This document shows positions 1-64,000 of a stretch of DNA of 64,000 nt, in pieces; positions within the stretch are counted from its first letter, which is position 1, and each line of letters opens with the position of its first letter. The notes beneath the pieces were generated by a model, which was given only the letters and a program-made list of their open reading frames with translations, made no database searches and had not been told where the DNA came from. Where the stretch lies: assembly GCF_900105025.1 (NCBI RefSeq), contig NZ_LT629759.1:1364001-1428000 (forward strand). The letters are read 5' to 3'. The translations under genes were made by a program, and so were the position numbers. Source of the stretch: Parafannyhessea umbonata (GTDB lineage: Bacteria; Actinomycetota; Coriobacteriia; Coriobacteriales; Atopobiaceae).

Positions 1-2545
<2,545 letters not shown>

Positions 2546-2611
2546 TAGTGTAGCCAAGCCTACCCCATAGGGGACGGCTCTAGACGCCTTGGCACCAATT
2601 TCATAGAACAA

Positions 2612-3146
2612 ATGTTTGCATTCGTTCGGGCGCGTTCGCCGGGCGAGAAGAGCTTCGAGCTCAGGGACGCGGACGACCTCCTGAGGTCGTCCGACCGGCT
2701 GGTGCTCCCGGGCGGCGAGTCGACCGTGCAGGGCAAGCTCCTTTGCGAGCTGGGGATGCTCGACCCCATCCGCGAGCGCATACGCGACGGCATGCCCGTG
2801 CTGGGCACGTGCGCGGGGCTCATCCTGCTCGCAAAAACGCCTCGAGGCGCATGACGACAGGCACACCCCGCGCCTCGAGACGCTGGACGTGACGGTGGAG
2901 AGCAACTCGTACGGGCGCCAGCTCGGGAGCTTCCACACTACGGGAGAGGTGGCCGGCGTTGGCGGCGACGTGCCGATGACGTTCATCCACGCGCCAAAGA
3001 TCACGCGTGTGGGCAAGGGGGTCAATATTCTCGCCCGCGTGGTCCAAAGCCCCGTGGTCATGCGGCAGGGCGCCCGGCTCGTCGTCGCGTTCCATCCGGA
3101 GCTCGACGTCGACCCGAGGATGCACCGACTGTTCCTCTCGCTGTAG
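2612..3146 (+). pseudogene. pdxT: PdxT glutaminase remnant (frameshifted, N-terminus lost)
   Basis: PdxT is the glutaminase subunit of the pyridoxal 5'-phosphate synthase PdxST. Two adjacent frames carry its conserved parts: [20 protein letters not shown] (nucleophile Cys), then NSYGRQLGSFH and AFHPELD (catalytic His/Glu). They are split by a frameshift at a run of five A around 2831-2835; removing one A restores a continuous frame through the TGA at 2852. The expected N-terminus (about 15 residues with the GVLALQGAF motif) is missing: the in-frame upstream sequence is unrelated and carries no good ribosome site. No pdxS partner is visible. It is most likely a decayed gene; a sequencing error could explain the extra A but not the lost N-terminus. 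Confidence 0.85.
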
Positions 3147-3161
3147 GCGGGCAGGCCGCGC

Positions 3162-3683
3162 TCAGCGGGCGTCGTACAGGAGCGCCACCCCAAGCACGAC
3201 GCCGGCCACAAGCGCGTACAGAGGCACGACGCCTGCGAGCGCGGCCGTCTGGTACATGCAAAGCAGGGCGGGCAGGAACGTCTGCCTCAGACCCTCGACC
3301 GGCGGCAACGACAGCACGAACATGCCCATGGGCGCCGCCGCAAGCACGGCCGCCGCAACGCGCAGCCCCCGCGGCACGGGCGACAAGGTAGCGGCATCCT
3401 CCCTGTGGCCGCGCACGAGCGTCGCTAAAATGCCAACCGCACCCGCCACGGCATAGGTCGCCCCGACCGTCGCCACCGCAACCCAGAACGCCGCCGCAAG
3501 CGCACTCCCGCTCGCAGCGGACGTCAGGGTCGCGTAGAGCTCGTAGCCCATTCCGAACTCGCCGTACAGGTTCGCCCTCGCGAGCACGACGACCAGCGCC
3601 CCAAGCACGAGCGCGGCGATGCTCCGCGACCTTGCGCCATCTTTCCTTGCGGTCGCCTTTTGGACCGAAGCGTTTCCTCTCAT
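3162..3683 (-). CDS. Small integral membrane protein of unknown function
   Basis: This encodes 173 residues with about four hydrophobic membrane segments (starting IAALVLGALVVVLA, then two central segments and a C-terminal one ending LVAGVVLGVALLY). The N-terminus is short and basic (KATARKDGARSRS). I chose the ATG at 3683 because a G-rich stretch (GGGGGGG) sits about 8 bases upstream; a longer frame to 3920 has no such site and would run into the mrp promoter. The gene is convergent with the pdxT remnant (15 bp apart) and divergent from mrp. I recognise no family motif or catalytic residue. Confidence 0.7.
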   Translation of the reverse strand: MRGNASVQKATARKDGARSRSIAALVLGALVVVLARANLYGEFGMGYELYATLTSAASGSALAAAFWVAVATVGATYAVAGAVGILATLVRGHREDAATLSPVPRGLRVAAAVLAAAPMGMFVLSLPPVEGLRQTFLPALLCMYQTAALAGVVPLYALVAGVVLGVALLYDAR

Positions 3684-3815
3684 GTCACTACCCCCCCCGC
3701 ACCAGCGGGAATCGCAATGCCGGACGGAAACCTGATACGTACATTCTACCTGCAGAGAGGCCCCGCCATCATCCCTCGCGAACACACCATAGGCCCGCTC
3801 CCCGAGCGGTGGATA

Positions 3816-3864
3816 TTGGGTGACGGACGGCCTGCGCCTATAATTGCCCGTACATGTTGGGCAA
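3816..3864 (+). promoter_or_regulatory. Probable mrp promoter with adjacent inverted repeat
   Basis: A sigma-70-like pair reads TTGGGT (3816-3821), 17-bp spacer, TATAAT (3839-3844). Directly after the -10 box lies the inverted repeat TTGCCC-N9-GGGCAA (3844-3864), which could be an operator or a 5' hairpin. The mrp start codon is 70 bp further on, preceded by AGGAGAGGTG. Confidence 0.6.
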
Positions 3865-3934
3865 GCTCTAAACTGAAACCAGTCCCGACGGCGCCCGTGC
3901 GCGGCCGTCGATATTCGCACAGGAGAGGTGACAC

Positions 3935-4777
3935 ATGGCAGAGAACGACATCGACAGGGATGCCATCAAGGACGAGGTCGACCAGATCTTCGGCAACCGC
4001 CCCAAGCACGAGGGGCCCGAGCTGTACCAGGTGAACGACCAGTCCAGCATCAAGCACGTGATTGGCGTGATCTCCGGCAAGGGCGGCGTCGGCAAGTCGC
4101 TCGTGACCGGCATCCTCGCGACCGAGCTCGCACGCAAGGGCCACAAGGTCGGCATCCTGGACGCCGACATCACCGGCCCGTCCATCCCCAAGATGTTCGG
4201 CCTTTCCGGCCTGCACGTCTTCGGGCAGGGCGACAAGATCATCCCCGCCCAGTCCAAGGGTGGCATCAAGATCATGAGCACCAACCTCGTCCTCGAAAAT
4301 GAGAACGACCCCGTGCTCTGGCGCGGCCCCATGCTCATGGGTGCACTCAAGCAGTTCTACGAGGATACGCTCTGGGGCGACATCGACTACCTGCTCGTCG
4401 ACATGCCCCCGGGAACTGGCGACGTCGCGCTCACCGTCTTCCAGTCGCTGCCCATCGAGGGCGTCGTGATCGTAAGCTCCCCGCAGGACCTGGTCCAGGT
4501 CATAGTCGGCAAGGCCGTCAAGATGGCAGCCATGATGAACGTCCCCGTCCTCGGCGTGGTCGAGAACATGAGCTACATGGAGTGCCCCGAGTGCGGCCAC
4601 AAGCTCGAGCCCTTCGGCCCCTCCCACCTGCAAGAGATCGTGGACGAGTTCAAGGTTGCCGACCTCGGTCGCATCCCCATCGACCCCAAGGTCGCCGCAA
4701 GCTGCGATGCCGGCACGTTCGAGTCCGAGCTCCCCGAGGGCCTCATCCCCGAGGCGGTCTCCGCGGTGGAGGCATAG
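3935..4777 (+). CDS. mrp: Mrp/NBP35-family Fe-S cluster carrier ATPase
   Basis: This 280-residue P-loop ATPase belongs to the Mrp/ApbC family, which binds a bridging 4Fe-4S cluster and delivers it to apo-proteins in the cytoplasm. The deviant Walker A motif GKGGVGKS is at residues 48-55, followed by DADITGPSIPKMFG, the DMPPGTGD motif, and the cluster-binding pair CPECG near residue 212. The N-terminal 40 residues are short and acidic, without the DUF59 domain of longer homologues. A strong ribosome site precedes the ATG at 3935. The next gene starts 3 bp after the stop, so the two are probably co-transcribed. Supplying clusters would suit the many Fe-S enzymes encoded in this window. Confidence 0.93.
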   Translation: MAENDIDRDAIKDEVDQIFGNRPKHEGPELYQVNDQSSIKHVIGVISGKGGVGKSLVTGILATELARKGHKVGILDADITGPSIPKMFGLSGLHVFGQGDKIIPAQSKGGIKIMSTNLVLENENDPVLWRGPMLMGALKQFYEDTLWGDIDYLLVDMPPGTGDVALTVFQSLPIEGVVIVSSPQDLVQVIVGKAVKMAAMMNVPVLGVVENMSYMECPECGHKLEPFGPSHLQEIVDEFKVADLGRIPIDPKVAASCDAGTFESELPEGLIPEAVSAVEA

Positions 4778-4780
4778 CTC

Positions 4781-6073
4781 ATGTCACGGGGCGGCACCGG
4801 CAGGCAGAGGCGCGTCTCCCGCACAAAGCTGCAGGAGCGCAGACTCCAGGCAGCGGCGGCGGTTGACGTCGCCCCCCTATACGACGTCGTCGTGGTCGGC
4901 GGCGGGGCATCCGGCCTCGTCGCCGCGATCTGCGCAGGCGAGAAGGGCGCGCACGTCCTGCTCCTGGAGTCCTCTCCCGAGTGCGGACGACCCTTGCTCG
5001 CCACGGGAAACGGGCGATGCAACTTCAGCAACGTGGGGCTTGCGCCGAAGTACTACAACGACCCCGCGTTCGTGCAGGCCGTCTTCGGCGACGACCCGCT
5101 CGCGGACATCCTCTCCTTCTTCCGTCAGTGCAACATGCGCTGGTGCCTGGAGGAGGAGAGGCTCTACCCCCTCTCGCGGCGCGCGACATCTGTAAGGAGC
5201 GTCCTTTTGCGCCGTGCCGGGTCCGCCGGCGTGACCATCGCCTGTGCGAGAAGCGTCATCGGCGCATCTCGTTCGGACGAGGGCTTCACGGTCACGTACC
5301 GTGAGGAGTTCGCTGGCAATATGGAGCGGGCGGTCCAGTCGCATTGCCTCGTCGTGTCGACCGGCGGCACGCAGAGCACGCATGACTTCGACGTGGCAGA
5401 CTCGCTTGGCCTCGAATCGAAGCCCGCACAGCCCATCCTCTGCCCCGTGGGCTGCGAGCCCAACCCAATCCTCGATCTGGACGGCCGCAGGCTGCATGTG
5501 CGCGCGCAACTCACGCACACCGCCTTCCCCGTATGGAGCGAACGCGGCGAGGTCCTCCTCAGGAGCTACGGCCTATCCGGAATCGTCGTGTTCAACATGT
5601 CTCGCCAGGTCAAAACGGGCGACCTTATCGAGCTCGACCTCCTTCCTGACCTCACCAAGAGCGAGCTGCAGCAGATGGTTGACCCGTTCGCTCACGGCTC
5701 GTTCGAGGCCGGTTGTCTCGACGGCGTGCTCGACCCAGACGTCGCCTCGAGACTCGAAGGCCTTGCGCGCAGCCGTTGGACGCTCGAAGACACCGGACGG
5801 GACGAGCCCGCGAGCGACTCGGAAGCGCTCATGGCCCTCGCGAAAAGCTACCCGTTGAGGGCAACGGGCACGACCGGTCACGAGCAGGCCCAAGTGCTGC
5901 GCGGCGGAATCTGCACGAACCAGTTCTCGACCGAAACGCTCGAGTGCACCTCCATACCCGGTCTCTTCGCCACGGGCGAGGCGCTCGACGTCGACGGGGA
6001 ATGTGGCGGGTTCAACCTCTCGTGGGCGTGGAAGAGTGGAATGGTCGCGGGTGCGGCCGCCGCAACCAGATAG
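4781..6073 (+). CDS. HI0933/YhiN-family FAD-dependent oxidoreductase
   Basis: This 430-residue flavoprotein has the dinucleotide-binding motif VVGGGASGLVAA near residue 40, the family signature GNGRCNFSN near residue 83, and a C-terminal FAD contact region GECGGFNLSWAWKSG. This fits the HI0933/YhiN (BaiN-like) family; most members have no assigned substrate, although BaiN from Clostridium scindens has been linked to bile-acid dehydroxylation. The N-terminal 30 residues are basic and probably disordered. It begins 3 bp after mrp and is followed 66 bp later by another FAD enzyme in the same orientation. Cytoplasmic, with no signal peptide. The family call is firm; the substrate is unknown. Confidence 0.9.
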   Translation: MSRGGTGRQRRVSRTKLQERRLQAAAAVDVAPLYDVVVVGGGASGLVAAICAGEKGAHVLLLESSPECGRPLLATGNGRCNFSNVGLAPKYYNDPAFVQAVFGDDPLADILSFFRQCNMRWCLEEERLYPLSRRATSVRSVLLRRAGSAGVTIACARSVIGASRSDEGFTVTYREEFAGNMERAVQSHCLVVSTGGTQSTHDFDVADSLGLESKPAQPILCPVGCEPNPILDLDGRRLHVRAQLTHTAFPVWSERGEVLLRSYGLSGIVVFNMSRQVKTGDLIELDLLPDLTKSELQQMVDPFAHGSFEAGCLDGVLDPDVASRLEGLARSRWTLEDTGRDEPASDSEALMALAKSYPLRATGTTGHEQAQVLRGGICTNQFSTETLECTSIPGLFATGEALDVDGECGGFNLSWAWKSGMVAGAAAATR

Positions 6074-6139
6074 TTGCCTCCCCTCCCACGCCGCCGAGGT
6101 CGTCCGGGAGGGGACAAGCCTGCATAGACTGGAGAAAAC

Positions 6140-7807
6140 GTGCTCGACATCTCTGCCATACGGATTCCCGTCGACCAGCTCGACGGCACGCTGCGAACGG
6201 AGGAGCTTTCGCTCCGCAAGGCGATACTGCATAGACTTCGCATCGCACCTGACGACCTGCTGTCCGTAGAGCCGCGCAAGCGCTCCATTGACGCTCGCAA
6301 GAAGAGCGACGTCCATTTCACGTATACGGCACGCATTGCCCTGAGGGGAGGCGCCAACGCCGAGAGGGCGCTTCTCGCAAAGCTTCGGGCGCGTCGTGCC
6401 GAGAAGGGCGTGCGCCAGTCTACAGACAAGCCGTTCGGGCTTCCGGCCCACTTTGGCACCACGGTCGCGAGCAGGCCGGTCGTAATCGGGGCGGGATGCG
6501 CCGGTCTCTTCTGCGCGCTTTCGCTCGCGAGTGCAGGGCTGAAACCGCTTCTCGTGGAGCGCGGCCAGGACGCGACACGCAGGACGAAGGCCATCGAGCA
6601 CTTCAACGAGACCGGCGAGCTCGACCCGGAGTCAAACATCCAATTCGGCCTCGGGGGAGCGGGAACCTTCTCTGATGGCAAGCTCGCAACCGGCACGAAA
6701 AGCCCGGCGCACAGATTCATACTGCAGACGCTTGCCGACGCGGGTGCATCGCAAGAGATTCTCTGGGACGCCAAGCCGCACGTGGGCAGCGACGTCCTGC
6801 CAAGTGTCGTGACGCACATCCTGCAGAGAATAGAGTCACTCGGCGGCGAGGTGAGGCTCGGGTGCCGCATGACCGACATGGGGGTATCGCAGTCCCCTTC
6901 GCCGCACGTCACATCGGTCACGCTGGAGCACCGCGGCGAATCGGGACTTCTCGTTGAGGAGAGGATCCCCGTCGATAACCTCGTAATCGCGTGTGGACAC
7001 TCCGCTCGTGACGTGTTCGAACTGCTTCGAAATCGCGACGTCACGCTCGAACGGAAGACGTTCGCGATGGGCGTCCGCATAGAGCACCTCCAGTCCATGG
7101 TTGACCGATCCCAATATGGCCCGTTTGCAGGGCACCCGACTCTGGGCGCCGCTCCCTACAGGCTTGTCGCTCACCTCGACAACGACCGGAGCGCCTTCTC
7201 GTTCTGCATGTGCCCGGGCGGCTACGTCGTTGCCGCCGCCAGCGAACCCGGTGGCGTCGTCACGAACGGCATGAGTCTCTCCGACCGTGCTGGGACGAAC
7301 GCCAACTCTGGGTTTCTCGCCAACGTGTTCCCGACGGACCTCCCCGGAGACGACGTCCTTGCCGGCGTGGAACTCCAACGCCGCTGCGAACGCCTCGCCT
7401 TCGAGGCCGGTGGCGGGTCCTATGTCGCGCCCGCCCAGCTCGTCGCAGACTTCCTCCAGGGAACGCCGTCGACTGCCGGTGGAAACGTCGTGCCGACGTA
7501 TCCGCGCGGCGTACGTTGGGGAGACGTCACGACGTGCCTCCCCTCCTACATCACCGAGACGCTGCGCGGCTCGATTCCGAAGATGAACCGACAGTTGCAT
7601 GGCTTCGAGACGGCGGATGCCGTTCTTACCGGTGTGGAGACGCGGTCGAGCTCACCCGTGCGCGTGACACGTGGCAAAGATTGCAGGTCCGTCTCAACCG
7701 CCGGTCTTTGGCCATGCGGCGAGGGGGCGGGATATGCCGGGGGAATCATGAGCGCCGCAACCGATGGCCTCCGCGTCGCGCAGGCGCTTGTCGACTCCCT
7801 TTCCTGA
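6140..7807 (+). CDS. COG2509-type FAD-dependent dehydrogenase
   Basis: This 555-residue protein has an N-terminal alpha/beta domain of about 110 residues (containing VEPRKRSIDARKK) followed by an FAD domain with VIGAGCAGLFCALSLA near residue 115 and the signature NIQFGLGGAGTFSDGKL. The C-terminus has GEGAGYAGGIMSAATDG, which closes the FAD site. These traits match the uncharacterised COG2509 family of FAD-dependent dehydrogenases. The start is a GTG at 6140 with GGAG 6 bases upstream. The last 114 bases overlap, on the opposite strand, the end of the sortase gene, so the two genes converge and share their 3' ends. Substrate unknown. Confidence 0.88.
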   Translation: MLDISAIRIPVDQLDGTLRTEELSLRKAILHRLRIAPDDLLSVEPRKRSIDARKKSDVHFTYTARIALRGGANAERALLAKLRARRAEKGVRQSTDKPFGLPAHFGTTVASRPVVIGAGCAGLFCALSLASAGLKPLLVERGQDATRRTKAIEHFNETGELDPESNIQFGLGGAGTFSDGKLATGTKSPAHRFILQTLADAGASQEILWDAKPHVGSDVLPSVVTHILQRIESLGGEVRLGCRMTDMGVSQSPSPHVTSVTLEHRGESGLLVEERIPVDNLVIACGHSARDVFELLRNRDVTLERKTFAMGVRIEHLQSMVDRSQYGPFAGHPTLGAAPYRLVAHLDNDRSAFSFCMCPGGYVVAAASEPGGVVTNGMSLSDRAGTNANSGFLANVFPTDLPGDDVLAGVELQRRCERLAFEAGGGSYVAPAQLVADFLQGTPSTAGGNVVPTYPRGVRWGDVTTCLPSYITETLRGSIPKMNRQLHGFETADAVLTGVETRSSSPVRVTRGKDCRSVSTAGLWPCGEGAGYAGGIMSAATDGLRVAQALVDSLS

Positions 7808-8698
7808 GGCCATGTGACGGGGAGCTGGCACACTCTCCTCGTCACGCCTCCTACCGTGACGCCTCCTCCGGATTCGGTTCGCGAGGCAGCCAAATGCGGC
7901 TGTCGTCATCCCTGCGGCAAGCGGTATCACCCGAGTGTTCGTTGCGCAATTCAAGCCATGCCCCTTGCCCATCTTGCTCGGCTTTGTCCTTCTCCCCGTC
8001 ACGAGAAGCCTGTGGTCGTTTACGCCATACGGTGTGCAGGTAACGAGCGTGCACAGGTCCTCGCCCACGGAGACCTTCAGGTCCCGCACTCCTTCGGGCT
8101 TGACCACCCTCGTCTCCACCACCGTGTATTCGAGGGTCTTCCCAAGCGTGTGGAGCCTGAAGCGGTCTCCTCTCCTCAGCTTTCTGATGTCGTCGAACAT
8201 CCTGCTTCCGTATAGGCCAGAGTGCCCCATCAGCACCGCATGGGTCGACCTTCCTCCCACGGGGAGCGAGCTTCCCTCGAGATGGCCGACGCCGGAAGAA
8301 AGGACGTCGTCGCCAGTCCCCAGGCGGACGGGCAGGCGAACTCCGATGCTTGGCACCTCTACGCCCGATACGACCTTGCCGTCCTCGCCATCCAGTTGTC
8401 GTTCGTAGTCCCAAATCTCGCTCGTTGGGATCTCGGTGCGCTCTCCCGCGAGCACGCAATTGTAGGAACGTGCCTGTGACAGCAACCTCCTTCTCTCCCT
8501 CGGATCAATCCCGTCTGAGCGGTCGCTCATGGACGTCACCTGGCGTCCCGCCCATGCCGACGTAACCACATCCATTGCCAGGGGTGCCGCAAGAAGTGCG
8601 ATGCCAACCATCATCCCGAGCGCGGGAAGGGCTCTGCCGAGGCGTCTCCTTCTCTTGCGACTCTGGCACCGTGGGCTAAGAGGAGGTGCGGTCCGCAA
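7694..8698 (-). CDS. Class C (pilin-polymerising) sortase
   Basis: Sortase C joins pilin subunits by transpeptidation outside the membrane. From the TTG at 8698 (GGGAGG 9 bases upstream) the protein has 334 residues: basic N-terminus (SRKRRRR), membrane segment from about residue 28, sortase domain, then a second hydrophobic segment and a basic tail. Catalytic residues are visible as His159 (MGHSGL), Cys221 (TCTPYG) and Arg230 (GVNDHRLLV). The usual DPW/DPF lid motif is not evident. The start overlaps the upstream pilin stop by 23 bases, suggesting translational coupling. About 40 C-terminal residues are encoded antisense to the end of the neighbouring FAD-enzyme gene. In-frame TTGs at 8737 and 8770 are alternative starts. 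Confidence 0.88.
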   Translation of the reverse strand: MRTAPPLSPRCQSRKRRRRLGRALPALGMMVGIALLAAPLAMDVVTSAWAGRQVTSMSDRSDGIDPRERRRLLSQARSYNCVLAGERTEIPTSEIWDYERQLDGEDGKVVSGVEVPSIGVRLPVRLGTGDDVLSSGVGHLEGSSLPVGGRSTHAVLMGHSGLYGSRMFDDIRKLRRGDRFRLHTLGKTLEYTVVETRVVKPEGVRDLKVSVGEDLCTLVTCTPYGVNDHRLLVTGRRTKPSKMGKGHGLNCATNTRVIPLAAGMTTAAFGCLANRIRRRRHGRRRDEESVPAPRHMASGKGVDKRLRDAEAIGCGAHDSPGISRPLAAWPKTGG

Positions 8699-10295
8699 CG
8701 CGAGTCGCCTCCCGCTCTCGCACTTCTCCCGTACCAAGAATCCTGTCGTCAGAAGCCAGCTTCCTCGCAAGTCCCAGGGCCATCATCGCCGCTACCAGTG
8801 CGGATGCCGCAACCAGAGGTTTTGGCGCATCGTCGCCGGTCTTCGGCACGCCTTGCCTGGCGACGCCAGCCTTGGCCTCTCGGACGTTCCTAACCTCCAC
8901 CTCGACCGCGCCGGACCCCGCATCGACCGCTACGAGACGCGCACCTTCGCCCTCGCACGTCGCGCCAAGCCTCCTTTGGCCTAGGTCGGCCCTCACTTCG
9001 ATGGTCGCGTCCTTCGCAAGGCCGAGGAATCCCTTCGGCGGCCTCGCCTCGCGAAGTCGATACGAGCCCGCATCCAGCGTGCGGAACACAGCCGTTCCTT
9101 CCTCGTCGCAATCGAGAGTAGCCGCAGCCGCATCATCCACCCATCTGCCCTCTGGCGATAGGTACCTGCCGTCCTCCCGTTGCAGGGTAAACGCAGCCCC
9201 AGGGATCCTCTTTCCATCCTCGTCCGCCTTCACCACCCTGACGGCGAACGAATAGACGGTCGCACTGTCCGGAGCGCTCTCGCCCATCCCGCCCTTGGTC
9301 GCGGAATCGGTGAACTTGACCACAGCCTCGTTCTTGTTCCCGTCGTCGAAGCCTATGCCTGCCTCGGCAGCGCGAAGGTGCGCCTGGTACGAGACCTCCA
9401 ACCTGTCCCCGAACGCAAGCTTCGGGCATGACTTCTTCAGGTCTGCGAACTCGACCGTGAGCGTGTTTCCCTTCACGTGCACCTCGTATCCATCGTCCAC
9501 GGCCTTCCTCGAACCGTCGGCGCGCACCACGGCAGCGCGGACTGAGTCGGCATCCAGCTTGATTGCGGCACTCGCGCGGTCCTCGAACGCATATCTATAC
9601 GCACGGTATGCGCCATAGTCGCTTGGAAGCGTCCCCGTCAGCACGAACCTCACGACGTCTCCCGAAGAAGCGCTCGTCTCCTTCGCACGAAGCCCTGTCC
9701 CGTCGGCCCCGCGCACCAAGATCTCCTTCTTCACGCTCGGACGGACGCCCTTCTCATTCACAACCACGTCGTCACCCCCAAGTGCAAGGAGGATTGGCTG
9801 CGACTCCTTGCAGACGAGGAGCCAGACGCCTTCCCCAAGATGCGTCGCCCTTCCCGACCGAACGCTCTTGACGGGCTTTGACTCACCGTCATCCTCGGCA
9901 AGGTCCGCAAGCCTCTGTAGGTAGACGGCCGCATCGTCGCCACGAGCTCCCCGCACGACCGCGACCAGCGCATCCTGAGCGCTCGAGAACGTTCCGAGTC
10001 CCTGGTAGAATGCGGGTCCCATGCAATCGTCCCATGACGCGCCGGACACCTTCCCTCCTTTGCCGACGTGGGCGGAGAAGATCCTGTATGCCTCGTACAC
10101 ACGTGCCTTGCCGGCAGCGACGACGGTGACGGCACCGCCTTGCCCTGCCTGCTCAGCAGCCAGCGCGTGCCCCGCGAGCAAGACAAGCACCGTCATCGCC
10201 GCCGCAAGGACGACGCATATGCGAGCGGGCACGCCGCGCGCCTGCCTCTTCCCCATGGGACCCATGCCTGACTCGAGAACGTCACCCACTCGCAT
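8676..10295 (-). CDS. LPxTG-like pilin / isopeptide-forming surface protein (VPKTG)
   Basis: This 539-residue secreted protein has a signal peptide with a hydrophobic core near residues 26-45, an isopeptide-forming D2-type domain (VRFVLTGTLPSDYGAY, near residue 220), a SpaA/Cna-B-like domain (GAAFTLQREDGRY to YRLREARPPKGF), the sorting signal VPKTG at about 483, a membrane segment and an unusually long tail of about 29 residues. The Glu in LREARPP fits the isopeptide E-box. It lies between the LPVTG pilin (26 bp upstream) and the sortase, so it is probably an accessory or tip pilin. VPKTG departs from LPxTG, so recognition by the adjacent sortase is inferred. GGAGGG precedes the ATG. Confidence 0.85.
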   Translation of the reverse strand: MRVGDVLESGMGPMGKRQARGVPARICVVLAAAMTVLVLLAGHALAAEQAGQGGAVTVVAAGKARVYEAYRIFSAHVGKGGKVSGASWDDCMGPAFYQGLGTFSSAQDALVAVVRGARGDDAAVYLQRLADLAEDDGESKPVKSVRSGRATHLGEGVWLLVCKESQPILLALGGDDVVVNEKGVRPSVKKEILVRGADGTGLRAKETSASSGDVVRFVLTGTLPSDYGAYRAYRYAFEDRASAAIKLDADSVRAAVVRADGSRKAVDDGYEVHVKGNTLTVEFADLKKSCPKLAFGDRLEVSYQAHLRAAEAGIGFDDGNKNEAVVKFTDSATKGGMGESAPDSATVYSFAVRVVKADEDGKRIPGAAFTLQREDGRYLSPEGRWVDDAAAATLDCDEEGTAVFRTLDAGSYRLREARPPKGFLGLAKDATIEVRADLGQRRLGATCEGEGARLVAVDAGSGAVEVEVRNVREAKAGVARQGVPKTGDDAPKPLVAASALVAAMMALGLARKLASDDRILGTGEVREREATRVADRTSS

Positions 10296-10321
10296 CGAGC
10301 GTCTCCCTCCTACTCAGCTTC

Positions 10322-12040
10322 CTAATCCACCTGGCCGTCCCCACGCCTGCGGTTGAGCGCAATCACAGACGCCGTCACGATGACGAGCCCCGTGCCCACG
10401 GCCATCGCTATGCCGCCTCGACCGGTGACCGGCAGGCTCGTCTGCAGGCGGTCGCCCACGGTCACGCGCGCGGTTCCGGTCGCGGCGTCCGCGATCTTCT
10501 CCTTAGAGTCCTTGTCGTCGATGACACCGTCGCCGTTCACGTCGATGCCGCCCGTGACGTAGTCGTCGCCGCCCTGCGTCCTCACCGTCAGCCTGTAGGC
10601 GCCGCCGTCATCCGAGCCAAGCGAGTTCGGCAGCACATAAGAGGGCGTGATCTCCACGTCGAAGTCCGGCACCTTGTCATACGTGCCGTCGTCCGTCTTC
10701 GGAGCCTCCGTCTCGTGGATGGTATAGGTGCCAGCGTCGATCCTCGGCGCATCGATCATGCCCTTCTCGTCCGTCGTGAACTCGAAGGGGGAGTTTCCCA
10801 AGGATCCGTCCTCCTGGACGTACTTGTTCTTCGATTCCTCGTCGTCTGGCTTGGTCGCCCGGATAGTGAACTTGGCACCCGCAAGTGGGCGCTTCGTCGC
10901 GGCATCGACCTTGCAGATGTCGAGACGGAACGTGTAGTTCGTCGTACCTCCACCATGAGACGTTCCCTTGCTGTCCGAGTTGGGGTTGTTGGAGTACGTT
11001 ATCTTCGCGTCGTTCCTGTTACCCTTGCCGCCCATGACGGCCTTCTCGTTGATCTTCGCCTTGTAGGTGACCCTGATCGTCGAGGACGCACCGAGCCCGT
11101 CGATGGCCTTCACGTCATCGCAGGTAAGCCTCAGAGTCGTGGACTCGTCGGCGTTCGAGACTCGCTCCACCTTGAACATGCCGGTGACGTCGCGAGTAAC
11201 GGGGTTGCCATTCTCGTCCGTGCCTTCCACCTGCACCTTGACGTCGCTACCAAGCGTGAGGCCTTTCGAAAGCGTGTCCTCGAACTGGTAGTAGTACTTG
11301 TCGTAGCTGTCGAAGTTCATCGGCAGGGAGCCTTCCAGCTTGTACGAGAGCTCCTGGCCCATCTGCGAGTCCGCGGCGATGCTACGCCTGCCCGCATCGT
11401 CCGTCACGGTCTTTCCCACGTGGGGAAGGTCGGTCTTCTCGGTCACGCTCACGGGGTCCGCGCCAACGAGCACGAACAGGGGCGACGTACCGCCGAGATA
11501 GACCTTGCCGTTTGTCGAGGCGGGGTCGGTCACGAAGAGCCAATACCCCTGGTCAACGCTCGCGGCAACGCCAGGCTTCGCCGTGACGGTGCTCGTCTTG
11601 CCGGAGATCGCCTTCGCTATCTTGCCTACCGGGTCAGTCGCCTTCAGCCAATAGGAGTTCTTCTGCACGTGCGCGCGGATCCACACGGCGGCGTCCTGGG
11701 CAGTAGCGCCCTTGTACGAGGCGTCTTCCGCCTTGATGACCCCCTCGACGGCGGCCTTCACGTCGTCGTTTGCCCACTGTACGGCAGAGACCGACCCATC
11801 CTTTCCCACGGCTGCCTTGAACACCTGGTAGCCACGGTAGGAAAGCTCGTCCTTCCTGTAGTTATTGGAGTTGATGGTAATCGAGCCCTTCGTCGCGTCC
11901 TGGGCCTCGCCCTCCGCAAGCGCCGCTACGGGCGCCAGCTGCCCCAGCGCCATCGAAGCCGCAACGCCACCCACGAGGGCCACTCGCCCCAGGGTCCTTC
12001 CAAGTCCCGCAAACCGCGCCTGCCTCGCGTTCCCACTCAT
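10322..12040 (-). CDS. Backbone pilin with LPVTG sorting signal
   Basis: This 572-residue protein has a signal peptide ending near residue 42 (LAPVAALAEG), an N-terminal pilin domain, a fimbrial isopeptide D2 domain (LSYKLEGSLPMNFDSY), a Cna-B/SpaA domain (GAKFTIRATKPDD to YTIHETEAP), and the C-terminal LPVTG signal at about 536 with a membrane segment and RRR tail. Between the Cna-B domain and the sorting signal lies an EF-hand-like loop, DVNGDGVIDDKD, typical of calcium binding. The pilin Lys may lie in DLPHVGKTV, but the classic YPKN motif is absent. GGAGGACGC precedes the ATG. It is the first gene of the three-gene pilus operon and probably the polymerising shaft subunit. Confidence 0.88.
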   Translation of the reverse strand: MSGNARQARFAGLGRTLGRVALVGGVAASMALGQLAPVAALAEGEAQDATKGSITINSNNYRKDELSYRGYQVFKAAVGKDGSVSAVQWANDDVKAAVEGVIKAEDASYKGATAQDAAVWIRAHVQKNSYWLKATDPVGKIAKAISGKTSTVTAKPGVAASVDQGYWLFVTDPASTNGKVYLGGTSPLFVLVGADPVSVTEKTDLPHVGKTVTDDAGRRSIAADSQMGQELSYKLEGSLPMNFDSYDKYYYQFEDTLSKGLTLGSDVKVQVEGTDENGNPVTRDVTGMFKVERVSNADESTTLRLTCDDVKAIDGLGASSTIRVTYKAKINEKAVMGGKGNRNDAKITYSNNPNSDSKGTSHGGGTTNYTFRLDICKVDAATKRPLAGAKFTIRATKPDDEESKNKYVQEDGSLGNSPFEFTTDEKGMIDAPRIDAGTYTIHETEAPKTDDGTYDKVPDFDVEITPSYVLPNSLGSDDGGAYRLTVRTQGGDDYVTGGIDVNGDGVIDDKDSKEKIADAATGTARVTVGDRLQTSLPVTGRGGIAMAVGTGLVIVTASVIALNRRRGDGQVD

Positions 12041-12486
12041 GCGTCCTCCATCTCATGGACCGTCATGGTCCGGTGCCTTGCCCGGCGGGCGACTGCCTTT
12101 GCCCGACGGGCCCCGTCTGGTCTCTCCGTGCGCTCGGGGATGGATGAAGAGGGTGCGCCACGGCACTTGCAGCTGCTTCTCACGCGTCTTGTCGAAGTCT
12201 TGCGGCAGTTTCACTTTTTGTATCGTCGCAGCTGGGGATGGGTGTTTTCTCGCCCTTGGCGCGTCGCGTGGGCAACGCCAGAAATGCGATTCACAACATC
12301 TACACAGTCGAGCCCGCAACGGGACGGAACGCAGTGTAGACGGGACTCGCGGCAGCCGTCCGACGCACGCCGGACGGCTGCCGCCCCAAAAAGCGTTGTT
12401 CGCTGCAAATGCGCACCCCGCACTGCTAGAATTGGATGCATTGTGTAGAGGACGTTGGAACGCACCTGGCCTGATGGGAGACCAAC
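12041..12486. promoter_or_regulatory. Divergent intergenic region with paired hairpin repeats in the pilin leader
   Basis: This 446-bp region between the pilin operon and the Fe-S/FAD fusion gene holds no gene I can support. On the pilin strand the leader has two near-identical units with the form GCCCGNCGGGCAARGGC; their hairpin cores are at 12080-12090 and 12101-12111. A third hairpin, GGACC-N5-GGTCC, is at 12057-12071 next to the ribosome site. On the plus strand TAGAAT near 12427 is a possible -10 for the fusion gene, whose ribosome site is GGGAGA. Confidence 0.5.
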
Positions 12487-15400
12487 ATGGTTGAAGACGC
12501 GGACGAGAAGAGCACGGTCATCCGCATAGGGACCGCCACCTACGAGGAGGGCGCCAAGACGGGCCGCCCGACCGAGGACTACGGCGGGGCAAGCGTCGAG
12601 GAGCGCGCGGAGGCGATGCGTCGCGGCATGACGGACGAGGACGTCGCCGTCCGCAACCGCAAGCCGCAGCTCGACGAGAACGGCATCCCTCGCGTGAACC
12701 CGCAGGGTCGTGACCTGCGCATCATCAACGAGCGCGAGACCTTCGTGGAGAACGACGGCGCGAAGCACTACGTGCCGTCGTCCGCAGACGCGCCGGGCCC
12801 GGCGTCGTCCGAGGCCCCGAAGCCGGGCGTCCTGCGCGAGGCCGCCAAGATGACGGACCGTATGCTCCACAAGACCAACTACGATGACCCCGACTACTGG
12901 GGCCTCGCGGCCGTCATGACGGAGGAGGAGGCCGCGCTCACACGCCACATGAAGCGCCGAGTCCCCGAGACCCTGGAGCAGGTTGCCGCAGGCGCGGGCG
13001 TGTCGAAGGAGAAGGCCCAGGAACTTCTCGACTCGATGTCCGTCAAGGGCTGCATTGAGTACAACTGGGAGAACCTCGACGGCAAGAACCCCAAGGGCGA
13101 GAAGCGCTACGTCCTGCCCATGTTCGTCCCCGGCGCCGCGGAGTTCACGGTCATGAACCAGCAGCAGCTGAACGATCACCCCGAGCTGGGTTCGTTCTTC
13201 GAGCGCATGACCTACCTGCCGCTCACCATGGCCACGAAGATGGTCCCGCCCGGAGGTGCCGGCGTCGGCATGCACGTCATCCCCGTGGAGCACGCCATCA
13301 AACACGAGAACCAGTCCGCGGACGTGGAGCACCTCTCGCACTGGCTGAAGAAGTACGACCACTTCTCGGTGGGCGCGTGCTCGTGCACGCTCGCGGAGCG
13401 CGCCCGCACCAACAACGCCGGCCGCGACCCGCAGAACTGGTGCATCGGCGTGGGCGACCTGGCGGACTACAGCGTCGAGACCGGCAAGGGCCACTACATC
13501 ACCTACGACGAGGTGATCGACATCCTGCTGAACGCCGAGAAGAACGGCTACGTGCACCAGATCACCAACATCGACGGCGAGCGCAAGATCTTTGGCATCT
13601 GCAACTGCGACGTGAACGTGTGCTACGCGCTGCGCACCTCGCAGCTGTTCAACACGCCCAACATGAGCGCGTCCGCCTACCGCGCCCACGTCGACGAGGA
13701 GAAGTGCGTGGCCTGCGGCGGCTGCGTCGAGGTCTGCCCCGCCGGCGCCGTGCAGCTGGGCCAGAAGCTCCTGACCAAGAACGGCCGCGTCACGTACCCC
13801 AAGCAGCCGCTTCCCGATGACCACGCCTGGAGCGAGAAGGACTGGGATCCCAACTACAAGAACAACAACCGCATCGAGTGCCACGAGACCGGCACCTCTC
13901 CCTGCAAGGTCGCGTGCCCCGCGCACATCGCCATCCAGGGCTACCTGCGCATGGCCGCGCAGGGACGCTACCGCGACGCGCTGGCGCTCATCAAGAAGGA
14001 GAACCCGTTCCCGGCGGTGTGCGGCCGCATCTGCAACAAGCGCTGCGAGGCCGCCTGCACGCGCGGCCTGGTGGACGAGGCCGTGGCCATCGACGACGTC
14101 AAGGCCTTCATCGCGGCCAAGGACATGGAGTCCGAGCACCGCTTTGTGCCGGAGCCGGTGATATCCTCCAACCGCGGGCGTCACCTCGAGAAGATCGCCG
14201 TCGTGGGCGCTGGACCCGCCGGCCTCAGCTGCGCATACTACCTCGCCAACATGGGCTACAACCCCGTCGTGTTCGAGAAGAACCCGCTTCCCGGCGGCAT
14301 GATGGTCTACGGCATCCCCAGCTACAAGCTGGAGAAGGACGTCGTGGCCGCAGAGATCGACATCCTGCGCCAGATGGGCGTCGAGATCCGCTGCGGCGTG
14401 GAGGTCGGTCGCGACGTCACGCTCCAGCAGCTGCGCGAACAGGGCTTCAAGGCGTTCTACGTGGCCATCGGCTGCCAGGGCGGCCGCAAGGCCGGCGTGG
14501 ACGGCGAGGACGCGGCGGGCGTCAGCACGGCCGTGGACTTCCTGCGCTGCGCGCTTGACGACCCGCAGCACAAGGTCGAGGGCGCGACCGTCGTCATCGG
14601 CGGCGGCAACGTGGCCATCGACGCGGCTCGTGTGTCCAGGCGCTGCGGCTCCGACGACGTGAGCATGTGGTGCCTGGAGCAGCCGGACGAGATGCCGGCC
14701 CTCCCGCTCGAGGTCCAGGAGGCCGAGGACGACGACGTCACCATCCACAACGGCTGGGGCCCCGCGCGGATCGAGCTCGACGAGGCGGGTCGCGTGCGCG
14801 GCGTCACCTTCAAGCGCTGCACGCGCGTCTTCGACGAGGCCAAGCACTTCTCGCCCACCTACGACGAGTCCGACACCACCTTCGTGCCGTGCAAGAACGT
14901 GGTCCTCTCCATTGGCCAGTCAATCGAGTGGGGCGACCTGCTCAAGGGCAGCAAGGTCAAGCTCGGACGCGGCAACGGCGCCGTCGCGGATCCCAAGACC
15001 TACCAGACCGATGAGCCCGACATCTTCGTGGGCGGCGACGTCTACACCGGCCCCAAGTTCGTGATTGACGCCATCGCCGCAGGCCACGAGGCCGCGATCA
15101 GCCTGCACCGCTTCGTGCAGACCGGCTCCTCGCTCACACTGGGCAGGAACCCCCGCCACTACGTCGAGCTCAACAAGGACGACGTGGTGCTCGCGCCCGG
15201 CGACTACGACCACGCCGGCCGCCAGGTCCCCGCGTGCCAGAAGGTGACCTCCATCGACCACAACTGGCACGACCCGCGCCGCCAGTTCACGGAGGAGCAG
15301 ATTCGCAAGGAGACCGCGCGCTGCCTTAAGTGCGGCGCCAGCATCGTCGACACCAACAAGTGCATCGGCTGCGGACTCTGCACCACGCGCTGCGAGTTCG

Positions 15401-15552
15401 ACGCGATCCACCTCTCGCGTGACGTGCCGGAGGCCTCGACCATGTACACGGCCGAGGACAAGATGAAGGCCATCCTGCCCTACCAGGCCAAGCGCTCGTT
15501 CAAGATCGTTCGCACGAAGCTCTCGGGCGAGAAGGACAAGGCCTCGAAGTAG
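12487..15552 (+). CDS. Winged-helix/4Fe-4S/GltD-like FAD-NAD(P) oxidoreductase fusion
   Basis: This is a 1021-residue multidomain redox protein. In order: an acidic N-terminus; a winged-helix-like segment (about 150-200) typical of a family of 4Fe-4S proteins; a Cys-rich module (ACSCTLAERA, NWCIGVGD, ICNCDVNVC); a ferredoxin module CVACGGCVEVC at about 407; a GltD-type Fe-S linker (CPAHIAIQGYLRMAAQGRY, CGRICNKRCEAAC); an FAD motif VVGAGPAGLSCAY near 573; an NAD(P) motif VIGGGNVAIDAARV near 701; and a C-terminal 4Fe-4S module CIGCGLCTTRCEF near 958. It probably moves electrons between NAD(P)H and a ferredoxin-type partner; the physiological acceptor is unknown. Start ATG with GGGAGA 6 bases upstream; a strong terminator follows the stop. 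Confidence 0.85.
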   Translation: MVEDADEKSTVIRIGTATYEEGAKTGRPTEDYGGASVEERAEAMRRGMTDEDVAVRNRKPQLDENGIPRVNPQGRDLRIINERETFVENDGAKHYVPSSADAPGPASSEAPKPGVLREAAKMTDRMLHKTNYDDPDYWGLAAVMTEEEAALTRHMKRRVPETLEQVAAGAGVSKEKAQELLDSMSVKGCIEYNWENLDGKNPKGEKRYVLPMFVPGAAEFTVMNQQQLNDHPELGSFFERMTYLPLTMATKMVPPGGAGVGMHVIPVEHAIKHENQSADVEHLSHWLKKYDHFSVGACSCTLAERARTNNAGRDPQNWCIGVGDLADYSVETGKGHYITYDEVIDILLNAEKNGYVHQITNIDGERKIFGICNCDVNVCYALRTSQLFNTPNMSASAYRAHVDEEKCVACGGCVEVCPAGAVQLGQKLLTKNGRVTYPKQPLPDDHAWSEKDWDPNYKNNNRIECHETGTSPCKVACPAHIAIQGYLRMAAQGRYRDALALIKKENPFPAVCGRICNKRCEAACTRGLVDEAVAIDDVKAFIAAKDMESEHRFVPEPVISSNRGRHLEKIAVVGAGPAGLSCAYYLANMGYNPVVFEKNPLPGGMMVYGIPSYKLEKDVVAAEIDILRQMGVEIRCGVEVGRDVTLQQLREQGFKAFYVAIGCQGGRKAGVDGEDAAGVSTAVDFLRCALDDPQHKVEGATVVIGGGNVAIDAARVSRRCGSDDVSMWCLEQPDEMPALPLEVQEAEDDDVTIHNGWGPARIELDEAGRVRGVTFKRCTRVFDEAKHFSPTYDESDTTFVPCKNVVLSIGQSIEWGDLLKGSKVKLGRGNGAVADPKTYQTDEPDIFVGGDVYTGPKFVIDAIAAGHEAAISLHRFVQTGSSLTLGRNPRHYVELNKDDVVLAPGDYDHAGRQVPACQKVTSIDHNWHDPRRQFTEEQIRKETARCLKCGASIVDTNKCIGCGLCTTRCEFDAIHLSRDVPEASTMYTAEDKMKAILPYQAKRSFKIVRTKLSGEKDKASK

Positions 15553-15576
15553 CGACGGGGCCAGGCTCCAACGGCT

Positions 15577-15641
15577 GGCACCCCGGGTCTCCACGGCGAC
15601 GCGCGCTTCGCGAAGCGCCGTCTTAGGAGTCCCGGGGTGCC
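15577..15641 (+). terminator. Long stem-loop terminator after the fusion oxidoreductase
   Basis: Arms GGCACCCCGGG (15577-15587) and CCCGGGGTGCC (15631-15641) pair perfectly and enclose a second inner stem (ACGGCG/CGCCGT). A T-rich TTCTTGT follows on the plus strand. It lies 25 bp after the 12487 gene and could also stop transcripts of the convergent frl operon. Confidence 0.75.
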
Positions 15642-15718
15642 TTCTTGTCGAGGGCCTGTGGCCGTCACCTCGCCTCCGCCACTCGCCCGGACATCTGGGC
15701 TCATCAACGGTGCGGCGA

Positions 15719-16588
15719 CTAGTACTTGAGCCCGTGGCCCCAGCTTCCGTCCTGCACGCAGCACACGTCGGACGCGAACTCCGCCGCAAACGCAAGCCCC
15801 GACGCGTACGCCTCCTCACGCGGTGCCCCGCGCTTCAGGCCGTCAATGGCCTTCACCAGGAAGGACGTGAGGAACGAGTCCCCCGCGCCCATGGCGTCGC
15901 GCATGTGCTCCACGGGCTTTGACTCCTGACGGTAGTAACGCTCGCCGTCGAAGGCGTAGCAACCATCCACCCCACGTGAGGCACTAACCCAGCGGGGACC
16001 AAGCTCGTGCACCTTGCGCAGGCGCTCGCGCGTCTCGTCCACGGTGAGGTCGGACGCCGAGAAGAACGCATAGGTCACGTTTGGGGCAACCTCCTGGAAG
16101 TACTCCCATGTGGAGTCGTCCGAGAAGTCGAACGAGAGCGCGATGCCAGCATCATGGATCTTGTGGAGCTGACGCTCCGTGTAGCAGTAGTTGCCGGAGT
16201 GCACCACGTCGAACTGGCGCAGGTACTCGATGTCGAAGCGATCGAGGACGTAGCTCGTCTCGCCCCTGATGCCGCCCTGGTTGTAGTCGCCCCAGATGCG
16301 GTCGCCGTCCGGCGCGATGGAGACGCAACTGTAGCCGTTCTCGCCCAGAAGCTGCCGGCACTTTACGGTCTCGACGCCCTCCTCGTGAAGGCTGCGTATG
16401 ACGTGCTCCGCACGGTCGTCGCTCCCAAAGTAGCCCATGTACGCCGCGCGCCTGACACCCGCCTTGCGCGCGTACACCGCAAAGTTGGCGCAGTTGCCGC
16501 CGGGGTACATCGTCCTTGTGTGCTCGTACACGTCCACGACGTTGTCGCCAAAGCCGCACACGGCAACGTCCAGGTCCTGCCTCTGCAT
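15719..16588 (-). CDS. frlD: Fructoselysine 6-kinase-like PfkB sugar kinase
   Basis: This 289-residue PfkB-family kinase would phosphorylate fructoselysine (or another fructosamine) at C6 with ATP. It shows the family N-terminal Gly-rich motif PGGNCANFAVYARK and the C-terminal anion-hole/catalytic motif DAMGAGDSFLTSF near residue 245, with the catalytic Asp in GAGDS. The ATG at 16588 follows AAAGGGGG. It is the last gene of a minus-strand group frlR - carrier - frlB - frlD, with 29 bp to frlB. Placement beside an FrlB-type deglycase and a GntR regulator makes fructoselysine kinase the best call; another sugar kinase role is possible. Confidence 0.85.
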   Translation of the reverse strand: MQRQDLDVAVCGFGDNVVDVYEHTRTMYPGGNCANFAVYARKAGVRRAAYMGYFGSDDRAEHVIRSLHEEGVETVKCRQLLGENGYSCVSIAPDGDRIWGDYNQGGIRGETSYVLDRFDIEYLRQFDVVHSGNYCYTERQLHKIHDAGIALSFDFSDDSTWEYFQEVAPNVTYAFFSASDLTVDETRERLRKVHELGPRWVSASRGVDGCYAFDGERYYRQESKPVEHMRDAMGAGDSFLTSFLVKAIDGLKRGAPREEAYASGLAFAAEFASDVCCVQDGSWGHGLKY

Positions 16589-16617
16589 ATACGGCCCCCT
16601 TTCCAATTCCGGCCTGT

Positions 16618-17586
16618 CTAGTACTCGACGACGCCCATGTAGCGGCGGACGTCGGGGTCGTGGTCGAACGCCTTGCCGCGCTCGCCGCGCAGCGTGACGT
16701 TCATCTCGTAGAAGAAGATGGGGTCGAGGTAGGCGCGCACGGACTCGTCCACGTCCGCCATGCCGTACGCCGCGGAGTCCAGCACCATGAGGTCGTTCGT
16801 GTGCGTCCTCAGGAAGCGCTCGGCGCGCTCGTCGATGGCGCGGTTGGCGCCGGCGCCCTTCTGCAGGAAGTAGAACACGCCGTCCTCCGTGCACTCGAAC
16901 GGCCCGTGGAAGTACTCCGCGGAGTTCACGTACGAGCAGTTCTGCCACTGCATCTCCATGAGCGAGCAGATGGCGAAGCCGTAGGTCTGGCAAAACGTGG
17001 GGCCGGAGCCCAGGACGTAGAGAAAGTCGTGCTGTCGGCACAGCTCGACGAAGCGGGGGCCAAGGTCTGCCGCCACGCGGGACTTTGCGGCCGCGATGGT
17101 GGAGTCAAGCTGCGCAAGCCCGCGAGCAAGTGCCTCCCCGCCGTCGTAGCCGTCCTGCGCTGCCATGAGCTCGGCCGCAAACGCGAGCGAGAACCCGGCC
17201 GGTCGCGCCGCCTGCGGCGTGTCGTCCTCCCACTCGTACACCCAGCACGGCCACTCGCCGTTGTCGATCTTGGAGCCGGCACGATTGGTCATGGTCAGGA
17301 CGTAGGCGCCGCGCTCCTTCGCAAGGCGCGTCGCGGCGATGGTCTCGGGCGTGCCACCGCTGTGACTGCACGTGACGACGATGCTGTGGGCCCCAAGCTG
17401 CGCAGGCGGGAACGCGCTGAACTCCGCAGCCGTGTGGATGCCGCTCACGATGCTCTTGCTCGTTGCGTTCAGAAGGCAGTGCGCAGGGTACAGGTCGATG
17501 ACCGACCCTCCGCAGGCGACCCAGTACACCTGTGAGACGGTGCCCTTCTCGCCCAGCGCCTGCCTTGCGTAATCCTTTGCTTCCAT
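16618..17586 (-). CDS. frlB: Fructoselysine-6-phosphate deglycase-like SIS protein
   Basis: This 322-residue protein has two SIS (sugar isomerase) folds. The first shows GGSVIDLYPAHCLL and the phosphate-binding TCSHSGGTPETI; the second shows VLGSGPTF and EYFHGPFE, where a catalytic Glu/His pair is expected. FrlB cleaves fructoselysine 6-phosphate to lysine and glucose 6-phosphate in the cytoplasm. The ATG at 17586 has AAAGGGGAAG upstream. The frlB-frlD order in one transcript with a GntR/HutC regulator and a carrier upstream supports Amadori-product catabolism. The exact amino-acid part of the substrate cannot be told from sequence. Confidence 0.87.
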   Translation of the reverse strand: MEAKDYARQALGEKGTVSQVYWVACGGSVIDLYPAHCLLNATSKSIVSGIHTAAEFSAFPPAQLGAHSIVVTCSHSGGTPETIAATRLAKERGAYVLTMTNRAGSKIDNGEWPCWVYEWEDDTPQAARPAGFSLAFAAELMAAQDGYDGGEALARGLAQLDSTIAAAKSRVAADLGPRFVELCRQHDFLYVLGSGPTFCQTYGFAICSLMEMQWQNCSYVNSAEYFHGPFECTEDGVFYFLQKGAGANRAIDERAERFLRTHTNDLMVLDSAAYGMADVDESVRAYLDPIFFYEMNVTLRGERGKAFDHDPDVRRYMGVVEY

Positions 17587-17662
17587 GTTCTTCCCCTTTC
17601 GTGGGATGGTTAAGATTCTATGGTCTTAGGGTTCTGTGTTCGTGAGATGCCGCTGGAGCCAC

Positions 17663-19120
17663 CTATGCGGGCAGGAGGCCGGAAATCGCCGTCACGACCA
17701 CGCCGAGCACCGCGATGAGCAGGATGAACTTCCAGCACGTCTTCCACCACTGCCCGAAGCTGATCTTGGAAACGGAGAGTCCCGCGACCGTCATGCCCGC
17801 CGTGGGGCTGATGGAGTTGATGGTCTGGTTCGCGAGGCAGAGCGCGGTCACCGCGGCCTCCGGGTTAACGCCCATGAGCTGCGTGAGCGGCCCCAGGATC
17901 GGCATCGTGAGCGCGGCGAGGCCGGAGGAGCTTGGCACGAGCAGCGACAGGAGGCCGAGCACGACGTAGAGCAGCGTGGTGTACACGGGCGCGGGTACGC
18001 CGGCAAGGGCCGTGGCCATGGCGTTCAGGATCGTGTCGATGATCATGCCGTTTTCGGCGATCACGAGGATGGAGCGGGCAAGTCCGATGATGATGGCGGC
18101 ATAGGCGAAGTCAGCGATGCCGTGGACGAACTCCTCCGCGATCTCGCGCTCGCTCATGCCCGCGACGATGCCGGACAGCACGCCCATGCCAAAGAACACG
18201 GCGCTTATCTCGTCCATGTACCAGTGCTGCGTGACGAGTCCCCAGATGATGATGCCCATACCGACCGCAAACACCACGAGCACGCCCTTCTGGCGGCCGG
18301 AGAACGGCTGCTCGATGGCGTCGTCCTGCACGGAGAACTCCACGCGCTTCTGGATGTCGTCCTTGTACGTAATGGAGCTCTGTGGGTCCCTCTTCACCTT
18401 GCGGGCGTAGCGCATGACCCAGACGATCGCAAGTGCGGTGAACACGACCCAGACGACGGCGCGCAGCCACAGCTGGGGGTTGCCCTCGATGCCGACGATA
18501 CCCTGGGCGATGAGGACGTTGAACGGGTTCACGGTCGAGGCGATGTAGCCGATGTTCGGACCCATGAAGCAGATGAGAAACGCGGTCATGGAGTCGTATC
18601 CCAAGGCCATCATGATGGGGATGAAGATGGCGTAGAACGGAAGCGCCTCCTCCGACATGCCGAACGTGGTGCCGCAGACGGACAGAAGGACCATCACTAT
18701 GGGGATGATGAGGATGTCGCGGTCCTTGAACTTGCCGATAACGTGGCTGAGTCCCGCGTTTATGGCGTTCGTCTTCGTGATGATGGCGAACGATCCTCCG
18801 ATGAGAAGGACGAACGCCACGACGTCGGCAGCCGCCTGGATGCCCTGGGTCGGCGCCTCGAGCAGCTGCATCACGCTGCAGCGGAGGTCGACCTTCTCGC
18901 CCGTCTTGGAGTCGGTATAGACCTTGTCCTGCGGCTTGTAGGTTCCCGCCACGGCGACTTCCTTCTCGCCTGCGGCGGTCTGAATGGTCTTGCGCTCGTA
19001 GGAACCGGACGGAACGACCCACGTGAGCACTGCGAACACCACCATGAGCAAGAAGACGATGGTGTACACGTGCGGCAGGCTGAACGACCTGCGCTTTCGA
19101 CTCGTGCTCTCCCCTGACAT
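17663..19120 (-). CDS. YfcC-family carrier, probable fructosamine or amino-acid transporter
   Basis: This 485-residue polytopic membrane protein has about 12 hydrophobic segments, beginning SLPHVYTIVFLLMVVFAVL. The first outside loop carries TWVVPSGSYER, and the second half has LVPSSSGLAALTMPILGPL and TAGMTVAGLS, typical of the YfcC/AbgT-like C4-dicarboxylate and basic amino-acid carrier superfamily. It lies between frlR and frlB in the same orientation, with a palindromic operator just upstream, so import of a fructosamine is the natural inference; known frl operons often use other transporter types. GGGAGG precedes the ATG. Substrate is unproven. Confidence 0.83.
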   Translation of the reverse strand: MSGESTSRKRRSFSLPHVYTIVFLLMVVFAVLTWVVPSGSYERKTIQTAAGEKEVAVAGTYKPQDKVYTDSKTGEKVDLRCSVMQLLEAPTQGIQAAADVVAFVLLIGGSFAIITKTNAINAGLSHVIGKFKDRDILIIPIVMVLLSVCGTTFGMSEEALPFYAIFIPIMMALGYDSMTAFLICFMGPNIGYIASTVNPFNVLIAQGIVGIEGNPQLWLRAVVWVVFTALAIVWVMRYARKVKRDPQSSITYKDDIQKRVEFSVQDDAIEQPFSGRQKGVLVVFAVGMGIIIWGLVTQHWYMDEISAVFFGMGVLSGIVAGMSEREIAEEFVHGIADFAYAAIIIGLARSILVIAENGMIIDTILNAMATALAGVPAPVYTTLLYVVLGLLSLLVPSSSGLAALTMPILGPLTQLMGVNPEAAVTALCLANQTINSISPTAGMTVAGLSVSKISFGQWWKTCWKFILLIAVLGVVVTAISGLLPA

Positions 19121-19159
19121 GCGGCACCTCCCATGACGACTGCTGACACGTACCTACGC

Positions 19160-19200
19160 ACGTTATATCTTGTTATATAACGTTATAGTACGTGATGCAA
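19160..19200 (-). promoter_or_regulatory. Promoter and palindromic operator of the frl carrier-frlB-frlD operon
   Basis: On the minus strand TTGCAT (plus coordinates 19195-19200), a 17-bp spacer and TATAAC (19172-19177) form a promoter. A perfect palindrome overlaps the -10: ACGTTATAT (19160-19168), spacer CTTGTT, ATATAACGT (19175-19183). This placement fits repression by the adjacent GntR-type FrlR. Confidence 0.65.
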
Positions 19201-19246
19201 TCGCACGAGCTGGCACCGCCCTGAGCGTTTTCCCGAACGTAACGAT

Positions 19247-19271
19247 ATGGCCCGCGGACGGAGCGGGCCAT
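19247..19271 (-). terminator. Stem-loop after frlR
   Basis: Perfect 9-bp arms ATGGCCCGC (19247-19255) and GCGGGCCAT (19263-19271) lie 7 bp past the frlR stop. No U-run follows, so it may be a weak or factor-assisted terminator separating frlR from the carrier promoter. Confidence 0.5.
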
Positions 19272-19277
19272 GTGGAG

Positions 19278-20006
19278 TCAGATGTTGAAGACGTACAGGC
19301 TGCACACGATGTACTGCTTGCCTATCAGGAACGGTCGTCCGTCCTGGTCCGTGAAGTCGATCTTCTCGTAAAAGAGGGGCTCCCCCACGGCCACCTTAAG
19401 GGCGGATGCCTCCTCGGGGCTCGCGCGCACCACCTCGAGCGTGCAGAGGTCGTCGCCGCGGGGGACGCGTCCGGTCCGCTTCTGCACGTAGTCGAAGATC
19501 GACGTGTCCGAAAGGTCCGCCTCGAGCAGGAACTCGAAGCCCTCGAGCGGATAGAAGTTGTTCTCGAGCATGATGGGCACGTCGTCCGCCGTGCGCAGGC
19601 GCTTCACGTGGACGAGCTCGGCACCCTCCCCAAGGCCAAGGAACTCCCTCTCACCCTCGCGCGCCTTCACGACCTCGACGCCCAGCACCTTCGCGCCCGC
19701 GACGCGCCCGTCCTCCGCGCAGGTCTCCGTGAAGCTCTGGATTTCGCTCTTCTGGCAAATCTTGCGAATGAGCTTGCGCCGGTTCACGAAGGTGCCCTTG
19801 CCCTGCTTCTTGCTGAGATAGCCCTCCGCCGCAAGCTCGGACACGGCACGCCTCACGGTGATCCGGCTTACGGAATACATCTGCGAGAGCTCCGCCTCGG
19901 AGGGAATGCGGCAGCCCGCGGGGTACTTGCCGCGCTCGATATCGTCCTTGAGGTCCTCCATCACCTGCTGGTAAAGCGGGGTCAGACCGCCTTCCTCAAG
20001 CTTCAT
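19278..20006 (-). CDS. frlR: GntR/HutC-family regulator of the fructosamine cluster
   Basis: This 242-residue regulator has an N-terminal GntR winged helix-turn-helix (TPLYQQVMEDLKDDI, then IPSEAELSQMYSVSRITVRRA and KKQGKGTFV) and a C-terminal UTRA ligand-binding domain (VHVKRLRTADDVPIMLENNFYP). HutC-subfamily regulators respond to small effectors and often repress the adjacent catabolic operon; FrlR family members respond to fructosamine phosphates. The ATG at 20006 is preferred over the upstream start at 20051 because GGAGG lies 6 bases before it. It is the first gene of the cluster, with its own upstream palindrome (20059-20074). Confidence 0.85.
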   Translation of the reverse strand: MKLEEGGLTPLYQQVMEDLKDDIERGKYPAGCRIPSEAELSQMYSVSRITVRRAVSELAAEGYLSKKQGKGTFVNRRKLIRKICQKSEIQSFTETCAEDGRVAGAKVLGVEVVKAREGEREFLGLGEGAELVHVKRLRTADDVPIMLENNFYPLEGFEFLLEADLSDTSIFDYVQKRTGRVPRGDDLCTLEVVRASPEEASALKVAVGEPLFYEKIDFTDQDGRPFLIGKQYIVCSLYVFNI

Positions 20007-20058
20007 GCCAAGCCCTCCAAACGCCAACGCCCCCCGGAAACCCCCGGTCATAACAACT

Positions 20059-20092
20059 CTTATCTAAATATAAGGTTTGGCCCTGCACTTCG
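20059..20092. promoter_or_regulatory. Inverted repeat upstream of frlR
   Basis: CTTAT-CTAAAT-ATAAG (20059-20074) is a 5-bp-armed palindrome with a 6-bp spacer, located 53 bp upstream of the frlR ATG in an AT-rich patch. A related element, AACGT-TCTATT-ACGTT, lies at 20177-20192 before the divergent plus-strand gene. Confidence 0.4.
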
Positions 20093-20218
20093 CACCCATC
20101 CCGCGGACGAGCGTGCCCAATTTCGGCGTTCGTGTGCCCAGGTGTACCGGAAGTGATATGTATACCCCAATGTGATAACGTTCTATTACGTTTTAATATC
20201 GCGATCGAAAGGCTCGCC

Positions 20219-20773
20219 ATGGGACGGCTTCGATACAACAGAAGCTCTTGGTACACCACCGGCGCGACATCCCACGGCAATGATGCCGCGGGCGAGAAGA
20301 GCTGCATGCTCTGCGGAAGGCATACCGATGTCGTGGCCACCGTGTACCTGGGCCGCGAGGGCGGTACGGAAGGAGACGTCGAGTGGAGGCCGTACCGTCG
20401 TGCCATCTGTGACGAGTGCATCGACGAGCAGCTGGACGACGGGCCGTTCCAGGCGCTCGTGTGCCTCGCCCTCCAGGTCTGTTGGGTTCCGCTCTTCTCG
20501 CACGGCGTCTCCGCGCTCGGCATCGGTGGCGCACTCGTGGCAGTCGCCGGCATCGCAGGGCTCGTCCGACACGTTCTCGCCCTCGTGTGGCGACACGCGA
20601 CGGAGGACGTCCGAAGCCGAATGCCAAAGTGGGCACGCGGTGACACAAGGGAAGAGCGCGCGAGCAGGGCGTTGGAAAGAATCGTGCGTGACGACGCCGC
20701 GGGTTCTGGGCTCCTCGTCCACACGCTCGGGGAGCACAGGCGCGCCACCAGAGGGGACAACGCGTCTGCCTAG
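20219..20773 (+). CDS. Hypothetical membrane protein with N-terminal CxxC pairs
   Basis: The frame gives 184 residues from the ATG at 20219 (GAAAGG upstream). The first 80 residues hold two Cys pairs, CMLCG and CDEC, which could form a zinc ribbon. These are followed by two hydrophobic segments ([17 protein letters not shown] and [20 protein letters not shown]) and a charged tail. The stop overlaps the end of the convergent uvrB gene by 4 bases. The sequence GGGCGAGAAGAGC inside it (20290-20302) matches a motif that recurs elsewhere in the window. No family was recognised; the topology suggests a membrane-anchored zinc-ribbon protein. Confidence 0.65.
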
Positions 20774-23115
20774 TGCTTCTTCCTCTTATAGTGCCTGCGG
20801 GTGGCGTGGGCAGACCCCTTGCGCGCACCGGCCTTCAGGCGGTCCATCACGTCCTTCTCGCTCGTTCCCTCAAGACGCGCCTGCAGCTCCACGATCTGGT
20901 CGCGAAGGCGCGCGGCGCGCTCGAAGTCCATGTCCGCGGACGCCTGGAGCATCTCGTCCTGAAGCGAGCCCATGACCTGGGCGACCTCCTGCTTAGGCAG
21001 GGCAAGGAGCTCGTCGGCCACGGACTGGATCGTCCTCTCGTGCTCCTCCTCGGCATCCCCCTGGCGCTCGCCCTCGCCGCCTGCCGCGGTGAAGAACTTG
21101 CCGTCCACGCGCGACTTGGTGCCAAGCGTCTCGTCCGCCTCCGCGATGAAGCTCGTGACGTCCGTGATCGACTTCTTGATGGTCTTCGGGACGATGCCGT
21201 GCTCCTCGTTGAAGGCCATCTGGATGCGGCGACGGCGCGCCGTCTCGTCCATGGCCTCGCGCATGGAGTCCGTCACGCTGTCCGCGTACATGATGACCTT
21301 GCCCTGGGCGTTACGCGCGGCGCGGCCCATGGTCTGGATGAGCGAGCGGCGGTTGCGGAGGAAGCCCTCCTTGTCCGCGTCGAGGATCGCGACGAGCGAG
21401 ACCTCGGGGATGTCCAGGCCCTCGCGCAGCAGGTTGATGCCCACGAGCACGTCGATCCTGCCGAGCCTCAGGTCGCGGATGATGTCGATGCGGTCGAGGG
21501 TCGCCGTGTCGGAGTGCATGTAGTTGACGCGGATGCCCTCGTCGAGGAGGTGGTCCGTCAGGTCCTCCGCCATGCGCTTCGTGAGCGTGGTCACAAGTAC
21601 GCGCTCCTTGCGTGCGATGCGGACCCGAATCTCGTCCAGAAGGTCGTCTATCTGGCCACGCACCGGCCTGAGCTCCACCTCCGGATCGAGCAGGCCCGTT
21701 GGCCTGATGACCTGCTCCACCTCGTTCTGGCTCACGTGCTCCTCGTAGTCGCCGGGGGTGGCAGACACATAGATGAACTGGGGGATGCGCTGCTCGAACT
21801 CGTCGAAGCGCAGCGGCCTGTTGTCGAGCGCGGACGGAAGGCGGAAGCCGTGGTCCACGAGCGTGACCTTGCGTGACCGGTCGCCCTCGTACATGCCCCT
21901 GATCTGCGGCACCGTCACGTGCGACTCGTCGATGATGCAGAGCATGTCGCTCGGAAAGTAGTCGATCAGCGTGTACGGGGGCTCGCCCGGTCTGCGACCG
22001 TCCATGTGCCTCGAATAGTTCTCGATGCCGGAGCAATAGCCCATGGTCTCGAGCATCTCGATGTCGTAGCCGGTCCTCTGGCTCAGGCGCTGCGCCTCGA
22101 GGATCATGTCGTTGTCCTTCAGCTCCTTGACGCGGTGCTCGAGCTCCTCCTCTATCGTCTTGATGGCGTGGTTGATCTTCGGCCGCGCCGTGACGTAGTG
22201 GGAGGCCGGCCAGATGGGGATGGCGTCGTACTCGCGGACGATCTCGCCCGTGACGCCGTCAATCTCCGCGATGAGCTCCACCTCGTCGCCGAAGAAGCTT
22301 ATGCGCAGCGGGTTCTCCGCATAGGGCGGGAACACGTCCACAGTGTCGCCGCGCACGCGGAACATGCCGCGCTGCAGGTCGTAGTCGTTCCTGTCGTACT
22401 GGATGTCGATGAGCTCGTGCACGAGGTCGTCGCGCTCCAGAGGGACGCTCTTGTCCACGTTCGGCGCGAGTCCCGCATAGTCCTGGGGGCTGCCGATGCC
22501 GTAGATGCAGCTGACGGACGCGACCACGATGACGTCGCGCCTGCTGAGGAGGCTCGACGTGGCCTGGTGACGGAGCTTCTCGACCTCCTCGTTGATGGAG
22601 GCGTCCTTCTCTATGTACGTGTCCGTCTGCGGTACGTAGGCCTCCGGTTGGTAGTAGTCGTAGTAGCTCACGAAGTACACGACGGCGTTGTTGGGAAAGA
22701 GCTCGCGCATCTCGCTCGCAACCTGCGCCGCGAGCGTCTTGTTGGGCTCCATGATGAGCGTGGGCTTCTGCACCGCCTCGATGGTCTTGGCCATCGAGAA
22801 GGTCTTGCCACTACCCGTGACGCCCAGAAGCGTCTGGTAGCGGAGACCGTCCTCTACGCCCTTCGCCAGGCTTGCGATGGCCTTCGGCTGGTCGCCGGCA
22901 GGCTGGTACGGCGAGACCACCTCGAGCCTCTCGTCCCCGTGCTCCAAGCCGAAGCGCTTGAGCTCCGCCCCGTAGCGCTCCTTCGCCTCTCGCGTCCCGG
23001 CAAGGGGCTCGTACTCGATGGTCTCGCCCTTCTCGTCCACGAACGAACGCCCCTCCGCAGCGGAGGCGTCTTCCCGCGGAAGCTCCCGTGCGTCACCCGA
23101 TACCACCTGAGCCAT
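20770..23115 (-). CDS. uvrB: UvrABC excinuclease subunit B
   Basis: UvrB is the helicase-like damage-verification subunit of nucleotide excision repair. The 781-residue product has Walker A GVTGSGKT at 98-105, the damage-inserting beta-hairpin [16 protein letters not shown]-like box DESH, helicase motif QTMGRAAR and a C-terminal UVR domain ([27 protein letters not shown]). It is about 100 residues longer than the 673-residue E. coli protein: a charged N-terminal extension of about 65 residues and a basic C-terminal tail ([16 protein letters not shown]). GGAGGG precedes the ATG at 23115. It stands near coaE and rpsA, an arrangement common in Actinobacteria. Confidence 0.97.
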
Positions 23116-23177
23116 GTACCCTCCAAAGGCGAGAGAACCAAACTAGAACAAGTGTACCCAACCATGCATGGAGACGT

Positions 23178-23768
23178 CTACCCCTGCGACTGGATTCCTT
23201 CTGGGTAGAACTGCCTGTAGCGGTCGTACGCCTCGTTCACCCTCACGAGGTAGGAGGCCGTCTCGGAGTACTGGATCTGGGACGAGATGTCGTCCCCGTT
23301 CGCGAGCCACTTCGAGACCGAGCCAAGGCCCGCGTTGTACGCCGCGATGACCTGGTCGCGCGACGAGAGGTTCTTCTGCAGGTACGAGAGGTACGCCGTG
23401 CCATACATGATGTTTGTCTCCGCGTCGGTGAGGTTGTCCGGCGGGTACGTGGACGAGTCCACGAGCCCCATCTTCGCCACGGCCTCGGACGTGGACGGCA
23501 TGAGCTGCATGAGCCCGACGGCGCCCGCCGAGGACTCTGCCCGCTCGTCCCAGTTCGACTCGCACTTGATGACCGCGCAGATCAGGTACTTGTCCACGCC
23601 GTAGCGCTGGGAGGCCCGCTCTATCGCGTCCGCGTGCTCCACGGGATAGAACACGCGCCTCACGACCTGCGTGGGAAGGAGGCTCGCCCCCGCGGAAGCG
23701 ATGCACACCGCCAGCATGCACACGATGGGTATGGTCCTGAACCACCGCCAGAATCTGGTGTCAGCCAT
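23178..23768 (-). CDS. SLT-type lytic transglycosylase, membrane-anchored
   Basis: This 196-residue protein has an N-terminal signal anchor (RTIPIVCMLAVCIASAGASLL) followed by a soluble lytic transglycosylase domain. It shows the catalytic Glu in VIKCESNW, the GLMQLMPST motif, TNIMYGTAYLSYL and AAYNAGLGSV. Such enzymes cut peptidoglycan between MurNAc and GlcNAc with 1,6-anhydro-MurNAc formation. The start overlaps the coaE stop by 8 bases, so it is probably translated from the same message as rpsA/coaE-side genes or coupled to coaE. GAGAGGGG lies upstream of the ATG. Confidence 0.9.
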   Translation of the reverse strand: MADTRFWRWFRTIPIVCMLAVCIASAGASLLPTQVVRRVFYPVEHADAIERASQRYGVDKYLICAVIKCESNWDERAESSAGAVGLMQLMPSTSEAVAKMGLVDSSTYPPDNLTDAETNIMYGTAYLSYLQKNLSSRDQVIAAYNAGLGSVSKWLANGDDISSQIQYSETASYLVRVNEAYDRYRQFYPEGIQSQG

Positions 23769-24405
23769 GCATCACGCCCCTCTCGCCGCTCGCCTTCCAG
23801 CCAAAGCGCTCGTGGGCATCCCACCACGTGTGCACCTTGGACGCAAGGTCCTTCTCGTCCCCGTCGTTTGCGATCTCGACGTCGCTCTTCGAGCGCAGGT
23901 AGTCGTCAGTTGGCTGGCGCGCCGCCCGCGCGTCGAAGTCCTCGCCGCGCATCCCGCGCCCGATGGCGCGCTCGCGACGGACCGCGAGGGGGCAGGTCAC
24001 GCACACGACCTCGTCCGCCATGGCAAGAGAGTCCTCCATGCGGTCGAGCAGTGGTATCTCTACCACGGCACACGGCGGCTCCGCCGAGGCGCACGCATCC
24101 TGCGAGAGCGCCTGCTCGAGGCCCTGCCTGATGTAGGGAAGCTCGATCTTCTCCAACAGGCGCGCCGCGTCCTCGGAGGCAAAGGCGCGCTTCGCGAGCA
24201 GGCCCCTACGCAGCGCCCCCGTGTTGGGGTCGAGCACGTCCTGCCCGAAGGCGTCCGCGATCGCGAGCGTGCACTCGCTTTCAGGCTCCAGGACGTCGCG
24301 CGAGATGCGGTCCAGGTCTATGCGCCACGCGCCTAGGCGCTCGAACTCGCGAGCCACGGTCGACTTGCCAGATGCGATGCCGCCCGCAAGGAACACGATG
24401 TACAT
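23761..24405 (-). CDS. coaE: Dephospho-CoA kinase
   Basis: CoaE phosphorylates dephospho-CoA, the last step of coenzyme A synthesis. The 214-residue product begins MYIVFLAGGIASGKSTVA with the P-loop GGIASGKST, then IDLDRISRDVLEP, and the lid and nucleoside-binding region ending in VEIPLLDRMED and RREIA-like basic residues (VRRERAIGRGM). The ATG at 24405 was chosen because it starts at the conserved beta-strand; an upstream start at 24450 adds 15 residues that the family lacks. Length matches the usual 200-215. It overlaps the downstream lytic transglycosylase gene by 8 bases. Confidence 0.93.
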   Translation of the reverse strand: MYIVFLAGGIASGKSTVAREFERLGAWRIDLDRISRDVLEPESECTLAIADAFGQDVLDPNTGALRRGLLAKRAFASEDAARLLEKIELPYIRQGLEQALSQDACASAEPPCAVVEIPLLDRMEDSLAMADEVVCVTCPLAVRRERAIGRGMRGEDFDARAARQPTDDYLRSKSDVEIANDGDEKDLASKVHTWWDAHERFGWKASGERGVMHG

Positions 24406-24527
24406 GCTGCCCACCCTTCGCTCTTCCGCGCGCAAGGAACGCGACGGCACACTATCATCTCACGCCTGGGACACCCGGGACGGCCATCCCAAAAACCAAC
24501 AGACTGGGCACCCCGCACCTAACGCAT

Positions 24528-24560
24528 GGGGACGGCCGCGCGCAAGGCACGACCGTCCCC
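24528..24560 (-). terminator. Stem-loop between the zinc-ribbon membrane protein and coaE
   Basis: Arms GGGGACGG (24528-24535) and CCGTCCCC (24553-24560) pair perfectly around a 17-base loop, 28 bp downstream of the 24588 gene. No clear U-run follows on the minus strand, so it is terminator-like only. Confidence 0.45.
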
Positions 24561-24587
24561 TCTTCACCCTTGGCTCCCCTGTGGGGT

Positions 24588-24992
24588 CTACGAGTGGATG
24601 TCAAACTTCTGCTTGCAGCGCGGGCAGGTCACGCGGATGTGACCCTTGCCCCTGGGGACGCGGACGCGCTGGTGGCAGTTGGGGCACGTCGCGTGCTTGT
24701 AGGTTCGTGCGTTCTGCAGCGCGGCCGCCGGGTTCGTGATCCACGGTCGTGCAGGCCCCAGCTTGGATGCGAACGCCATGCTCTCCTTGCGGCGGCGGTT
24801 GACGTCCTTTGACACCATCCTGAACACGGCATAGGCAATAAGGAGCAGAATCAGCACGTAGATGACGGTGTTGTTCGCGAAGATGTTCACGATTGCCAGG
24901 ATGACCGCAAGCTCGAGCGCAGCGATTCCCAGCTCGTCGGCACCGTTGCGACCCCGCATGAAGTCCTCGACCTTGTTCTTGAAGTCAGCCAT
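24588..24992 (-). CDS. Membrane protein with C-terminal zinc ribbon
   Basis: This 134-residue protein has two hydrophobic segments (IAALELAVILAIVNIFA and VIYVLILLLIAYAVFRMV), a basic linker (SKDVNRRRKES) and a C-terminal zinc-ribbon with CPNCHQRVRVPRGKG and CPRCKQKF. This layout matches small actinobacterial membrane proteins of unknown role. The ATG at 24992 starts MADFKNKVEDFM; a longer frame to 25022 lacks a ribosome site. It lies between rpsA and coaE in the same orientation. No function can be assigned. Confidence 0.8.
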   Translation of the reverse strand: MADFKNKVEDFMRGRNGADELGIAALELAVILAIVNIFANNTVIYVLILLLIAYAVFRMVSKDVNRRRKESMAFASKLGPARPWITNPAAALQNARTYKHATCPNCHQRVRVPRGKGHIRVTCPRCKQKFDIHS

Positions 24993-25099
24993 TGACCAGA
25001 CCCCTCGTTCCCGTGCGCCCATGCGCGCCCGAAGTTACCTACATTGCATGGTGCCCATTATGGCAGTTTCTAGTCCGTGGGCAAAGGCACGGACCCTTA

Positions 25100-25134
25100 A
25101 GAGAAGAACGAGGGGCCGCCGCAGCGACCCCTCG
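25100..25134 (-). terminator. rpsA terminator
   Basis: On the minus strand CGAGGGG...CCCCTCG (plus coordinates 25109-25134) forms a GC-rich stem followed by TTCTTCTCTT. It lies 31 bp after the rpsA stop and fits an intrinsic terminator. Confidence 0.75.
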
Positions 25135-25164
25135 CGAAGATGCACCTAAAGGCGTGGCTCGAAG

Positions 25165-26331
25165 CTACTCCTCGACGGGCTTCTCGTCCTCCTCGGGCTT
25201 GTCCAGAGGCTTGACCTCGACCTCGACGCCCAGCGTCTCGGCAGCGGCCTTCATGGACAGGGAGATGCGACGACGGTCGAGGTCGATCTCCATGACCTTG
25301 ACCTGGACCTTGTCGCCCACGGAGCAGACCTGGGACGGCTGGTCCACGTGCTGCTTGGCCATCTCGGAGATGTGCACGAGGCCCTCGACGCCGTCACCGA
25401 GGTCGACGAAGACGCCGAAGGTGACGAGCTTGGTGACAGTGCCCTCGACGATGGCGCCGACGGGGTACTTCTTGACCAGGGTCCTCCAGGGATCCTCGGT
25501 GGTCTGCTTCAGGCCAAGGGAGATGCGCTCGCGGTTGAGGTCCACGTCGAGAACCTGAACCTCGACCTCCTGGCCGACCTTGACGACCTCGGAGGGGTGG
25601 TTGACGTGGTTCCAGGAGAGCTCGGAGATGTGGATGAGGCCGTCGATGCCGCCGAGGTCGACGAACGCGCCGAAGTCGACGATCGAGGACACGGTGCCAC
25701 GAAGGCGCATGCCAGGCTTGAGCTTGGAGAGGATCTCCGAGCGCTCGGCCTTGCGGGCCTCCTCGAGGACGACGCGACGGGAGAGGACGACGTTGTTGCG
25801 GTTGCGGTCCATCTCGATGACGCGAGCCTCGATGCGGGTGCCGAGGTAGGCGTTGAGGTCCTTGACGCGACGAAGGTCGACGAGGGAGGCGGGCAGGAAG
25901 CCGCGCAGGCCGATGTCGAGGATAAGGCCGCCCTTGACGACCTCGATGACCTCGCCCTCGACGTTCTCGCCAGCGTTGAACTTCTCCTCGACGCGGTTCC
26001 AGGCACGCTCGTACTCCGCGCGCTTCTTGGAGAGGATCAGACGACCCTCCTTGTCCTCCTTCTGGAGAACGAGGGCCTCGATGGTGTCGCCCAGGGAGAC
26101 GACGTCCTCGGGGTTGACATCCTTGCGGATGGAAAGCTCGCGGGCGGGGATGACGCCCTCGGACTTGAAGCCGATGTCCAGCAGAACCTCATCGTGCTCA
26201 ATCTTGACGACGGTGCCCGTCACAAGATCGCCCTCATCAAAGTCGGTAATCGTACCGTCGATGAGGCTGTTCATCTCCTCGTCGGACATGTCATCCAGGG
26301 AGAAGATGGACGAGTTCTGAATCTCACTCAA
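25165..26331 (-). CDS. rpsA: 30S ribosomal protein S1
   Basis: S1 binds mRNA on the small ribosomal subunit and aids translation initiation. The 388-residue product has an acidic N-terminus (DDMSDEEMNSLIDG) and four S1/OB-fold RNA-binding domains beginning near residues 36, 120, 208 and 293 (for example GTVSSIVDFGAFVDLGGIDGL, HISELSW, GTVTKLVTFGVFVDLGDG). E. coli S1 has six domains; four is usual for Gram-positive and actinobacterial forms. The C-terminus is acidic (KPEEDEKPVEE). AAAGGGGTCC precedes the ATG. It is upstream of coaE and uvrB, a conserved neighbourhood. Confidence 0.97.
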   Translation of the reverse strand: MSEIQNSSIFSLDDMSDEEMNSLIDGTITDFDEGDLVTGTVVKIEHDEVLLDIGFKSEGVIPARELSIRKDVNPEDVVSLGDTIEALVLQKEDKEGRLILSKKRAEYERAWNRVEEKFNAGENVEGEVIEVVKGGLILDIGLRGFLPASLVDLRRVKDLNAYLGTRIEARVIEMDRNRNNVVLSRRVVLEEARKAERSEILSKLKPGMRLRGTVSSIVDFGAFVDLGGIDGLIHISELSWNHVNHPSEVVKVGQEVEVQVLDVDLNRERISLGLKQTTEDPWRTLVKKYPVGAIVEGTVTKLVTFGVFVDLGDGVEGLVHISEMAKQHVDQPSQVCSVGDKVQVKVMEIDLDRRRISLSMKAAAETLGVEVEVKPLDKPEEDEKPVEE

Positions 26332-26447
26332 AGGTGGACCCCTTTCGAAAACGGGGCCCCGATCAACATGATCGCTGCCGGGCGCTCAGCGAAGGTGCGT
26401 TTGCGCAGATGGAAACTTACATGCTCTCGGGGCCTACAGATACGTTT

Positions 26448-26468
26448 GCATGGGCAATTTACCCATGC
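26448..26468. promoter_or_regulatory. Palindrome in the rpsA/HAD divergent promoter region
   Basis: GCATGGG-CAATTTA-CCCATGC is a perfect 7-bp-armed inverted repeat in the AT-rich spacer between divergent rpsA and the HAD phosphatase gene. It may be an operator; no U-run supports a terminator role. Confidence 0.4.
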
Positions 26469-26602
26469 GTGGGATAGAGTACCTTTATTCGACCCGAGAT
26501 TTCAAGCACTACCTGTGGATTTCAGGAATTTCATTTCGCGTGCAAAACTACCGGGCACAAGAGTAGAGTTTTCTGTTGTTCATACCTATGAGAGGACGTG
26601 TC

Positions 26603-27346
26603 GTGATCAGGGCAGTGCTTTTCGATCTTGACGATACCCTGCTTGACATAAACCTCACGGCGTTCGTGGCGCGCTGGGCGTCTGGCAAGGCCCGGATACT
26701 CGCGAAGGCCTCCGGCATCCCCTACCCCATCGTGATGGAGAGGCTCGCGCGCAGCTACATGCGCGTGAACGACCAGACCCGCGACGACCAGATGACGAAC
26801 GAGCAGCTCCTGAACGAGACGTTCTTCTCGCTCACCTCCATTCCCTTGGACGACCCGGCCATCGCGGACGCCATCGGCTTCTACGAGCGCGAGTGCCTCG
26901 AGCCCCTCAAGGGCGGCATCGTGATGGCGGCGCCAAAGATAGGGGCGCGCCAGACGGTCGAGAAGGCCATGTCGATGGGGCTGACGGTCGCCCTTGCCAC
27001 CAACCCAACCCTCAGCATGGACGTCGACCGCGTGCGCATGCGCTGGGCGGGCGTGGACGACATCGACTTCGCGCTGGTGAGCCACATCGCGAACTCGACC
27101 CGCACGAAGCCGTGCGCCCGCTACTACCAGGAGTTCGCCGCTCAGCTTGGCCTTGCTCCGCAGGAGTGCCTCATGGTGGGAAACGACGCGGCGCGAGACT
27201 TCCCGCGGCCGGACATAGGCATGAGCACCGCGTACGTCGGCCACGGCTGGCCGCGTAAGGCCGTGTTCCGTGGTCCCATAGAGGCCCTGGGGGCGCGCCT
27301 TCCCGAGATCGTCGATCTTTTGGACTCCCGTCAGGACCTGCGCTGA
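26603..27346 (+). CDS. HAD-superfamily hydrolase
   Basis: This 247-residue product begins at a GTG (26603) preceded by GAGAGGA; an ATG at 26588 would add five residues. HAD motifs are in order: motif I DLDDTLLD near residue 8, motif II ATNPTL near 132, a Lys (TRTKPCARYYQ) near 170, and motif III GNDAARDF near 193. A helical cap domain lies between motifs I and II. It is a cytoplasmic phosphatase of the large haloacid dehalogenase superfamily; the substrate cannot be told from sequence. The next gene follows 47 bp later. Confidence 0.87.
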   Translation: MIRAVLFDLDDTLLDINLTAFVARWASGKARILAKASGIPYPIVMERLARSYMRVNDQTRDDQMTNEQLLNETFFSLTSIPLDDPAIADAIGFYERECLEPLKGGIVMAAPKIGARQTVEKAMSMGLTVALATNPTLSMDVDRVRMRWAGVDDIDFALVSHIANSTRTKPCARYYQEFAAQLGLAPQECLMVGNDAARDFPRPDIGMSTAYVGHGWPRKAVFRGPIEALGARLPEIVDLLDSRQDLR

Positions 27347-27393
27347 CGCAGGTCGTAGCTCCCCCATTGCAAACGACCCCACAGGAGGAACCC

Positions 27394-28695
27394 ATGGATC
27401 AGAACGCCTACGCAAACCATGTCGCGATACTTGAAGAGGAGCTCGTCTGCGCGCTGGGATGCACGGAGCCCATCGCCGTCGCGCTCGCGGCCGCGCTCGC
27501 GAGGGGCGCGCTCCGCACACGCCCCGAGCATCTGACCGTCGCATGCAGTGGAAACATCATCAAGAACGTCAAGAGCGTCACCGTGCCCAATTCCGGCGGC
27601 ATGCGCGGCATCGAGGCGGCGGCCACGCTCGGCGCCATCGGCGGCGACCCCTCGCGCGACCTCGAGGTGCTCCAGTCCGTCCATCCCGAGGACATTGAGC
27701 GCACGAAGTCGCTCGTCTCCGCAGGCTTCTGCGACGTGGAGCTCGCCGAGGACGTTCCGAACCTCTACGTGCGCGTCACGGCAACGGGCGCAGGCCACGT
27801 CGCCGTCGCCTGCATCGAGGAGCGCCACACCAACGTGTGCGAGCTCACGCTCGACGGCGAGCCCACGGCGGTTGCGGGAAGGGCCGCCACGGGCGAGAAG
27901 GACGCAGACGTCCCGGGCGGGGCGGATCGCTCGGCCCTCACGCTCCAGTCGATCTGGGACTTCGCGCACGAGGTGCGGCTCGAGGACGTGGACGAGCTCA
28001 TCTCGCGCCAGATAGAGACGAACCAGGCGATCTCGCGCGAGGGCCTCACGAACCGCTGGGGCGCCAACATCGGCCGCACCCTCCTGCGCAGCCGTCCCAA
28101 CGACATCAGCTGCAAGGCGCGCGCGGCGGCAGCGGCCGGCTCCGACGCACGCATGAGCGGATGCGCCATGCCCGTCGTGATCAACTGCGGCAGCGGAAAC
28201 CAGGGAATCACCTGCTCGCAGCCCGTGCTCGAGTACGCCCACGACCTGTGGAGCTCGCACGAGGAGCTCGTGCGTGCCGTCGTGCTCTCGGACCTCACTG
28301 CCGTCCACGTCAAGTACTTCATCGGCGAGCTGTCCGCGTTCTGCGGCGCCGTCTCCGCAAGCTGCGGCGCGGGCGCCGGCATCTGCATGCTGCGCGGCGG
28401 CTCGTTCGCCCAGTTCGAGGCCACTATCGTGAACACCCTCGCCAACGTGGGCGGCATCGTGTGCGACGGCGCGAAGCCCAGCTGCGCCGCGAAGATCTGC
28501 GCGGCCGTGGACGCCGCGATCCTGGGCTGCGACATGGCGCTCTCGGACGACAACTTTCTCGCGGGCGACGGCCTCGTCGGCCAGAACGCGGAGGAGACCA
28601 TCCGCTCCATGGGCTACGTCGGCCGCGTGGGCATGCACCCCACGGACGTCGAGATCCTCAACATCATGATCGGCAAGACGGACGTGGACGCCTAG
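27394..28695 (+). CDS. UPF0597/CyuA-like cysteine desulfidase
   Basis: This 433-residue protein matches the UPF0597 (YhaM/CyuA) family, related to iron-sulfur L-serine dehydratases; E. coli CyuA degrades L-cysteine to pyruvate, ammonia and sulfide. Conserved Cys and Gly motifs are visible: ALGCTEP near residue 24, CSGNIIKNVKSVTVPNSGG, NCGSGNQGI near 268, SCGAGAGICMLRGG near 330 and CDGAKPSC near 363. Three or four of these Cys should hold a 4Fe-4S cluster. The ATG at 27394 has AGGAGG 6 bases upstream; the upstream start at 27367 lacks one. Physiological substrate (cysteine or serine) is inferred only. The symbol cyuA is plausible but unproven. Confidence 0.85.
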   Translation: MDQNAYANHVAILEEELVCALGCTEPIAVALAAALARGALRTRPEHLTVACSGNIIKNVKSVTVPNSGGMRGIEAAATLGAIGGDPSRDLEVLQSVHPEDIERTKSLVSAGFCDVELAEDVPNLYVRVTATGAGHVAVACIEERHTNVCELTLDGEPTAVAGRAATGEKDADVPGGADRSALTLQSIWDFAHEVRLEDVDELISRQIETNQAISREGLTNRWGANIGRTLLRSRPNDISCKARAAAAAGSDARMSGCAMPVVINCGSGNQGITCSQPVLEYAHDLWSSHEELVRAVVLSDLTAVHVKYFIGELSAFCGAVSASCGAGAGICMLRGGSFAQFEATIVNTLANVGGIVCDGAKPSCAAKICAAVDAAILGCDMALSDDNFLAGDGLVGQNAEETIRSMGYVGRVGMHPTDVEILNIMIGKTDVDA

Positions 28696-28729
28696 CGGGC
28701 GCCTGCGCCGCGGGAGGGAGGCACGGCAC

Positions 28730-29605
28730 ATGCCCGCCATCAAAGCAAGGGCGTTCGTTCGGCGCCTGAAGGACCGCATCGCGCTCAACCGGCGGGCGTT
28801 CGTGCTCTACTCCGTGCTCCGCGCACTCGTGCTCGTCGTCCTCGTCCGCTGCGTCCTCACGGGCAGGTGGGAGGGCGTCGCGCTCAGTGCGCTGTCGCTC
28901 GTGCTGTTCCTCGTTCCCGCGTTCGTGGAGGACCTCGCCCACGTACAGATCCCGGGGCTGTTCCAGGCCATCATCTTCTCGTTCATATTCGCGGCAGAGA
29001 TCCTGGGCGAGATCGACCACTACTATGTGCTCGTTCCCGGGTGGGACACGGTACTGCACACCATGAACGGCTTCCTGTGCGCCGCGATCGGCTTCTCCCT
29101 CGTCGACCTGCTCAACCGCTCGAGCAGGCCCATCAGCCTCTCCCCGCTCTACGTAGCGATCGTCGCGTTCTGCTTCTCGATGACCGTCGGCGTTCTGTGG
29201 GAGTTCATCGAGTTTGGCTTTGACACCTTCTTCGGCCTCGACATGCAGAAGGACAGCTTCGTCACGGCCATCTCGTCCGTCGCGCTCGACCCCACAAACC
29301 AGGGGCGACGCGTCGCGATCGACCGCATCGTGCGCACGACGGTCACGACGGCCGGCGGTGCCACGACCACCTTCTCCGGATACCTCGACATCGGCCTCAT
29401 CGACACCATGAAGGATCTTCTCGTCAACTTCGTCGGCGCGCTCGCGTTCTCCATCGTCGGCTACCTCAGCCTCAGACGCGGCGAGAGCGGTAACTGGGCC
29501 GCGGGCCTCCACGTGACGCCCCTGTCAGAAGACCAGTACGAGAAGAGCGAGAAGTGCCTGGACAGCATCGCTGCCGACAGGCGTCGCAGGCGCAAGAGGT
29601 CGTAG
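28730..29605 (+). CDS. Polytopic membrane protein of unknown function
   Basis: The 291-residue product has about seven hydrophobic segments, including VLYSVLRALVLVVLVRCVL, ALSLVLFLVPAFVEDL, FQAIIFSFIFAAEILGEI and VAIVAFCFSMTVGVLWEFIEF. Conserved-looking polar residues occur within or next to the membrane: DHYY, DTVLHTMNGF and EFIEFGFD. The overall pattern resembles the DUF2238/YjdF-like membrane proteins. GGGAGGG precedes the ATG at 28730. It follows the CyuA-like gene by 34 bp and ends with a basic tail (RRRRRKRS). No transported substrate or enzymatic role is evident. Confidence 0.75.
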   Translation: MPAIKARAFVRRLKDRIALNRRAFVLYSVLRALVLVVLVRCVLTGRWEGVALSALSLVLFLVPAFVEDLAHVQIPGLFQAIIFSFIFAAEILGEIDHYYVLVPGWDTVLHTMNGFLCAAIGFSLVDLLNRSSRPISLSPLYVAIVAFCFSMTVGVLWEFIEFGFDTFFGLDMQKDSFVTAISSVALDPTNQGRRVAIDRIVRTTVTTAGGATTTFSGYLDIGLIDTMKDLLVNFVGALAFSIVGYLSLRRGESGNWAAGLHVTPLSEDQYEKSEKCLDSIAADRRRRRKRS

Positions 29606-29635
29606 CCCGCGTCCCCCTCGCCCTTACGCACGGGG

Positions 29636-30007
29636 CTACTCCACGACCCTGTATCCTGCCTTGCGTACCGCCGCCGCATACGCGTCCGCGTCGGCGGGCG
29701 TCTTGCTCATCACGCGCGCGGTCCCCTTCTTCAGGTCCACCCTCGCCCACGTGCCAGGGAGCGAGTCAAGCGCCCCCTCGACGCTCTGGCGGCATCCCTC
29801 GCAGCGCATGCCGGCTATCCGCAGGTCCATGTGATACGGGTAATGGGACTCGTCCATGTCCTCAACGCGCCTAGGCCGCGGACGCGCGCCCTTCTCGCAT
29901 GCGCCGCCCCCGCAGCAGTCCCGCCTTCCCGTGAACACCTGCAGGGCATGGCGCGCCGCAAGTACAAATCCCACGGCCACGACCGCCACTATCACTATGT
30001 TTGCCAT
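29636..30007 (-). CDS. Membrane-anchored Cys-rich protein with heavy-metal-associated domain
   Basis: This 123-residue protein joins two modules: an N-terminal membrane segment (IVIVAVVAVGFVLAARHAL) followed by a Cys cluster DCCGGGACEKG, which resembles small FeoB-associated membrane proteins, and a C-terminal HMA domain whose metal site GMRCEGC lies near residue 66. HMA domains bind copper or other soft metals and pass them to transporters. An operator-like element (30028-30045) shared with feoB and feoA lies 21 bp upstream, so iron regulation is likely. It stands alone, convergent with 28730. The fusion of an FeoB-associated type N-terminus to an HMA domain is unusual. Confidence 0.83.
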   Translation of the reverse strand: MANIVIVAVVAVGFVLAARHALQVFTGRRDCCGGGACEKGARPRPRRVEDMDESHYPYHMDLRIAGMRCEGCRQSVEGALDSLPGTWARVDLKKGTARVMSKTPADADAYAAAVRKAGYRVVE

Positions 30008-30027
30008 CTTGTCCTCCAGACGCCTAA

Positions 30028-30045
30028 GTTAACCATTACTAACTA
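30028..30045 (-). promoter_or_regulatory. Putative iron-regulon operator, HMA gene
   Basis: GTTAACCATTACTAACTA lies 21 bp upstream of the 29636-30007 gene. It shares GTTARCC and TAACT half-sites with elements upstream of feoB, the 56046 feoA and the 47837 Cys-rich gene, resembling DtxR/IdeR-type operators. Confidence 0.55.
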
Positions 30046-30087
30046 TAGCGTCCAGACGAGCCGGTGCAAGCGTGGGGGGCGCAAGAG

Positions 30088-30627
30088 CTAGAAGCCCTCG
30101 TCCTCTATCAGGTGCGCGCGGTCATCCGCCGCAGTCGTCGCGAGCTCGTCGCAGCGCTCGTTCAGCTCGGTGCCGGCATGCCCCTTCACCCACACGAACG
30201 TGACGTCGTGCGGCCCCTTCGCCTTCAGCAGGCGCTTCCACAGGTCGGGGTTCTTCACCGGCTGCTTCGAGGCGTTCTTCCAGCCGCGCTTCTGCCAGCC
30301 CGCCACCCAGTTCTTGTTGAACGCGTTCACCACGTACTGCGAGTCAGAGTGCACCTCCACGGAGCATGGCCGCTTGAGCGCCTCGAGCGCCGCTATCACG
30401 CCCATGAGCTCCATGCGGTTGTTCGTGGTCTTGCGGTATCCCTGGCTCAGCTCCAGCCTGTGCTCCGCACCCGCGGGGTCCGTGTACAGAAGTACGGCTC
30501 CGTAGCCGCCGGGTCCGGGGTTTCCCCTGCTCGAGCCGTCCGTCCACACCACAACCCGCATCTGCCTCGCAGGTGCCTTCCTCACGGCACCCGGGTTCTG
30601 CCTCACGAAGTCGTCAAAGCTCGCCAC
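30088..30627 (-). CDS. rnhA: Ribonuclease HI
   Basis: RNase HI cuts RNA in RNA/DNA hybrids. The 179-residue product has an N-terminal extension of about 24 residues, then the catalytic core VWTDGSSRGNPGPGGYG with the first Asp, NNRMELMGVIAAL with the Glu, EVHSDSQYVVN with the second Asp, and the basic handle WKNASKQPVKNPDLWKRL, then VKGHAG and ERCDELA with the last Asp. It starts with a GTG that overlaps the polA stop by one base (TAGTG), a classic coupled arrangement, so it is translated from the polA message. Confidence 0.95.
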   Translation of the reverse strand: MASFDDFVRQNPGAVRKAPARQMRVVVWTDGSSRGNPGPGGYGAVLLYTDPAGAEHRLELSQGYRKTTNNRMELMGVIAALEALKRPCSVEVHSDSQYVVNAFNKNWVAGWQKRGWKNASKQPVKNPDLWKRLLKAKGPHDVTFVWVKGHAGTELNERCDELATTAADDRAHLIEDEGF

Positions 30628-33338
30628 TACTTCGCCTCCGCCCAGTTCTTGCCGTAGCTCACGTCCGCCAGCAGCGGCACGCGCAGCTTCGCCACGCCCT
30701 GCATGGTGTCGCGCACCAGCTCGGAAAGCGCGTCGATCTCGTCCTTTGGCACCTCGAAGTCAAGCTCGTCGTGGATCTGCAGCACGAGCTTGCTCTTAAG
30801 CCCCTCCTCGCGCAGGCGCGACGGAACGCGGGTCATGGCGATCTTGATGATGTCCGCCGCCGTGCCCTGCATGGGGTGGTTCATGGCCGTGCGCTCCGCG
30901 AACGAGCGAAGCTGGAAGTTCCTGCTGTTGATGTCCTTGATGTGGCGCTTGCGACCGTACATGGTGATGGCATAGCCGTTCTTGCGCGCGAAGGCGATGC
31001 TCTGGTCAAGGTACGCACGGACCCCGGGGTACGCCTCGAAGTAGCGGTCGATCATCTCCTGGGCCTCGGCCCTGGGAATCTTGAGCGAGGACGCCAGGCC
31101 GTATGCCTGCTGGCCATACACGATGCCAAAGTTCACGGCCTTCGCACGGCTCCTCAGCTGCGGGGTCACCTCCTCAACCGGCACGCCAAACACGCGCGCC
31201 GCCGTGGCGCGGTGGAAGTCCGCACCCTCGTTGAACGCTGCGACCAGGTGCTCGTCGCCCGAGAGGTGCGCAAGCAGCCTCAGCTCGATCTGCGAGTAGT
31301 CGCAGGCCAGAAACACGCAGTCCTCCGGCACGGTGAACGCCGTCCTCACGCGGTGGCCCAGCTCGGAGCGGGTCGGGATGTTCTGGAGGTTCGGGTCGGA
31401 GCTCGAGAGCCTGCCCGTCGCGGCGACCGTCTGGTTCAGCGTGGTGTGGATGCGCCCGTCCCTTCGGATGAGCTGCGGCAGCGCGTCCAGGTACGTGTTC
31501 TTGATCTTCGCGCGCTCGCGGTAGTCCAGCACCTCGCGCACGTACTTGCTCGCCTCGTAGCCGCCTTCCGCAAAGCCCTCGATCACCTTCGCGTTCGTGG
31601 AGTAGAACCCCTTGCGCGTCTTCTTCAGGCCCTGCGTCGGCAGTCCCCACACGTCAAACAGCACATGGCTCAGCTGCTGCGGCGAGTCGATGTTGAAGTC
31701 CTCCCCCGCCGCTGCGTGGATCTCCGCCACCATGCGGCCGATCTCCGCGCCAAGGGCGTCGGACTGCTCGCGCAGACGCTCCGGGTCCGCATGCAGACCC
31801 GTGCGCTCCATCTCAAGCAGCACCAGAAGCAGCGGCATCTCCACCTTGCGGAACAGCCCGTCCGAGCCGTCCTTCTCCAAAAGCTCCGCCAGGCGCGGCA
31901 TCAGCGCAAGCGCCGCCACGGCCTCGATCGCGGCTGCGGGCGCGTCGTCCGTAGCCTCCGGCAGCGTGCCGCCCAGCACCCTCGGGTTCTGGTACAGCTC
32001 CTCTACCGAGAAGTGCCCGCTGTCCGAGTCGAGCAGGTATCCGGCAACGCCGCAGTCAAACAGCCCCGCGGCGTCCATGTCCTTTGGCGCGACGAGCGCC
32101 TCCTCCGCCGAATCCATGGGGCACACCTCGTGGAGAAGGGCCTTCACGTCGCCCGCGGCCAGGCGCCCCTCGCGCGCGAGCCTTGCGAGGGCGGACGTCG
32201 CCGCGTCGCCCGCGAACCTCAGGAGGTCCTCCGCCGTCGCGACCCACAGCACGGTTGGCGTTTCGTCAAAGAGCGCCGTCTGCTGGCCCCTCTTCGCATC
32301 CGGGCGCTCGAGCGCCGCCGCGACCCACGAACCGTCCGCGACCGCGGCGTCCAGGCACTTCTCGGCGGCGTCGCCGGAAAGCGGCTCCGGAAGCGCAAGC
32401 GAGGGCGCGGCCTGCTCCTGCGGCACGTCGTAGCCGCCCAGGCGCACGAGGCGCTGCGTCATGCCCGTGAAGCCCAGGGCGGAAAACGCCTTCGCGACCT
32501 CGGCGGGGTCGAACGTGGGGAACTTCGCGTCCGCGAGGCTCACGTCAAGAGGCGCGTCCGTGCGGATCGTCGCGACCTTGCGGCTCAGCAGCGCGTCATC
32601 CACGTGTGCGCGCAGGTTCTCGCCCATCTTGCCCTTGACCTCGTCCGCGTGCGCGATCACGTTGTCCAGGCTTCCATACTGCACGATGAGGGCCGCCGCC
32701 TTCTTGGGGCCGATGCCGGGTACGCCGGGGATGTTGTCGGACGTGTCGCCCTTAAGCCCATAGAAGTCCGGCACGAGCTTTGGCGTGACGCCGTGATAGA
32801 GGTCGTCCACGCTCTCCGGCGTCATGATCGACACGTCGGAGACGCCCTTCTTCGTGGCGACGATCCGCACGTGGTCCGTCGCGAGCTGGTACATGTCGCG
32901 GTCGCCCGTGAAGAGCAGCATGTCGTAGCCCTCTGCCTCGCCGCGGTGCGCGAGGGTGCCCAGGATGTCGTCGCCCTCCCAGCCCTCAAGCTCCACCACG
33001 GGCACGTCCAGCGCGCGCAGCAGGTCCTTGACCATGGGAAACTGCTCGTGGAGCGAAGGGTCCATCGGCGGACGCTGCGCTTTGTACTGCGGCAGCATAT
33101 CAATCCTGACCTGCGGCTTTCCCTTGTCGAACGCGCAGATCACGCCATCGGGCGAGAAGGACTCCACAAGCTTGATGAACATGTTGAAGAAGCCGAAGAG
33201 GGCGTTGGTGGCGCGGCCGTCCGGCGCCGTCATGGGTTGGCGGATCGCGTGGAACGCGCGGTGCATGAGCGAGTTTCCGTCGATGACGGCGATGGTCCTT
33301 CTGGGGTGGTCCTGCGTTGCGGCCAAAGTATCTGCCAT
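30627..33338 (-). CDS. polA: DNA polymerase I without proofreading residues
   Basis: PolA fills gaps in repair and removes Okazaki primers. The 903-residue protein has an N-terminal 5'-3' exonuclease/FEN domain (VIDGNSLMHRAFH, GWEGDDILGTLA, LKGDTSDNIPGVPGIGPKKA), a middle region and a C-terminal family A polymerase (SQIELRLLAHLSGD, RAKAVNFGIVYG, QIHDELDFEVP). The middle region lacks the DxE and DxxxD carboxylates of a 3'-5' exonuclease, so proofreading is probably absent, as in other Actinobacteria and Bacillus. AAGGAG precedes the ATG at 33338. Its stop overlaps the rnhA start by one base. Confidence 0.96.
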   Translation of the reverse strand: MADTLAATQDHPRRTIAVIDGNSLMHRAFHAIRQPMTAPDGRATNALFGFFNMFIKLVESFSPDGVICAFDKGKPQVRIDMLPQYKAQRPPMDPSLHEQFPMVKDLLRALDVPVVELEGWEGDDILGTLAHRGEAEGYDMLLFTGDRDMYQLATDHVRIVATKKGVSDVSIMTPESVDDLYHGVTPKLVPDFYGLKGDTSDNIPGVPGIGPKKAAALIVQYGSLDNVIAHADEVKGKMGENLRAHVDDALLSRKVATIRTDAPLDVSLADAKFPTFDPAEVAKAFSALGFTGMTQRLVRLGGYDVPQEQAAPSLALPEPLSGDAAEKCLDAAVADGSWVAAALERPDAKRGQQTALFDETPTVLWVATAEDLLRFAGDAATSALARLAREGRLAAGDVKALLHEVCPMDSAEEALVAPKDMDAAGLFDCGVAGYLLDSDSGHFSVEELYQNPRVLGGTLPEATDDAPAAAIEAVAALALMPRLAELLEKDGSDGLFRKVEMPLLLVLLEMERTGLHADPERLREQSDALGAEIGRMVAEIHAAAGEDFNIDSPQQLSHVLFDVWGLPTQGLKKTRKGFYSTNAKVIEGFAEGGYEASKYVREVLDYRERAKIKNTYLDALPQLIRRDGRIHTTLNQTVAATGRLSSSDPNLQNIPTRSELGHRVRTAFTVPEDCVFLACDYSQIELRLLAHLSGDEHLVAAFNEGADFHRATAARVFGVPVEEVTPQLRSRAKAVNFGIVYGQQAYGLASSLKIPRAEAQEMIDRYFEAYPGVRAYLDQSIAFARKNGYAITMYGRKRHIKDINSRNFQLRSFAERTAMNHPMQGTAADIIKIAMTRVPSRLREEGLKSKLVLQIHDELDFEVPKDEIDALSELVRDTMQGVAKLRVPLLADVSYGKNWAEAK

Positions 33339-33469
33339 GGGGTCTCCTTGCCGGTTGTGGTTCGTATCGATTGTAGCCGCACGACCGGACGCCAATGGCG
33401 CCGGGAGCGCGACCGCACGAAGGCCCGACACGCGGCAGCGACGGGTGGCGCCACGCGCGCCCGCGCCCG

Positions 33470-34045
33470 CTAGCCCAGAAGCGCCTTCACGCCGATTGCG
33501 ATGAGCACGAGCCCGCCTGCGACCTCCGCGCGGTCGCCCAGCAGGTGGCCGAGCCTGCGGCCGATGGCGAGCGCCGCCAGGCAGCAGAGCGCGGTCGTGA
33601 GGGCGATCGTCCCCGCCGCAAACGCCAGGTTCACGCCGTGGGCGCGCAGGCTCACGCCCACGGCGAACGCGTCTATGGCCGTGGCGACGGACTGGAACAA
33701 AAGCTGCGCCAGCGTGAGGCGCTTGCCCCTGACGCACGCGTCGTGCGCCTCGACCTCGTCCGGGTGCCGAAGCGCGAGCGCGCCCTCGCGCACCATGTTG
33801 CCGCCGATCACGCCCAGGATCACGAGGGTGACGATGCCCGCGTACGCCTCTATCAGGCTGGCGGCAAGGCCTCCCAGGAAGTAGCCCAGAAGCGGCATCA
33901 GCCCCTGGAACGCGCCAAAGAACAGCGGCTGGAGCAGCAGTCGCGAGCGCCTCTCGTCGCAATAGACGAACGTGTTCGATATGGTGACGGCGAAGGCGTC
34001 GGCGGAAAGCGCAAGGCCGATGACCACAACTTCGATGGGGCTCAC
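33470..34045 (-). CDS. mntP: MntP-type manganese efflux pump
   Basis: MntP exports excess Mn2+. The 191-residue product has six hydrophobic segments in two halves, each with a conserved Asp in a membrane helix: LALSADAFAVTI and SVATAIDAFAVGVSL, the hallmark of the MntP (DUF204) family. The GTG at 34045 is chosen because GGAGG lies 7 bases upstream and it starts directly at the first helix; a frame to 34123 has a hydrophilic leader. I looked for a Mn riboswitch upstream and did not see one. The neighbour 34205 gene is divergent. Confidence 0.92.
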   Translation of the reverse strand: MSPIEVVVIGLALSADAFAVTISNTFVYCDERRSRLLLQPLFFGAFQGLMPLLGYFLGGLAASLIEAYAGIVTLVILGVIGGNMVREGALALRHPDEVEAHDACVRGKRLTLAQLLFQSVATAIDAFAVGVSLRAHGVNLAFAAGTIALTTALCCLAALAIGRRLGHLLGDRAEVAGGLVLIAIGVKALLG

Positions 34046-34204
34046 GGGCGACCTCCAGTCGGGAAAGACGCGTTCAGGCAGTTCGTCTGCAAAACGTCTA
34101 CTGTACACAACCTCGGCGCCCATGTGGCCAAGTTAGTGCCGATGGTGGCAAAATCGTGTAATCTAAACACGTTGACTACAAGATCCGCGTTTTCGGGAGC
34201 GCCC

Positions 34205-35134
34205 ATGCCTGCTCTGATAACCCATCACCTCTTTGGCGAGAAGTCCGCGGCCCTCCTGCCCGAGGGCATCATCCGCAACCAGGAGGAGCTCCTGGCCTTC
34301 ATCCTTGGCAACCAGGGTCCGGACCCGTTCTTCACGCGCTTCTCGACCACACCCGAGAACGCCTCCGCCTGCCACCGGCTGGCACACCTCATGCACGAGC
34401 GCAAGGTCGTCGGCGCGCTCATGGCGCTGCGCGACGGCGTGGCGCACCTGCCCGAGGCGGACAAGGGGATCGGCCGCAGCTTCACGCTGGGCCTGCTTGG
34501 ACACTACCTGCTCGACAGCAGGGCCCATCCGTTCATATACGCCCAGCAGTACGCGATCTGCGGCGCGGGCGTAGGGCTGGAGCACAGGGGCAGCGAGGTC
34601 CACGCCATCATCGAGAGCGACATCGACACGTGGATGCTGTGGAGCATGCGCCACCAGACGGTGCGCGACACGCCCACGGCAAGCCTCCTGACGCGCACGG
34701 AGCGGATCGACCGCGTGGCGGGGGCGCTCTTCTCGCAGCTGGCGCTCCAGACGTTCGACATCAAGCTCAACCCGGAACAGTACGCCGGCGCGACACGCGA
34801 CTACGCGACGCTGTATCGCGCCATCGAGCCCGTGGGATCCAGGAAGAGCGCGGCCGTCGTCGCAATCGAGCACCTGTTCAGCTCGTACGGCATGGCGGAG
34901 TCCATGGCGCACCGCGTGAGCACCTCGGACGACTGCGCGTCCGCGAACCTCCGGCACCTCCCGTGGAGCGACCCTGCGACCGGCGAGGTCCGCGACGAGA
35001 GCTTCCCCGACCTGTTCTTTGGCGCCCTGGACCAGTGGGCGGACGTCGCGCAGACCTACGTGCGCGGCGACGAGCAGCTGCTGCGCGCCGCGGTGGGAAA
35101 CCGCAACTACAACGGCATGCCGACCCAGGACTAG
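34205..35134 (+). CDS. Zinc-dependent phospholipase C-like protein
   Basis: This 309-residue protein matches the PF00882-type zinc-dependent phospholipase C/S1-P1 fold: an N-terminal THHLFGEKS, then HRLAHLMHERK, GLLGHYLLDSRAHP with a His/Asp pair, and EVHAIIESDID. These His and Asp residues are the expected zinc ligands. No signal peptide is visible, so it is probably cytoplasmic, and phospholipase activity is unproven; family members in Coriobacteria and Clostridia are mostly uncharacterised. It is divergent from mntP and convergent with the antiporter gene (31 bp apart). Confidence 0.82.
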   Translation: MPALITHHLFGEKSAALLPEGIIRNQEELLAFILGNQGPDPFFTRFSTTPENASACHRLAHLMHERKVVGALMALRDGVAHLPEADKGIGRSFTLGLLGHYLLDSRAHPFIYAQQYAICGAGVGLEHRGSEVHAIIESDIDTWMLWSMRHQTVRDTPTASLLTRTERIDRVAGALFSQLALQTFDIKLNPEQYAGATRDYATLYRAIEPVGSRKSAAVVAIEHLFSSYGMAESMAHRVSTSDDCASANLRHLPWSDPATGEVRDESFPDLFFGALDQWADVAQTYVRGDEQLLRAAVGNRNYNGMPTQD

Positions 35135-35165
35135 CCCAGGACCCGGACGCGCCTCGGAGCCGGAC

Positions 35166-36647
35166 CTAGGAGCGGGCCTCGCCCCGGTCTGCCGCGTCCT
35201 TCTCGCCCGCGGCGCGCTCGTCACGCGGGACGCAGGCGCGGCATGCGTCCTGGGGACGGTGCTCCCCGTGGGGATGGTGGAGCCCGTGCTCGTGCGGGTG
35301 GGCGAAATACTCGGCGGACGAGAAGCGCCGGCCCTCGCGATGGACGCTCCGCCTGACGTCGTGGAACGCCTGCTGGCGCTCGTGGAACGTGTCGAGGTGG
35401 TCGTGCAGAACCTGCTCGAGCGGGGCCTCGTGGCGCGCGATCTGGTGGGCGGCGCTCGCCGGCGCCACCTCCTCGACCACGCGGACGAACGACGTGATCG
35501 TGGGAACGATGAGCACGGTAAGCGCCGCCGACGTGACGAGGACGGACGCGGCCGTGGCGGAGAGCAGACCGCCGTCGCGCGCGAGCGACGTGATGGCCAC
35601 GATGAGCGGAAGCGCCATGGTGCAGTACGCCGACGTCGAGAAGACCTCGTGCCAGTCCATGTCGCGGGTGGACGGGTCCGCCTTGAGCGACGCCGCGACC
35701 ACGAACCCGCGGACGACGACGAGCGCGAGGATGAACCCCAGGAGCAGCGGCAGGTCTCGCGTCGCGGCGGCGAGGTCGAGGCTTGCGCCGGAGACGACGA
35801 AGAACACCGGCTGGAAGAAGCTGTTGGATATGACGTCGATCTTCTGCTCCAGGGGCTCGCTGCCGTTGGGGAAGAGCGCCCTCAGGATGAAGCCGGCCGC
35901 GAAGGCGCCGAGCGCCGCATCGAACTGGAACACCGTCGTCGCGAACAGCAGGAACACCAGAAGAAGGACGACGAGCCTCATGAGGGGCTGGCTGGAGCTG
36001 CCGGCGTTTTCCACCAGGAAGCGGCGGAAGCGGCGGCCGCCGTCGCGCACCTTCGAGGACAGCAGGTAGACGGCCAGGCACACGAGCACGAAGGCCAAGA
36101 GCAGCGCCCCGGTGCGCGCAAGCGAGCGCGAGGACAGGAGGAACGCCATGGCGAGGACGGGCAGAATCTCGCCCAGCGATCCGTAGACGTCGACGGCCTT
36201 GCCCACGCGCGTGCCCTGGAGGCGACGGTCGTGCATGATGGGCGCAAGCGTGCCGTACGCGGTGGTCGTCATGCAGATGGCGAGCGCCACCCACGACGAC
36301 TGGCCGAACCCGAGCCTCGAGAAGACGAGCGCCACGACGGCGAATCCCAGGCCGAGCGACACCAGCCACGAGCCGGCGGCATGGGCGCCCGTGCGTCCCA
36401 GCAGGTCGCGGGTGTCGATCTCGTAGCCGGCCTTCAGGAAGAGGAAGCCCATGCCGAGGTCGGCGATGAGCTTCACCGGATCGAGGTCGGGGTTTATGCC
36501 GGCCAGCCCGAACTTTCCGCAGATGGCGCCGCCGAACACGAGGAACACGACCTCGGGCACCGCGCGGCCCGGGACGAGGCTCGCCACGAACGGCGACGCC
36601 ACGGTCACCAGGAGGATGGTCACAAGAGAGTAGTAGATTTCCGCCAC
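35166..36647 (-). CDS. CPA2-type cation/proton antiporter with His-rich tail
   Basis: This 493-residue membrane protein has about 12 hydrophobic segments of the KefB/NhaP-like Na+(K+)/H+ exchanger fold, including FGGAICGKFGLAGI, GMGFLFLKAGYEID and VSGASLDLAAATRD. The C-terminal 80 residues are soluble and rich in His (HERQQAFHD, HPHEHGLHHPHGEHRP), which suggests metal binding. The GTG at 36647 was chosen because GGGGAG lies 9 bases upstream and the first helix begins immediately; a longer frame to 36923 is unlikely. No TrkA-N domain is present. A hairpin at 36668 separates it from the upstream small gene. Confidence 0.83.
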   Translation of the reverse strand: MAEIYYSLVTILLVTVASPFVASLVPGRAVPEVVFLVFGGAICGKFGLAGINPDLDPVKLIADLGMGFLFLKAGYEIDTRDLLGRTGAHAAGSWLVSLGLGFAVVALVFSRLGFGQSSWVALAICMTTTAYGTLAPIMHDRRLQGTRVGKAVDVYGSLGEILPVLAMAFLLSSRSLARTGALLLAFVLVCLAVYLLSSKVRDGGRRFRRFLVENAGSSSQPLMRLVVLLLVFLLFATTVFQFDAALGAFAAGFILRALFPNGSEPLEQKIDVISNSFFQPVFFVVSGASLDLAAATRDLPLLLGFILALVVVRGFVVAASLKADPSTRDMDWHEVFSTSAYCTMALPLIVAITSLARDGGLLSATAASVLVTSAALTVLIVPTITSFVRVVEEVAPASAAHQIARHEAPLEQVLHDHLDTFHERQQAFHDVRRSVHREGRRFSSAEYFAHPHEHGLHHPHGEHRPQDACRACVPRDERAAGEKDAADRGEARS

Positions 36648-36667
36648 GACGGGACTCCCCACAGGAA

Positions 36668-36693
36668 GGCCCCTCGCGCAAGCGCAAGGGGCC
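36668..36693 (-). terminator. Stem-loop between the 70-residue gene and the antiporter
   Basis: GGCCCCT (36668-36674) pairs with AGGGGCC (36687-36693), with an inner GCGC stem. On the minus strand it is followed by TTCCTGT. It would end the 36803-37015 transcript just before the antiporter ribosome site. Confidence 0.55.
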
Positions 36694-36802
36694 ACGGCTC
36701 CAATTTCATTCTGGAAGGATAGCGCCAGGCCGGACGTCGCGACGAAACTCTGGCAAACCCACAGACGACGGCACCCAAACGGTAACGTGGCGGGCGCCGG
36801 AC

Positions 36803-37015
36803 CTATAGCCAGGCGGCGTCGTCGCTCTCGTGCTCTTCCTCCTTCGGACGCGGGAACCTCAGGGTCCTGGAGACGGACTCGAGCTTGCCCTCCTCGTTCA
36901 GCTCGCCGAGCTCCTCGAGCCACGTGTGCGGCCTCTCGCGCCTGAACTCAACGGTCTTCTCGTCGTCGTCCAACCATGCCAAGACACGACCGAAACGCTT
37001 CTCGGATTCCTCCAT
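36803..37015 (-). CDS. Small acidic protein of unknown function
   Basis: A 70-residue frame preceded by AAGGGGTGA about 8 bases upstream of the ATG. It is strongly charged (EESEKRFG, LDDDEKTVEFRRERPHTW, PRPKEEEHESDD) with no membrane segment or Cys. A hairpin follows 110 bp downstream. Base and codon use match neighbours and the ribosome site is good, so I consider it a real gene. No family was recognised. Confidence 0.65.
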   Translation of the reverse strand: MEESEKRFGRVLAWLDDDEKTVEFRRERPHTWLEELGELNEEGKLESVSRTLRFPRPKEEEHESDDAAWL

Positions 37016-37228
37016 AGCGAATCACCCCTTGCCCTCTTGACTGCGTACGCCACGATTGTAGGGATGGCGGGACAGCTTGGGCTCGCCATGAATTTACTGT
37101 GAACCGAATTGATGCCCTTTTGTAGCAAATCCGTAATTTTATGCATTTTAGACTGCACTTCTTGCAATCCCGCGAAGCGAATGGGGGTGGACCTTTCGCG
37201 ACCGCCAGCGCGCAGAGCCCGCGTCGTG

Positions 37229-39490
<2,262 letters not shown>

Positions 39491-39517
39491 TCACGGCACG
39501 CGCCGCCGGGGCGGAAA

Positions 39518-39531
39518 GCCGCAAAAGCGGC
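39518..39531 (-). terminator. Short hairpin between the Nudix gene and ligA
   Basis: GCCGC-AAAA-GCGGC (39518-39531) lies 22 bp after the Nudix stop; on the minus strand the loop is TTTT and TTTCC follows. A weak terminator or processing site. Confidence 0.35.
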
Positions 39532-39552
39532 ACGCGCCCGTGCGCGCCGCCC

Positions 39553-40062
39553 CTATGCCAGGCCCACGGACTCCAGGTGATGCCGCACGAACCATTGCGC
39601 AAGAGAGCCGTCCGGCATGCGCCCCAGCACGTCCGCGACGGGTACCCACCTCAGGCGGTCCACCTCGCCGGGGTTCGCGCGGGCCTCCGCTCCCGTCGCG
39701 CGGCACACGAAGTTCGCCATCAGCGTGTTCGAGGGCTCGTAGAACCTGCTCGCGTTGAACTCCACGGAGTCCAGCTCAAGCCCCGTCTCCTCCAGCACCT
39801 CGCGCCGCACGGTCGACTCCAGGTCCTCCCCGCGCGCGACGTAGCCTGCCACCAGGATTCCGTGCTTTCCGTACTGGTCGATGGTCAGGATGCGCTTGCC
39901 GTCCGGATGGTACACGATCATGCTGCACCCCACGCTGAAGCCGGGGTAGCGCCACGCGCCGCAGGTAGGGCACCACGGCTCCGGTCCGTCCTCCGGCTGC
40001 TCCCTTAGCACGAGCCTCGTCCCGCACACGTGGCAGAACGCCGGGTCGCTCGCGTATTCCAT
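39553..40062 (-). CDS. NudC-like zinc-ribbon Nudix hydrolase
   Basis: This 169-residue Nudix protein has an N-terminal zinc ribbon with two Cys pairs (CHVCG and CPTCG) and the Nudix box GEDLESTVRREVLEETGLEL near residue 78. Zinc ribbon plus Nudix box resembles the catalytic half of NADH pyrophosphatase NudC, but the N-terminal NUDIX-like domain of full-length NudC is missing and the SQPWPFPxS motif is not seen, so the nucleotide substrate is open. The ATG at 40062 has GGGAGGG upstream. An upstream frame to 40149 is not supported. It is the first of the pair with ligA (101 bp apart). Confidence 0.83.
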   Translation of the reverse strand: MEYASDPAFCHVCGTRLVLREQPEDGPEPWCPTCGAWRYPGFSVGCSMIVYHPDGKRILTIDQYGKHGILVAGYVARGEDLESTVRREVLEETGLELDSVEFNASRFYEPSNTLMANFVCRATGAEARANPGEVDRLRWVPVADVLGRMPDGSLAQWFVRHHLESVGLA

Positions 40063-40163
40063 GCGCACATCCCTCCCGCGCCCGATTGGCGCACATAGGT
40101 CTTCAAACAAAAATACGTCGCATGGGACACCGTTTGCACAGCCATGCACGGCGTCTACGCGAG

Positions 40164-40206
40164 CTCGCCCGCGCCAAGCCGTAAGGCCAGCGCGGGCGAG
40201 AAGAGC
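40164..40206. promoter_or_regulatory. Hairpin carrying the GGGCGAGAAGAGC motif, downstream of htrA
   Basis: CTCGCCCGCGC (40164-40174) and GCGCGGGCGAG (40190-40200) form an 11-bp perfect stem. Its right arm runs into the motif GGGCGAGAAGAGC (40194-40206), found at several other places in the window. It lies 56 bp past the htrA stop and may act as terminator or 3' stabiliser. Confidence 0.5.
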
Positions 40207-40261
40207 CTGTCTTTGGATTGTATCCCACGCGCGGAAGCCGCACCATGCGGCCCCACGGGCC

Positions 40262-41743
40262 CTAGCTCTGGTTCGAGCTCCCAGACGTGCCGTCCGAGTA
40301 CGAGCCGCCGTGGTTCTGGTTGAGGTAGTCGTAGATCTCCTGCATCAGGTCCTCCTGGGACGTCCCGTTGCCAGACCCGTTGCCGTTGCCATAGCCGTTG
40401 CCCAGGCCGTTGTTCTGCTGCGTGTTCTGCGAGTTCAGCTGGTTCTGCTCCTTCAGCTGCTTCTGGAGCTCAGCGTCGTCGCCCAGCGTCACCTCGACGG
40501 TCTTCTTGGAGTCACCGCGCATGAGCGTCACCTTGACCGTGTCGCCGATGTCGTGCGAGCGCACCGCAAGGATCATGCCGTCCGCGGACGTGATCTCGTC
40601 GCCGTCCACCGCCACGATGATGTCGCCCTTCTTGATGCCGGCCTTGTCGGCGGGGCTGCCGCTCGTGACATCGGCCACGTAGGCGCCCTGGTTCACGGAA
40701 AGCCCGTTCGCTGTGGCGTTCTGGGCGTTCACCGTCTGCATCGTCAGGCCGATGTAGGCGTGCGTCACCGTCTTGCCCGCGATGATGGTGTCCGCGATCT
40801 TCGTGGCATAGTTGCCCGGAATCGCGAAGCCTATGCCCGCGAAGGACTCCGTGTCAGACGAGAAGAGCGTGCAGATGCCAACGAGCTGGCCCTTCGAGTT
40901 CACGAGGGCACCACCGGAGTTGCCCGGGTTGATGGCCGCGTCCGTCTGGATGAGGTTCGTGTAGATGGTCTCCCCGGAGGACGACTGCATCGTCTGGTTG
41001 CGCGCAAGCGAGCTCACGACGCCGGCCGAGACAGACTGGTCCAGGCCAAACGGGCTACCCACGGACATGACCCAGTCGCCCACCACGAGCTTGTCGGAGT
41101 TGCCCACTTCGATCGGCGTCACCTCGTCGTCGCCGATGTTCGCCTTGATGACCGCTATGTCGCTCGAGGCGTCAGACCCCACGACCTTCGCGTCGTAGCT
41201 CTTGTTGTTGATGGTGACGGATATGGAGGTGGCGCCGTCGATCACATGGTAGTTCGTGATGATGTCGCCCTTCTTGTCGTACACGACGCCAGAGCCCAGG
41301 CCCGAGCCCTCGTTCGTCGTGACGTTCACCACCACGACGGACGGAAGCGACTTCGCCGCGGCGGCCTGTGCCGTCGTCGCCTCGTCGGTGTTGTCTATCT
41401 TGATGGTCTTGCCGGCAGTGGACTGCGAGGTGGTGGCGGAAGACGACGTGCTCGCACCGCCCAGGTTGCCCGTGCCAAACAGCGCAAGCGTCACGAGCAG
41501 TGCACCGACGACGCCACCGCACAGCCCCACCAGCGCGTTCCTGAGCGTGTGGCCGCCGTGGCGCCTGCCGCCATCCGACTCCTTGCCTGCATCCGGCGCC
41601 CCCGTGCCGCTCGCGCCCGTCTGGCCCTGGGCACTCTGGGCACCCTGCGCACCAGGCTGAGCCGGACTTGTGCTGACCGTGGGCTGAGCGGCCGTCTGGT
41701 CCATGCCCGGGACGGGTGGACGGCCGTTGTCGTTCTCGCTCAT
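40262..41743 (-). CDS. HtrA/DegP-family serine protease with PDZ domain
   Basis: This 493-residue membrane-anchored protease handles envelope protein quality control. A Gln/Ala/Pro/Gly-rich cytoplasmic leader (1-65) precedes a membrane segment (about 78-90), then a trypsin-like domain with His in TNYHVID (about 166), Asp in SSDIAV and Ser in NPGNSGGAL (about 275), then a PDZ domain (LTMQTVNAQNATANG, KAGIKKGDIIVAVDG). The C-terminus is a low-complexity Gln/Asn/Gly run. AAAGGGG precedes the ATG. The upstream region holds the 13-mer GGGCGAGAAGAGC (41828-41840) in the antisense orientation. Confidence 0.93.
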   Translation of the reverse strand: MSENDNGRPPVPGMDQTAAQPTVSTSPAQPGAQGAQSAQGQTGASGTGAPDAGKESDGGRRHGGHTLRNALVGLCGGVVGALLVTLALFGTGNLGGASTSSSATTSQSTAGKTIKIDNTDEATTAQAAAAKSLPSVVVVNVTTNEGSGLGSGVVYDKKGDIITNYHVIDGATSISVTINNKSYDAKVVGSDASSDIAVIKANIGDDEVTPIEVGNSDKLVVGDWVMSVGSPFGLDQSVSAGVVSSLARNQTMQSSSGETIYTNLIQTDAAINPGNSGGALVNSKGQLVGICTLFSSDTESFAGIGFAIPGNYATKIADTIIAGKTVTHAYIGLTMQTVNAQNATANGLSVNQGAYVADVTSGSPADKAGIKKGDIIVAVDGDEITSADGMILAVRSHDIGDTVKVTLMRGDSKKTVEVTLGDDAELQKQLKEQNQLNSQNTQQNNGLGNGYGNGNGSGNGTSQEDLMQEIYDYLNQNHGGSYSDGTSGSSNQS

Positions 41744-41827
41744 GATGACCCCTTTTCCGTCGGGCGCCACGCGCCCGTCTGTCCTTTGCGTACACCCACA
41801 CTGTACCCGTCGCATGCCGGGGCAGAC

Positions 41828-41840
41828 GCTCTTCTCGCCC
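41828..41840 (-). repeat. Recurrent 13-mer GGGCGAGAAGAGC, htrA upstream copy
   Basis: The minus strand reads GGGCGAGAAGAGC about 85 bp upstream of the htrA start. Other exact copies are at 2641-2653, 20290-20302, 40194-40206 and 50209-50221; a related form (GGGCGAGAAGGAC) makes the palindrome at 62082-62113. Confidence 0.5.
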
Positions 41841-41890
41841 TTGACACGTCAGCAGAACAACGCTTTTGGTTAGCTGAAAACCCAGGCAAC

Positions 41891-41918
41891 AAAAAAACCG
41901 AGCCGCTGGGGACTCGGT
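41891..41918 (-). terminator. Terminator of the GlnR-like gene
   Basis: On the minus strand ACCGAG-N10-CTCGGT is followed by a run of seven T. It lies 20 bp after the stop of the 41938-42612 gene and fits an intrinsic terminator. Confidence 0.85.
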
Positions 41919-41937
41919 CTGCAAATTTATGATGTTC

Positions 41938-42612
41938 CTAGATTTTGAACAGGCAGCCAACACCGCGTACCGTCACGATGTGCGATGCCACCTGTGGGCC
42001 CACCTTCGAGCGGACGCGCCTGATGTGCACGTCGACCGTGCGGGTCCCGCCGCAGTACTCGAAGCCCCACACGCGGTGCAGCAGCGTCTCGCGCGAGTAC
42101 GCGCGCGAGGGGTGCGTCGCCAGAAACGAGAGGAGCGAGTATTCCATGAGCGTCAGGTCGACGGGCTTCTCGTCGATGTAGACCTGATACGTCGCGAGGT
42201 TGATGGTCATGTTGTCCACGGTGACGATGTCCGCCGGGGCGCTCTCCTCGCCGGGCCACAACAGCAGCGCGCAGCGCACCTCGAACTCCGCCTCGCTTGC
42301 CGTGGAGGTGATGAAGTCGTTCCTGCCCTGCGCGGGAAGGTGGAGCGAACCGAGCTTCGACTCGTCCTGGATGACGAGCGTGGGGATGAACCCGTTGTCA
42401 GAGACGTACGAATCCACTGCGTTGATCGTGTCCTGCTCGAGCCCGTTGGAGTCGAGCACCACCAGGTCAAAGTCGTGACCAGAGGAAATCGCCTGCGAGA
42501 AGGTCTCCGGCGTCGTCGGTAGGATCGACACGTCCAGGGCATGTTTCAGCTCTCGCATACGCTCGATGTACCGAGAGGTCTTTGCGACTAACAGGATGTT
42601 CTTATGGTGCAT
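41938..42612 (-). CDS. GlnR-like orphan OmpR-family regulator
   Basis: This 224-residue protein has an atypical N-terminal receiver (ILLVAKTSRYIERMREL; putative Asp in VVLDSNG) without obvious acidic-pocket residues, and a C-terminal winged helix (YSLLSFLATHPSRAYSRETLLHRVWGFEY, GGTRTVDVHIRRVRSKVG). The winged helix closely follows that of actinobacterial GlnR, which controls nitrogen assimilation and is an unphosphorylated orphan regulator. No histidine kinase is nearby. The neighbours are an amino-acid ABC system and a GS homologue whose upstream region carries a GlnR-type box. The ATG at 42612 was chosen because the receiver begins there. Symbol glnR is likely but not proven. Confidence 0.75.
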   Translation of the reverse strand: MHHKNILLVAKTSRYIERMRELKHALDVSILPTTPETFSQAISSGHDFDLVVLDSNGLEQDTINAVDSYVSDNGFIPTLVIQDESKLGSLHLPAQGRNDFITSTASEAEFEVRCALLLWPGEESAPADIVTVDNMTINLATYQVYIDEKPVDLTLMEYSLLSFLATHPSRAYSRETLLHRVWGFEYCGGTRTVDVHIRRVRSKVGPQVASHIVTVRGVGCLFKI

Positions 42613-42645
42613 CCGCGGCCCCCCAACCCACAATGCTCGCCACGC

Positions 42646-42711
42646 AAAAACCGAGGGCACCCTAAGGTGCTCTCGGCCTACATTATCATACATTACAAGT
42701 TGCGATGTAAA
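42646..42711 (-). promoter_or_regulatory. Promoter with terminator-like hairpin in the GlnR-like gene leader
   Basis: On the minus strand TTTACA (plus 42706-42711), an 18-bp spacer and GATAAT (42682-42687) form a promoter. Transcription would begin near 42675, at the edge of the hairpin CCGAGGGCACC / GGTGCTCTCGG (42651-42676), which is followed by five U. The hairpin may end the upstream glnQ-type transcript, or attenuate this gene. Confidence 0.55.
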
Positions 42712-42795
42712 CTCTCGCGCGCTGAAGCAAAAAACTGCATCTTGCCGTACGTAACGCCCATCAGGAGCTACGAGAGCCTAAAGATCCGCAATATC

Positions 42796-43659
42796 CTATC
42801 TGATGTTGCCTAGGAACTCCTTCGTGCGCTGCGTCTTCGGGTGGTCGAACACCTCCTCGGGCAGGCCCTGCTCCACCACGACGCCACCTTCCATGAACAC
42901 GACGCGGTCCGCGACGTCGCGGGCGAAGCCCATCTCGTGCGTGACGACGATCATGGTCATGCCGCTATGCAGCGCGAGGTCCCTCATGACGTTCAGGACG
43001 TCGCGCACCAGCTCCGGGTCGAGCGCGGAGGTCGGCTCATCGAACAGGATGACCTTCGGGTGCATGGCGACGGCGCGCGCGATGGCGACGCGCTGCTGCT
43101 GGCCGCCGGAAAGCTGGGGCGGCTTGTAGTCCGCGCGGTCCGCAAGGCCCACGGCCTCCAGCTGCTTCATGGCCTCGGCGCGAGCCTCGTCCTTGGGCTT
43201 CTTCAGGACCTTCACCTGACCCACCATAACGTTCTCGAGCGCGGTCATGTGCGGGAAGAGGTTGAAGCCCTGGAACACCATACCAAGGTCGCGGCGCAGC
43301 ATGTTCACGTCGGTCTTCTTGGTACCGGTGATCTCCTTGTCTTCGATGAGGATGTGGCCGGCGGTCGGCGTCTCGAGCAGGTTGATGCAGCGCAGCATCG
43401 TGGACTTGCCGGAGCCGGACGGCCCCAGTACCACGACGATCTCGCCGTTCCACACGTCCAGGTTCACGTCGCGCAAAACCGGCGTGTCCGTGAACGTCTT
43501 GTTAAGGTGCTCGATGCGGACGATGGGGTGCTCGCCCTCCTCGAAGTGGTGCCTCGTCAGGCTCTTGTCGCGCTCGTAGGCCACGCGCGCGGCCTCTCCT
43601 GCGTCCATCGCGGGAGGCACCTCGACGGCTTCGATCTTGTGTCCGTTCTTTCCAAACAT
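42796..43659 (-). CDS. Polar amino-acid ABC transporter ATPase
   Basis: This 287-residue ATPase has Walker [10 protein letters not shown] near residue 80, Q-loop [10 protein letters not shown], signature LSGGQQQR and Walker [15 protein letters not shown]. The first 45 residues ([19 protein letters not shown]) are an extension not usual in GlnQ-type proteins. The ATPase powers polar amino-acid import with the fused binding-protein/permease 3 bp upstream. The stop is followed by a hairpin at 42651-42676. Sequence similarity is to the GlnQ/ArtP group, so glutamine or other polar amino acid is likely; specificity is inferred. Confidence 0.88.
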
Positions 43660-43662
43660 CGG

Positions 43663-45879
43663 CTATGCCTCCTGACCTGCATGGGATCTGAACGGGGCGG
43701 TAAGCGCGTCAAGCGCGCTGAAGCTCTGCCCAGAGGCCGGCTTGCCGTCTGGCGAGAGGCTCTTCTCGCCCTCCTCGGCACCCTCCGCGGACGTCGCGGC
43801 CCTTTTGCCGCCGGGCCTGGGTCCTCCGCCGTTCTCCGCGTCGGCGAGACGCTTCTCGACGATGCCGACGACCTTGATGAGCGGCAGCGTGACGATGAGG
43901 TAGTAGATGGCCGCGGCCATGTACGGGGTGATGTTGCCGGAGACGGTGGTGAGGTTCTTCGAGAACATCATGAGCTCCATGACGCCGACGGAGGACAGGA
44001 GCGACGTGTCCTTGTAGGAGGTGATGAAGTCGCTCGTGACGGTGGGCATGACGCGGCGCACCATCTGGGGCAGGATGACCGTGAACATGGTCTGCCCGCC
44101 GTTCATGCCGAGGGAGGCGGCTGCCTCGTACTGGCCCCTCGGGATGGACTGGATGCCGGCGCGGTAGATCTCGGCCTGGTAGGCGGAGGAGTTAATGGCC
44201 ATCACGATGACGCCCAGTATGTTGTTGTCGATGTTGATGCCGACCATGGGCAGGCCGAAGAACATGATGTAGATCTGCAGGAAGAGCGGCGTGCCGCGCA
44301 GGATGTTGATGTAGACCGAGGCGATGCCCCTGAGCACCCTGAACTTGGAGATCCTCATCATGGCGAACAGCAGGCCGAGCACGATGGCGAACGGGTACGC
44401 CACGACCACGATGAGCAGGCAGAGGAGCCAGCCACCGAACAGCGAGACGAACGAGGTCACGAGGAGCTGAGGCTTGAGGAACATGTTGAGGAACGGAACG
44501 GAGTTCCACGCGCTCACCCATGCCTGGCCGTCGAGCCACATGACGATCTGCTGGACGGGGGTGTTCGCGCTGGTCTTGATGGACGGTGATGCGGGCAGGG
44601 TGCCCTTGACGCCGGCCGCGGTGGTGTAGCTGCCGGTGACCTTGCTCTTGCCGCCCTCGCTCGGGAACTTCATGTCCGTGATCTCGAGGCGCAGGAGCGA
44701 GCCGGTGGGGATCGGGGTCTCGAACTTGATGGTGATGGCGTTGCCGCTCGCCTTCGCGGATCCGTCGATGCTGACGCGCTTCAGGCCCTCAAGCACGGTG
44801 ACCTTCGTCGTGGAGCCGTCGAAGCTCGCACCCTTGGGGAGCTTCAGGGTGACGGACGAGACGCCGTCCTTCACCTTGGTGGTCGCCTCCCAGGTGAGAC
44901 GGGTGTTGATGCCGCCGATGACCTTGTCACCGCCGTCCTCGTTCGGGCGCGCGGTCGCCTTGCTCACGGCGACGGAGCCGGCGTCGCCGGAAAGCGAGGA
45001 CGCGCTCGCGGTCGAGGTGCTCGCGCTCTTCTCCTCGTAGTCGACGCCGAACCACTTCAGCTCGAGCTTAGAGAGGGTGCCATCCTTGCGGCATTGCTTC
45101 AGCGCCTTGTTCAGGGCCTTCGTGAGCGCGGGGTTTTTCTTGCTCACGACGATGCCGTACTGCTCGCCGGTGGGGATCTCCTTCGCGACCGCAAGGTCCG
45201 TGTAGGAGCCCTTGCACTCGTACTGCATGACGGGCAGGTCGGCGACGGCGGCCTTGTACAGGCCCGTCGATACGCCGGAGAGTGCGGCGATCGGGTCGTC
45301 GAGCGCGACGACCGTGGCGTTGGGCAGGTTCTCCTTCACCCAGGACTCACCCGTGGTGCCCGCCTGGACGGCGATGGTGGAGCTTGCGTTGTCAAGCGTC
45401 TTGGTGTTGGCACCGATCTGGTCGGCCGCGCCCCTTGCGGTGACGAGCCCCTGGTTGGAGTCGATGTACGCGTTGGTGAAGTCGATCTCCTTCTGGCGCT
45501 CCTCCGTGATGGTGAAGTTGGAGGCGCCCACGTCGGCCTTGCCGCCCTGCTTGATGGCGGGGATGATGGAGTCGAACTTCATGGGGTTGAGGTACTCGCA
45601 CTCCAGCCCCATCTTCTTGGCGAGCTCCTGCATGAGCTCGACCTCGAAGCCCTTCTTCGTCTGGCCTTCCATGTAGTCGAACGGCGGGTTCGCGAGGTCG
45701 GAGACGACCGTGAGCTTGCCCTTGTGGACGAGGGTCATCTTCTGGGACTCCGCCTTCTTGGCGGAGCCGTCACTCGTCGTCGTACCGCATCCGGAGATAC
45801 CGAGCGCCAGCACGAACGCGAGGGATGCCACCAGCATGACCGGCAGCCTACGCAATCGGACGCAGTTGTTCTTCTTCAT
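43663..45879 (-). CDS. Fused lipoprotein binding protein and permease of an amino-acid ABC transporter
   Basis: The 738-residue protein joins functions usually on separate polypeptides. Residues 1-31 form a lipoprotein signal (LALGISG|C31). Residues about 45-285 are a family 3 solute-binding domain (VVSDLANPPFDYMEG, GKADVGASNFTITEERQ). Residues about 298-440 form an extra beta-rich domain. From about 471 on is an MetI/HisM-like permease (GGWLLCLLIVVVAYPFAIVLG) with the EAA loop YEAAASLGMNGG near 590. A low-complexity tail follows. GGGAG precedes the ATG at 45879. Specificity is unproven; the glnQ-like ATPase 3 bp downstream and the nearby GlnR-like gene suggest glutamine or another polar amino acid. 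Confidence 0.88.
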   Translation of the reverse strand: MKKNNCVRLRRLPVMLVASLAFVLALGISGCGTTTSDGSAKKAESQKMTLVHKGKLTVVSDLANPPFDYMEGQTKKGFEVELMQELAKKMGLECEYLNPMKFDSIIPAIKQGGKADVGASNFTITEERQKEIDFTNAYIDSNQGLVTARGAADQIGANTKTLDNASSTIAVQAGTTGESWVKENLPNATVVALDDPIAALSGVSTGLYKAAVADLPVMQYECKGSYTDLAVAKEIPTGEQYGIVVSKKNPALTKALNKALKQCRKDGTLSKLELKWFGVDYEEKSASTSTASASSLSGDAGSVAVSKATARPNEDGGDKVIGGINTRLTWEATTKVKDGVSSVTLKLPKGASFDGSTTKVTVLEGLKRVSIDGSAKASGNAITIKFETPIPTGSLLRLEITDMKFPSEGGKSKVTGSYTTAAGVKGTLPASPSIKTSANTPVQQIVMWLDGQAWVSAWNSVPFLNMFLKPQLLVTSFVSLFGGWLLCLLIVVVAYPFAIVLGLLFAMMRISKFRVLRGIASVYINILRGTPLFLQIYIMFFGLPMVGINIDNNILGVIVMAINSSAYQAEIYRAGIQSIPRGQYEAAASLGMNGGQTMFTVILPQMVRRVMPTVTSDFITSYKDTSLLSSVGVMELMMFSKNLTTVSGNITPYMAAAIYYLIVTLPLIKVVGIVEKRLADAENGGGPRPGGKRAATSAEGAEEGEKSLSPDGKPASGQSFSALDALTAPFRSHAGQEA

Positions 45880-46227
45880 TCCTATCTCCCCTTCAAGCTT
45901 CCGCTGAAGTCCTCGGGCGCGGCCCGTGCCGCTGTCGCGATGCACGCACGCACCCACCCCACAGACCCGTCGGTCGAGGCCACATGGAGATTGTTACCAA
46001 TATTAAAGTTGATTTGCAAATATGAAAGTTATATATATCGTAATTTCGAATATGGAAATATAATTGTCAAATTTCTGCCTGATAGGAGCAACACTCTACC
46101 TAAGAAATGCCCCAAGACGTACAAAAGCGACCGTCGCATTACGCAAGCGGTCGCTTTGTGCGCGCAAACAGTGTCTCGCACTGATATTGCAGGCACGTTT
46201 ATGCCATATTACCGGAGCGAGTCGAAG
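45880..46227. promoter_or_regulatory. AT-rich intergenic region: ABC operon promoter and GS-like gene terminator
   Basis: This 348-bp region contains no gene I can support. On the minus strand, AAGCGACCG and CGGTCGCTT (plus 46125-46156) pair perfectly and run into TTTTGT, an intrinsic terminator after the GS-like gene. The region 45980-46080 is markedly AT-rich and is the likely promoter zone of the ABC operon. I see only weak, unconvincing matches to GlnR half-sites there. Confidence 0.65.
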
Positions 46228-47565
46228 CTAGACGCCAGCGTAGTACTTCGCACGCTCCCAATCGGTCACGGTAGAGCAGTACTCGTCCCACTCCTTGCGC
46301 TTCTCCTGCGCATAGAAGTCCGTGATGTGCTCGCCGAGCACGTCACGCACGAACGAGCTCGACTCGAAGAGCTCAATGGCCTCGCCGAGGTTGCGCGGAA
46401 GGCGCTCGATACCATTTGCCTCGCGCTCCGCCTCGGAGAGGGTCGCGGGGTCGACCGTCGCCTCCGGCGGGAGCGTGAGCCCCTCCTCGATGCCGCGGAT
46501 GCCGGCGGCAAGGGTGAGGGCGATCGTGAGGTACGGGTTGGCCGTGGGGTCGGGGTTGCGCAGCTCGATGCGGGTGGCCTGGTGCTTGCCGGGCTTGTGC
46601 GTGGGAACGCGCACGAGCGTGGAGCGGTTCTTGCGTCCCCACGTGGTGTATATGGGGACCTCGCCGTTCTCGACGAGCCGCTTGTAGGAGTTCACCGTTG
46701 GGTTAGAGACGAGGGACGTCTCAGGCGCGTACTTCAGGACGCCGGCCATGTAGTGCTGCGCAAGCTCGCTCAGGTGCGCCTCGTTCTGGGTCTTGGGAGC
46801 CCAGAACAGGTTGTTGCCCTCGTGGTCGAAGAGGGACTCGTACAGGAACATGCCCGACCCGAGGCAGCCGCTGATGGGCTTGGGCATGAACGACGCGAAC
46901 AGGCCGTTCTGGTACGCCTCTTGCCTGATCACCACGCGCGCGGTCATGATGTTGTCCGCGCAGCTCCTGGCCTCCGTGTAGCGCAGCTCGACCGCGTTCT
47001 GAGACGGGGACGAAGAGTGGAAGGAGTACGTGACGGGAATCGACATGCGCTCGAGCATGAGCGTGGTGGAGCGGCGGAGGTCCGTCGCGACGTCTGACGT
47101 CGTGAGATCGAAGTAGCCGCCCTTGTCCTGCGGGATGGGGTTGAGGTCGTTGTCGAAGTAGAAGTACTCGATGCGGGGACCGACGTTCAGCACGTAGCCC
47201 TTAGCGTCCGCCTCGCGGAAGACGCGCTCGAGGCAGTAGCGCGAGTCACCCTCGAACGGCTTGCGGGAGGGGGTCTTGATGTCGCAGAACACGCGGGCGA
47301 CGCCCTTCTGCTCCGGTCTCCACGGCAGGATCTGGAAGGTGGTGGGGTCTGGGAAGGCGAGCATGTCCGACTCCTCGGACGAGACGAAGCCCTCCACGGA
47401 CGAGCCGTCGAAGCCGACGCCCTCCTCGAACGCCTCCTCCAGGTCCTCGGAGGAGATCGAGAAGCTCTTGAGCTTGCCCATGACGTCCGTAAACCAGAGA
47501 CGCACGAAGCGGATGTCGCGCTTCTCTACCGTCCTTAGGACAAAGTCGACATTCCTATCACCCAT
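46228..47565 (-). CDS. Glutamine-synthetase homologue with altered active site
   Basis: At 445 residues this matches type I GlnA in length and overall sequence (FDGSSVEGF, MPKPI, TNPTVNSYKR-like SNPTVNSYKRL, DPTANPYL). Several catalytic positions differ: the metal-binding GPEPEFF motif reads GPRIEYF near 129-135; HHEVAPGQHEID reads FHSSSPSQNAVEL near 182-193, so the conserved Glu becomes Ala; and GVNGSGMH reads GCLGSGMF near 233-240, losing the ammonia/glutamate-site His. The ATG at 47565 has AAGGA upstream. It may be a non-canonical ligase or regulatory pseudo-enzyme. A GlnR-type box sits upstream and a terminator follows. Not given a symbol for this reason. Confidence 0.82.
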   Translation of the reverse strand: MGDRNVDFVLRTVEKRDIRFVRLWFTDVMGKLKSFSISSEDLEEAFEEGVGFDGSSVEGFVSSEESDMLAFPDPTTFQILPWRPEQKGVARVFCDIKTPSRKPFEGDSRYCLERVFREADAKGYVLNVGPRIEYFYFDNDLNPIPQDKGGYFDLTTSDVATDLRRSTTLMLERMSIPVTYSFHSSSPSQNAVELRYTEARSCADNIMTARVVIRQEAYQNGLFASFMPKPISGCLGSGMFLYESLFDHEGNNLFWAPKTQNEAHLSELAQHYMAGVLKYAPETSLVSNPTVNSYKRLVENGEVPIYTTWGRKNRSTLVRVPTHKPGKHQATRIELRNPDPTANPYLTIALTLAAGIRGIEEGLTLPPEATVDPATLSEAEREANGIERLPRNLGEAIELFESSSFVRDVLGEHITDFYAQEKRKEWDEYCSTVTDWERAKYYAGV

Positions 47566-47635
47566 GTCAGATCCTTCCATCGCGATGCAAGGCGGTGTAC
47601 CTGCGCACATATCGGTCTTACTGTGGCATACCAAG

Positions 47636-47651
47636 GTTACGCGACTGTTTC
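47636..47651 (-). promoter_or_regulatory. Candidate GlnR box upstream of the GS-like gene
   Basis: The coding strand reads GAAAC-AGTCGC-GTAAC, about 71 bp upstream of the ATG at 47565. The published Streptomyces GlnR site alternates gTnAc and GaAAc half-sites with 6-bp spacers, so both half-sites and the spacing match. Confidence 0.6.
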
Positions 47652-47836
47652 CGAAGCGGCAGCGCCCGCCGAGTCGCCGCCTTGCGCTCGCAAGCGGTCG
47701 AGAGTGTCGTAAGCCGTTAGAATACTAATACATCGGCCGCGGGCGCGCCGCCAGCACCACACATATATATGCGGGTCGCGCAATAGGCGATGCGCGTCTG
47801 GCTCCGCGGGCACTCCCCCCGCACGGGATGGACGCC

Positions 47837-48043
47837 CTACCCGCGTCTTGATGAGTCTCCAAGTGCCTCGTTTGCCTTCGCGACCATGTCCTGCGCAACG
47901 GGGCACTTCCCCTTGCCGGTGGCATGGGCGGCGCACGTTCCCTCCTGGGCGCACCCGGAGCATCCGCCGGAGCCCTTCCGTAGGCTGCGGACGCAAAGCG
48001 CAAACGCGACGGCAATGGCCGCCACGATGATGAAGTCAAGCAT
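47837..48043 (-). CDS. FeoB-associated Cys-rich membrane protein
   Basis: This 68-residue protein has one N-terminal membrane segment (FIIVAAIAVAFALCVRSL) followed by a Cys-rich tail (GGCSGCAQEGTCAAH and GKCPVAQ), as in the FeoB-associated membrane protein family (PF12669). Its role is thought to be in Feo-mediated iron uptake or handling. The ATG at 48043 begins at the membrane segment. The upstream operator-like element at 48077-48095 is shared with feoB, feoA and the HMA gene. It lies apart from the feo operon (about 5 kb away) in an otherwise unrelated neighbourhood. Confidence 0.8.
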   Translation of the reverse strand: MLDFIIVAAIAVAFALCVRSLRKGSGGCSGCAQEGTCAAHATGKGKCPVAQDMVAKANEALGDSSRRG

Positions 48044-48076
48044 GATGTACCTCCATGTCATATCGCACATCATAAA

Positions 48077-48095
48077 TGTAACCTATGGCTAACTT
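48077..48095 (-). promoter_or_regulatory. Putative iron-regulon operator, Cys-rich protein gene
   Basis: TGTAACCTATGGCTAACTT lies 33 bp upstream of the 47837-48043 gene. It keeps the right half (CTAACT) of the shared element and the left half with a 1-base shift. Confidence 0.4.
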
Positions 48096-48298
48096 CATTC
48101 GTACCCCTTACGGCGGCGTCTACACACCACGCCCACGGACGCACCGAAAGCGATGGCATTGCCCTGCATCCGAACGCGGCAAAGCCGGAACGGAACGTGT
48201 TTCTCGCGTGTATTTTTAATCGTGCGCAATTATGTTGTCTACTATATTACTTGACAGGAAGGCGCGGACCCCTCCGCGCCACGTGGAAAGGACAGGCC

Positions 48299-48841
48299 AT
48301 GAGCTACTTTGACTACACCGTCACCAACAGGGATGGCAGCACCACGGACCTCAGGCAGTATGCCGGCAAGGTACTCCTGATCGTGAACACCGCCACCGGC
48401 TGCGGCTTCACGCCCCAGTACGATGACCTGGAGGCCATCTACAAGAAGTACCGCGACCAGGGCTTCGAGGTGCTCGACTTCCCGTGCAACCAGTTTGCCG
48501 GCCAGGCGCCCGACTCCGACGAAGAGATCCACAGCTTCTGCACCATGAAGTTTGGCACCGAGTTCCCGCAGTTCAAGAAGATCGACGTGAACGGCGACTC
48601 CGCCGACCCGCTGTTTGTCGCCCTCGCGACCGAGAAGCCGTTCCAGGGCTTCGGGCGCACGGTGAAGGCGCTCGCCCTCAAGAAGTTTGCAGACGCAAAC
48701 AACAAGAAGTACGGCGACAAGGCCTACATCATGTGGAACTTCACTAAGTTCCTGGTTGACCGCGAGGGCAAGCTCGTGGCGCGCTTCGAGCCCACCGTCG
48801 ACATGGCCGAGGTCGAGAAGGCCGTGGCCCAGCAGCTGTAG
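48299..48841 (+). CDS. Glutathione peroxidase-like thiol peroxidase
   Basis: This 180-residue protein of the GPx family reduces peroxides; in bacteria that lack glutathione, the partner is usually thioredoxin. The catalytic Cys is at residue 35 (TATGCGFTPQY), with the second motif FPCNQFAGQAP and the tryptophan in WNFTKFLVD completing the triad. It is a Cys form, not a selenocysteine form. The ATG at 48299 has GGAAAGGAC upstream. Upstream sequence is AT-rich. It is a stand-alone gene; a CDF transporter follows 138 bp later. Peroxide regulation by the nearby Fur/PerR-like protein is possible but not shown. Confidence 0.93.
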   Translation: MSYFDYTVTNRDGSTTDLRQYAGKVLLIVNTATGCGFTPQYDDLEAIYKKYRDQGFEVLDFPCNQFAGQAPDSDEEIHSFCTMKFGTEFPQFKKIDVNGDSADPLFVALATEKPFQGFGRTVKALALKKFADANNKKYGDKAYIMWNFTKFLVDREGKLVARFEPTVDMAEVEKAVAQQL

Positions 48842-48979
48842 CCCGGCCGCCGCACGTTGCGGCGCCGCCCCGGAAGGGCCACAATGCATTTACGCACGTG
48901 CCGGCAGGATGCGGAAGACCGCGCCTGCCGGCACGCCTTTGTCGCAGGTACCCAGAGCATGGAAGAGGGATCGGATATC

Positions 48980-50200
48980 ATGTCAACACGCGACGACGAT
49001 AAGCAGACGCAGGCACGCCAGCAGGCGCCCATGGGCGAGAGGGACGCGGCAACCGTGGCCGCGACGCCGGGCGCAGACCCCAGCACCCGCGGCCGCGAGG
49101 CCACCATCGTGAGGACGAGCGTCCTCGGCATCGGGGCGAACGTCCTTCTCGCCGCCTTCAAGGCGGTCGTAGGCATGCTGACCCACTCCATCGCCGTCAC
49201 GATGGACGCCGTGAACAACCTGTCCGACGCCATGAGCTCCGTCATCACCATCGTGGGCACGAAGCTCGCCGGCAAGGCGCCGGACAAGAAACACCCGCTC
49301 GGCTACGGCCGCGTGGAGTACCTCTCGGCCACCATCATCTCCATCATCGTGCTGTACGCGGGCGTCTCTTCGCTCATCGAGTCCGTCAAGGGCATCGTGG
49401 CCCCGCAGACGCCCAGCTACACGCCCACGTCGCTCGTAATCATCGCCGCGGCCGTCGTCGTGAAGCTCGTGTTGGGCCGCCACGTGAAGGCGACGGGCGA
49501 GCGCGTGGGGTCGGACTCCCTCGTGGCCTCCGGCGCGGACGCCCTGTTCGACGCGGTGCTCTCCGCCTCGACCCTCGCGGCCGCGGCCGTGTTCATCGCG
49601 ACCGGGTTTGCCATCGAGGCGTGGGTGGGCGCCGCCATCAGCGTCGTGATCGTGAAGAGCGGCCTAGACATGCTGCGCGAGACGCTGAGCCAGATCCTGG
49701 GCGAACGCGCGGACGCGGAGCTCGCGCAGGAGGTGCGCCGCATCGTCTCGGCGGACCCGGACGCAAACGGCGCGTACGACCTCGTGCTTCACTCCTACGG
49801 CCCCGAACAGCTCGTCGGCTCCGTCCACACGGAGGTCGCCGACACCATGCGCGCGGACCGCATCGACGAGATGACCCGCCGCATCCAGCACGCCGTGTAC
49901 GCAGGCACCAACGGCAGGGTCATCCTGGCCGCCGTGGGTATCTACTCGCGCAACACCTCCGACGACGTGGCCGTGCGCATGCGCTCCAAGGTCACGCGCA
50001 TGGTCATGGCGCACGACGGCGTGATCCAGATGCACGGCTTCCACGTGGACGAGAAGAACCGCCTGCTCGACTTCGACGTGATCCTGGACTTCGCCCTCCC
50101 CGACCGCCAGGCCACCTACCGCCAGATCGTGAGCGAGGTCCAGGCGGCCTACCCCGACTACAAGGTGAACGTCGCGCTGGACGTGGACGCCGCGGACTAG
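48980..50200 (+). CDS. Cation diffusion facilitator (CDF) metal transporter
   Basis: This 406-residue CDF protein exports divalent metals (such as Zn, Fe or Mn) by proton exchange. After a hydrophilic leader of about 40 residues come six membrane segments. Conserved residues include HSIAVTMDAVNNLSD and SDSLVASGADALFD, where the paired Asp/His metal site lies, and the HPLGYGRVEYLSA loop. The C-terminal domain (RRIVSADPDANGAYDLVLHSYGP) is long. The ATG at 48980 has GAGGGA 11 bases upstream, with another possible ATG at 48959. Metal specificity cannot be told by sequence; the neighbours are metal and redox genes. Confidence 0.92.
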   Translation: MSTRDDDKQTQARQQAPMGERDAATVAATPGADPSTRGREATIVRTSVLGIGANVLLAAFKAVVGMLTHSIAVTMDAVNNLSDAMSSVITIVGTKLAGKAPDKKHPLGYGRVEYLSATIISIIVLYAGVSSLIESVKGIVAPQTPSYTPTSLVIIAAAVVVKLVLGRHVKATGERVGSDSLVASGADALFDAVLSASTLAAAAVFIATGFAIEAWVGAAISVVIVKSGLDMLRETLSQILGERADAELAQEVRRIVSADPDANGAYDLVLHSYGPEQLVGSVHTEVADTMRADRIDEMTRRIQHAVYAGTNGRVILAAVGIYSRNTSDDVAVRMRSKVTRMVMAHDGVIQMHGFHVDEKNRLLDFDVILDFALPDRQATYRQIVSEVQAAYPDYKVNVALDVDAAD

Positions 50201-50208
50201 GGCGGCAC

Positions 50209-50221
50209 GCTCTTCTCGCCC
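50209..50221 (-). repeat. Recurrent 13-mer GGGCGAGAAGAGC, copy after the CDF gene
   Basis: The plus strand reads GCTCTTCTCGCCC 9 bp after the CDF stop, followed by a GC-rich imperfect stem. It is an exact copy of the motif at 2641, 20290, 40194 and 41828. Confidence 0.5.
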
Positions 50222-50415
50222 GGCGCACGCCGCCGGCGCGGGCGGTGGTGCGCTGCGGCGCGGTGCGAAGCGGCGCGAATTGCCCACGATTCGCCGTCAA
50301 GTTGGCGCAAGCGGGCGCACGGGCAAGTTCCTCCATATGCGGCGCACGCACCTGCCGTAGAATAGAGTCAGTTTGTTTGTGTGGTATGCAGGCGTTTCTA
50401 CGGAAAGGAACTGGC

Positions 50416-51177
50416 ATGGCAGAAGACACGATGAAGCTCGTCATCATCCGTCACGGTGAGTCCGAGTGGAACCTGAAGAACCTCTTCACCGGTTGGACCG
50501 ACGTCGACCTGACGGACACCGGCCGCGCGGAGGCCGCCGCGGGCGGCAAGGCCCTCAAGGAGCAGGGCTATGACTTCGACGTCTGCTACACGTCGCTCCT
50601 GAAGCGCGCCATCCACACCCTGAACATCGTTCTGGACCAGATGGACCGCGCGTGGCTGCCCGTCCACAAGACGTGGCGCCTGAACGAGCGTCACTACGGC
50701 GCGCTGCAGGGCCTGAACAAGGCCGACGCCGCCGCCGAGCACGGCGAGGAGCAGGTCCTCATCTGGCGTCGCTCCTTCGACGTCCAGCCGCCCGCGCTGA
50801 AGCCCGGCGACCCCCGCGACCCGCACATCCAGGACCAGTTCCGCGACGTGCCGCAGGAGGACCTCCCCTACACCGAGTGCCTGAAGGACACGATCGCCCG
50901 CGCGTGGCCGTACTTCGAGCAGGAAATCAAGCCGCAGATGGAGGCCGGCAAGCGCGTGCTCATAGCCGCACACGGCAACAGCCTGCGCGCCCTGGTGATG
51001 CAGCTTGAGCACCTTACCCCGGAGGAGATCCTGAAGGTCAACATCCCCACCGGCGTCCCCTGCTCCTACACCTTCGACAAGGACTGGAACATCATCGACA
51101 AGCACTACATCGGCGACCCCGAGACGATCGAGAAGAAGATCAACGCCGTCGCCAACCAGGGCAAGGCCAAGAAGTAG
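50416..51177 (+). CDS. gpmA: 2,3-bisphosphoglycerate-dependent phosphoglycerate mutase
   Basis: GpmA interconverts 3- and 2-phosphoglycerate in glycolysis through a phosphohistidine. The 253-residue product has the catalytic motif RHGESEWN (His13), LKRAIHTL, the WRLNERHYGALQG motif with Arg and Glu, and HGNSLRAL with the second His. These match the dPGM family in length and order. GGAAAGGAA precedes the ATG at 50416. A -10-like TAGAAT is near 50359. A clear terminator follows (51199-51240), so it is monocistronic. Confidence 0.97.
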   Translation: MAEDTMKLVIIRHGESEWNLKNLFTGWTDVDLTDTGRAEAAAGGKALKEQGYDFDVCYTSLLKRAIHTLNIVLDQMDRAWLPVHKTWRLNERHYGALQGLNKADAAAEHGEEQVLIWRRSFDVQPPALKPGDPRDPHIQDQFRDVPQEDLPYTECLKDTIARAWPYFEQEIKPQMEAGKRVLIAAHGNSLRALVMQLEHLTPEEILKVNIPTGVPCSYTFDKDWNIIDKHYIGDPETIEKKINAVANQGKAKK

Positions 51178-51198
51178 CCACGCTCGCACGGCATGAGG

Positions 51199-51240
51199 AG
51201 GCCCCGCGTCGCACCCAGGTGCACGCGGGGCCTTTGTTGT
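51199..51240 (+). terminator. gpmA terminator
   Basis: AGGCCCCGCGT (51199-51209) pairs with ACGCGGGGCCT (51223-51233), with an inner GCACC/GGTGC stem, and is followed by TTTGTTGT. A strong intrinsic terminator 21 bp past the stop. Confidence 0.9.
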
Positions 51241-51267
51241 GCGACCTCGATCTCGCGCGCGGAGGAC

Positions 51268-52065
51268 CTAGCCCAGGCCCACGTCGAGCGCCATCATGAG
51301 CGTGAAGCCGAGCGCGAACGCAAGCACGCCCACGTTGGAGTGCTCGCCCTCGCTCATCTCGGGGATGAGCTCCTCAACCACCACGTAGACCATGGCACCG
51401 GCGGCAAAGCTCAGCAGGTACGGCATGAGCGGCACCAGCTGGCGCGCCGCCAGGATGGTGAGGAGGGCGCCGGCTGGCTCCACCACGCCGGAAAGGAATC
51501 CGCCGAGAAACGCGCGCGTACGGCTTGACCCCTCTGCGTGGAGCGGCATGGATATGATCGCGCCCTCTGGGAAGTTCTGGATCGCGATGCCGACGGAGAG
51601 CGCGAGGGCACCGGCCGCCGTAAGGCCCGTGCCACCGGAAAGCAGGCCCGCGTACACCACGCCTACGGCCATGCCCTCGGGGATGTTGTGGATGGTCACG
51701 GCCAGGAGCATGAGCGTCTTGCGCTGGAGGTTTGACTTCAGGCCCTCCGGACGGTCGTCCTTCTCGCCCAGGTGGAGGTGGGGCAGCAGGCTGTCAAGCA
51801 GCAGGAGGAAGAGGATTCCCAGCCAGAAGCCCACGAACGCCGGAACCCAGGCCAAACGTCCCATGCCGGAGGACTCCTCTATCGCAGGCACGATGAGGCT
51901 CCAGACGGAGGCCGCGACCATGACGCCGGCGGCAAAGCCCGTGAGCGCGCGGTCGACGGTGTGGTTGAGGCGGCCGCGCATGAGGAAGACCATGGCGGCG
52001 CCGGCCGTGGTGCCGGCAAGCGGTATCGCGAGGCCTATGATCGTGCGTGTGACGGATGCGTCCAA
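51268..52065 (-). CDS. ZIP-family divalent metal transporter
   Basis: This 265-residue protein has eight membrane segments with the ZIP metal-site motifs HNIPEGMAVG and QNFPEGAIISMP, plus EPAGAL. ZIP proteins import Zn, Fe or Mn. A short His-containing loop (PHLHLGEKDDRPEG) lies between segments 3 and 4, as in GufA/ZupT-type members. It is divergent from the Fur/PerR-like gene; the shared 214-bp spacer holds two TAATAATAT repeats, so metal control is likely. Specificity is unproven. Confidence 0.93.
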   Translation of the reverse strand: MDASVTRTIIGLAIPLAGTTAGAAMVFLMRGRLNHTVDRALTGFAAGVMVAASVWSLIVPAIEESSGMGRLAWVPAFVGFWLGILFLLLLDSLLPHLHLGEKDDRPEGLKSNLQRKTLMLLAVTIHNIPEGMAVGVVYAGLLSGGTGLTAAGALALSVGIAIQNFPEGAIISMPLHAEGSSRTRAFLGGFLSGVVEPAGALLTILAARQLVPLMPYLLSFAAGAMVYVVVEELIPEMSEGEHSNVGVLAFALGFTLMMALDVGLG

Positions 52066-52171
52066 GGGGTCCCTCCTCTGGCGTTGGCCCGGTGGCGTGC
52101 ACCAGGCGCGATGGCGTTGGACCTCAGTCTATATGTTGCGACGGCCTCGATGCTCGAGAGACTGTGATTGT

Positions 52172-52196
52172 TAATAATATATGGTCCTAATAATAT
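52172..52196. promoter_or_regulatory. AT-rich direct repeat between ZIP and fur-like genes
   Basis: TAATAATAT occurs at 52172-52180 and 52188-52196 (16 bp apart), with similar flanks (ATATGG and ATGGGG). This is the only AT-rich patch in the divergent spacer and is a candidate Fur/PerR operator. Confidence 0.5.
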
Positions 52197-52279
52197 GGGG
52201 TAGAATCAGCGCAGGAACGTGCGTGGCGCCTGACGGGGCGAGCGCCGCACGATGAGGACGCCCCTGCCGGGAGGAAGCA

Positions 52280-52675
52280 ATGGAGAGACGCAACACGCGC
52301 CAGCGCCAGCTGGTGCTCGACGCCGTGCGGGATCTGGACGACCACCCCACCGCCGACGAGGCGTACCTTCGCGTGCGCGAGAAGGACGAGCACGTGAGCC
52401 GCGGCACGGTGTACCGCAACCTCCACGTCCTGGTGGAGTCCGGCGACATCGTCTCTGTGAAGGTTTCCGGCGGCGAGCGCTTCGACCGCAGGAGCGACAA
52501 CCACGCGCACCTGGTGTGCACGGAGTGCGGCAGCGTGAAGGACGTGCCGGCGCCGGACGTGGAGGACGCGCGGCGCGAGATGGAGCGCGCGTGGGGCTAC
52601 GCCGGCGTCCGCACGAGCACGGTGTTTGCGGGCGTCTGCCCCGCGTGCCAGAAAAAGAGCCAGGCGGCGAGGTAG
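52280..52675 (+). CDS. Fur/PerR-family metalloregulator
   Basis: This 131-residue winged-helix regulator of the Fur superfamily has RNTRQRQLVLDAV near the N-terminus, HPTADEAY, the recognition helix SRGTVYRNLHVLV, and two Cys pairs for structural zinc (CTECG and CPAC). The His/Asp pattern (HAHLVCTECG) is compatible with Fur or PerR; short length and CxxC pairs slightly favour PerR-like. It faces the ZIP transporter across the TAATAATAT repeats and is convergent with the feo genes, so it probably senses iron or peroxide. The ATG at 52280 has GGGAGG upstream. Confidence 0.88.
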   Translation: MERRNTRQRQLVLDAVRDLDDHPTADEAYLRVREKDEHVSRGTVYRNLHVLVESGDIVSVKVSGGERFDRRSDNHAHLVCTECGSVKDVPAPDVEDARREMERAWGYAGVRTSTVFAGVCPACQKKSQAAR

Positions 52676-52714
52676 CCACCCGGCTCTGCAAGCACGACCT
52701 CGGTCGCACTATCG

Positions 52715-52807
52715 CTACTTCCCCCTGCACGCGTGCCGCACCTCGACGCAGGATCCGGCCACGGCCGCGGAGAGGAGTACGGCGGCGGCCATCGAACCAA
52801 CATCCAT
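52715..52807 (-). CDS. 30-residue membrane peptide downstream of feoB
   Basis: A short frame encodes 30 residues, starting MDVGSMAAAVLLSAAVAGSC, with one hydrophobic segment followed by CVEVRHACRGK. It has a good ribosome site (AAAGGGG 8 bases before the ATG), lies 116 bp past the feoB stop in the same orientation, and ends with two Cys, as do longer FeoB-associated Cys-rich proteins. It may be a shrunken member of that family. Expression is not proven. Confidence 0.45.
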   Translation of the reverse strand: MDVGSMAAAVLLSAAVAGSCVEVRHACRGK

Positions 52808-52923
52808 GTGATCACCCCTTTCGATGGTGAGAAGAGCCTGCGTCCGTTGCCGGGCGACCCTGCGGTCCCGCCCCGTTGGGGGTCGGGGCGAGACCGCCTG
52901 CGGGCCGCGGGGGTCGAACCCTG

Positions 52924-55584
52924 CTATGCGACCGGCTCCTCCGAGAGGCTCTGGAGGATGTGGCCGTCCTTCTCGTCCCACGTTGGCATGGGACGGAAGA
53001 GTTGGAAGAGGATGGCCGCGAGCAGCGCGAACGCCACGACGGTCCAGAACCCGAAGCTGCCGAAGGCGAAGAGCTCGTACAGCTGGTTGATGAGGAGCCC
53101 CACGACCCAGCCGAAGCCGCACTCGTAGCCGATGGCGAACCAGAACCACTTGGGGTCGTCCATCTGCCTGCGAATGGTGCCCATGGCGGCGAAGCACGGA
53201 GCGCACAGCATGTTGAACGCGACGAACGCGCACATGGCGCCCACGTGGAGCGTGCCGGCAACGGTGAACATGTCGGCAAATCCCTGCCACATGGAGACGG
53301 AGTTCTCCGTGGCGCCGCTGAGGCCGTACAGGACGCCGAACGTGGAGACGAGGTTCTCCTTCGCGATGAGCGCGGAGATCGTGGAGGCCGTCGCCTGCCA
53401 GTTGCCGAAGCCGAGCGGTGCGAAGATGAAGCTCAGGGCGCCGCCGACGCCGGCGAGGATGGAGTAGTCCATGTAGGTGTCAGGCGCTGCGGCCATGCCC
53501 TGCAGGAAGCCGAAGGAGCCGTCGCCGCCCTTCCAGCCAGCGATGCCGAAGTTGGAGAGGAACCAGATGGCGACCGCGGCCGCGAAGATGATGGTGCCGG
53601 CCTTCCTGACGTAGGAGGCGACGCGCTCCCACACGTGCAGCGCCCAGGAGCGGATGCCGGGGAAGTGGTAGTCGGGAAGCTCCATCACGAACGGCATGGG
53701 CTCGCCCTGGAACGGCTTGGTCTTCTTGAGCATGACGGCGGAGACGACGATCGCGACGATGCCGAGGAAGTAGAACATGGGAGCGACCCACCACGCGCCG
53801 TTGTCCGCGCCGATGAGGACGCCCATCACGAGCGAGATGATCGGCAGCTTCGCGGAGCACGGGATCATGGTGGTGAGCATGGCCGTCATGCGGCGGTCGC
53901 GCTCGTTCTCGATCGTCTTGGTGGCAAGCACGCCGGGGACGCCGCAGCCGGAGGAGACGATCATGGGGATGAACGACTTGCCGGAGAGGCCGAAGCGGCG
54001 GAACACGCGGTCCATCACGAAGGCGACGCGGCTCATGTAGCCGCAGTCCTCCAGGAAGCACAGCAGGACGAACAGCACGAAGATCTGCGGGATGAAGCCG
54101 AGCACGGAGCCGACGCCGCCGATGACGCCGTCGACCACGAGCGAGACGACCGCGTCGGACGCGCCGGCGTTCTGCAGCCAGCCGGAGACGGCAGTCGGCA
54201 CGGAGTCCACGAAGCCGTCGTAGTCGTGCGGGTCAGGCTCCTGCGCGTTGACGGCCTTCTTGAAGTCCGCCAGGGTGACGGTCTTGACCACGTCGAGCTT
54301 CTGCCCGGACGAGAGGACCGCGTTGCCCTTGGAGTCGAGCTTCGTCACGACCTCGCCTCCGTCGTGCGTGAGGTTGCCGTCGCCGTCATGCTGCGGCACG
54401 TCACGCGCAACGACGCCTTTCGCCTTCGACTCGAACGCCTTGATGGCTCGCTCGTCCGCGGCGCTCAGGCTGTCCGCGGCCAGGGCCTTGCTCACGGCCG
54501 AGGTGTCCACGCCCTTCTCGCCCGCCGCGGCCAAGAAGCCGTCGATCTTGTCCGCGTAGTGGCCGTCCGCGTAGGCGGCGGTGTCCGCGTCGTACCTCTG
54601 CTGCGAGGCGGAGTTCACGAAGAAGCCGTCCGAGAACAGGTTGTCGTTCACCCAGTCCGTCGCGGGCGTGCCCACCGCCACGAGCGCCACCCAGTACACG
54701 GCGATCATCACTGCCGTGAAGATGGGAAGGCCCAGCACGCGGTTCGTCACGACGCGGTCGATCCTCTGCGAGGTGGTGAGCCTCTTGGGGGCCTTCTTCA
54801 CGCACGCATCCATCACGGTCGCGATCCAGTCGTAGCGCTCGCCCGTGACGATGGACTCGGCATCGTCGTCACGGCTCTTCTCGACCGCGGCGATGACCTC
54901 CTCCGCCTGGTCGAGCTGCTCCCTCGAGAGGCCCAGGGGCTCGATGGCCTCCGCGTCGCGCTCGAACACCTTGATCGCGTACCAGCGGGCGAGCTCCGCG
55001 GGCGCGGCGTCGCCCACGATGGCCTGCACCTTCTGCAGGGCAGACTCAACCTCGGGCGAGAAGCACCTGACGCCCTTGGTCGCAACGCCGCCCCCGGCCG
55101 CGTCAACGGCCTGCCGCATGAGCTTGTCCAGGTTCCTGTTTCGCAGCGCGGATACCTCCACGACGGGCGCGCCGAGCATGGAGGAGAGCTTCTTCGCATC
55201 GATGACGTCGCCGCGCTCCTTAAGCAGGTCGCACATGTTGAGTCCCACGACCACGGGACGCCCGGCCTCCAGCACCTGCGTGGTGAGGTAGAGGTTGCGC
55301 TCGAGGTTCGTGACGTCGATGAGGTCGACCACGGCGTCGGGCCTGTCGTTCACGAGGAAGTCGCGTGACACGACCTCCTCCGGCGAGTACGGGGAGAGCG
55401 AGTAGATGCCCGGCAGGTCCACGAGCTCAACGTCTCGCTCCTTCTTCCACGGGGCCTGCTTCTTCTCGACCGTGACGCCGGGCCAGTTGCCCACGTAGCC
55501 GTTCGACCCCGTAAGCTCGTTGAAGAGCGTCGTCTTGCCGCAGTTGGGGTTACCTGCAAGCGCTATGTACGTCGTGTCTGCCAT
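52924..55584 (-). CDS. feoB: Ferrous iron transporter FeoB with extra loop domain
   Basis: FeoB imports Fe2+ across the inner membrane. The 886-residue protein has a GTPase domain with G1 GNPNCGKTTLFN (11-22), G3 DLPG and G4 NMCD, a GDI-like region, then Gate motifs (SSGCGVPGVLATKTIENERDRR, MIPCSAKLPI). It is about 110 residues longer than E. coli FeoB (773): residues about 306-466, after the first membrane segment, hold a soluble insert with DxD-like acidic loops. Operator A lies 72 bp upstream. The order feoA2, feoA1, feoB, 30-residue ORF runs in one direction. Confidence 0.96.
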   Translation of the reverse strand: MADTTYIALAGNPNCGKTTLFNELTGSNGYVGNWPGVTVEKKQAPWKKERDVELVDLPGIYSLSPYSPEEVVSRDFLVNDRPDAVVDLIDVTNLERNLYLTTQVLEAGRPVVVGLNMCDLLKERGDVIDAKKLSSMLGAPVVEVSALRNRNLDKLMRQAVDAAGGGVATKGVRCFSPEVESALQKVQAIVGDAAPAELARWYAIKVFERDAEAIEPLGLSREQLDQAEEVIAAVEKSRDDDAESIVTGERYDWIATVMDACVKKAPKRLTTSQRIDRVVTNRVLGLPIFTAVMIAVYWVALVAVGTPATDWVNDNLFSDGFFVNSASQQRYDADTAAYADGHYADKIDGFLAAAGEKGVDTSAVSKALAADSLSAADERAIKAFESKAKGVVARDVPQHDGDGNLTHDGGEVVTKLDSKGNAVLSSGQKLDVVKTVTLADFKKAVNAQEPDPHDYDGFVDSVPTAVSGWLQNAGASDAVVSLVVDGVIGGVGSVLGFIPQIFVLFVLLCFLEDCGYMSRVAFVMDRVFRRFGLSGKSFIPMIVSSGCGVPGVLATKTIENERDRRMTAMLTTMIPCSAKLPIISLVMGVLIGADNGAWWVAPMFYFLGIVAIVVSAVMLKKTKPFQGEPMPFVMELPDYHFPGIRSWALHVWERVASYVRKAGTIIFAAAVAIWFLSNFGIAGWKGGDGSFGFLQGMAAAPDTYMDYSILAGVGGALSFIFAPLGFGNWQATASTISALIAKENLVSTFGVLYGLSGATENSVSMWQGFADMFTVAGTLHVGAMCAFVAFNMLCAPCFAAMGTIRRQMDDPKWFWFAIGYECGFGWVVGLLINQLYELFAFGSFGFWTVVAFALLAAILFQLFRPMPTWDEKDGHILQSLSEEPVA

Positions 55585-55655
55585 GTGCCTTCCCTGCCGT
55601 CGTTCGCGCGGATGCGTCGTGGTTCCCTCTGCGGCCCCGCCGCCCCGTCGCTATT

Positions 55656-55673
55656 GTTAGCCGTACTTAACTT
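55656..55673 (-). promoter_or_regulatory. Putative iron-regulon operator, feoB
   Basis: GTTAGCCGTACTTAACTT lies 72 bp upstream of feoB and just after the feoA1 stop and a T-rich tract on the minus strand. It shares both half-sites with the elements at 30028 and 56356. Confidence 0.55.
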
Positions 55674-55696
55674 CGTGCTGAAAAAAAGAGGCGCCG

Positions 55697-55933
55697 CTAC
55701 GCCCGGACGATGTCCGTGACCTCGATGCACTGCGCCTCGTCCTTGCGAAGCGTCAGCTCGTACCCGCGGACCGTGACCTCGATGGGATCTCCCAGCGGAG
55801 CCACCTTGTGCACCAGAACCTGGGTCTTCTTCGTCACGCCCATGTCCATGATGCGGCGCTTGACCGCGCCCGTGCCGGTGAGCCTCTCGACGGTGCACGT
55901 CTGCCCCACCTTCACGTCCCTCAGCGTTGTCAT
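55697..55933 (-). CDS. feoA: FeoA-domain protein
   Basis: FeoA is a small SH3-like partner of FeoB. The 78-residue product has the core VGQTCTVERLTGTGAVKRRIMDMG and VRGYELTLRKDEA, typical of FeoA. The ATG at 55933 has GGAGG 8 bases upstream; an in-frame ATG at 55948 is less likely. It lies 112 bp upstream of feoB. Confidence 0.92.
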   Translation of the reverse strand: MTTLRDVKVGQTCTVERLTGTGAVKRRIMDMGVTKKTQVLVHKVAPLGDPIEVTVRGYELTLRKDEAQCIEVTDIVRA

Positions 55934-56045
55934 GTGTTTGCCCTCCATATCGTTTCCAAAGTGACGCCGCAAGCCACGGCGCCTTCGGCTTGTACACGTG
56001 TCGTCCGGCGCGTCACCCCTGGCAGGCCGCCCTCGTCGACCTTCT

Positions 56046-56333
56046 TCAGCAGGTCACGACCCTCATCGCCATGTCGCGGTTCAGGGCGAGCGTCGCGCCC
56101 TTGACGCTCGCGACCACGTCGCCGTTAACGCGCGAGACCACCTTCACCTTGGCCCCCTGCACAAATCCCATCTCGGCCATGCGCTGTCGCAGGTCCTGCG
56201 GGCCGCGCACGCGCGCGACCGTCACCGTCTGCCCCTCGCTCGCCATCGCAAGCGGCAGCTGGAAACCAGACCTTAGCCCCGACGCGGCAACACGGCCACC
56301 GCCGGCGTGCTGATACCCCATGACGCCTTCCAT
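56046..56333 (-). CDS. Second FeoA-domain protein
   Basis: This 95-residue product has a Gly/Ala-rich leader and then the FeoA core GQTVTVARVRGPQDLRQRMAEMGFVQGAKVKVV and KGATLALNRDMAMRV, similar to but diverged from the neighbouring FeoA. Two FeoA genes ahead of one feoB occur in other Gram-positive bacteria. The start is uncertain: ATG at 56333 (GGGAGA upstream), 56321 or 56246. Operator D lies 23 bp upstream of the first. Confidence 0.87.
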   Translation of the reverse strand: MEGVMGYQHAGGGRVAASGLRSGFQLPLAMASEGQTVTVARVRGPQDLRQRMAEMGFVQGAKVKVVSRVNGDVVASVKGATLALNRDMAMRVVTC

Positions 56334-56355
56334 CGCTCTCCCATGCAGTCAAATT

Positions 56356-56414
56356 GTTAACCATATCAAACTCACAGTGTGCACAATAGTACACTTTGGT
56401 TAACTTTGTAAACC
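56356..56414 (-). promoter_or_regulatory. Tandem putative iron-regulon operators ahead of the feo genes
   Basis: GTTAACCATATCAAACTC (56356-56373) matches the shared element. A second near-palindrome, GGTTAAC-TTT-GTAAACC (56398-56414), and an AGTGT/ACACT pair (56376-56395) lie next to it. Together they form a dense operator region 23-80 bp before the first feoA start. Confidence 0.55.
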
Positions 56415-56489
56415 CAATTTGCGAACTTTTCGCTAATTGAATCCGGCGCACGCCCCGCCGCAGGCGTGCACGGCAACACCTAAAGGTTT

Positions 56490-56995
56490 GGTACGCACCC
56501 GCCACGGGCTTACGAAATCCTGTAAACCGATGTCTGGTGTGTACCCGCGGCCAAGATGCGACTGCGCGCACCACCCCAAGGCCGCGCTGGGTCTTGCCAA
56601 GTCGGGCCAGGTGTGTACCAGCGCTTTTGACTGCAGCACACACCATTGCCAACCTTGCAGGCTTCCGCGAACTCGGTGCGGGTGTGTTGCGCCAAAAGAG
56701 GCCCCGTGGCGGAAACCCTCGGGTGCGTACCCGATACATGATTTGAGTACTTATAGCTTGAACACTCTACCTGCAATCATTTCTTATTGAACCAAAAGCG
56801 TATGCAGCACACCCAGGGCATTCTCGCATCACGCGCAACACACCCACGACTTCGTGACGACGGGCCCCTGTCTGCGCAACACACCCAAAGCGATCTTGTA
56901 AGGTCTCGCAAACTCGCCCCAAGTGTGTGCGGCGGCGGGCACGCACCCGGGGCGACGTTACGAAACCGCGCGAACCGGGCTCGGGTGTGTACCCG
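56490..56995. repeat. Field of GGGTGTGTACCC-type repeats
   Basis: About 500 bp between the NuoF-like gene and feoA hold no supported gene but contain at least ten related elements in both orientations: GGTGTGTACCCG (56536), GGTGTGTACCA (56610), GGGTGTGTTGCGC (56680), CGGGTGCGTACCCG (56720), GCGCAACACACCCA (56833 and 56874), CGGGTGTGTACCCG (56982) and weaker ones. Several are preceded by a similar arm (TTACGAAA.CC, CTTGCAGGC, CTTGTAAGG) about 25-30 bp earlier, giving a unit of about 40 bp. The remaining bases of the 757-bp gap (56334-57090) hold the feo operators and a terminator. Confidence 0.6.
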
Positions 56996-57014
56996 CATCC
57001 CGCGTGACCTACGC

Positions 57015-57047
57015 AAAAAGACGGAGGAGAAGGACCGCTCCCTCTCC
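57015..57047 (-). terminator. Terminator after the NuoF-like gene
   Basis: On the minus strand GGAGAGGGA-GCGG-TCCTTCTCC (57026-57047) is followed by TCCGTCTTTTT. It lies 44 bp past the stop of the 57091 gene and fits an intrinsic terminator. Confidence 0.8.
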
Positions 57048-57090
57048 CCCATCTTCAAGCTAGACCGTTGCCATCGCTCAGCCGCGGCGC

Positions 57091-58161
57091 CTACTTCTTC
57101 CTGCGCACGGGAATGGGCCTCGGCGGCGTCTTCGGCTTCTTCGCGCCGGCCTTCACCACGGCGCCCTCGCCGCACGCGTCCAGGCAGCGTCCGCACTGCG
57201 TGCACTTGCGCTGGTCGATCACGTGCACAAAGTTCGCCTTGCCCATGATGGCGCCGTCCTCGCACGCGTCCAGGCAGTCGCCGCAGCCGGTGCAGCGGGA
57301 CACCAGGATATGGAAGGTCTTGTACGCGTCGCACGCGCCGGCCGGACACACCTTGCGCGCGTAGTGGGCAGAGATCTCGTCGCCAAACAGCGCACACGTC
57401 TGGCGCACGGTCTTCGCGAGCACGCGACCCACCTCGCACAGCGACTGCCCCTCCATCATGGGAGCAAGATCCTGCAGAAGCTCCAGGTCGCCGGACTTGC
57501 CGCGCTTGTGGCAGACGTCCTCCAGAATCGTGGCCATCTGGTACGAGCCCTCGTGGCCGAACACACAGTGCCCGCACGTCTCGTGGCGGTACTCGCGGCA
57601 GATCCTCAACAGCTCGTCGGCCATGCAGCAGTCCGCGCCAAACACGCGCACCACGTCGCTGGCGAGAAGAACGTCGCCCTCGCCTGAGGCCGCGACCATG
57701 TCGCCCTGCGGAAATCCCAGGTACACGGCCTTTGCGTCCTCCACGCCGGCCGCCTTGGCCAGTTCCGCCACGCTCACCTGCGCCGGCAGCTCCACCGGCT
57801 CGGTCGCGCCGTTCACGTACACGAGCTTCGGCGCGCCCTCGCCGCGCAGCCACGCCTCGCCGCCCACCAGGGTGTCTGAGGCAGAGCCGGTCACGGCCGA
57901 GGGTATGGGCTTCTCGCCCGCAAACAGGCGGGCGGCGGCGGTGTCGTTGCCGTACACGTAGCCAAACGAAGCGTCGGCGCGTGCGACGGCGACGCCCGCC
58001 GCCTCGAACGCGTCGCAGAGCTCGGGCTCGTCCGCCGGAAGGACCACGCGGGCCCCCTCGGCCGCCGCCTTCCGGACGGCCGCGTCCACGTCGGCCTTGA
58101 GGGCCACGAGCGCCGCGGGCGCCTGCGCGTACGCGGGCATGAAGTTTATAGTCAGTGCCAT
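57091..58161 (-). CDS. NuoF-C-terminal-like Fe-S protein with two ferredoxin modules
   Basis: This 356-residue protein has an N-terminal region without the usual NuoF FMN/NADH fold, an SLBB-like segment (KLVYVNGATEPVELP), a NuoF-type Cys module near residue 195 (ETCGHCVFGHEGS, and TCALFGDE later) and a C-terminal 2[4Fe-4S] ferredoxin (CTGCGDCLDACEDGA, CTQCGRCLDACGEGA). The module has only two of the three clustered Cys of NuoF (CGxCxPC becomes CGHCVFG). The ATG at 58161 begins MALTINFM; the gene starts 11 bp after its upstream partner ends. Electron-transfer role is inferred from domain content; no substrate site is recognisable. Confidence 0.83.
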   Translation of the reverse strand: MALTINFMPAYAQAPAALVALKADVDAAVRKAAAEGARVVLPADEPELCDAFEAAGVAVARADASFGYVYGNDTAAARLFAGEKPIPSAVTGSASDTLVGGEAWLRGEGAPKLVYVNGATEPVELPAQVSVAELAKAAGVEDAKAVYLGFPQGDMVAASGEGDVLLASDVVRVFGADCCMADELLRICREYRHETCGHCVFGHEGSYQMATILEDVCHKRGKSGDLELLQDLAPMMEGQSLCEVGRVLAKTVRQTCALFGDEISAHYARKVCPAGACDAYKTFHILVSRCTGCGDCLDACEDGAIMGKANFVHVIDQRKCTQCGRCLDACGEGAVVKAGAKKPKTPPRPIPVRRKK

Positions 58162-58172
58162 GGGGGTCCCTC

Positions 58173-60296
58173 CTAGTACTCGTTCCACAGGCGCGGGCGC
58201 GTCAGGGTCAGCCTGAGGTCGCACTGCAGGCAGCGCGACGCCTCGTGCTCGGCCTCGGACTCCGAGAACGGGCACTCGTACGGGCGGAAGTCCGCCTTGC
58301 GCTCCTGCGCGGGCTCCATCTTGGGCTCAGTCGGCTCGTCGTAGAAGCCGGCGGGCACCTTGCCGATGCGCTGTACCGGCACCTCCGCGTCGAGAAGAAC
58401 CTCGGAGATGTCGCCGTCGCCGCCCAGGAAGCGGTCGATCGCCTCGGCAGACTCGCGTCCGCCCTCGATCGCGCCGATGACGGACTTCGTGCCCGTCACG
58501 GCGTCGCCGGCCGCGAACACGCCGTCCTCGCTCGTGCGGTGCTCGGCGTCCGCCACCACGTACGGGCCGTGCGTGAGCTCCAGGCCCATGTCGCGCGTGT
58601 CCTCTGGCTTCTGGCCCACGGCGAAGATCACGTAGTCCGCCGGGATCGTGAGCTCGCCGCCCTCGACGAGCTCCGTCACGGGACGATGCTGCTCGTCGAA
58701 GTAGAACTTCGCAATCTTGTGCACGGTCATGGCGCCGACGTGGCCGGGCCTCTCCGCACTCTCGTCGATGGAGGTGAACGCGTAGGCGTCGTGAAGCGTG
58801 ACGCCCTCCTCCGCGGCCTCCTCGCGCTCCTCCGGCGTGGAGGTCATGACCGCCTCGGCCTCGAGGCAGCACACGTCGACGCTCGTTGCGCCCAGGCGGA
58901 CGGCCGTGCGGGCGCAGTCGTAGGCGACGTTGCCGCCGCCAAGCACGACGACGCGGCCGCGCACATCCATGGGCTCGCCCTTGCGGGCCGCCTTCAGGAA
59001 GTCGGTGTTGCGGATGACGCCCTCAAGGTCGTGGCCCGGAGTGGGAAGCACGGTTCCGTCGAACGTGCCCACGGACACCAGGACCGCGTCGAACTCGGAC
59101 TTGAGCGCCTTCGGGTCGCGCACGCGCTCGCCGCAGCGGATCTCGACGCGCGGCTCCGCGTCGTCGCCCTGCGTCACGTCCAGAATCGTCTGGATCTCGC
59201 GGTCGAGCACCTCGTCGGGAAGGCGGTACGCGGGGATGCCGTAACGCAGCTGGCCGCCGGCCTTCTGCTCCGCCTCGAACACGACGACGTGGTGGCCCTT
59301 CTCGGCCAGATAGTAGGCCGCGGTGAGGCCCGCGGGGCCGGCGCCCAGGATGGCGACCCTCTTGCCGGTCAGCGCGTCGTGGCGCGTGCGCCGGCGCCAC
59401 TCGCCGGTGTCGCGCACGGCGGCCGCACGCTTCAGGCGGCAGATGGACAGCGGGCCCTCCAGGTGGTTGCGCTTGCACTCGCCCTGACAGTTGTGCGTGC
59501 AGATGGAGCCCAGCGTCTCGGGGAACGGCACGCGCTCGCGGACGACGGCCGTGGCCTTTTCCCACTCGCCGTTCTTGACGTGGCGCAGGTAGCGCGGGAT
59601 GTCGATGTGCGCGGGGCAGCCGGACCTGCAGGGGACCACGTTGTCCTCGCGGGAGCGGCCCTCCTTCGCGAGGCCGAGCGTGTCGACGATCGAGCCCGTG
59701 GGGCACACCTCGACGCAGGCGCCGCAGAAGCGGCAGCCGGCCTCCTCGAGCGAGACGCCGCCGTCGATGCCGATGCGGATGCCCTCCGGCGTGCGCTGGT
59801 AGTCGAGGACGCCCACGCCGCGCAGCTCGCGGCAGGCGCGCACGCAGCGGCCGCAGCGGATGCAGCGCGTGAACATGTGCGTGATGAGCGGGTTCGTGTC
59901 GTCCGTCGCGACGGTGCGGGCGCGGCAGCGCCAGCGCGCGGGCGATACGCCCAGGTACTGGTACATGCTCTGCAGCTCGCACACGCCGTACTTCGGGCAG
60001 CCCGTGCAGTCGGACGGGTGCGTCGCCAGTATGAGCTCCATGGCCATGCGGCGCACGTCCTCCGCCGCCTTCGCGTGGGAGTCGACCACCATGCCCTCGC
60101 GCACCGGGGTCTTGCACGCGGGGACCGCGGGGCCCTCGCCGTCGACCACGATGGAGCAGAGCCTGCAGCCGCCCACGGCCTCAAGGTCGGGGTGCTTGCA
60201 GATGTGCGGGATGAAGACGCCCGCGTCGAGCGCGGCGTCAAGCACCGACGCCCCCTCGCGGGCCTCGACCTCCGTACCGTCAATCGTTAGCTTCAC
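58173..60296 (-). CDS. NuoG-N-terminal/GltD-type FAD-NAD(P) oxidoreductase fusion
   Basis: The 707-residue protein begins with a 2Fe-2S domain (ICKHPDLEAVGGCRLCSI, VPACKTPVREG), then a His-Cys3 4Fe-4S site (HPSDCTGCPKYGVC), two ferredoxin modules (CIRCGRCVRAC, CRFCGACVEVC), the GltD Fe-S linker (CRSGCPAHIDIPRYL, CTHNCQGECKRN), FAD motif ILGAGPAGLTAAYYL, NAD(P) motif VLGGGNVAYDCARTA and a C-terminal ASRCLQCDL motif. This combines NuoG-type and NfnB-type elements, as in hydrogenase- or formate-dehydrogenase-linked NAD(P)H oxidoreductases. The GTG at 60296 follows AGAGGAAC. It is coupled (11 bp) to the NuoF-like gene. Partner and acceptor are unknown. Confidence 0.87.
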   Translation of the reverse strand: MKLTIDGTEVEAREGASVLDAALDAGVFIPHICKHPDLEAVGGCRLCSIVVDGEGPAVPACKTPVREGMVVDSHAKAAEDVRRMAMELILATHPSDCTGCPKYGVCELQSMYQYLGVSPARWRCRARTVATDDTNPLITHMFTRCIRCGRCVRACRELRGVGVLDYQRTPEGIRIGIDGGVSLEEAGCRFCGACVEVCPTGSIVDTLGLAKEGRSREDNVVPCRSGCPAHIDIPRYLRHVKNGEWEKATAVVRERVPFPETLGSICTHNCQGECKRNHLEGPLSICRLKRAAAVRDTGEWRRRTRHDALTGKRVAILGAGPAGLTAAYYLAEKGHHVVVFEAEQKAGGQLRYGIPAYRLPDEVLDREIQTILDVTQGDDAEPRVEIRCGERVRDPKALKSEFDAVLVSVGTFDGTVLPTPGHDLEGVIRNTDFLKAARKGEPMDVRGRVVVLGGGNVAYDCARTAVRLGATSVDVCCLEAEAVMTSTPEEREEAAEEGVTLHDAYAFTSIDESAERPGHVGAMTVHKIAKFYFDEQHRPVTELVEGGELTIPADYVIFAVGQKPEDTRDMGLELTHGPYVVADAEHRTSEDGVFAAGDAVTGTKSVIGAIEGGRESAEAIDRFLGGDGDISEVLLDAEVPVQRIGKVPAGFYDEPTEPKMEPAQERKADFRPYECPFSESEAEHEASRCLQCDLRLTLTRPRLWNEY

Positions 60297-60342
60297 GTGT
60301 GTTCCTCTCGCCGGGGCGCGCGTGCGCCCGTCCCTCATACGA

Positions 60343-60372
60343 CCGCGGGACCTTCGCACGAAGGCCCCGCGG
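60343..60372 (-). promoter_or_regulatory. Strong intercistronic stem-loop
   Basis: CCGCGGG-A-CCTTCG-CA-CGAAGG-C-CCCGCGG forms a nearly perfect 14-bp stem between the flavoprotein stop and the NuoG/GltD start. No U-run follows, so it may stabilise or process the mRNA and set relative expression rather than terminate. Confidence 0.6.
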
Positions 60373-60397
60373 CAGTCAGTGTTCTAGAGCTTAGGCA

Positions 60398-61921
60398 CTA
60401 GTCCCAGTCCTCGTCACCTGCGGACTCCGCTACGCGCTCGGCGGCATTCTCGCCGGCGATGCGGCCGGAGTTCAGGCAGAAGCCCATGGTGTTGCCGGGG
60501 ATGGAGTAGTTGTAGGAGTCGCCGTAGATGGTGCAGGCGTCCGTGCCCACGCAGTACAGGCCGTCGATGACCTCGTAGTCGTCGGTCATGACCTCCATGT
60601 TGTGGTTGATGAGCACTCCGCCCAGGGTGCCGTAGGCGCCCACGTACTGGCGGCAGACGTAGAACGGACCCTCCTCGAGCGGCATCATGAACTCGCGCTC
60701 CTTCTCGAAGAGCTCGTCGTAGCCCTCGGCGCACATCTCGTTGTACTGCTCGACGTTCTTCATGAGGCCCTCGGGGTCGATGCCGATCTTCTCGGCCAGC
60801 TCCTCCAGGGTGTCGGCCTGCGCGATGACGTGGTTGCCGGCGCCGTCCACGTACGTGTCCAGGTCGCGCTGCCACTGCTCGTCGAAGCCCTGGTAGAGGT
60901 CGTGCGGGTGGACGTGGCTCACGATGTCGGGTCCGTCCTTCTTCCAGTGGCGCAGCATCTTGGAGTCGAAGATCGAGAACGCGACCTTGCCGGGCAGGTG
61001 GTTGATGGCATTGCCGACGAAGGTGGTGTTGAAGATGTCGTCCTCGGGCATGAAGCGCTCGCCGGTCTTGTCGCACCAGTAGCACGGCTGGCGGAACGCG
61101 CCCTCCACGTAGAAGTGGTTCATGTTGTCGGGCAGCTGGTACATCATCTCCATGCTGACGGGGGTGTGGCCGGCGCCGACCTCGTGGCACATGTTGTAGC
61201 CGTCGCCGTCCATGCCGGGAACGGCGAAGGAGTACAGGTTCTTGCCCCAGTCAAGGCCGATCTTGTCGTGGATCATCTTCGCGTTGTTGCCGAAGCCGCC
61301 GGTGGCCACGATGACCTCCTGGCAGGAGATGGTGACCTCCTCGCCGTCCTTGTTCGTGGCGACGACGCCGCACACGGCGCCCTCGTCGTTGGTGAGCAGC
61401 TTCTTGCCCGGGCACTCGAACATGAACTCGACGCCCAGGTCGGTCGCGCGCTCGGTCATGCGCTTAATCATCGTGGTAGCGGCGCGGGGACCCGGCTCGG
61501 AGCCGTCCTCGGGCTGCACCACGTGCCAGGTGTACTCGCCGTCGGCATAGGCGCGGGTGCGCTCGCGGGCGCGGAACGCCGGGCGCACGGAGTTGAACAC
61601 GACGCCCATGTCCTGCAGCCACTTGATGGTGTCGCCGCTCTTGAAGTAGTACGCGCGGACCAGGCGCGGGTCGACCTGGTAGTGGGTGTAGAACATGTGG
61701 CGACGGAACAGCTCGCCGGGCGTGACCTCGATCATCGAGGCGCGCTGCACGGGGGAGCCTGCCGCGCAGGGGCCCATGCCCATGTTGGCGGCGCCGCCGG
61801 TGTTGGACGCCTTCTCGAGCGTGATGACGCGCGCGCCTCCCTCCGCTGCGGCAATGGATGCTGCCAGGCCAGAAAGGCCGGCGGCCACTACGACGACGTC
61901 TGTCTCGAGCTCTTGTGCCAT
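60398..61921 (-). CDS. Soluble fumarate-reductase-type FAD flavoprotein
   Basis: This 507-residue flavoprotein belongs to the flavocytochrome c/fumarate reductase FAD family used for reducing double bonds in diverse acceptors. It has an FAD motif VVVVAAGLSGLAASIAAA (a variant, with Ala for the first Gly), EKASNTGGAANMG, IVATGGFGNNA, and the C-terminal GDSYNYSIPGNTMGFCLNSGR that caps the FAD site. No signal peptide, heme or FMN-binding domain is present, so it is a cytoplasmic single-domain reductase needing an electron donor. AGGAGG precedes the ATG at 61921. The neighbours supply candidate donors. Substrate is not identifiable from sequence. Confidence 0.87.
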   Translation of the reverse strand: MAQELETDVVVVAAGLSGLAASIAAAEGGARVITLEKASNTGGAANMGMGPCAAGSPVQRASMIEVTPGELFRRHMFYTHYQVDPRLVRAYYFKSGDTIKWLQDMGVVFNSVRPAFRARERTRAYADGEYTWHVVQPEDGSEPGPRAATTMIKRMTERATDLGVEFMFECPGKKLLTNDEGAVCGVVATNKDGEEVTISCQEVIVATGGFGNNAKMIHDKIGLDWGKNLYSFAVPGMDGDGYNMCHEVGAGHTPVSMEMMYQLPDNMNHFYVEGAFRQPCYWCDKTGERFMPEDDIFNTTFVGNAINHLPGKVAFSIFDSKMLRHWKKDGPDIVSHVHPHDLYQGFDEQWQRDLDTYVDGAGNHVIAQADTLEELAEKIGIDPEGLMKNVEQYNEMCAEGYDELFEKEREFMMPLEEGPFYVCRQYVGAYGTLGGVLINHNMEVMTDDYEVIDGLYCVGTDACTIYGDSYNYSIPGNTMGFCLNSGRIAGENAAERVAESAGDEDWD

Positions 61922-62081
61922 GGGATTCCTCCTCGGATAAACCCTGCTCTTCCCGCGCTCTGGCGCGGCAACTTTCATGTTTATTCTGTTCGCAAGGCCC
62001 TGCCTCGCATATGTGCAGCTGAACAACTTTTGGCCCACCGCGGCGTCCCGCACTGTGCGTGCGTGGAGTCAGAACACGCTT

Positions 62082-62113
62082 GCGGGCGAGAAGGACGCGT
62101 CCTTCTCGCCCGC
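62082..62113. repeat. 32-bp perfect palindrome between reductase and flavodoxin genes
   Basis: Sixteen-base arms GCGGGCGAGAAGGACG and CGTCCTTCTCGCCCGC meet with no spacer. The arms contain a variant of the GGGCGAGAAGAGC motif. It lies 34 bp past the flavodoxin stop and 161 bp before the flavoprotein start. It may be a terminator, a cruciform or a large dyad operator. Confidence 0.7.
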
Positions 62114-62146
62114 GTAGGACGCCTTGCGTCGGGGGCCTTCGCCCTC

Positions 62147-63121
62147 CTAGCGCTCGGGCATCGTCGGCTGGATGAACTCCTTGTAGCGAGCGACGCGCTG
62201 CTTGTACTCGTCGCCACGCTGCAGCTTTGCGAGCTCGCCCTCCATGCGCGCGATGTCCTCGCCGTGGATCTGCTTGCCCTCGGCGGTGTCGTGCGCGCGG
62301 AACAGGCCGCGCTCGTCGTAGCACTCCTCGTCGCGGTACTCGACCTCGACCTTGCCTTCGTTCACATGCACATGACCCTCGAGGCCGCACACGGAGCAGA
62401 TGGCCTTGTCGGTGCCGGGGACCAGATAGAAGTCGTTGGCGTTGCAGTGGGGGCAGACGCCCTTCTCGCCCTGGTACTGGGCGTGCTCGGGGTCCTTGGC
62501 CGCACGGGCGAGGTTAATGCCGATCTGGTGGGCGCGGGACACGACGGCGTCGTCCATCAGGGCGCGCTTGCTCCAGGGCACCCACTCGTTGTCGATGATC
62601 TTCCACGTGGGCGTCATGGACTGGATCGCGTGGTCGGACTGGGCGTGCGTGCCCCAGTCGGAGCCGCCGATCGCGATGTAGCTCACGGGCTTGCCCGGGC
62701 AGATCACACGCGGGTCCGGCTCCTTGGACGGCTTGCCCTCGGCGGCGAGCCCCTGCGCGATCCGGGTGGACAGCACGTTGTTGCCCGTGTCCATGCGGGG
62801 CCCGAAGCGGTCCATGATCGTGTGGAAGAGTCCGGACGCGCCCGTCTCGAAGATGGGGTCGCACATGACGATGCCGTCGGCCTCGGCCATCTTGAAGAAC
62901 AGCCAGTCGAAGTCGTCCTTGTGGATGCAGCGGTTGCCGCGGCCGCCCATGAGCGACTTCACGCACGCGATGCAGCCGGTGCAGTGGCGGATGTCCAGGT
63001 CCTGCGCGCGGATGAACTCCACGTCGCAGCCCTCCTCCACCGCGCCCATGAGCGCCTCCTTGCAGATGGAGTCGTTGTTGCCGTTCTTGGTGCCAAACGA
63101 GATGCCAAGTACCTTTGCCAT
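62147..63121 (-). CDS. Iron-sulfur flavodoxin-type NAD(P)H-dependent FMN reductase
   Basis: This 324-residue protein has a flavodoxin-like N-terminus (ISFGTKNGNNDSICKEAL, a phosphate loop) followed by CTGCIACVKSL and a further Cys (NRCIHKDD), as in iron-sulfur flavoproteins. The FMN-site region includes GASGLFHTIMDRFGP and IAIGGSDWGTH. A C-terminal zinc ribbon (CPHCNAND, CSVCGLEG) and a helical tail follow. It could pass NAD(P)H-derived electrons to the adjacent flavoprotein. The ATG at 63121 has GGAAGGA upstream. It is the first gene after the PucR-type regulator and is preceded by a perfect hairpin (63142-63162) and an inverted repeat. Confidence 0.85.
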   Translation of the reverse strand: MAKVLGISFGTKNGNNDSICKEALMGAVEEGCDVEFIRAQDLDIRHCTGCIACVKSLMGGRGNRCIHKDDFDWLFFKMAEADGIVMCDPIFETGASGLFHTIMDRFGPRMDTGNNVLSTRIAQGLAAEGKPSKEPDPRVICPGKPVSYIAIGGSDWGTHAQSDHAIQSMTPTWKIIDNEWVPWSKRALMDDAVVSRAHQIGINLARAAKDPEHAQYQGEKGVCPHCNANDFYLVPGTDKAICSVCGLEGHVHVNEGKVEVEYRDEECYDERGLFRAHDTAEGKQIHGEDIARMEGELAKLQRGDEYKQRVARYKEFIQPTMPER

Positions 63122-63141
63122 GTCGGTCCTTCCCACGACGC

Positions 63142-63243
63142 GGGGCCGCCCCCGGCGGCCCCTACCCTATGCGGATAGCGTAGGTTGGCAGGCGTTGTGC
63201 TATGGCACCAAAGATTAAAGTGGCAACCACCCAGCTTTGGTGC
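63142..63243 (-). promoter_or_regulatory. Leader hairpin and inverted repeat ahead of the flavodoxin gene
   Basis: GGGGCCGCC-CCC-GGCGGCCCC (63142-63162) is a perfect hairpin 21 bp before the start codon. Farther upstream GCACCAAAG (63205-63213) and CTTTGGTGC (63235-63243) form an inverted repeat with a 21-bp spacer, a candidate binding site for the adjacent PucR-type regulator. Confidence 0.5.
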
Positions 63244-63268
63244 TACGTACCAGAGCGGACGGACGGCG

Positions 63269-64000
63269 CTACGGCATGTCGGAGAGCCCCTCCATGATCG
63301 CCGCGGCAAAGCTCACAGCAAGGCGGTCGTCCCCGTCCTTCAGGTCGAGGTGGAACAGCTCGTCGATCTTGTTCACGCGGTAGAAGTACGTGTTGCGATG
63401 CACCGACAGCGCCTCCGCCGCGTCTGCGGGGCTCCCCGGGAACCGGACGGACGCCACGGCCGTCTGCAGGTACGCGGTGCCGTGGACGCGGTCGTAGGCG
63501 TCCATTGCCACGACGCGCTTGTCCAGCAGCATGCCCTGGGCGCCCGCGAGCTCCGCGTTGTGCGCGATGACCTCGAAGCGGTGCCGCCACAGGTACACGA
63601 CCCTGGTGCCGGCGTGCGGCCGGACGGCGGCGCGCAGCTCGCGGCTCTCGCGCAGCGCGCGCCGCATGGCAAGCAGGTCGCCAAACGGCTCGCTCGAGTA
63701 CGCGCGCATGTCGTTGTTCGTGAGCATCTGCGTCAGGCCGCGGTCGCGCGATACCCTGCGCTCGCAGCGCTCGTACGCGTCGAAGCCCACGTCTTTGGCC
63801 GGCCCCACCGCCACCAGCAGCACGAGCGCGCCGCCCGTGACGCACCAGACGACGCCCGGCATGCTCCTCTGCACGATGGCGCCGGCGCGCGCGTAGTACT
63901 CCTCGTTCGCGTCCGCGGGGCCGCACACGTTCAAGAGCACGTACGTGTCGTCCGCGGCAAGCCCCAAAAGGTCCAGGTGCGCCTGAAGCGCATCCTCGCT
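63269..64000 (-). CDS. PucR-type transcriptional regulator, 5' end outside window
   Basis: The frame stays open to the right edge, so the start is missing; 243 C-terminal residues are visible. They show a GGDEF-like/CdaR-type central region (YDRVHGTAYLQTAVASV) and the PucR C-terminal HTH (AEALSVHRNTYFYRVNKIDELF). PucR/CdaR proteins activate adjacent catabolic genes in response to small effectors. The gene runs in the same direction as the flavodoxin gene 147 bp downstream, so it probably controls the reductase cluster. The ligand is not recognisable. Confidence 0.82.
   Translation of the reverse strand, partial: SEDALQAHLDLLGLAADDTYVLLNVCGPADANEEYYARAGAIVQRSMPGVVWCVTGGALVLLVAVGPAKDVGFDAYERCERRVSRDRGLTQMLTNNDMRAYSSEPFGDLLAMRRALRESRELRAAVRPHAGTRVVYLWRHRFEVIAHNAELAGAQGMLLDKRVVAMDAYDRVHGTAYLQTAVASVRFPGSPADAAEALSVHRNTYFYRVNKIDELFHLDLKDGDDRLAVSFAAAIMEGLSDMP

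Follow-up and report, generated by a model that had tools for sequence, protein, structure and literature searches.

An array of 50-bp dyads with conserved spacing upstream of feoA in Parafannyhessea umbonata and its possible likeness to REP/BIME repeats

REP, BIME and REPIN repeats are found together with RAYT transposases (PMC2817692, PMC3116915, PMC3733652), and RAYT genes lie between two REPs (PMC2817692, PMC3116915). The repeat field described here lies in a 64,000-nucleotide stretch of the genome of Parafannyhessea umbonata (the window). We regard it as a cis-acting, non-autonomous BIME-like array of dyad protein-binding sites, analogous to REP/RAYT systems and bound by a protein family encoded next to suf genes. 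This reading has, in our judgement, as much chance of being right as of being wrong, and binding, movement and the link to the protein are all inferred from sequence. The likeness is that both systems consist of intergenic, modular and lineage-specific dyad repeats, that the candidate protein evolves fast and in one genome (G027) is encoded between two dyads, and that arms and protein both vary by lineage. On the other hand, RAYT genes (Y1_Tnp, PF01797) were present in none of the three genomes of the genus studied here, while 5 of 14 control genomes were positive. The unit is a 50-bp dyad with ACRCACC/GGTGYGT ends, whereas REPs are palindromes of 20-40 bp that carry a GTAG or CGTC tag at one end. 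Arrays of the window's type have a length-rigid superstructure with a core (two six-unit arrays are each 572 bp long), and no profile relation of the suf-linked protein to RAYTs was seen. Because the Y1 transposase is missing from all three genomes and the unit is different, the arrays are not members of the REP/RAYT family.

Three other groups of elements bear comparison. BOX, ERIC, Correia and other MITE-like elements are modular and intergenic and show presence/absence differences. The arrays too are modular, intergenic and present or absent by genome, but no fixed ends or clear target duplication were seen and copies only 55-70% identical are nevertheless equal in length. As to the parent transposase by which MITEs are judged, a dyad-gene-dyad arrangement is found only in G027, where the gene is interrupted and the enzyme class unproven. 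Mu, Tn7 and lambda attP have several phased protein sites in a complex of fixed length. The arrays likewise have several phased sites and a fixed length, although the complex is inferred; they differ in having no transposase or integrase gene inside and in the arrangement of the dyads about a core. Finally, sopC and P1 parS are arrays of bipartite dyads whose specificity classes differ by few bases. Bipartite dyads and specificity classes are shared by the arrays described here, but these are chromosomal, occur in several copies and are present or absent between congeners.

A preliminary description of the window had claimed a real field of imperfect repeats at 56490-56995, and this was confirmed in three ways. 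With up to three mismatches allowed on both strands, ten rows (nine places) matching GGGTGTGTACCC fell inside 56489-56994. Since the 56 matches in the whole window are at chance level (51.8 expected), it is the clustering that constitutes the signal. The repeats were also recovered by a gapless repeat search, and a dyad detector found four units in the field and at most one in 40 dinucleotide shuffles. The three reported copies of a 13-mer, one of them inverted, were likewise found: GCGCAACACACCC occurs at 56680-56692 (minus strand), 56833-56845 and 56874-56886. The bare half-site GGTGYGTNNC was not enriched genome-wide (69 forward and 80 reverse occurrences versus 91 and 92 of a control pattern).

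Other parts of that description did not hold. The unit is not a degenerate sequence of about 40 bp; the aligned copies define a 50-bp dyad, ACRCACC-N6-GANNTTGC-N8-GCRAACTC-N6-GGTGYGT, with ACRCACC and GGTGYGT as outer arms and GANNTTGC and GCRAACTC as inner half-sites. The logo was derived from 35 aligned units of exactly 50 bp, other lengths being excluded, and the resulting weight matrix was trained partly on unit 1, which it scores in Table 1. Nor is the spacing variable: it is quantised, with steps of 73, 72, 241 and 62 bp between the starts of the five units in the window. This fixed geometry had been overlooked and no mechanism proposed. The claim that the field is non-coding was correct, and we rejected a coding reading on the ground that each frame is open in at most 7 of the 14 cores aligned. 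A CRISPR had been excluded too, and this holds on the form of the repeats, without data on cas genes. The units are diverged dyads at set positions and not near-identical direct repeats with unique spacers, and the sequence between them can be aligned from array to array. In the same region of the window (52280-56333) a Fur-family gene adjoins the feoA-feoA-feoB cluster, which contains two FeoA genes.

Table 1. Features of the array in the window (window positions) and location of the suf-linked gene (locus positions)
Feature	Position	Strand	Score or source
Dyad unit 1, 50 bp, arms ACGCACC / GGTGTGT	56493..56542	none	PWM 47.4 bits
Dyad unit 2, degenerate, 51 bp, arms GCGCACC / GGTGTGT	56566..56616	none	not above 25 bits
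Dyad unit 3, 50 bp, left core border	56638..56687	none	49.5 bits
Left inverted-repeat half of core (GGTGTGT-TGCGCC ... GGTGCGT)	56681..56728	+	
Conserved motif of AT-rich centre, consensus about CTACCTGCRATCATGTGNAATYGAACCAA	56767..56795	+	core alignment
Right inverted-repeat half of core (CACACC ... GCGCAACACACC)	56806..56885	-	
Dyad unit 4, right core border, 241 bp after unit 3	56879..56928	none	44.1 bits
Dyad unit 5, 62 bp after unit 4	56941..56990	none	49.0 bits
Neighbouring FeoA-domain gene, then second FeoA + FeoB; array upstream of FeoA-domain gene	56046..56333	-	
Neighbouring gene for NADH_4Fe-4S/Fer4 protein, 3' end toward array	57091..58158	-	
suf-linked gene, G000	L006:6207-7298	-	
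suf-linked gene, G001	L033:6989-8035	-	
suf-linked gene, G002	L120:1203-2234	+	

The quantised spacing is general for arrays of the window's type (type 1). In the genome of the window (G000; 2,353,093 bp, one contig) and in P. umbonata 105184 (G001), 64 units of more than 25 bits in 17 type-1 loci gave 47 spacings: 62 (7), 72 (4), 73 (17), 74 (3), 145 (2), 241 (13) and 243 bp (1). The bit scores are partly circular because the weight matrix was built from 35 of the same units, a problem that does not affect the spacings. Hits that scored only 10-25 bits were left out, namely two in L074, with neighbours at 73 and 290 bp, and individual hits in loci of a second type. The core consists of a long inverted repeat whose AT-rich centre contains a conserved motif. 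Aligned with gaps left free, fourteen cores (13 of 291 bp and one of 293 bp) differed by a single 2-nt indel, although their pairwise identity is only 55-97% (median 66%) and about 929 substitutions were inferred on a FastTree tree. Five comparisons of flanking noncoding sequence gave 29, 141, 56, 32 and 110 substitutions with 1, 4, 2, 2 and 2 internal indel events. These add up to 11 indel events per 368 substitutions, a rate that predicts about 28 indels for the cores. The control is a rough one; the last flank pair is poorly aligned and the second includes a decayed array.

Spacing is conserved while sequence diverges, and the arm sequence varies by species with the geometry kept. It is unusual for noncoding DNA to change in a third of its letters while its length stays almost the same, and the observation is directly testable. 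Retention of length during divergence implies a molecular ruler. Helical phasing can be inferred, as 62, 73 and 241 bp correspond roughly to 6, 7 and 23 turns of the helix. A Fourier analysis of conservation in ten cores did not show a 10.5-bp period among its top peaks (14.2 and 17.0), so that phasing rests on unit spacing alone.

Elsewhere in G000 a second array, missed by the preliminary description, lies upstream of sufC (G000:C1 about 495008-495827) and has two cores in tandem. Two single units are located at C1:542596, upstream of a hypB-hypA pair, and at C1:646983. Eleven type-1 arrays with a core were examined in G001. The unit model returned at least 23 rows in G000 and at least 133 in G001; these counts include both strands of one site and are to be set beside the 64 units mentioned above, and beside the copy-number criterion of more than 100 per genome for REP, BIME and REPIN repeats. 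When 84,980 species genomes were scanned with a degenerate unit pattern, the 12 matching stretches all belonged to P. umbonata 105184, seven of them falling inside loci taken from G001, but the window's own genome may be missing from that collection. The unit pattern did not occur in viral contigs, and one G001 core used as a blastn query (E up to 0.01) matched none of 50,697 phage and 72,556 plasmid records. The multi-genome DNA and model searches scored only part of the first-look candidates of each genome. Other single hits of the unit model, in G014 and, more strongly, in G135 (E 4.0e-6), both lie inside predicted ORFs and were treated as chance despite the E value of the latter; neither has a homologue of the suf-linked protein alongside, which counts against a link between protein and dyads. 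No paper on these repeats was found in the literature searched. A separate dyad, GTAAATCC...GGATTTAC, was noticed by eye near sufC (L006 about 4850-4880, L119 about 1585-1612) and is kept in the congeners; it has the look of a usual promoter or operator region.

At syntenic sites, one congener may have an array that another lacks. Among the genes next to arrays are those which we take to be hisS, malic enzyme, thiolase, acetyltransferase and some suf genes, named by eye (other suf names are from Pfam). The interval at the acetyltransferase locus is 37 bp in G000 and 687 bp in G001, that at hisS 25 and 644 bp, with flanks 92-96% identical. Between genes for an NlpC/P60 protein and an iron-alcohol-dehydrogenase, whose ends were taken from a simple ORF caller, a third congener (G002) has 1002 bp with an array, compared with 215 bp in G000 and 212 bp in G001 without one. 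The preliminary description had named absence from close relatives with conserved flanks as grounds for refutation. This is not the case at the feo site, where G001 has an array at the same place as G000, whereas at the hisS and acetyltransferase sites presence does differ between G000 and G001. The two feo arrays are only 72% identical over 364 bp, yet the flank near them is 97% identical over 298 bp. Within G001 the cores feo1, suf1, gnat1, C1_258 and C25_61 form a recent subfamily of 89-97% identity. Taken together, these figures suggest that arrays spread and replace one another.

Filled and empty sites compared at two loci gave no clear target-site duplication, and the elements showed no fixed end. 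Homology between recent copies stops at varying points, which fits gene conversion as well as transposition. Transposases of the rve type are present in all three genomes, but a link to the arrays has not been established. Three of the 13 rve matches of G000 (C1:537998, 615145 and 642410) lie less than 5 kb from array-related sites, these being the hyp unit, the empty acetyltransferase site and the single unit at 647 kb. In P. umbonata 105184 insertion-sequence-like ORFs, with one rve transposase match, occupy L032:6789-8346 between the feo array and feoA. G002 has two small toxin-antitoxin-like ORFs, recognised by eye, at its hisS locus (L108:2021-2714), in the gap that holds an array in G001.

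Two further arm types were recognised. Type 2 was examined at seven loci of G001 (L067, L068, L069, L071, L077, L078 and L079). Its arms are near GGTACACGT/ACGTGTACC, its inner half-sites are similar to those of type 1, and its spacings are 63 and 72-74 bp. The long step is 375 bp in five of the seven loci and 438 bp (375 + 63) in one, and is lacking in one. A DNA search of 140 genomes of the family found type 2 only in G001, besides three short weak matches in two others. Type 1 had no match in G002, but it would be wrong to read this species as a congener without arrays, since only type 1 is missing. Its suf locus, read directly, contains type 3 with arms ACAGAACC/GGTTCTGT and units at L119:933, 1005, 1319 and 1392 (steps of 72, 314 and 73 bp, where 314 = 241 + 73). 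A second type-3 array has units at L161:2267, 2339 and 2580 (steps of 72 and 241 bp). Similarity searches miss such arrays: G002 gave a score of zero before its suf locus was inspected. Gapless comparison of type-3 with type-1 cores gave mean identities of 39% and 44% in the better orientation and 36% and 35% in the other, against a mean of 26% and a maximum of 35% in a slid control. Both orientations have to be read with the core's own inverted repeat in mind. The motif of the AT-rich centre appears by eye to be retained in part in types 2 and 3.

A possible explanation for these observations is that a dimeric sequence-specific protein would bind each 50-bp dyad, that several dimers would fold the array into one length-rigid nucleoprotein complex, and that this complex would copy or move arrays between intergenic sites. 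Every step is inferred, and there are no data on binding or movement. A fixed-size complex folded by dimers would account for the way length is conserved as well as for the dyads, the switches of arm type and the turnover of arrays. The partner, on weaker inference still, may be the suf-linked protein, acting on the dyads as RAYT transposases act on REP/BIME but being an unrelated enzyme.

It might be thought that the field encodes a structured non-coding RNA made up of consecutive hairpins. The dyads would form hairpins and RNAalifold predicts 55 pairs, 8 of them with one or more two-sided changes, but the covariation term is 0. The proposed stems are paired in 82.9% of cells (83.0% in shuffles), the arm covariation score is 0.105 (0.101 ± 0.008 in shuffles), and Watson-Crick pairing at the variable arm positions 3:48 occurs in 14 of 35 units, fewer than the 18.2 expected. 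Rfam gave no match at gathering score in 55900-57400 (best E 0.058). Because the arms pair without covariation the units look like DNA sites rather than RNA hairpins, and we consider the RNA reading very improbable. An enhancer-like role, in which a regulator on phased dyads controls feo, suf and hyp by looping, is less remote but still unlikely. In its favour, the three sites known to be common to the two closest genomes lie 5' of feoA, sufC and hypB (the hyp site having one unit above 25 bits in each of G000 and G001), and one G001 array is just 3' of an ABC ATPase gene with a CbiM gene some distance on. Against it, other arrays adjoin the four genes identified above on visual inspection (hisS, malic enzyme, thiolase and acetyltransferase), three loci lie between convergent genes (L031; L075, with two units and no core; L068, of type 2), and array sites differ between congeners.

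A role in organising the chromosome, or one like that of partition sites, with a ParB- or nucleoid-type protein bound to the arrays, would account for phased dyads dispersed over several contigs, and specificity classes are reminiscent of plasmid partition sites. This too seems unlikely, though we have no data on ParB, as G000 has only two array loci and two single units against the 11 type-1 core arrays of G001. Alternatively the arrays could be decaying miniature transposable elements without a present partner, their order being a relic of recent amplification. Presence/absence differences, the recent subfamily and single units at the hyp locus speak for such decay. It is hard to reconcile, however, with cores that are 55-70% identical and keep their length, which neutral decay should not allow, and we doubt it.

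The candidate partner required by the BIME-like reading is encoded by a gene that adjoins the suf array in all three species (Table 1). As this is one orthologous locus, the linkage counts once. The protein is 78% identical between G000 and G001 and 52% between G000 and G002, compared with 93% for SufC between G000 and G002; the gene evolves fast. In Pfam it gave only hits below the curated cut-offs, to DUF559 and MTES_1575 restriction endonucleases, so that a PD-(D/E)XK-like nuclease is no more than a possibility. NCBIfam returned one meaningless weak hit and PADLOC none. Fold prediction was uninformative (single sequence, pLDDT 31.6) with no credible solved relative, and no relative of the protein was found in viral contigs or phages.

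In G027, which belongs to another genus of the family, a homologue (37% over 214 aa) is flanked on its two sides by 50-bp dyads, at L197:9816 and 10948. The gene is interrupted by N and a frame change, possibly an assembly gap. The dyads share one register, with differences at 11 of 58 positions. The first matches all 12 inner positions and 7 of 8 arm positions, and in 577,407 bases no control site reaches 11 or more inner and 7 or more arm positions. The second matches 9 of 12 and 6 of 8, a level reached by 17 control sites, and is therefore weak alone; its support comes only from likeness to the first (47/58) and from its symmetry (23/30). Symmetry extends to 22 and 23 of 30 pairs in the two dyads, while 20 shuffles reach at most 21.

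None of 28 other genera for which sequence upstream of sufC was available (1500 bp in 27, 580 bp in one) showed an array there, and the dyad-array detector likewise gave nothing in a scan of 400,000 bases from four other genera. To register an array, the detector must see three good units with arm distances of 43 or 48 bp. When run on 359,431 bases of G002, it caught the suf array and missed the second type-3 array, later found by an arm search. As the detector is known to miss arrays, these absences are weak evidence against the link to the protein.

Should the suf-linked protein prove to be the partner, the repeats would be spread by a system whose enzyme is unrelated to RAYTs and whose natural switches in specificity could be used to study how proteins and DNA co-evolve. 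A bolder reading, which we put forward only as a possibility, is a second, independently evolved REP/RAYT-like system. An Atopobiaceae protein family, possibly of PD-(D/E)XK type, would recognise 50-bp bipartite dyads, its specificity co-evolving with them by lineage, and would build a complex rigid in length, of about 570 bp, by which arrays are copied from one intergenic site to another. There would then be three arm types in one genus and a fourth in another.

Homologues of the suf-linked protein also occur without such dyads nearby, namely a second one in G001 (L196, 27%) and one in Collinsella aerofaciens (26.5%), and this speaks against the link between protein and dyads. A 1,785-bp circular C. 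aerofaciens record (L199, NZ_OY725722.1), in which no dyad was visible to our scan, has a weak homologue as its single annotated gene. A 42-nt inverted repeat of 79% identity, with 165 nt between its arms, is located 3' of the Collinsella homologue at L198:6204-6452.
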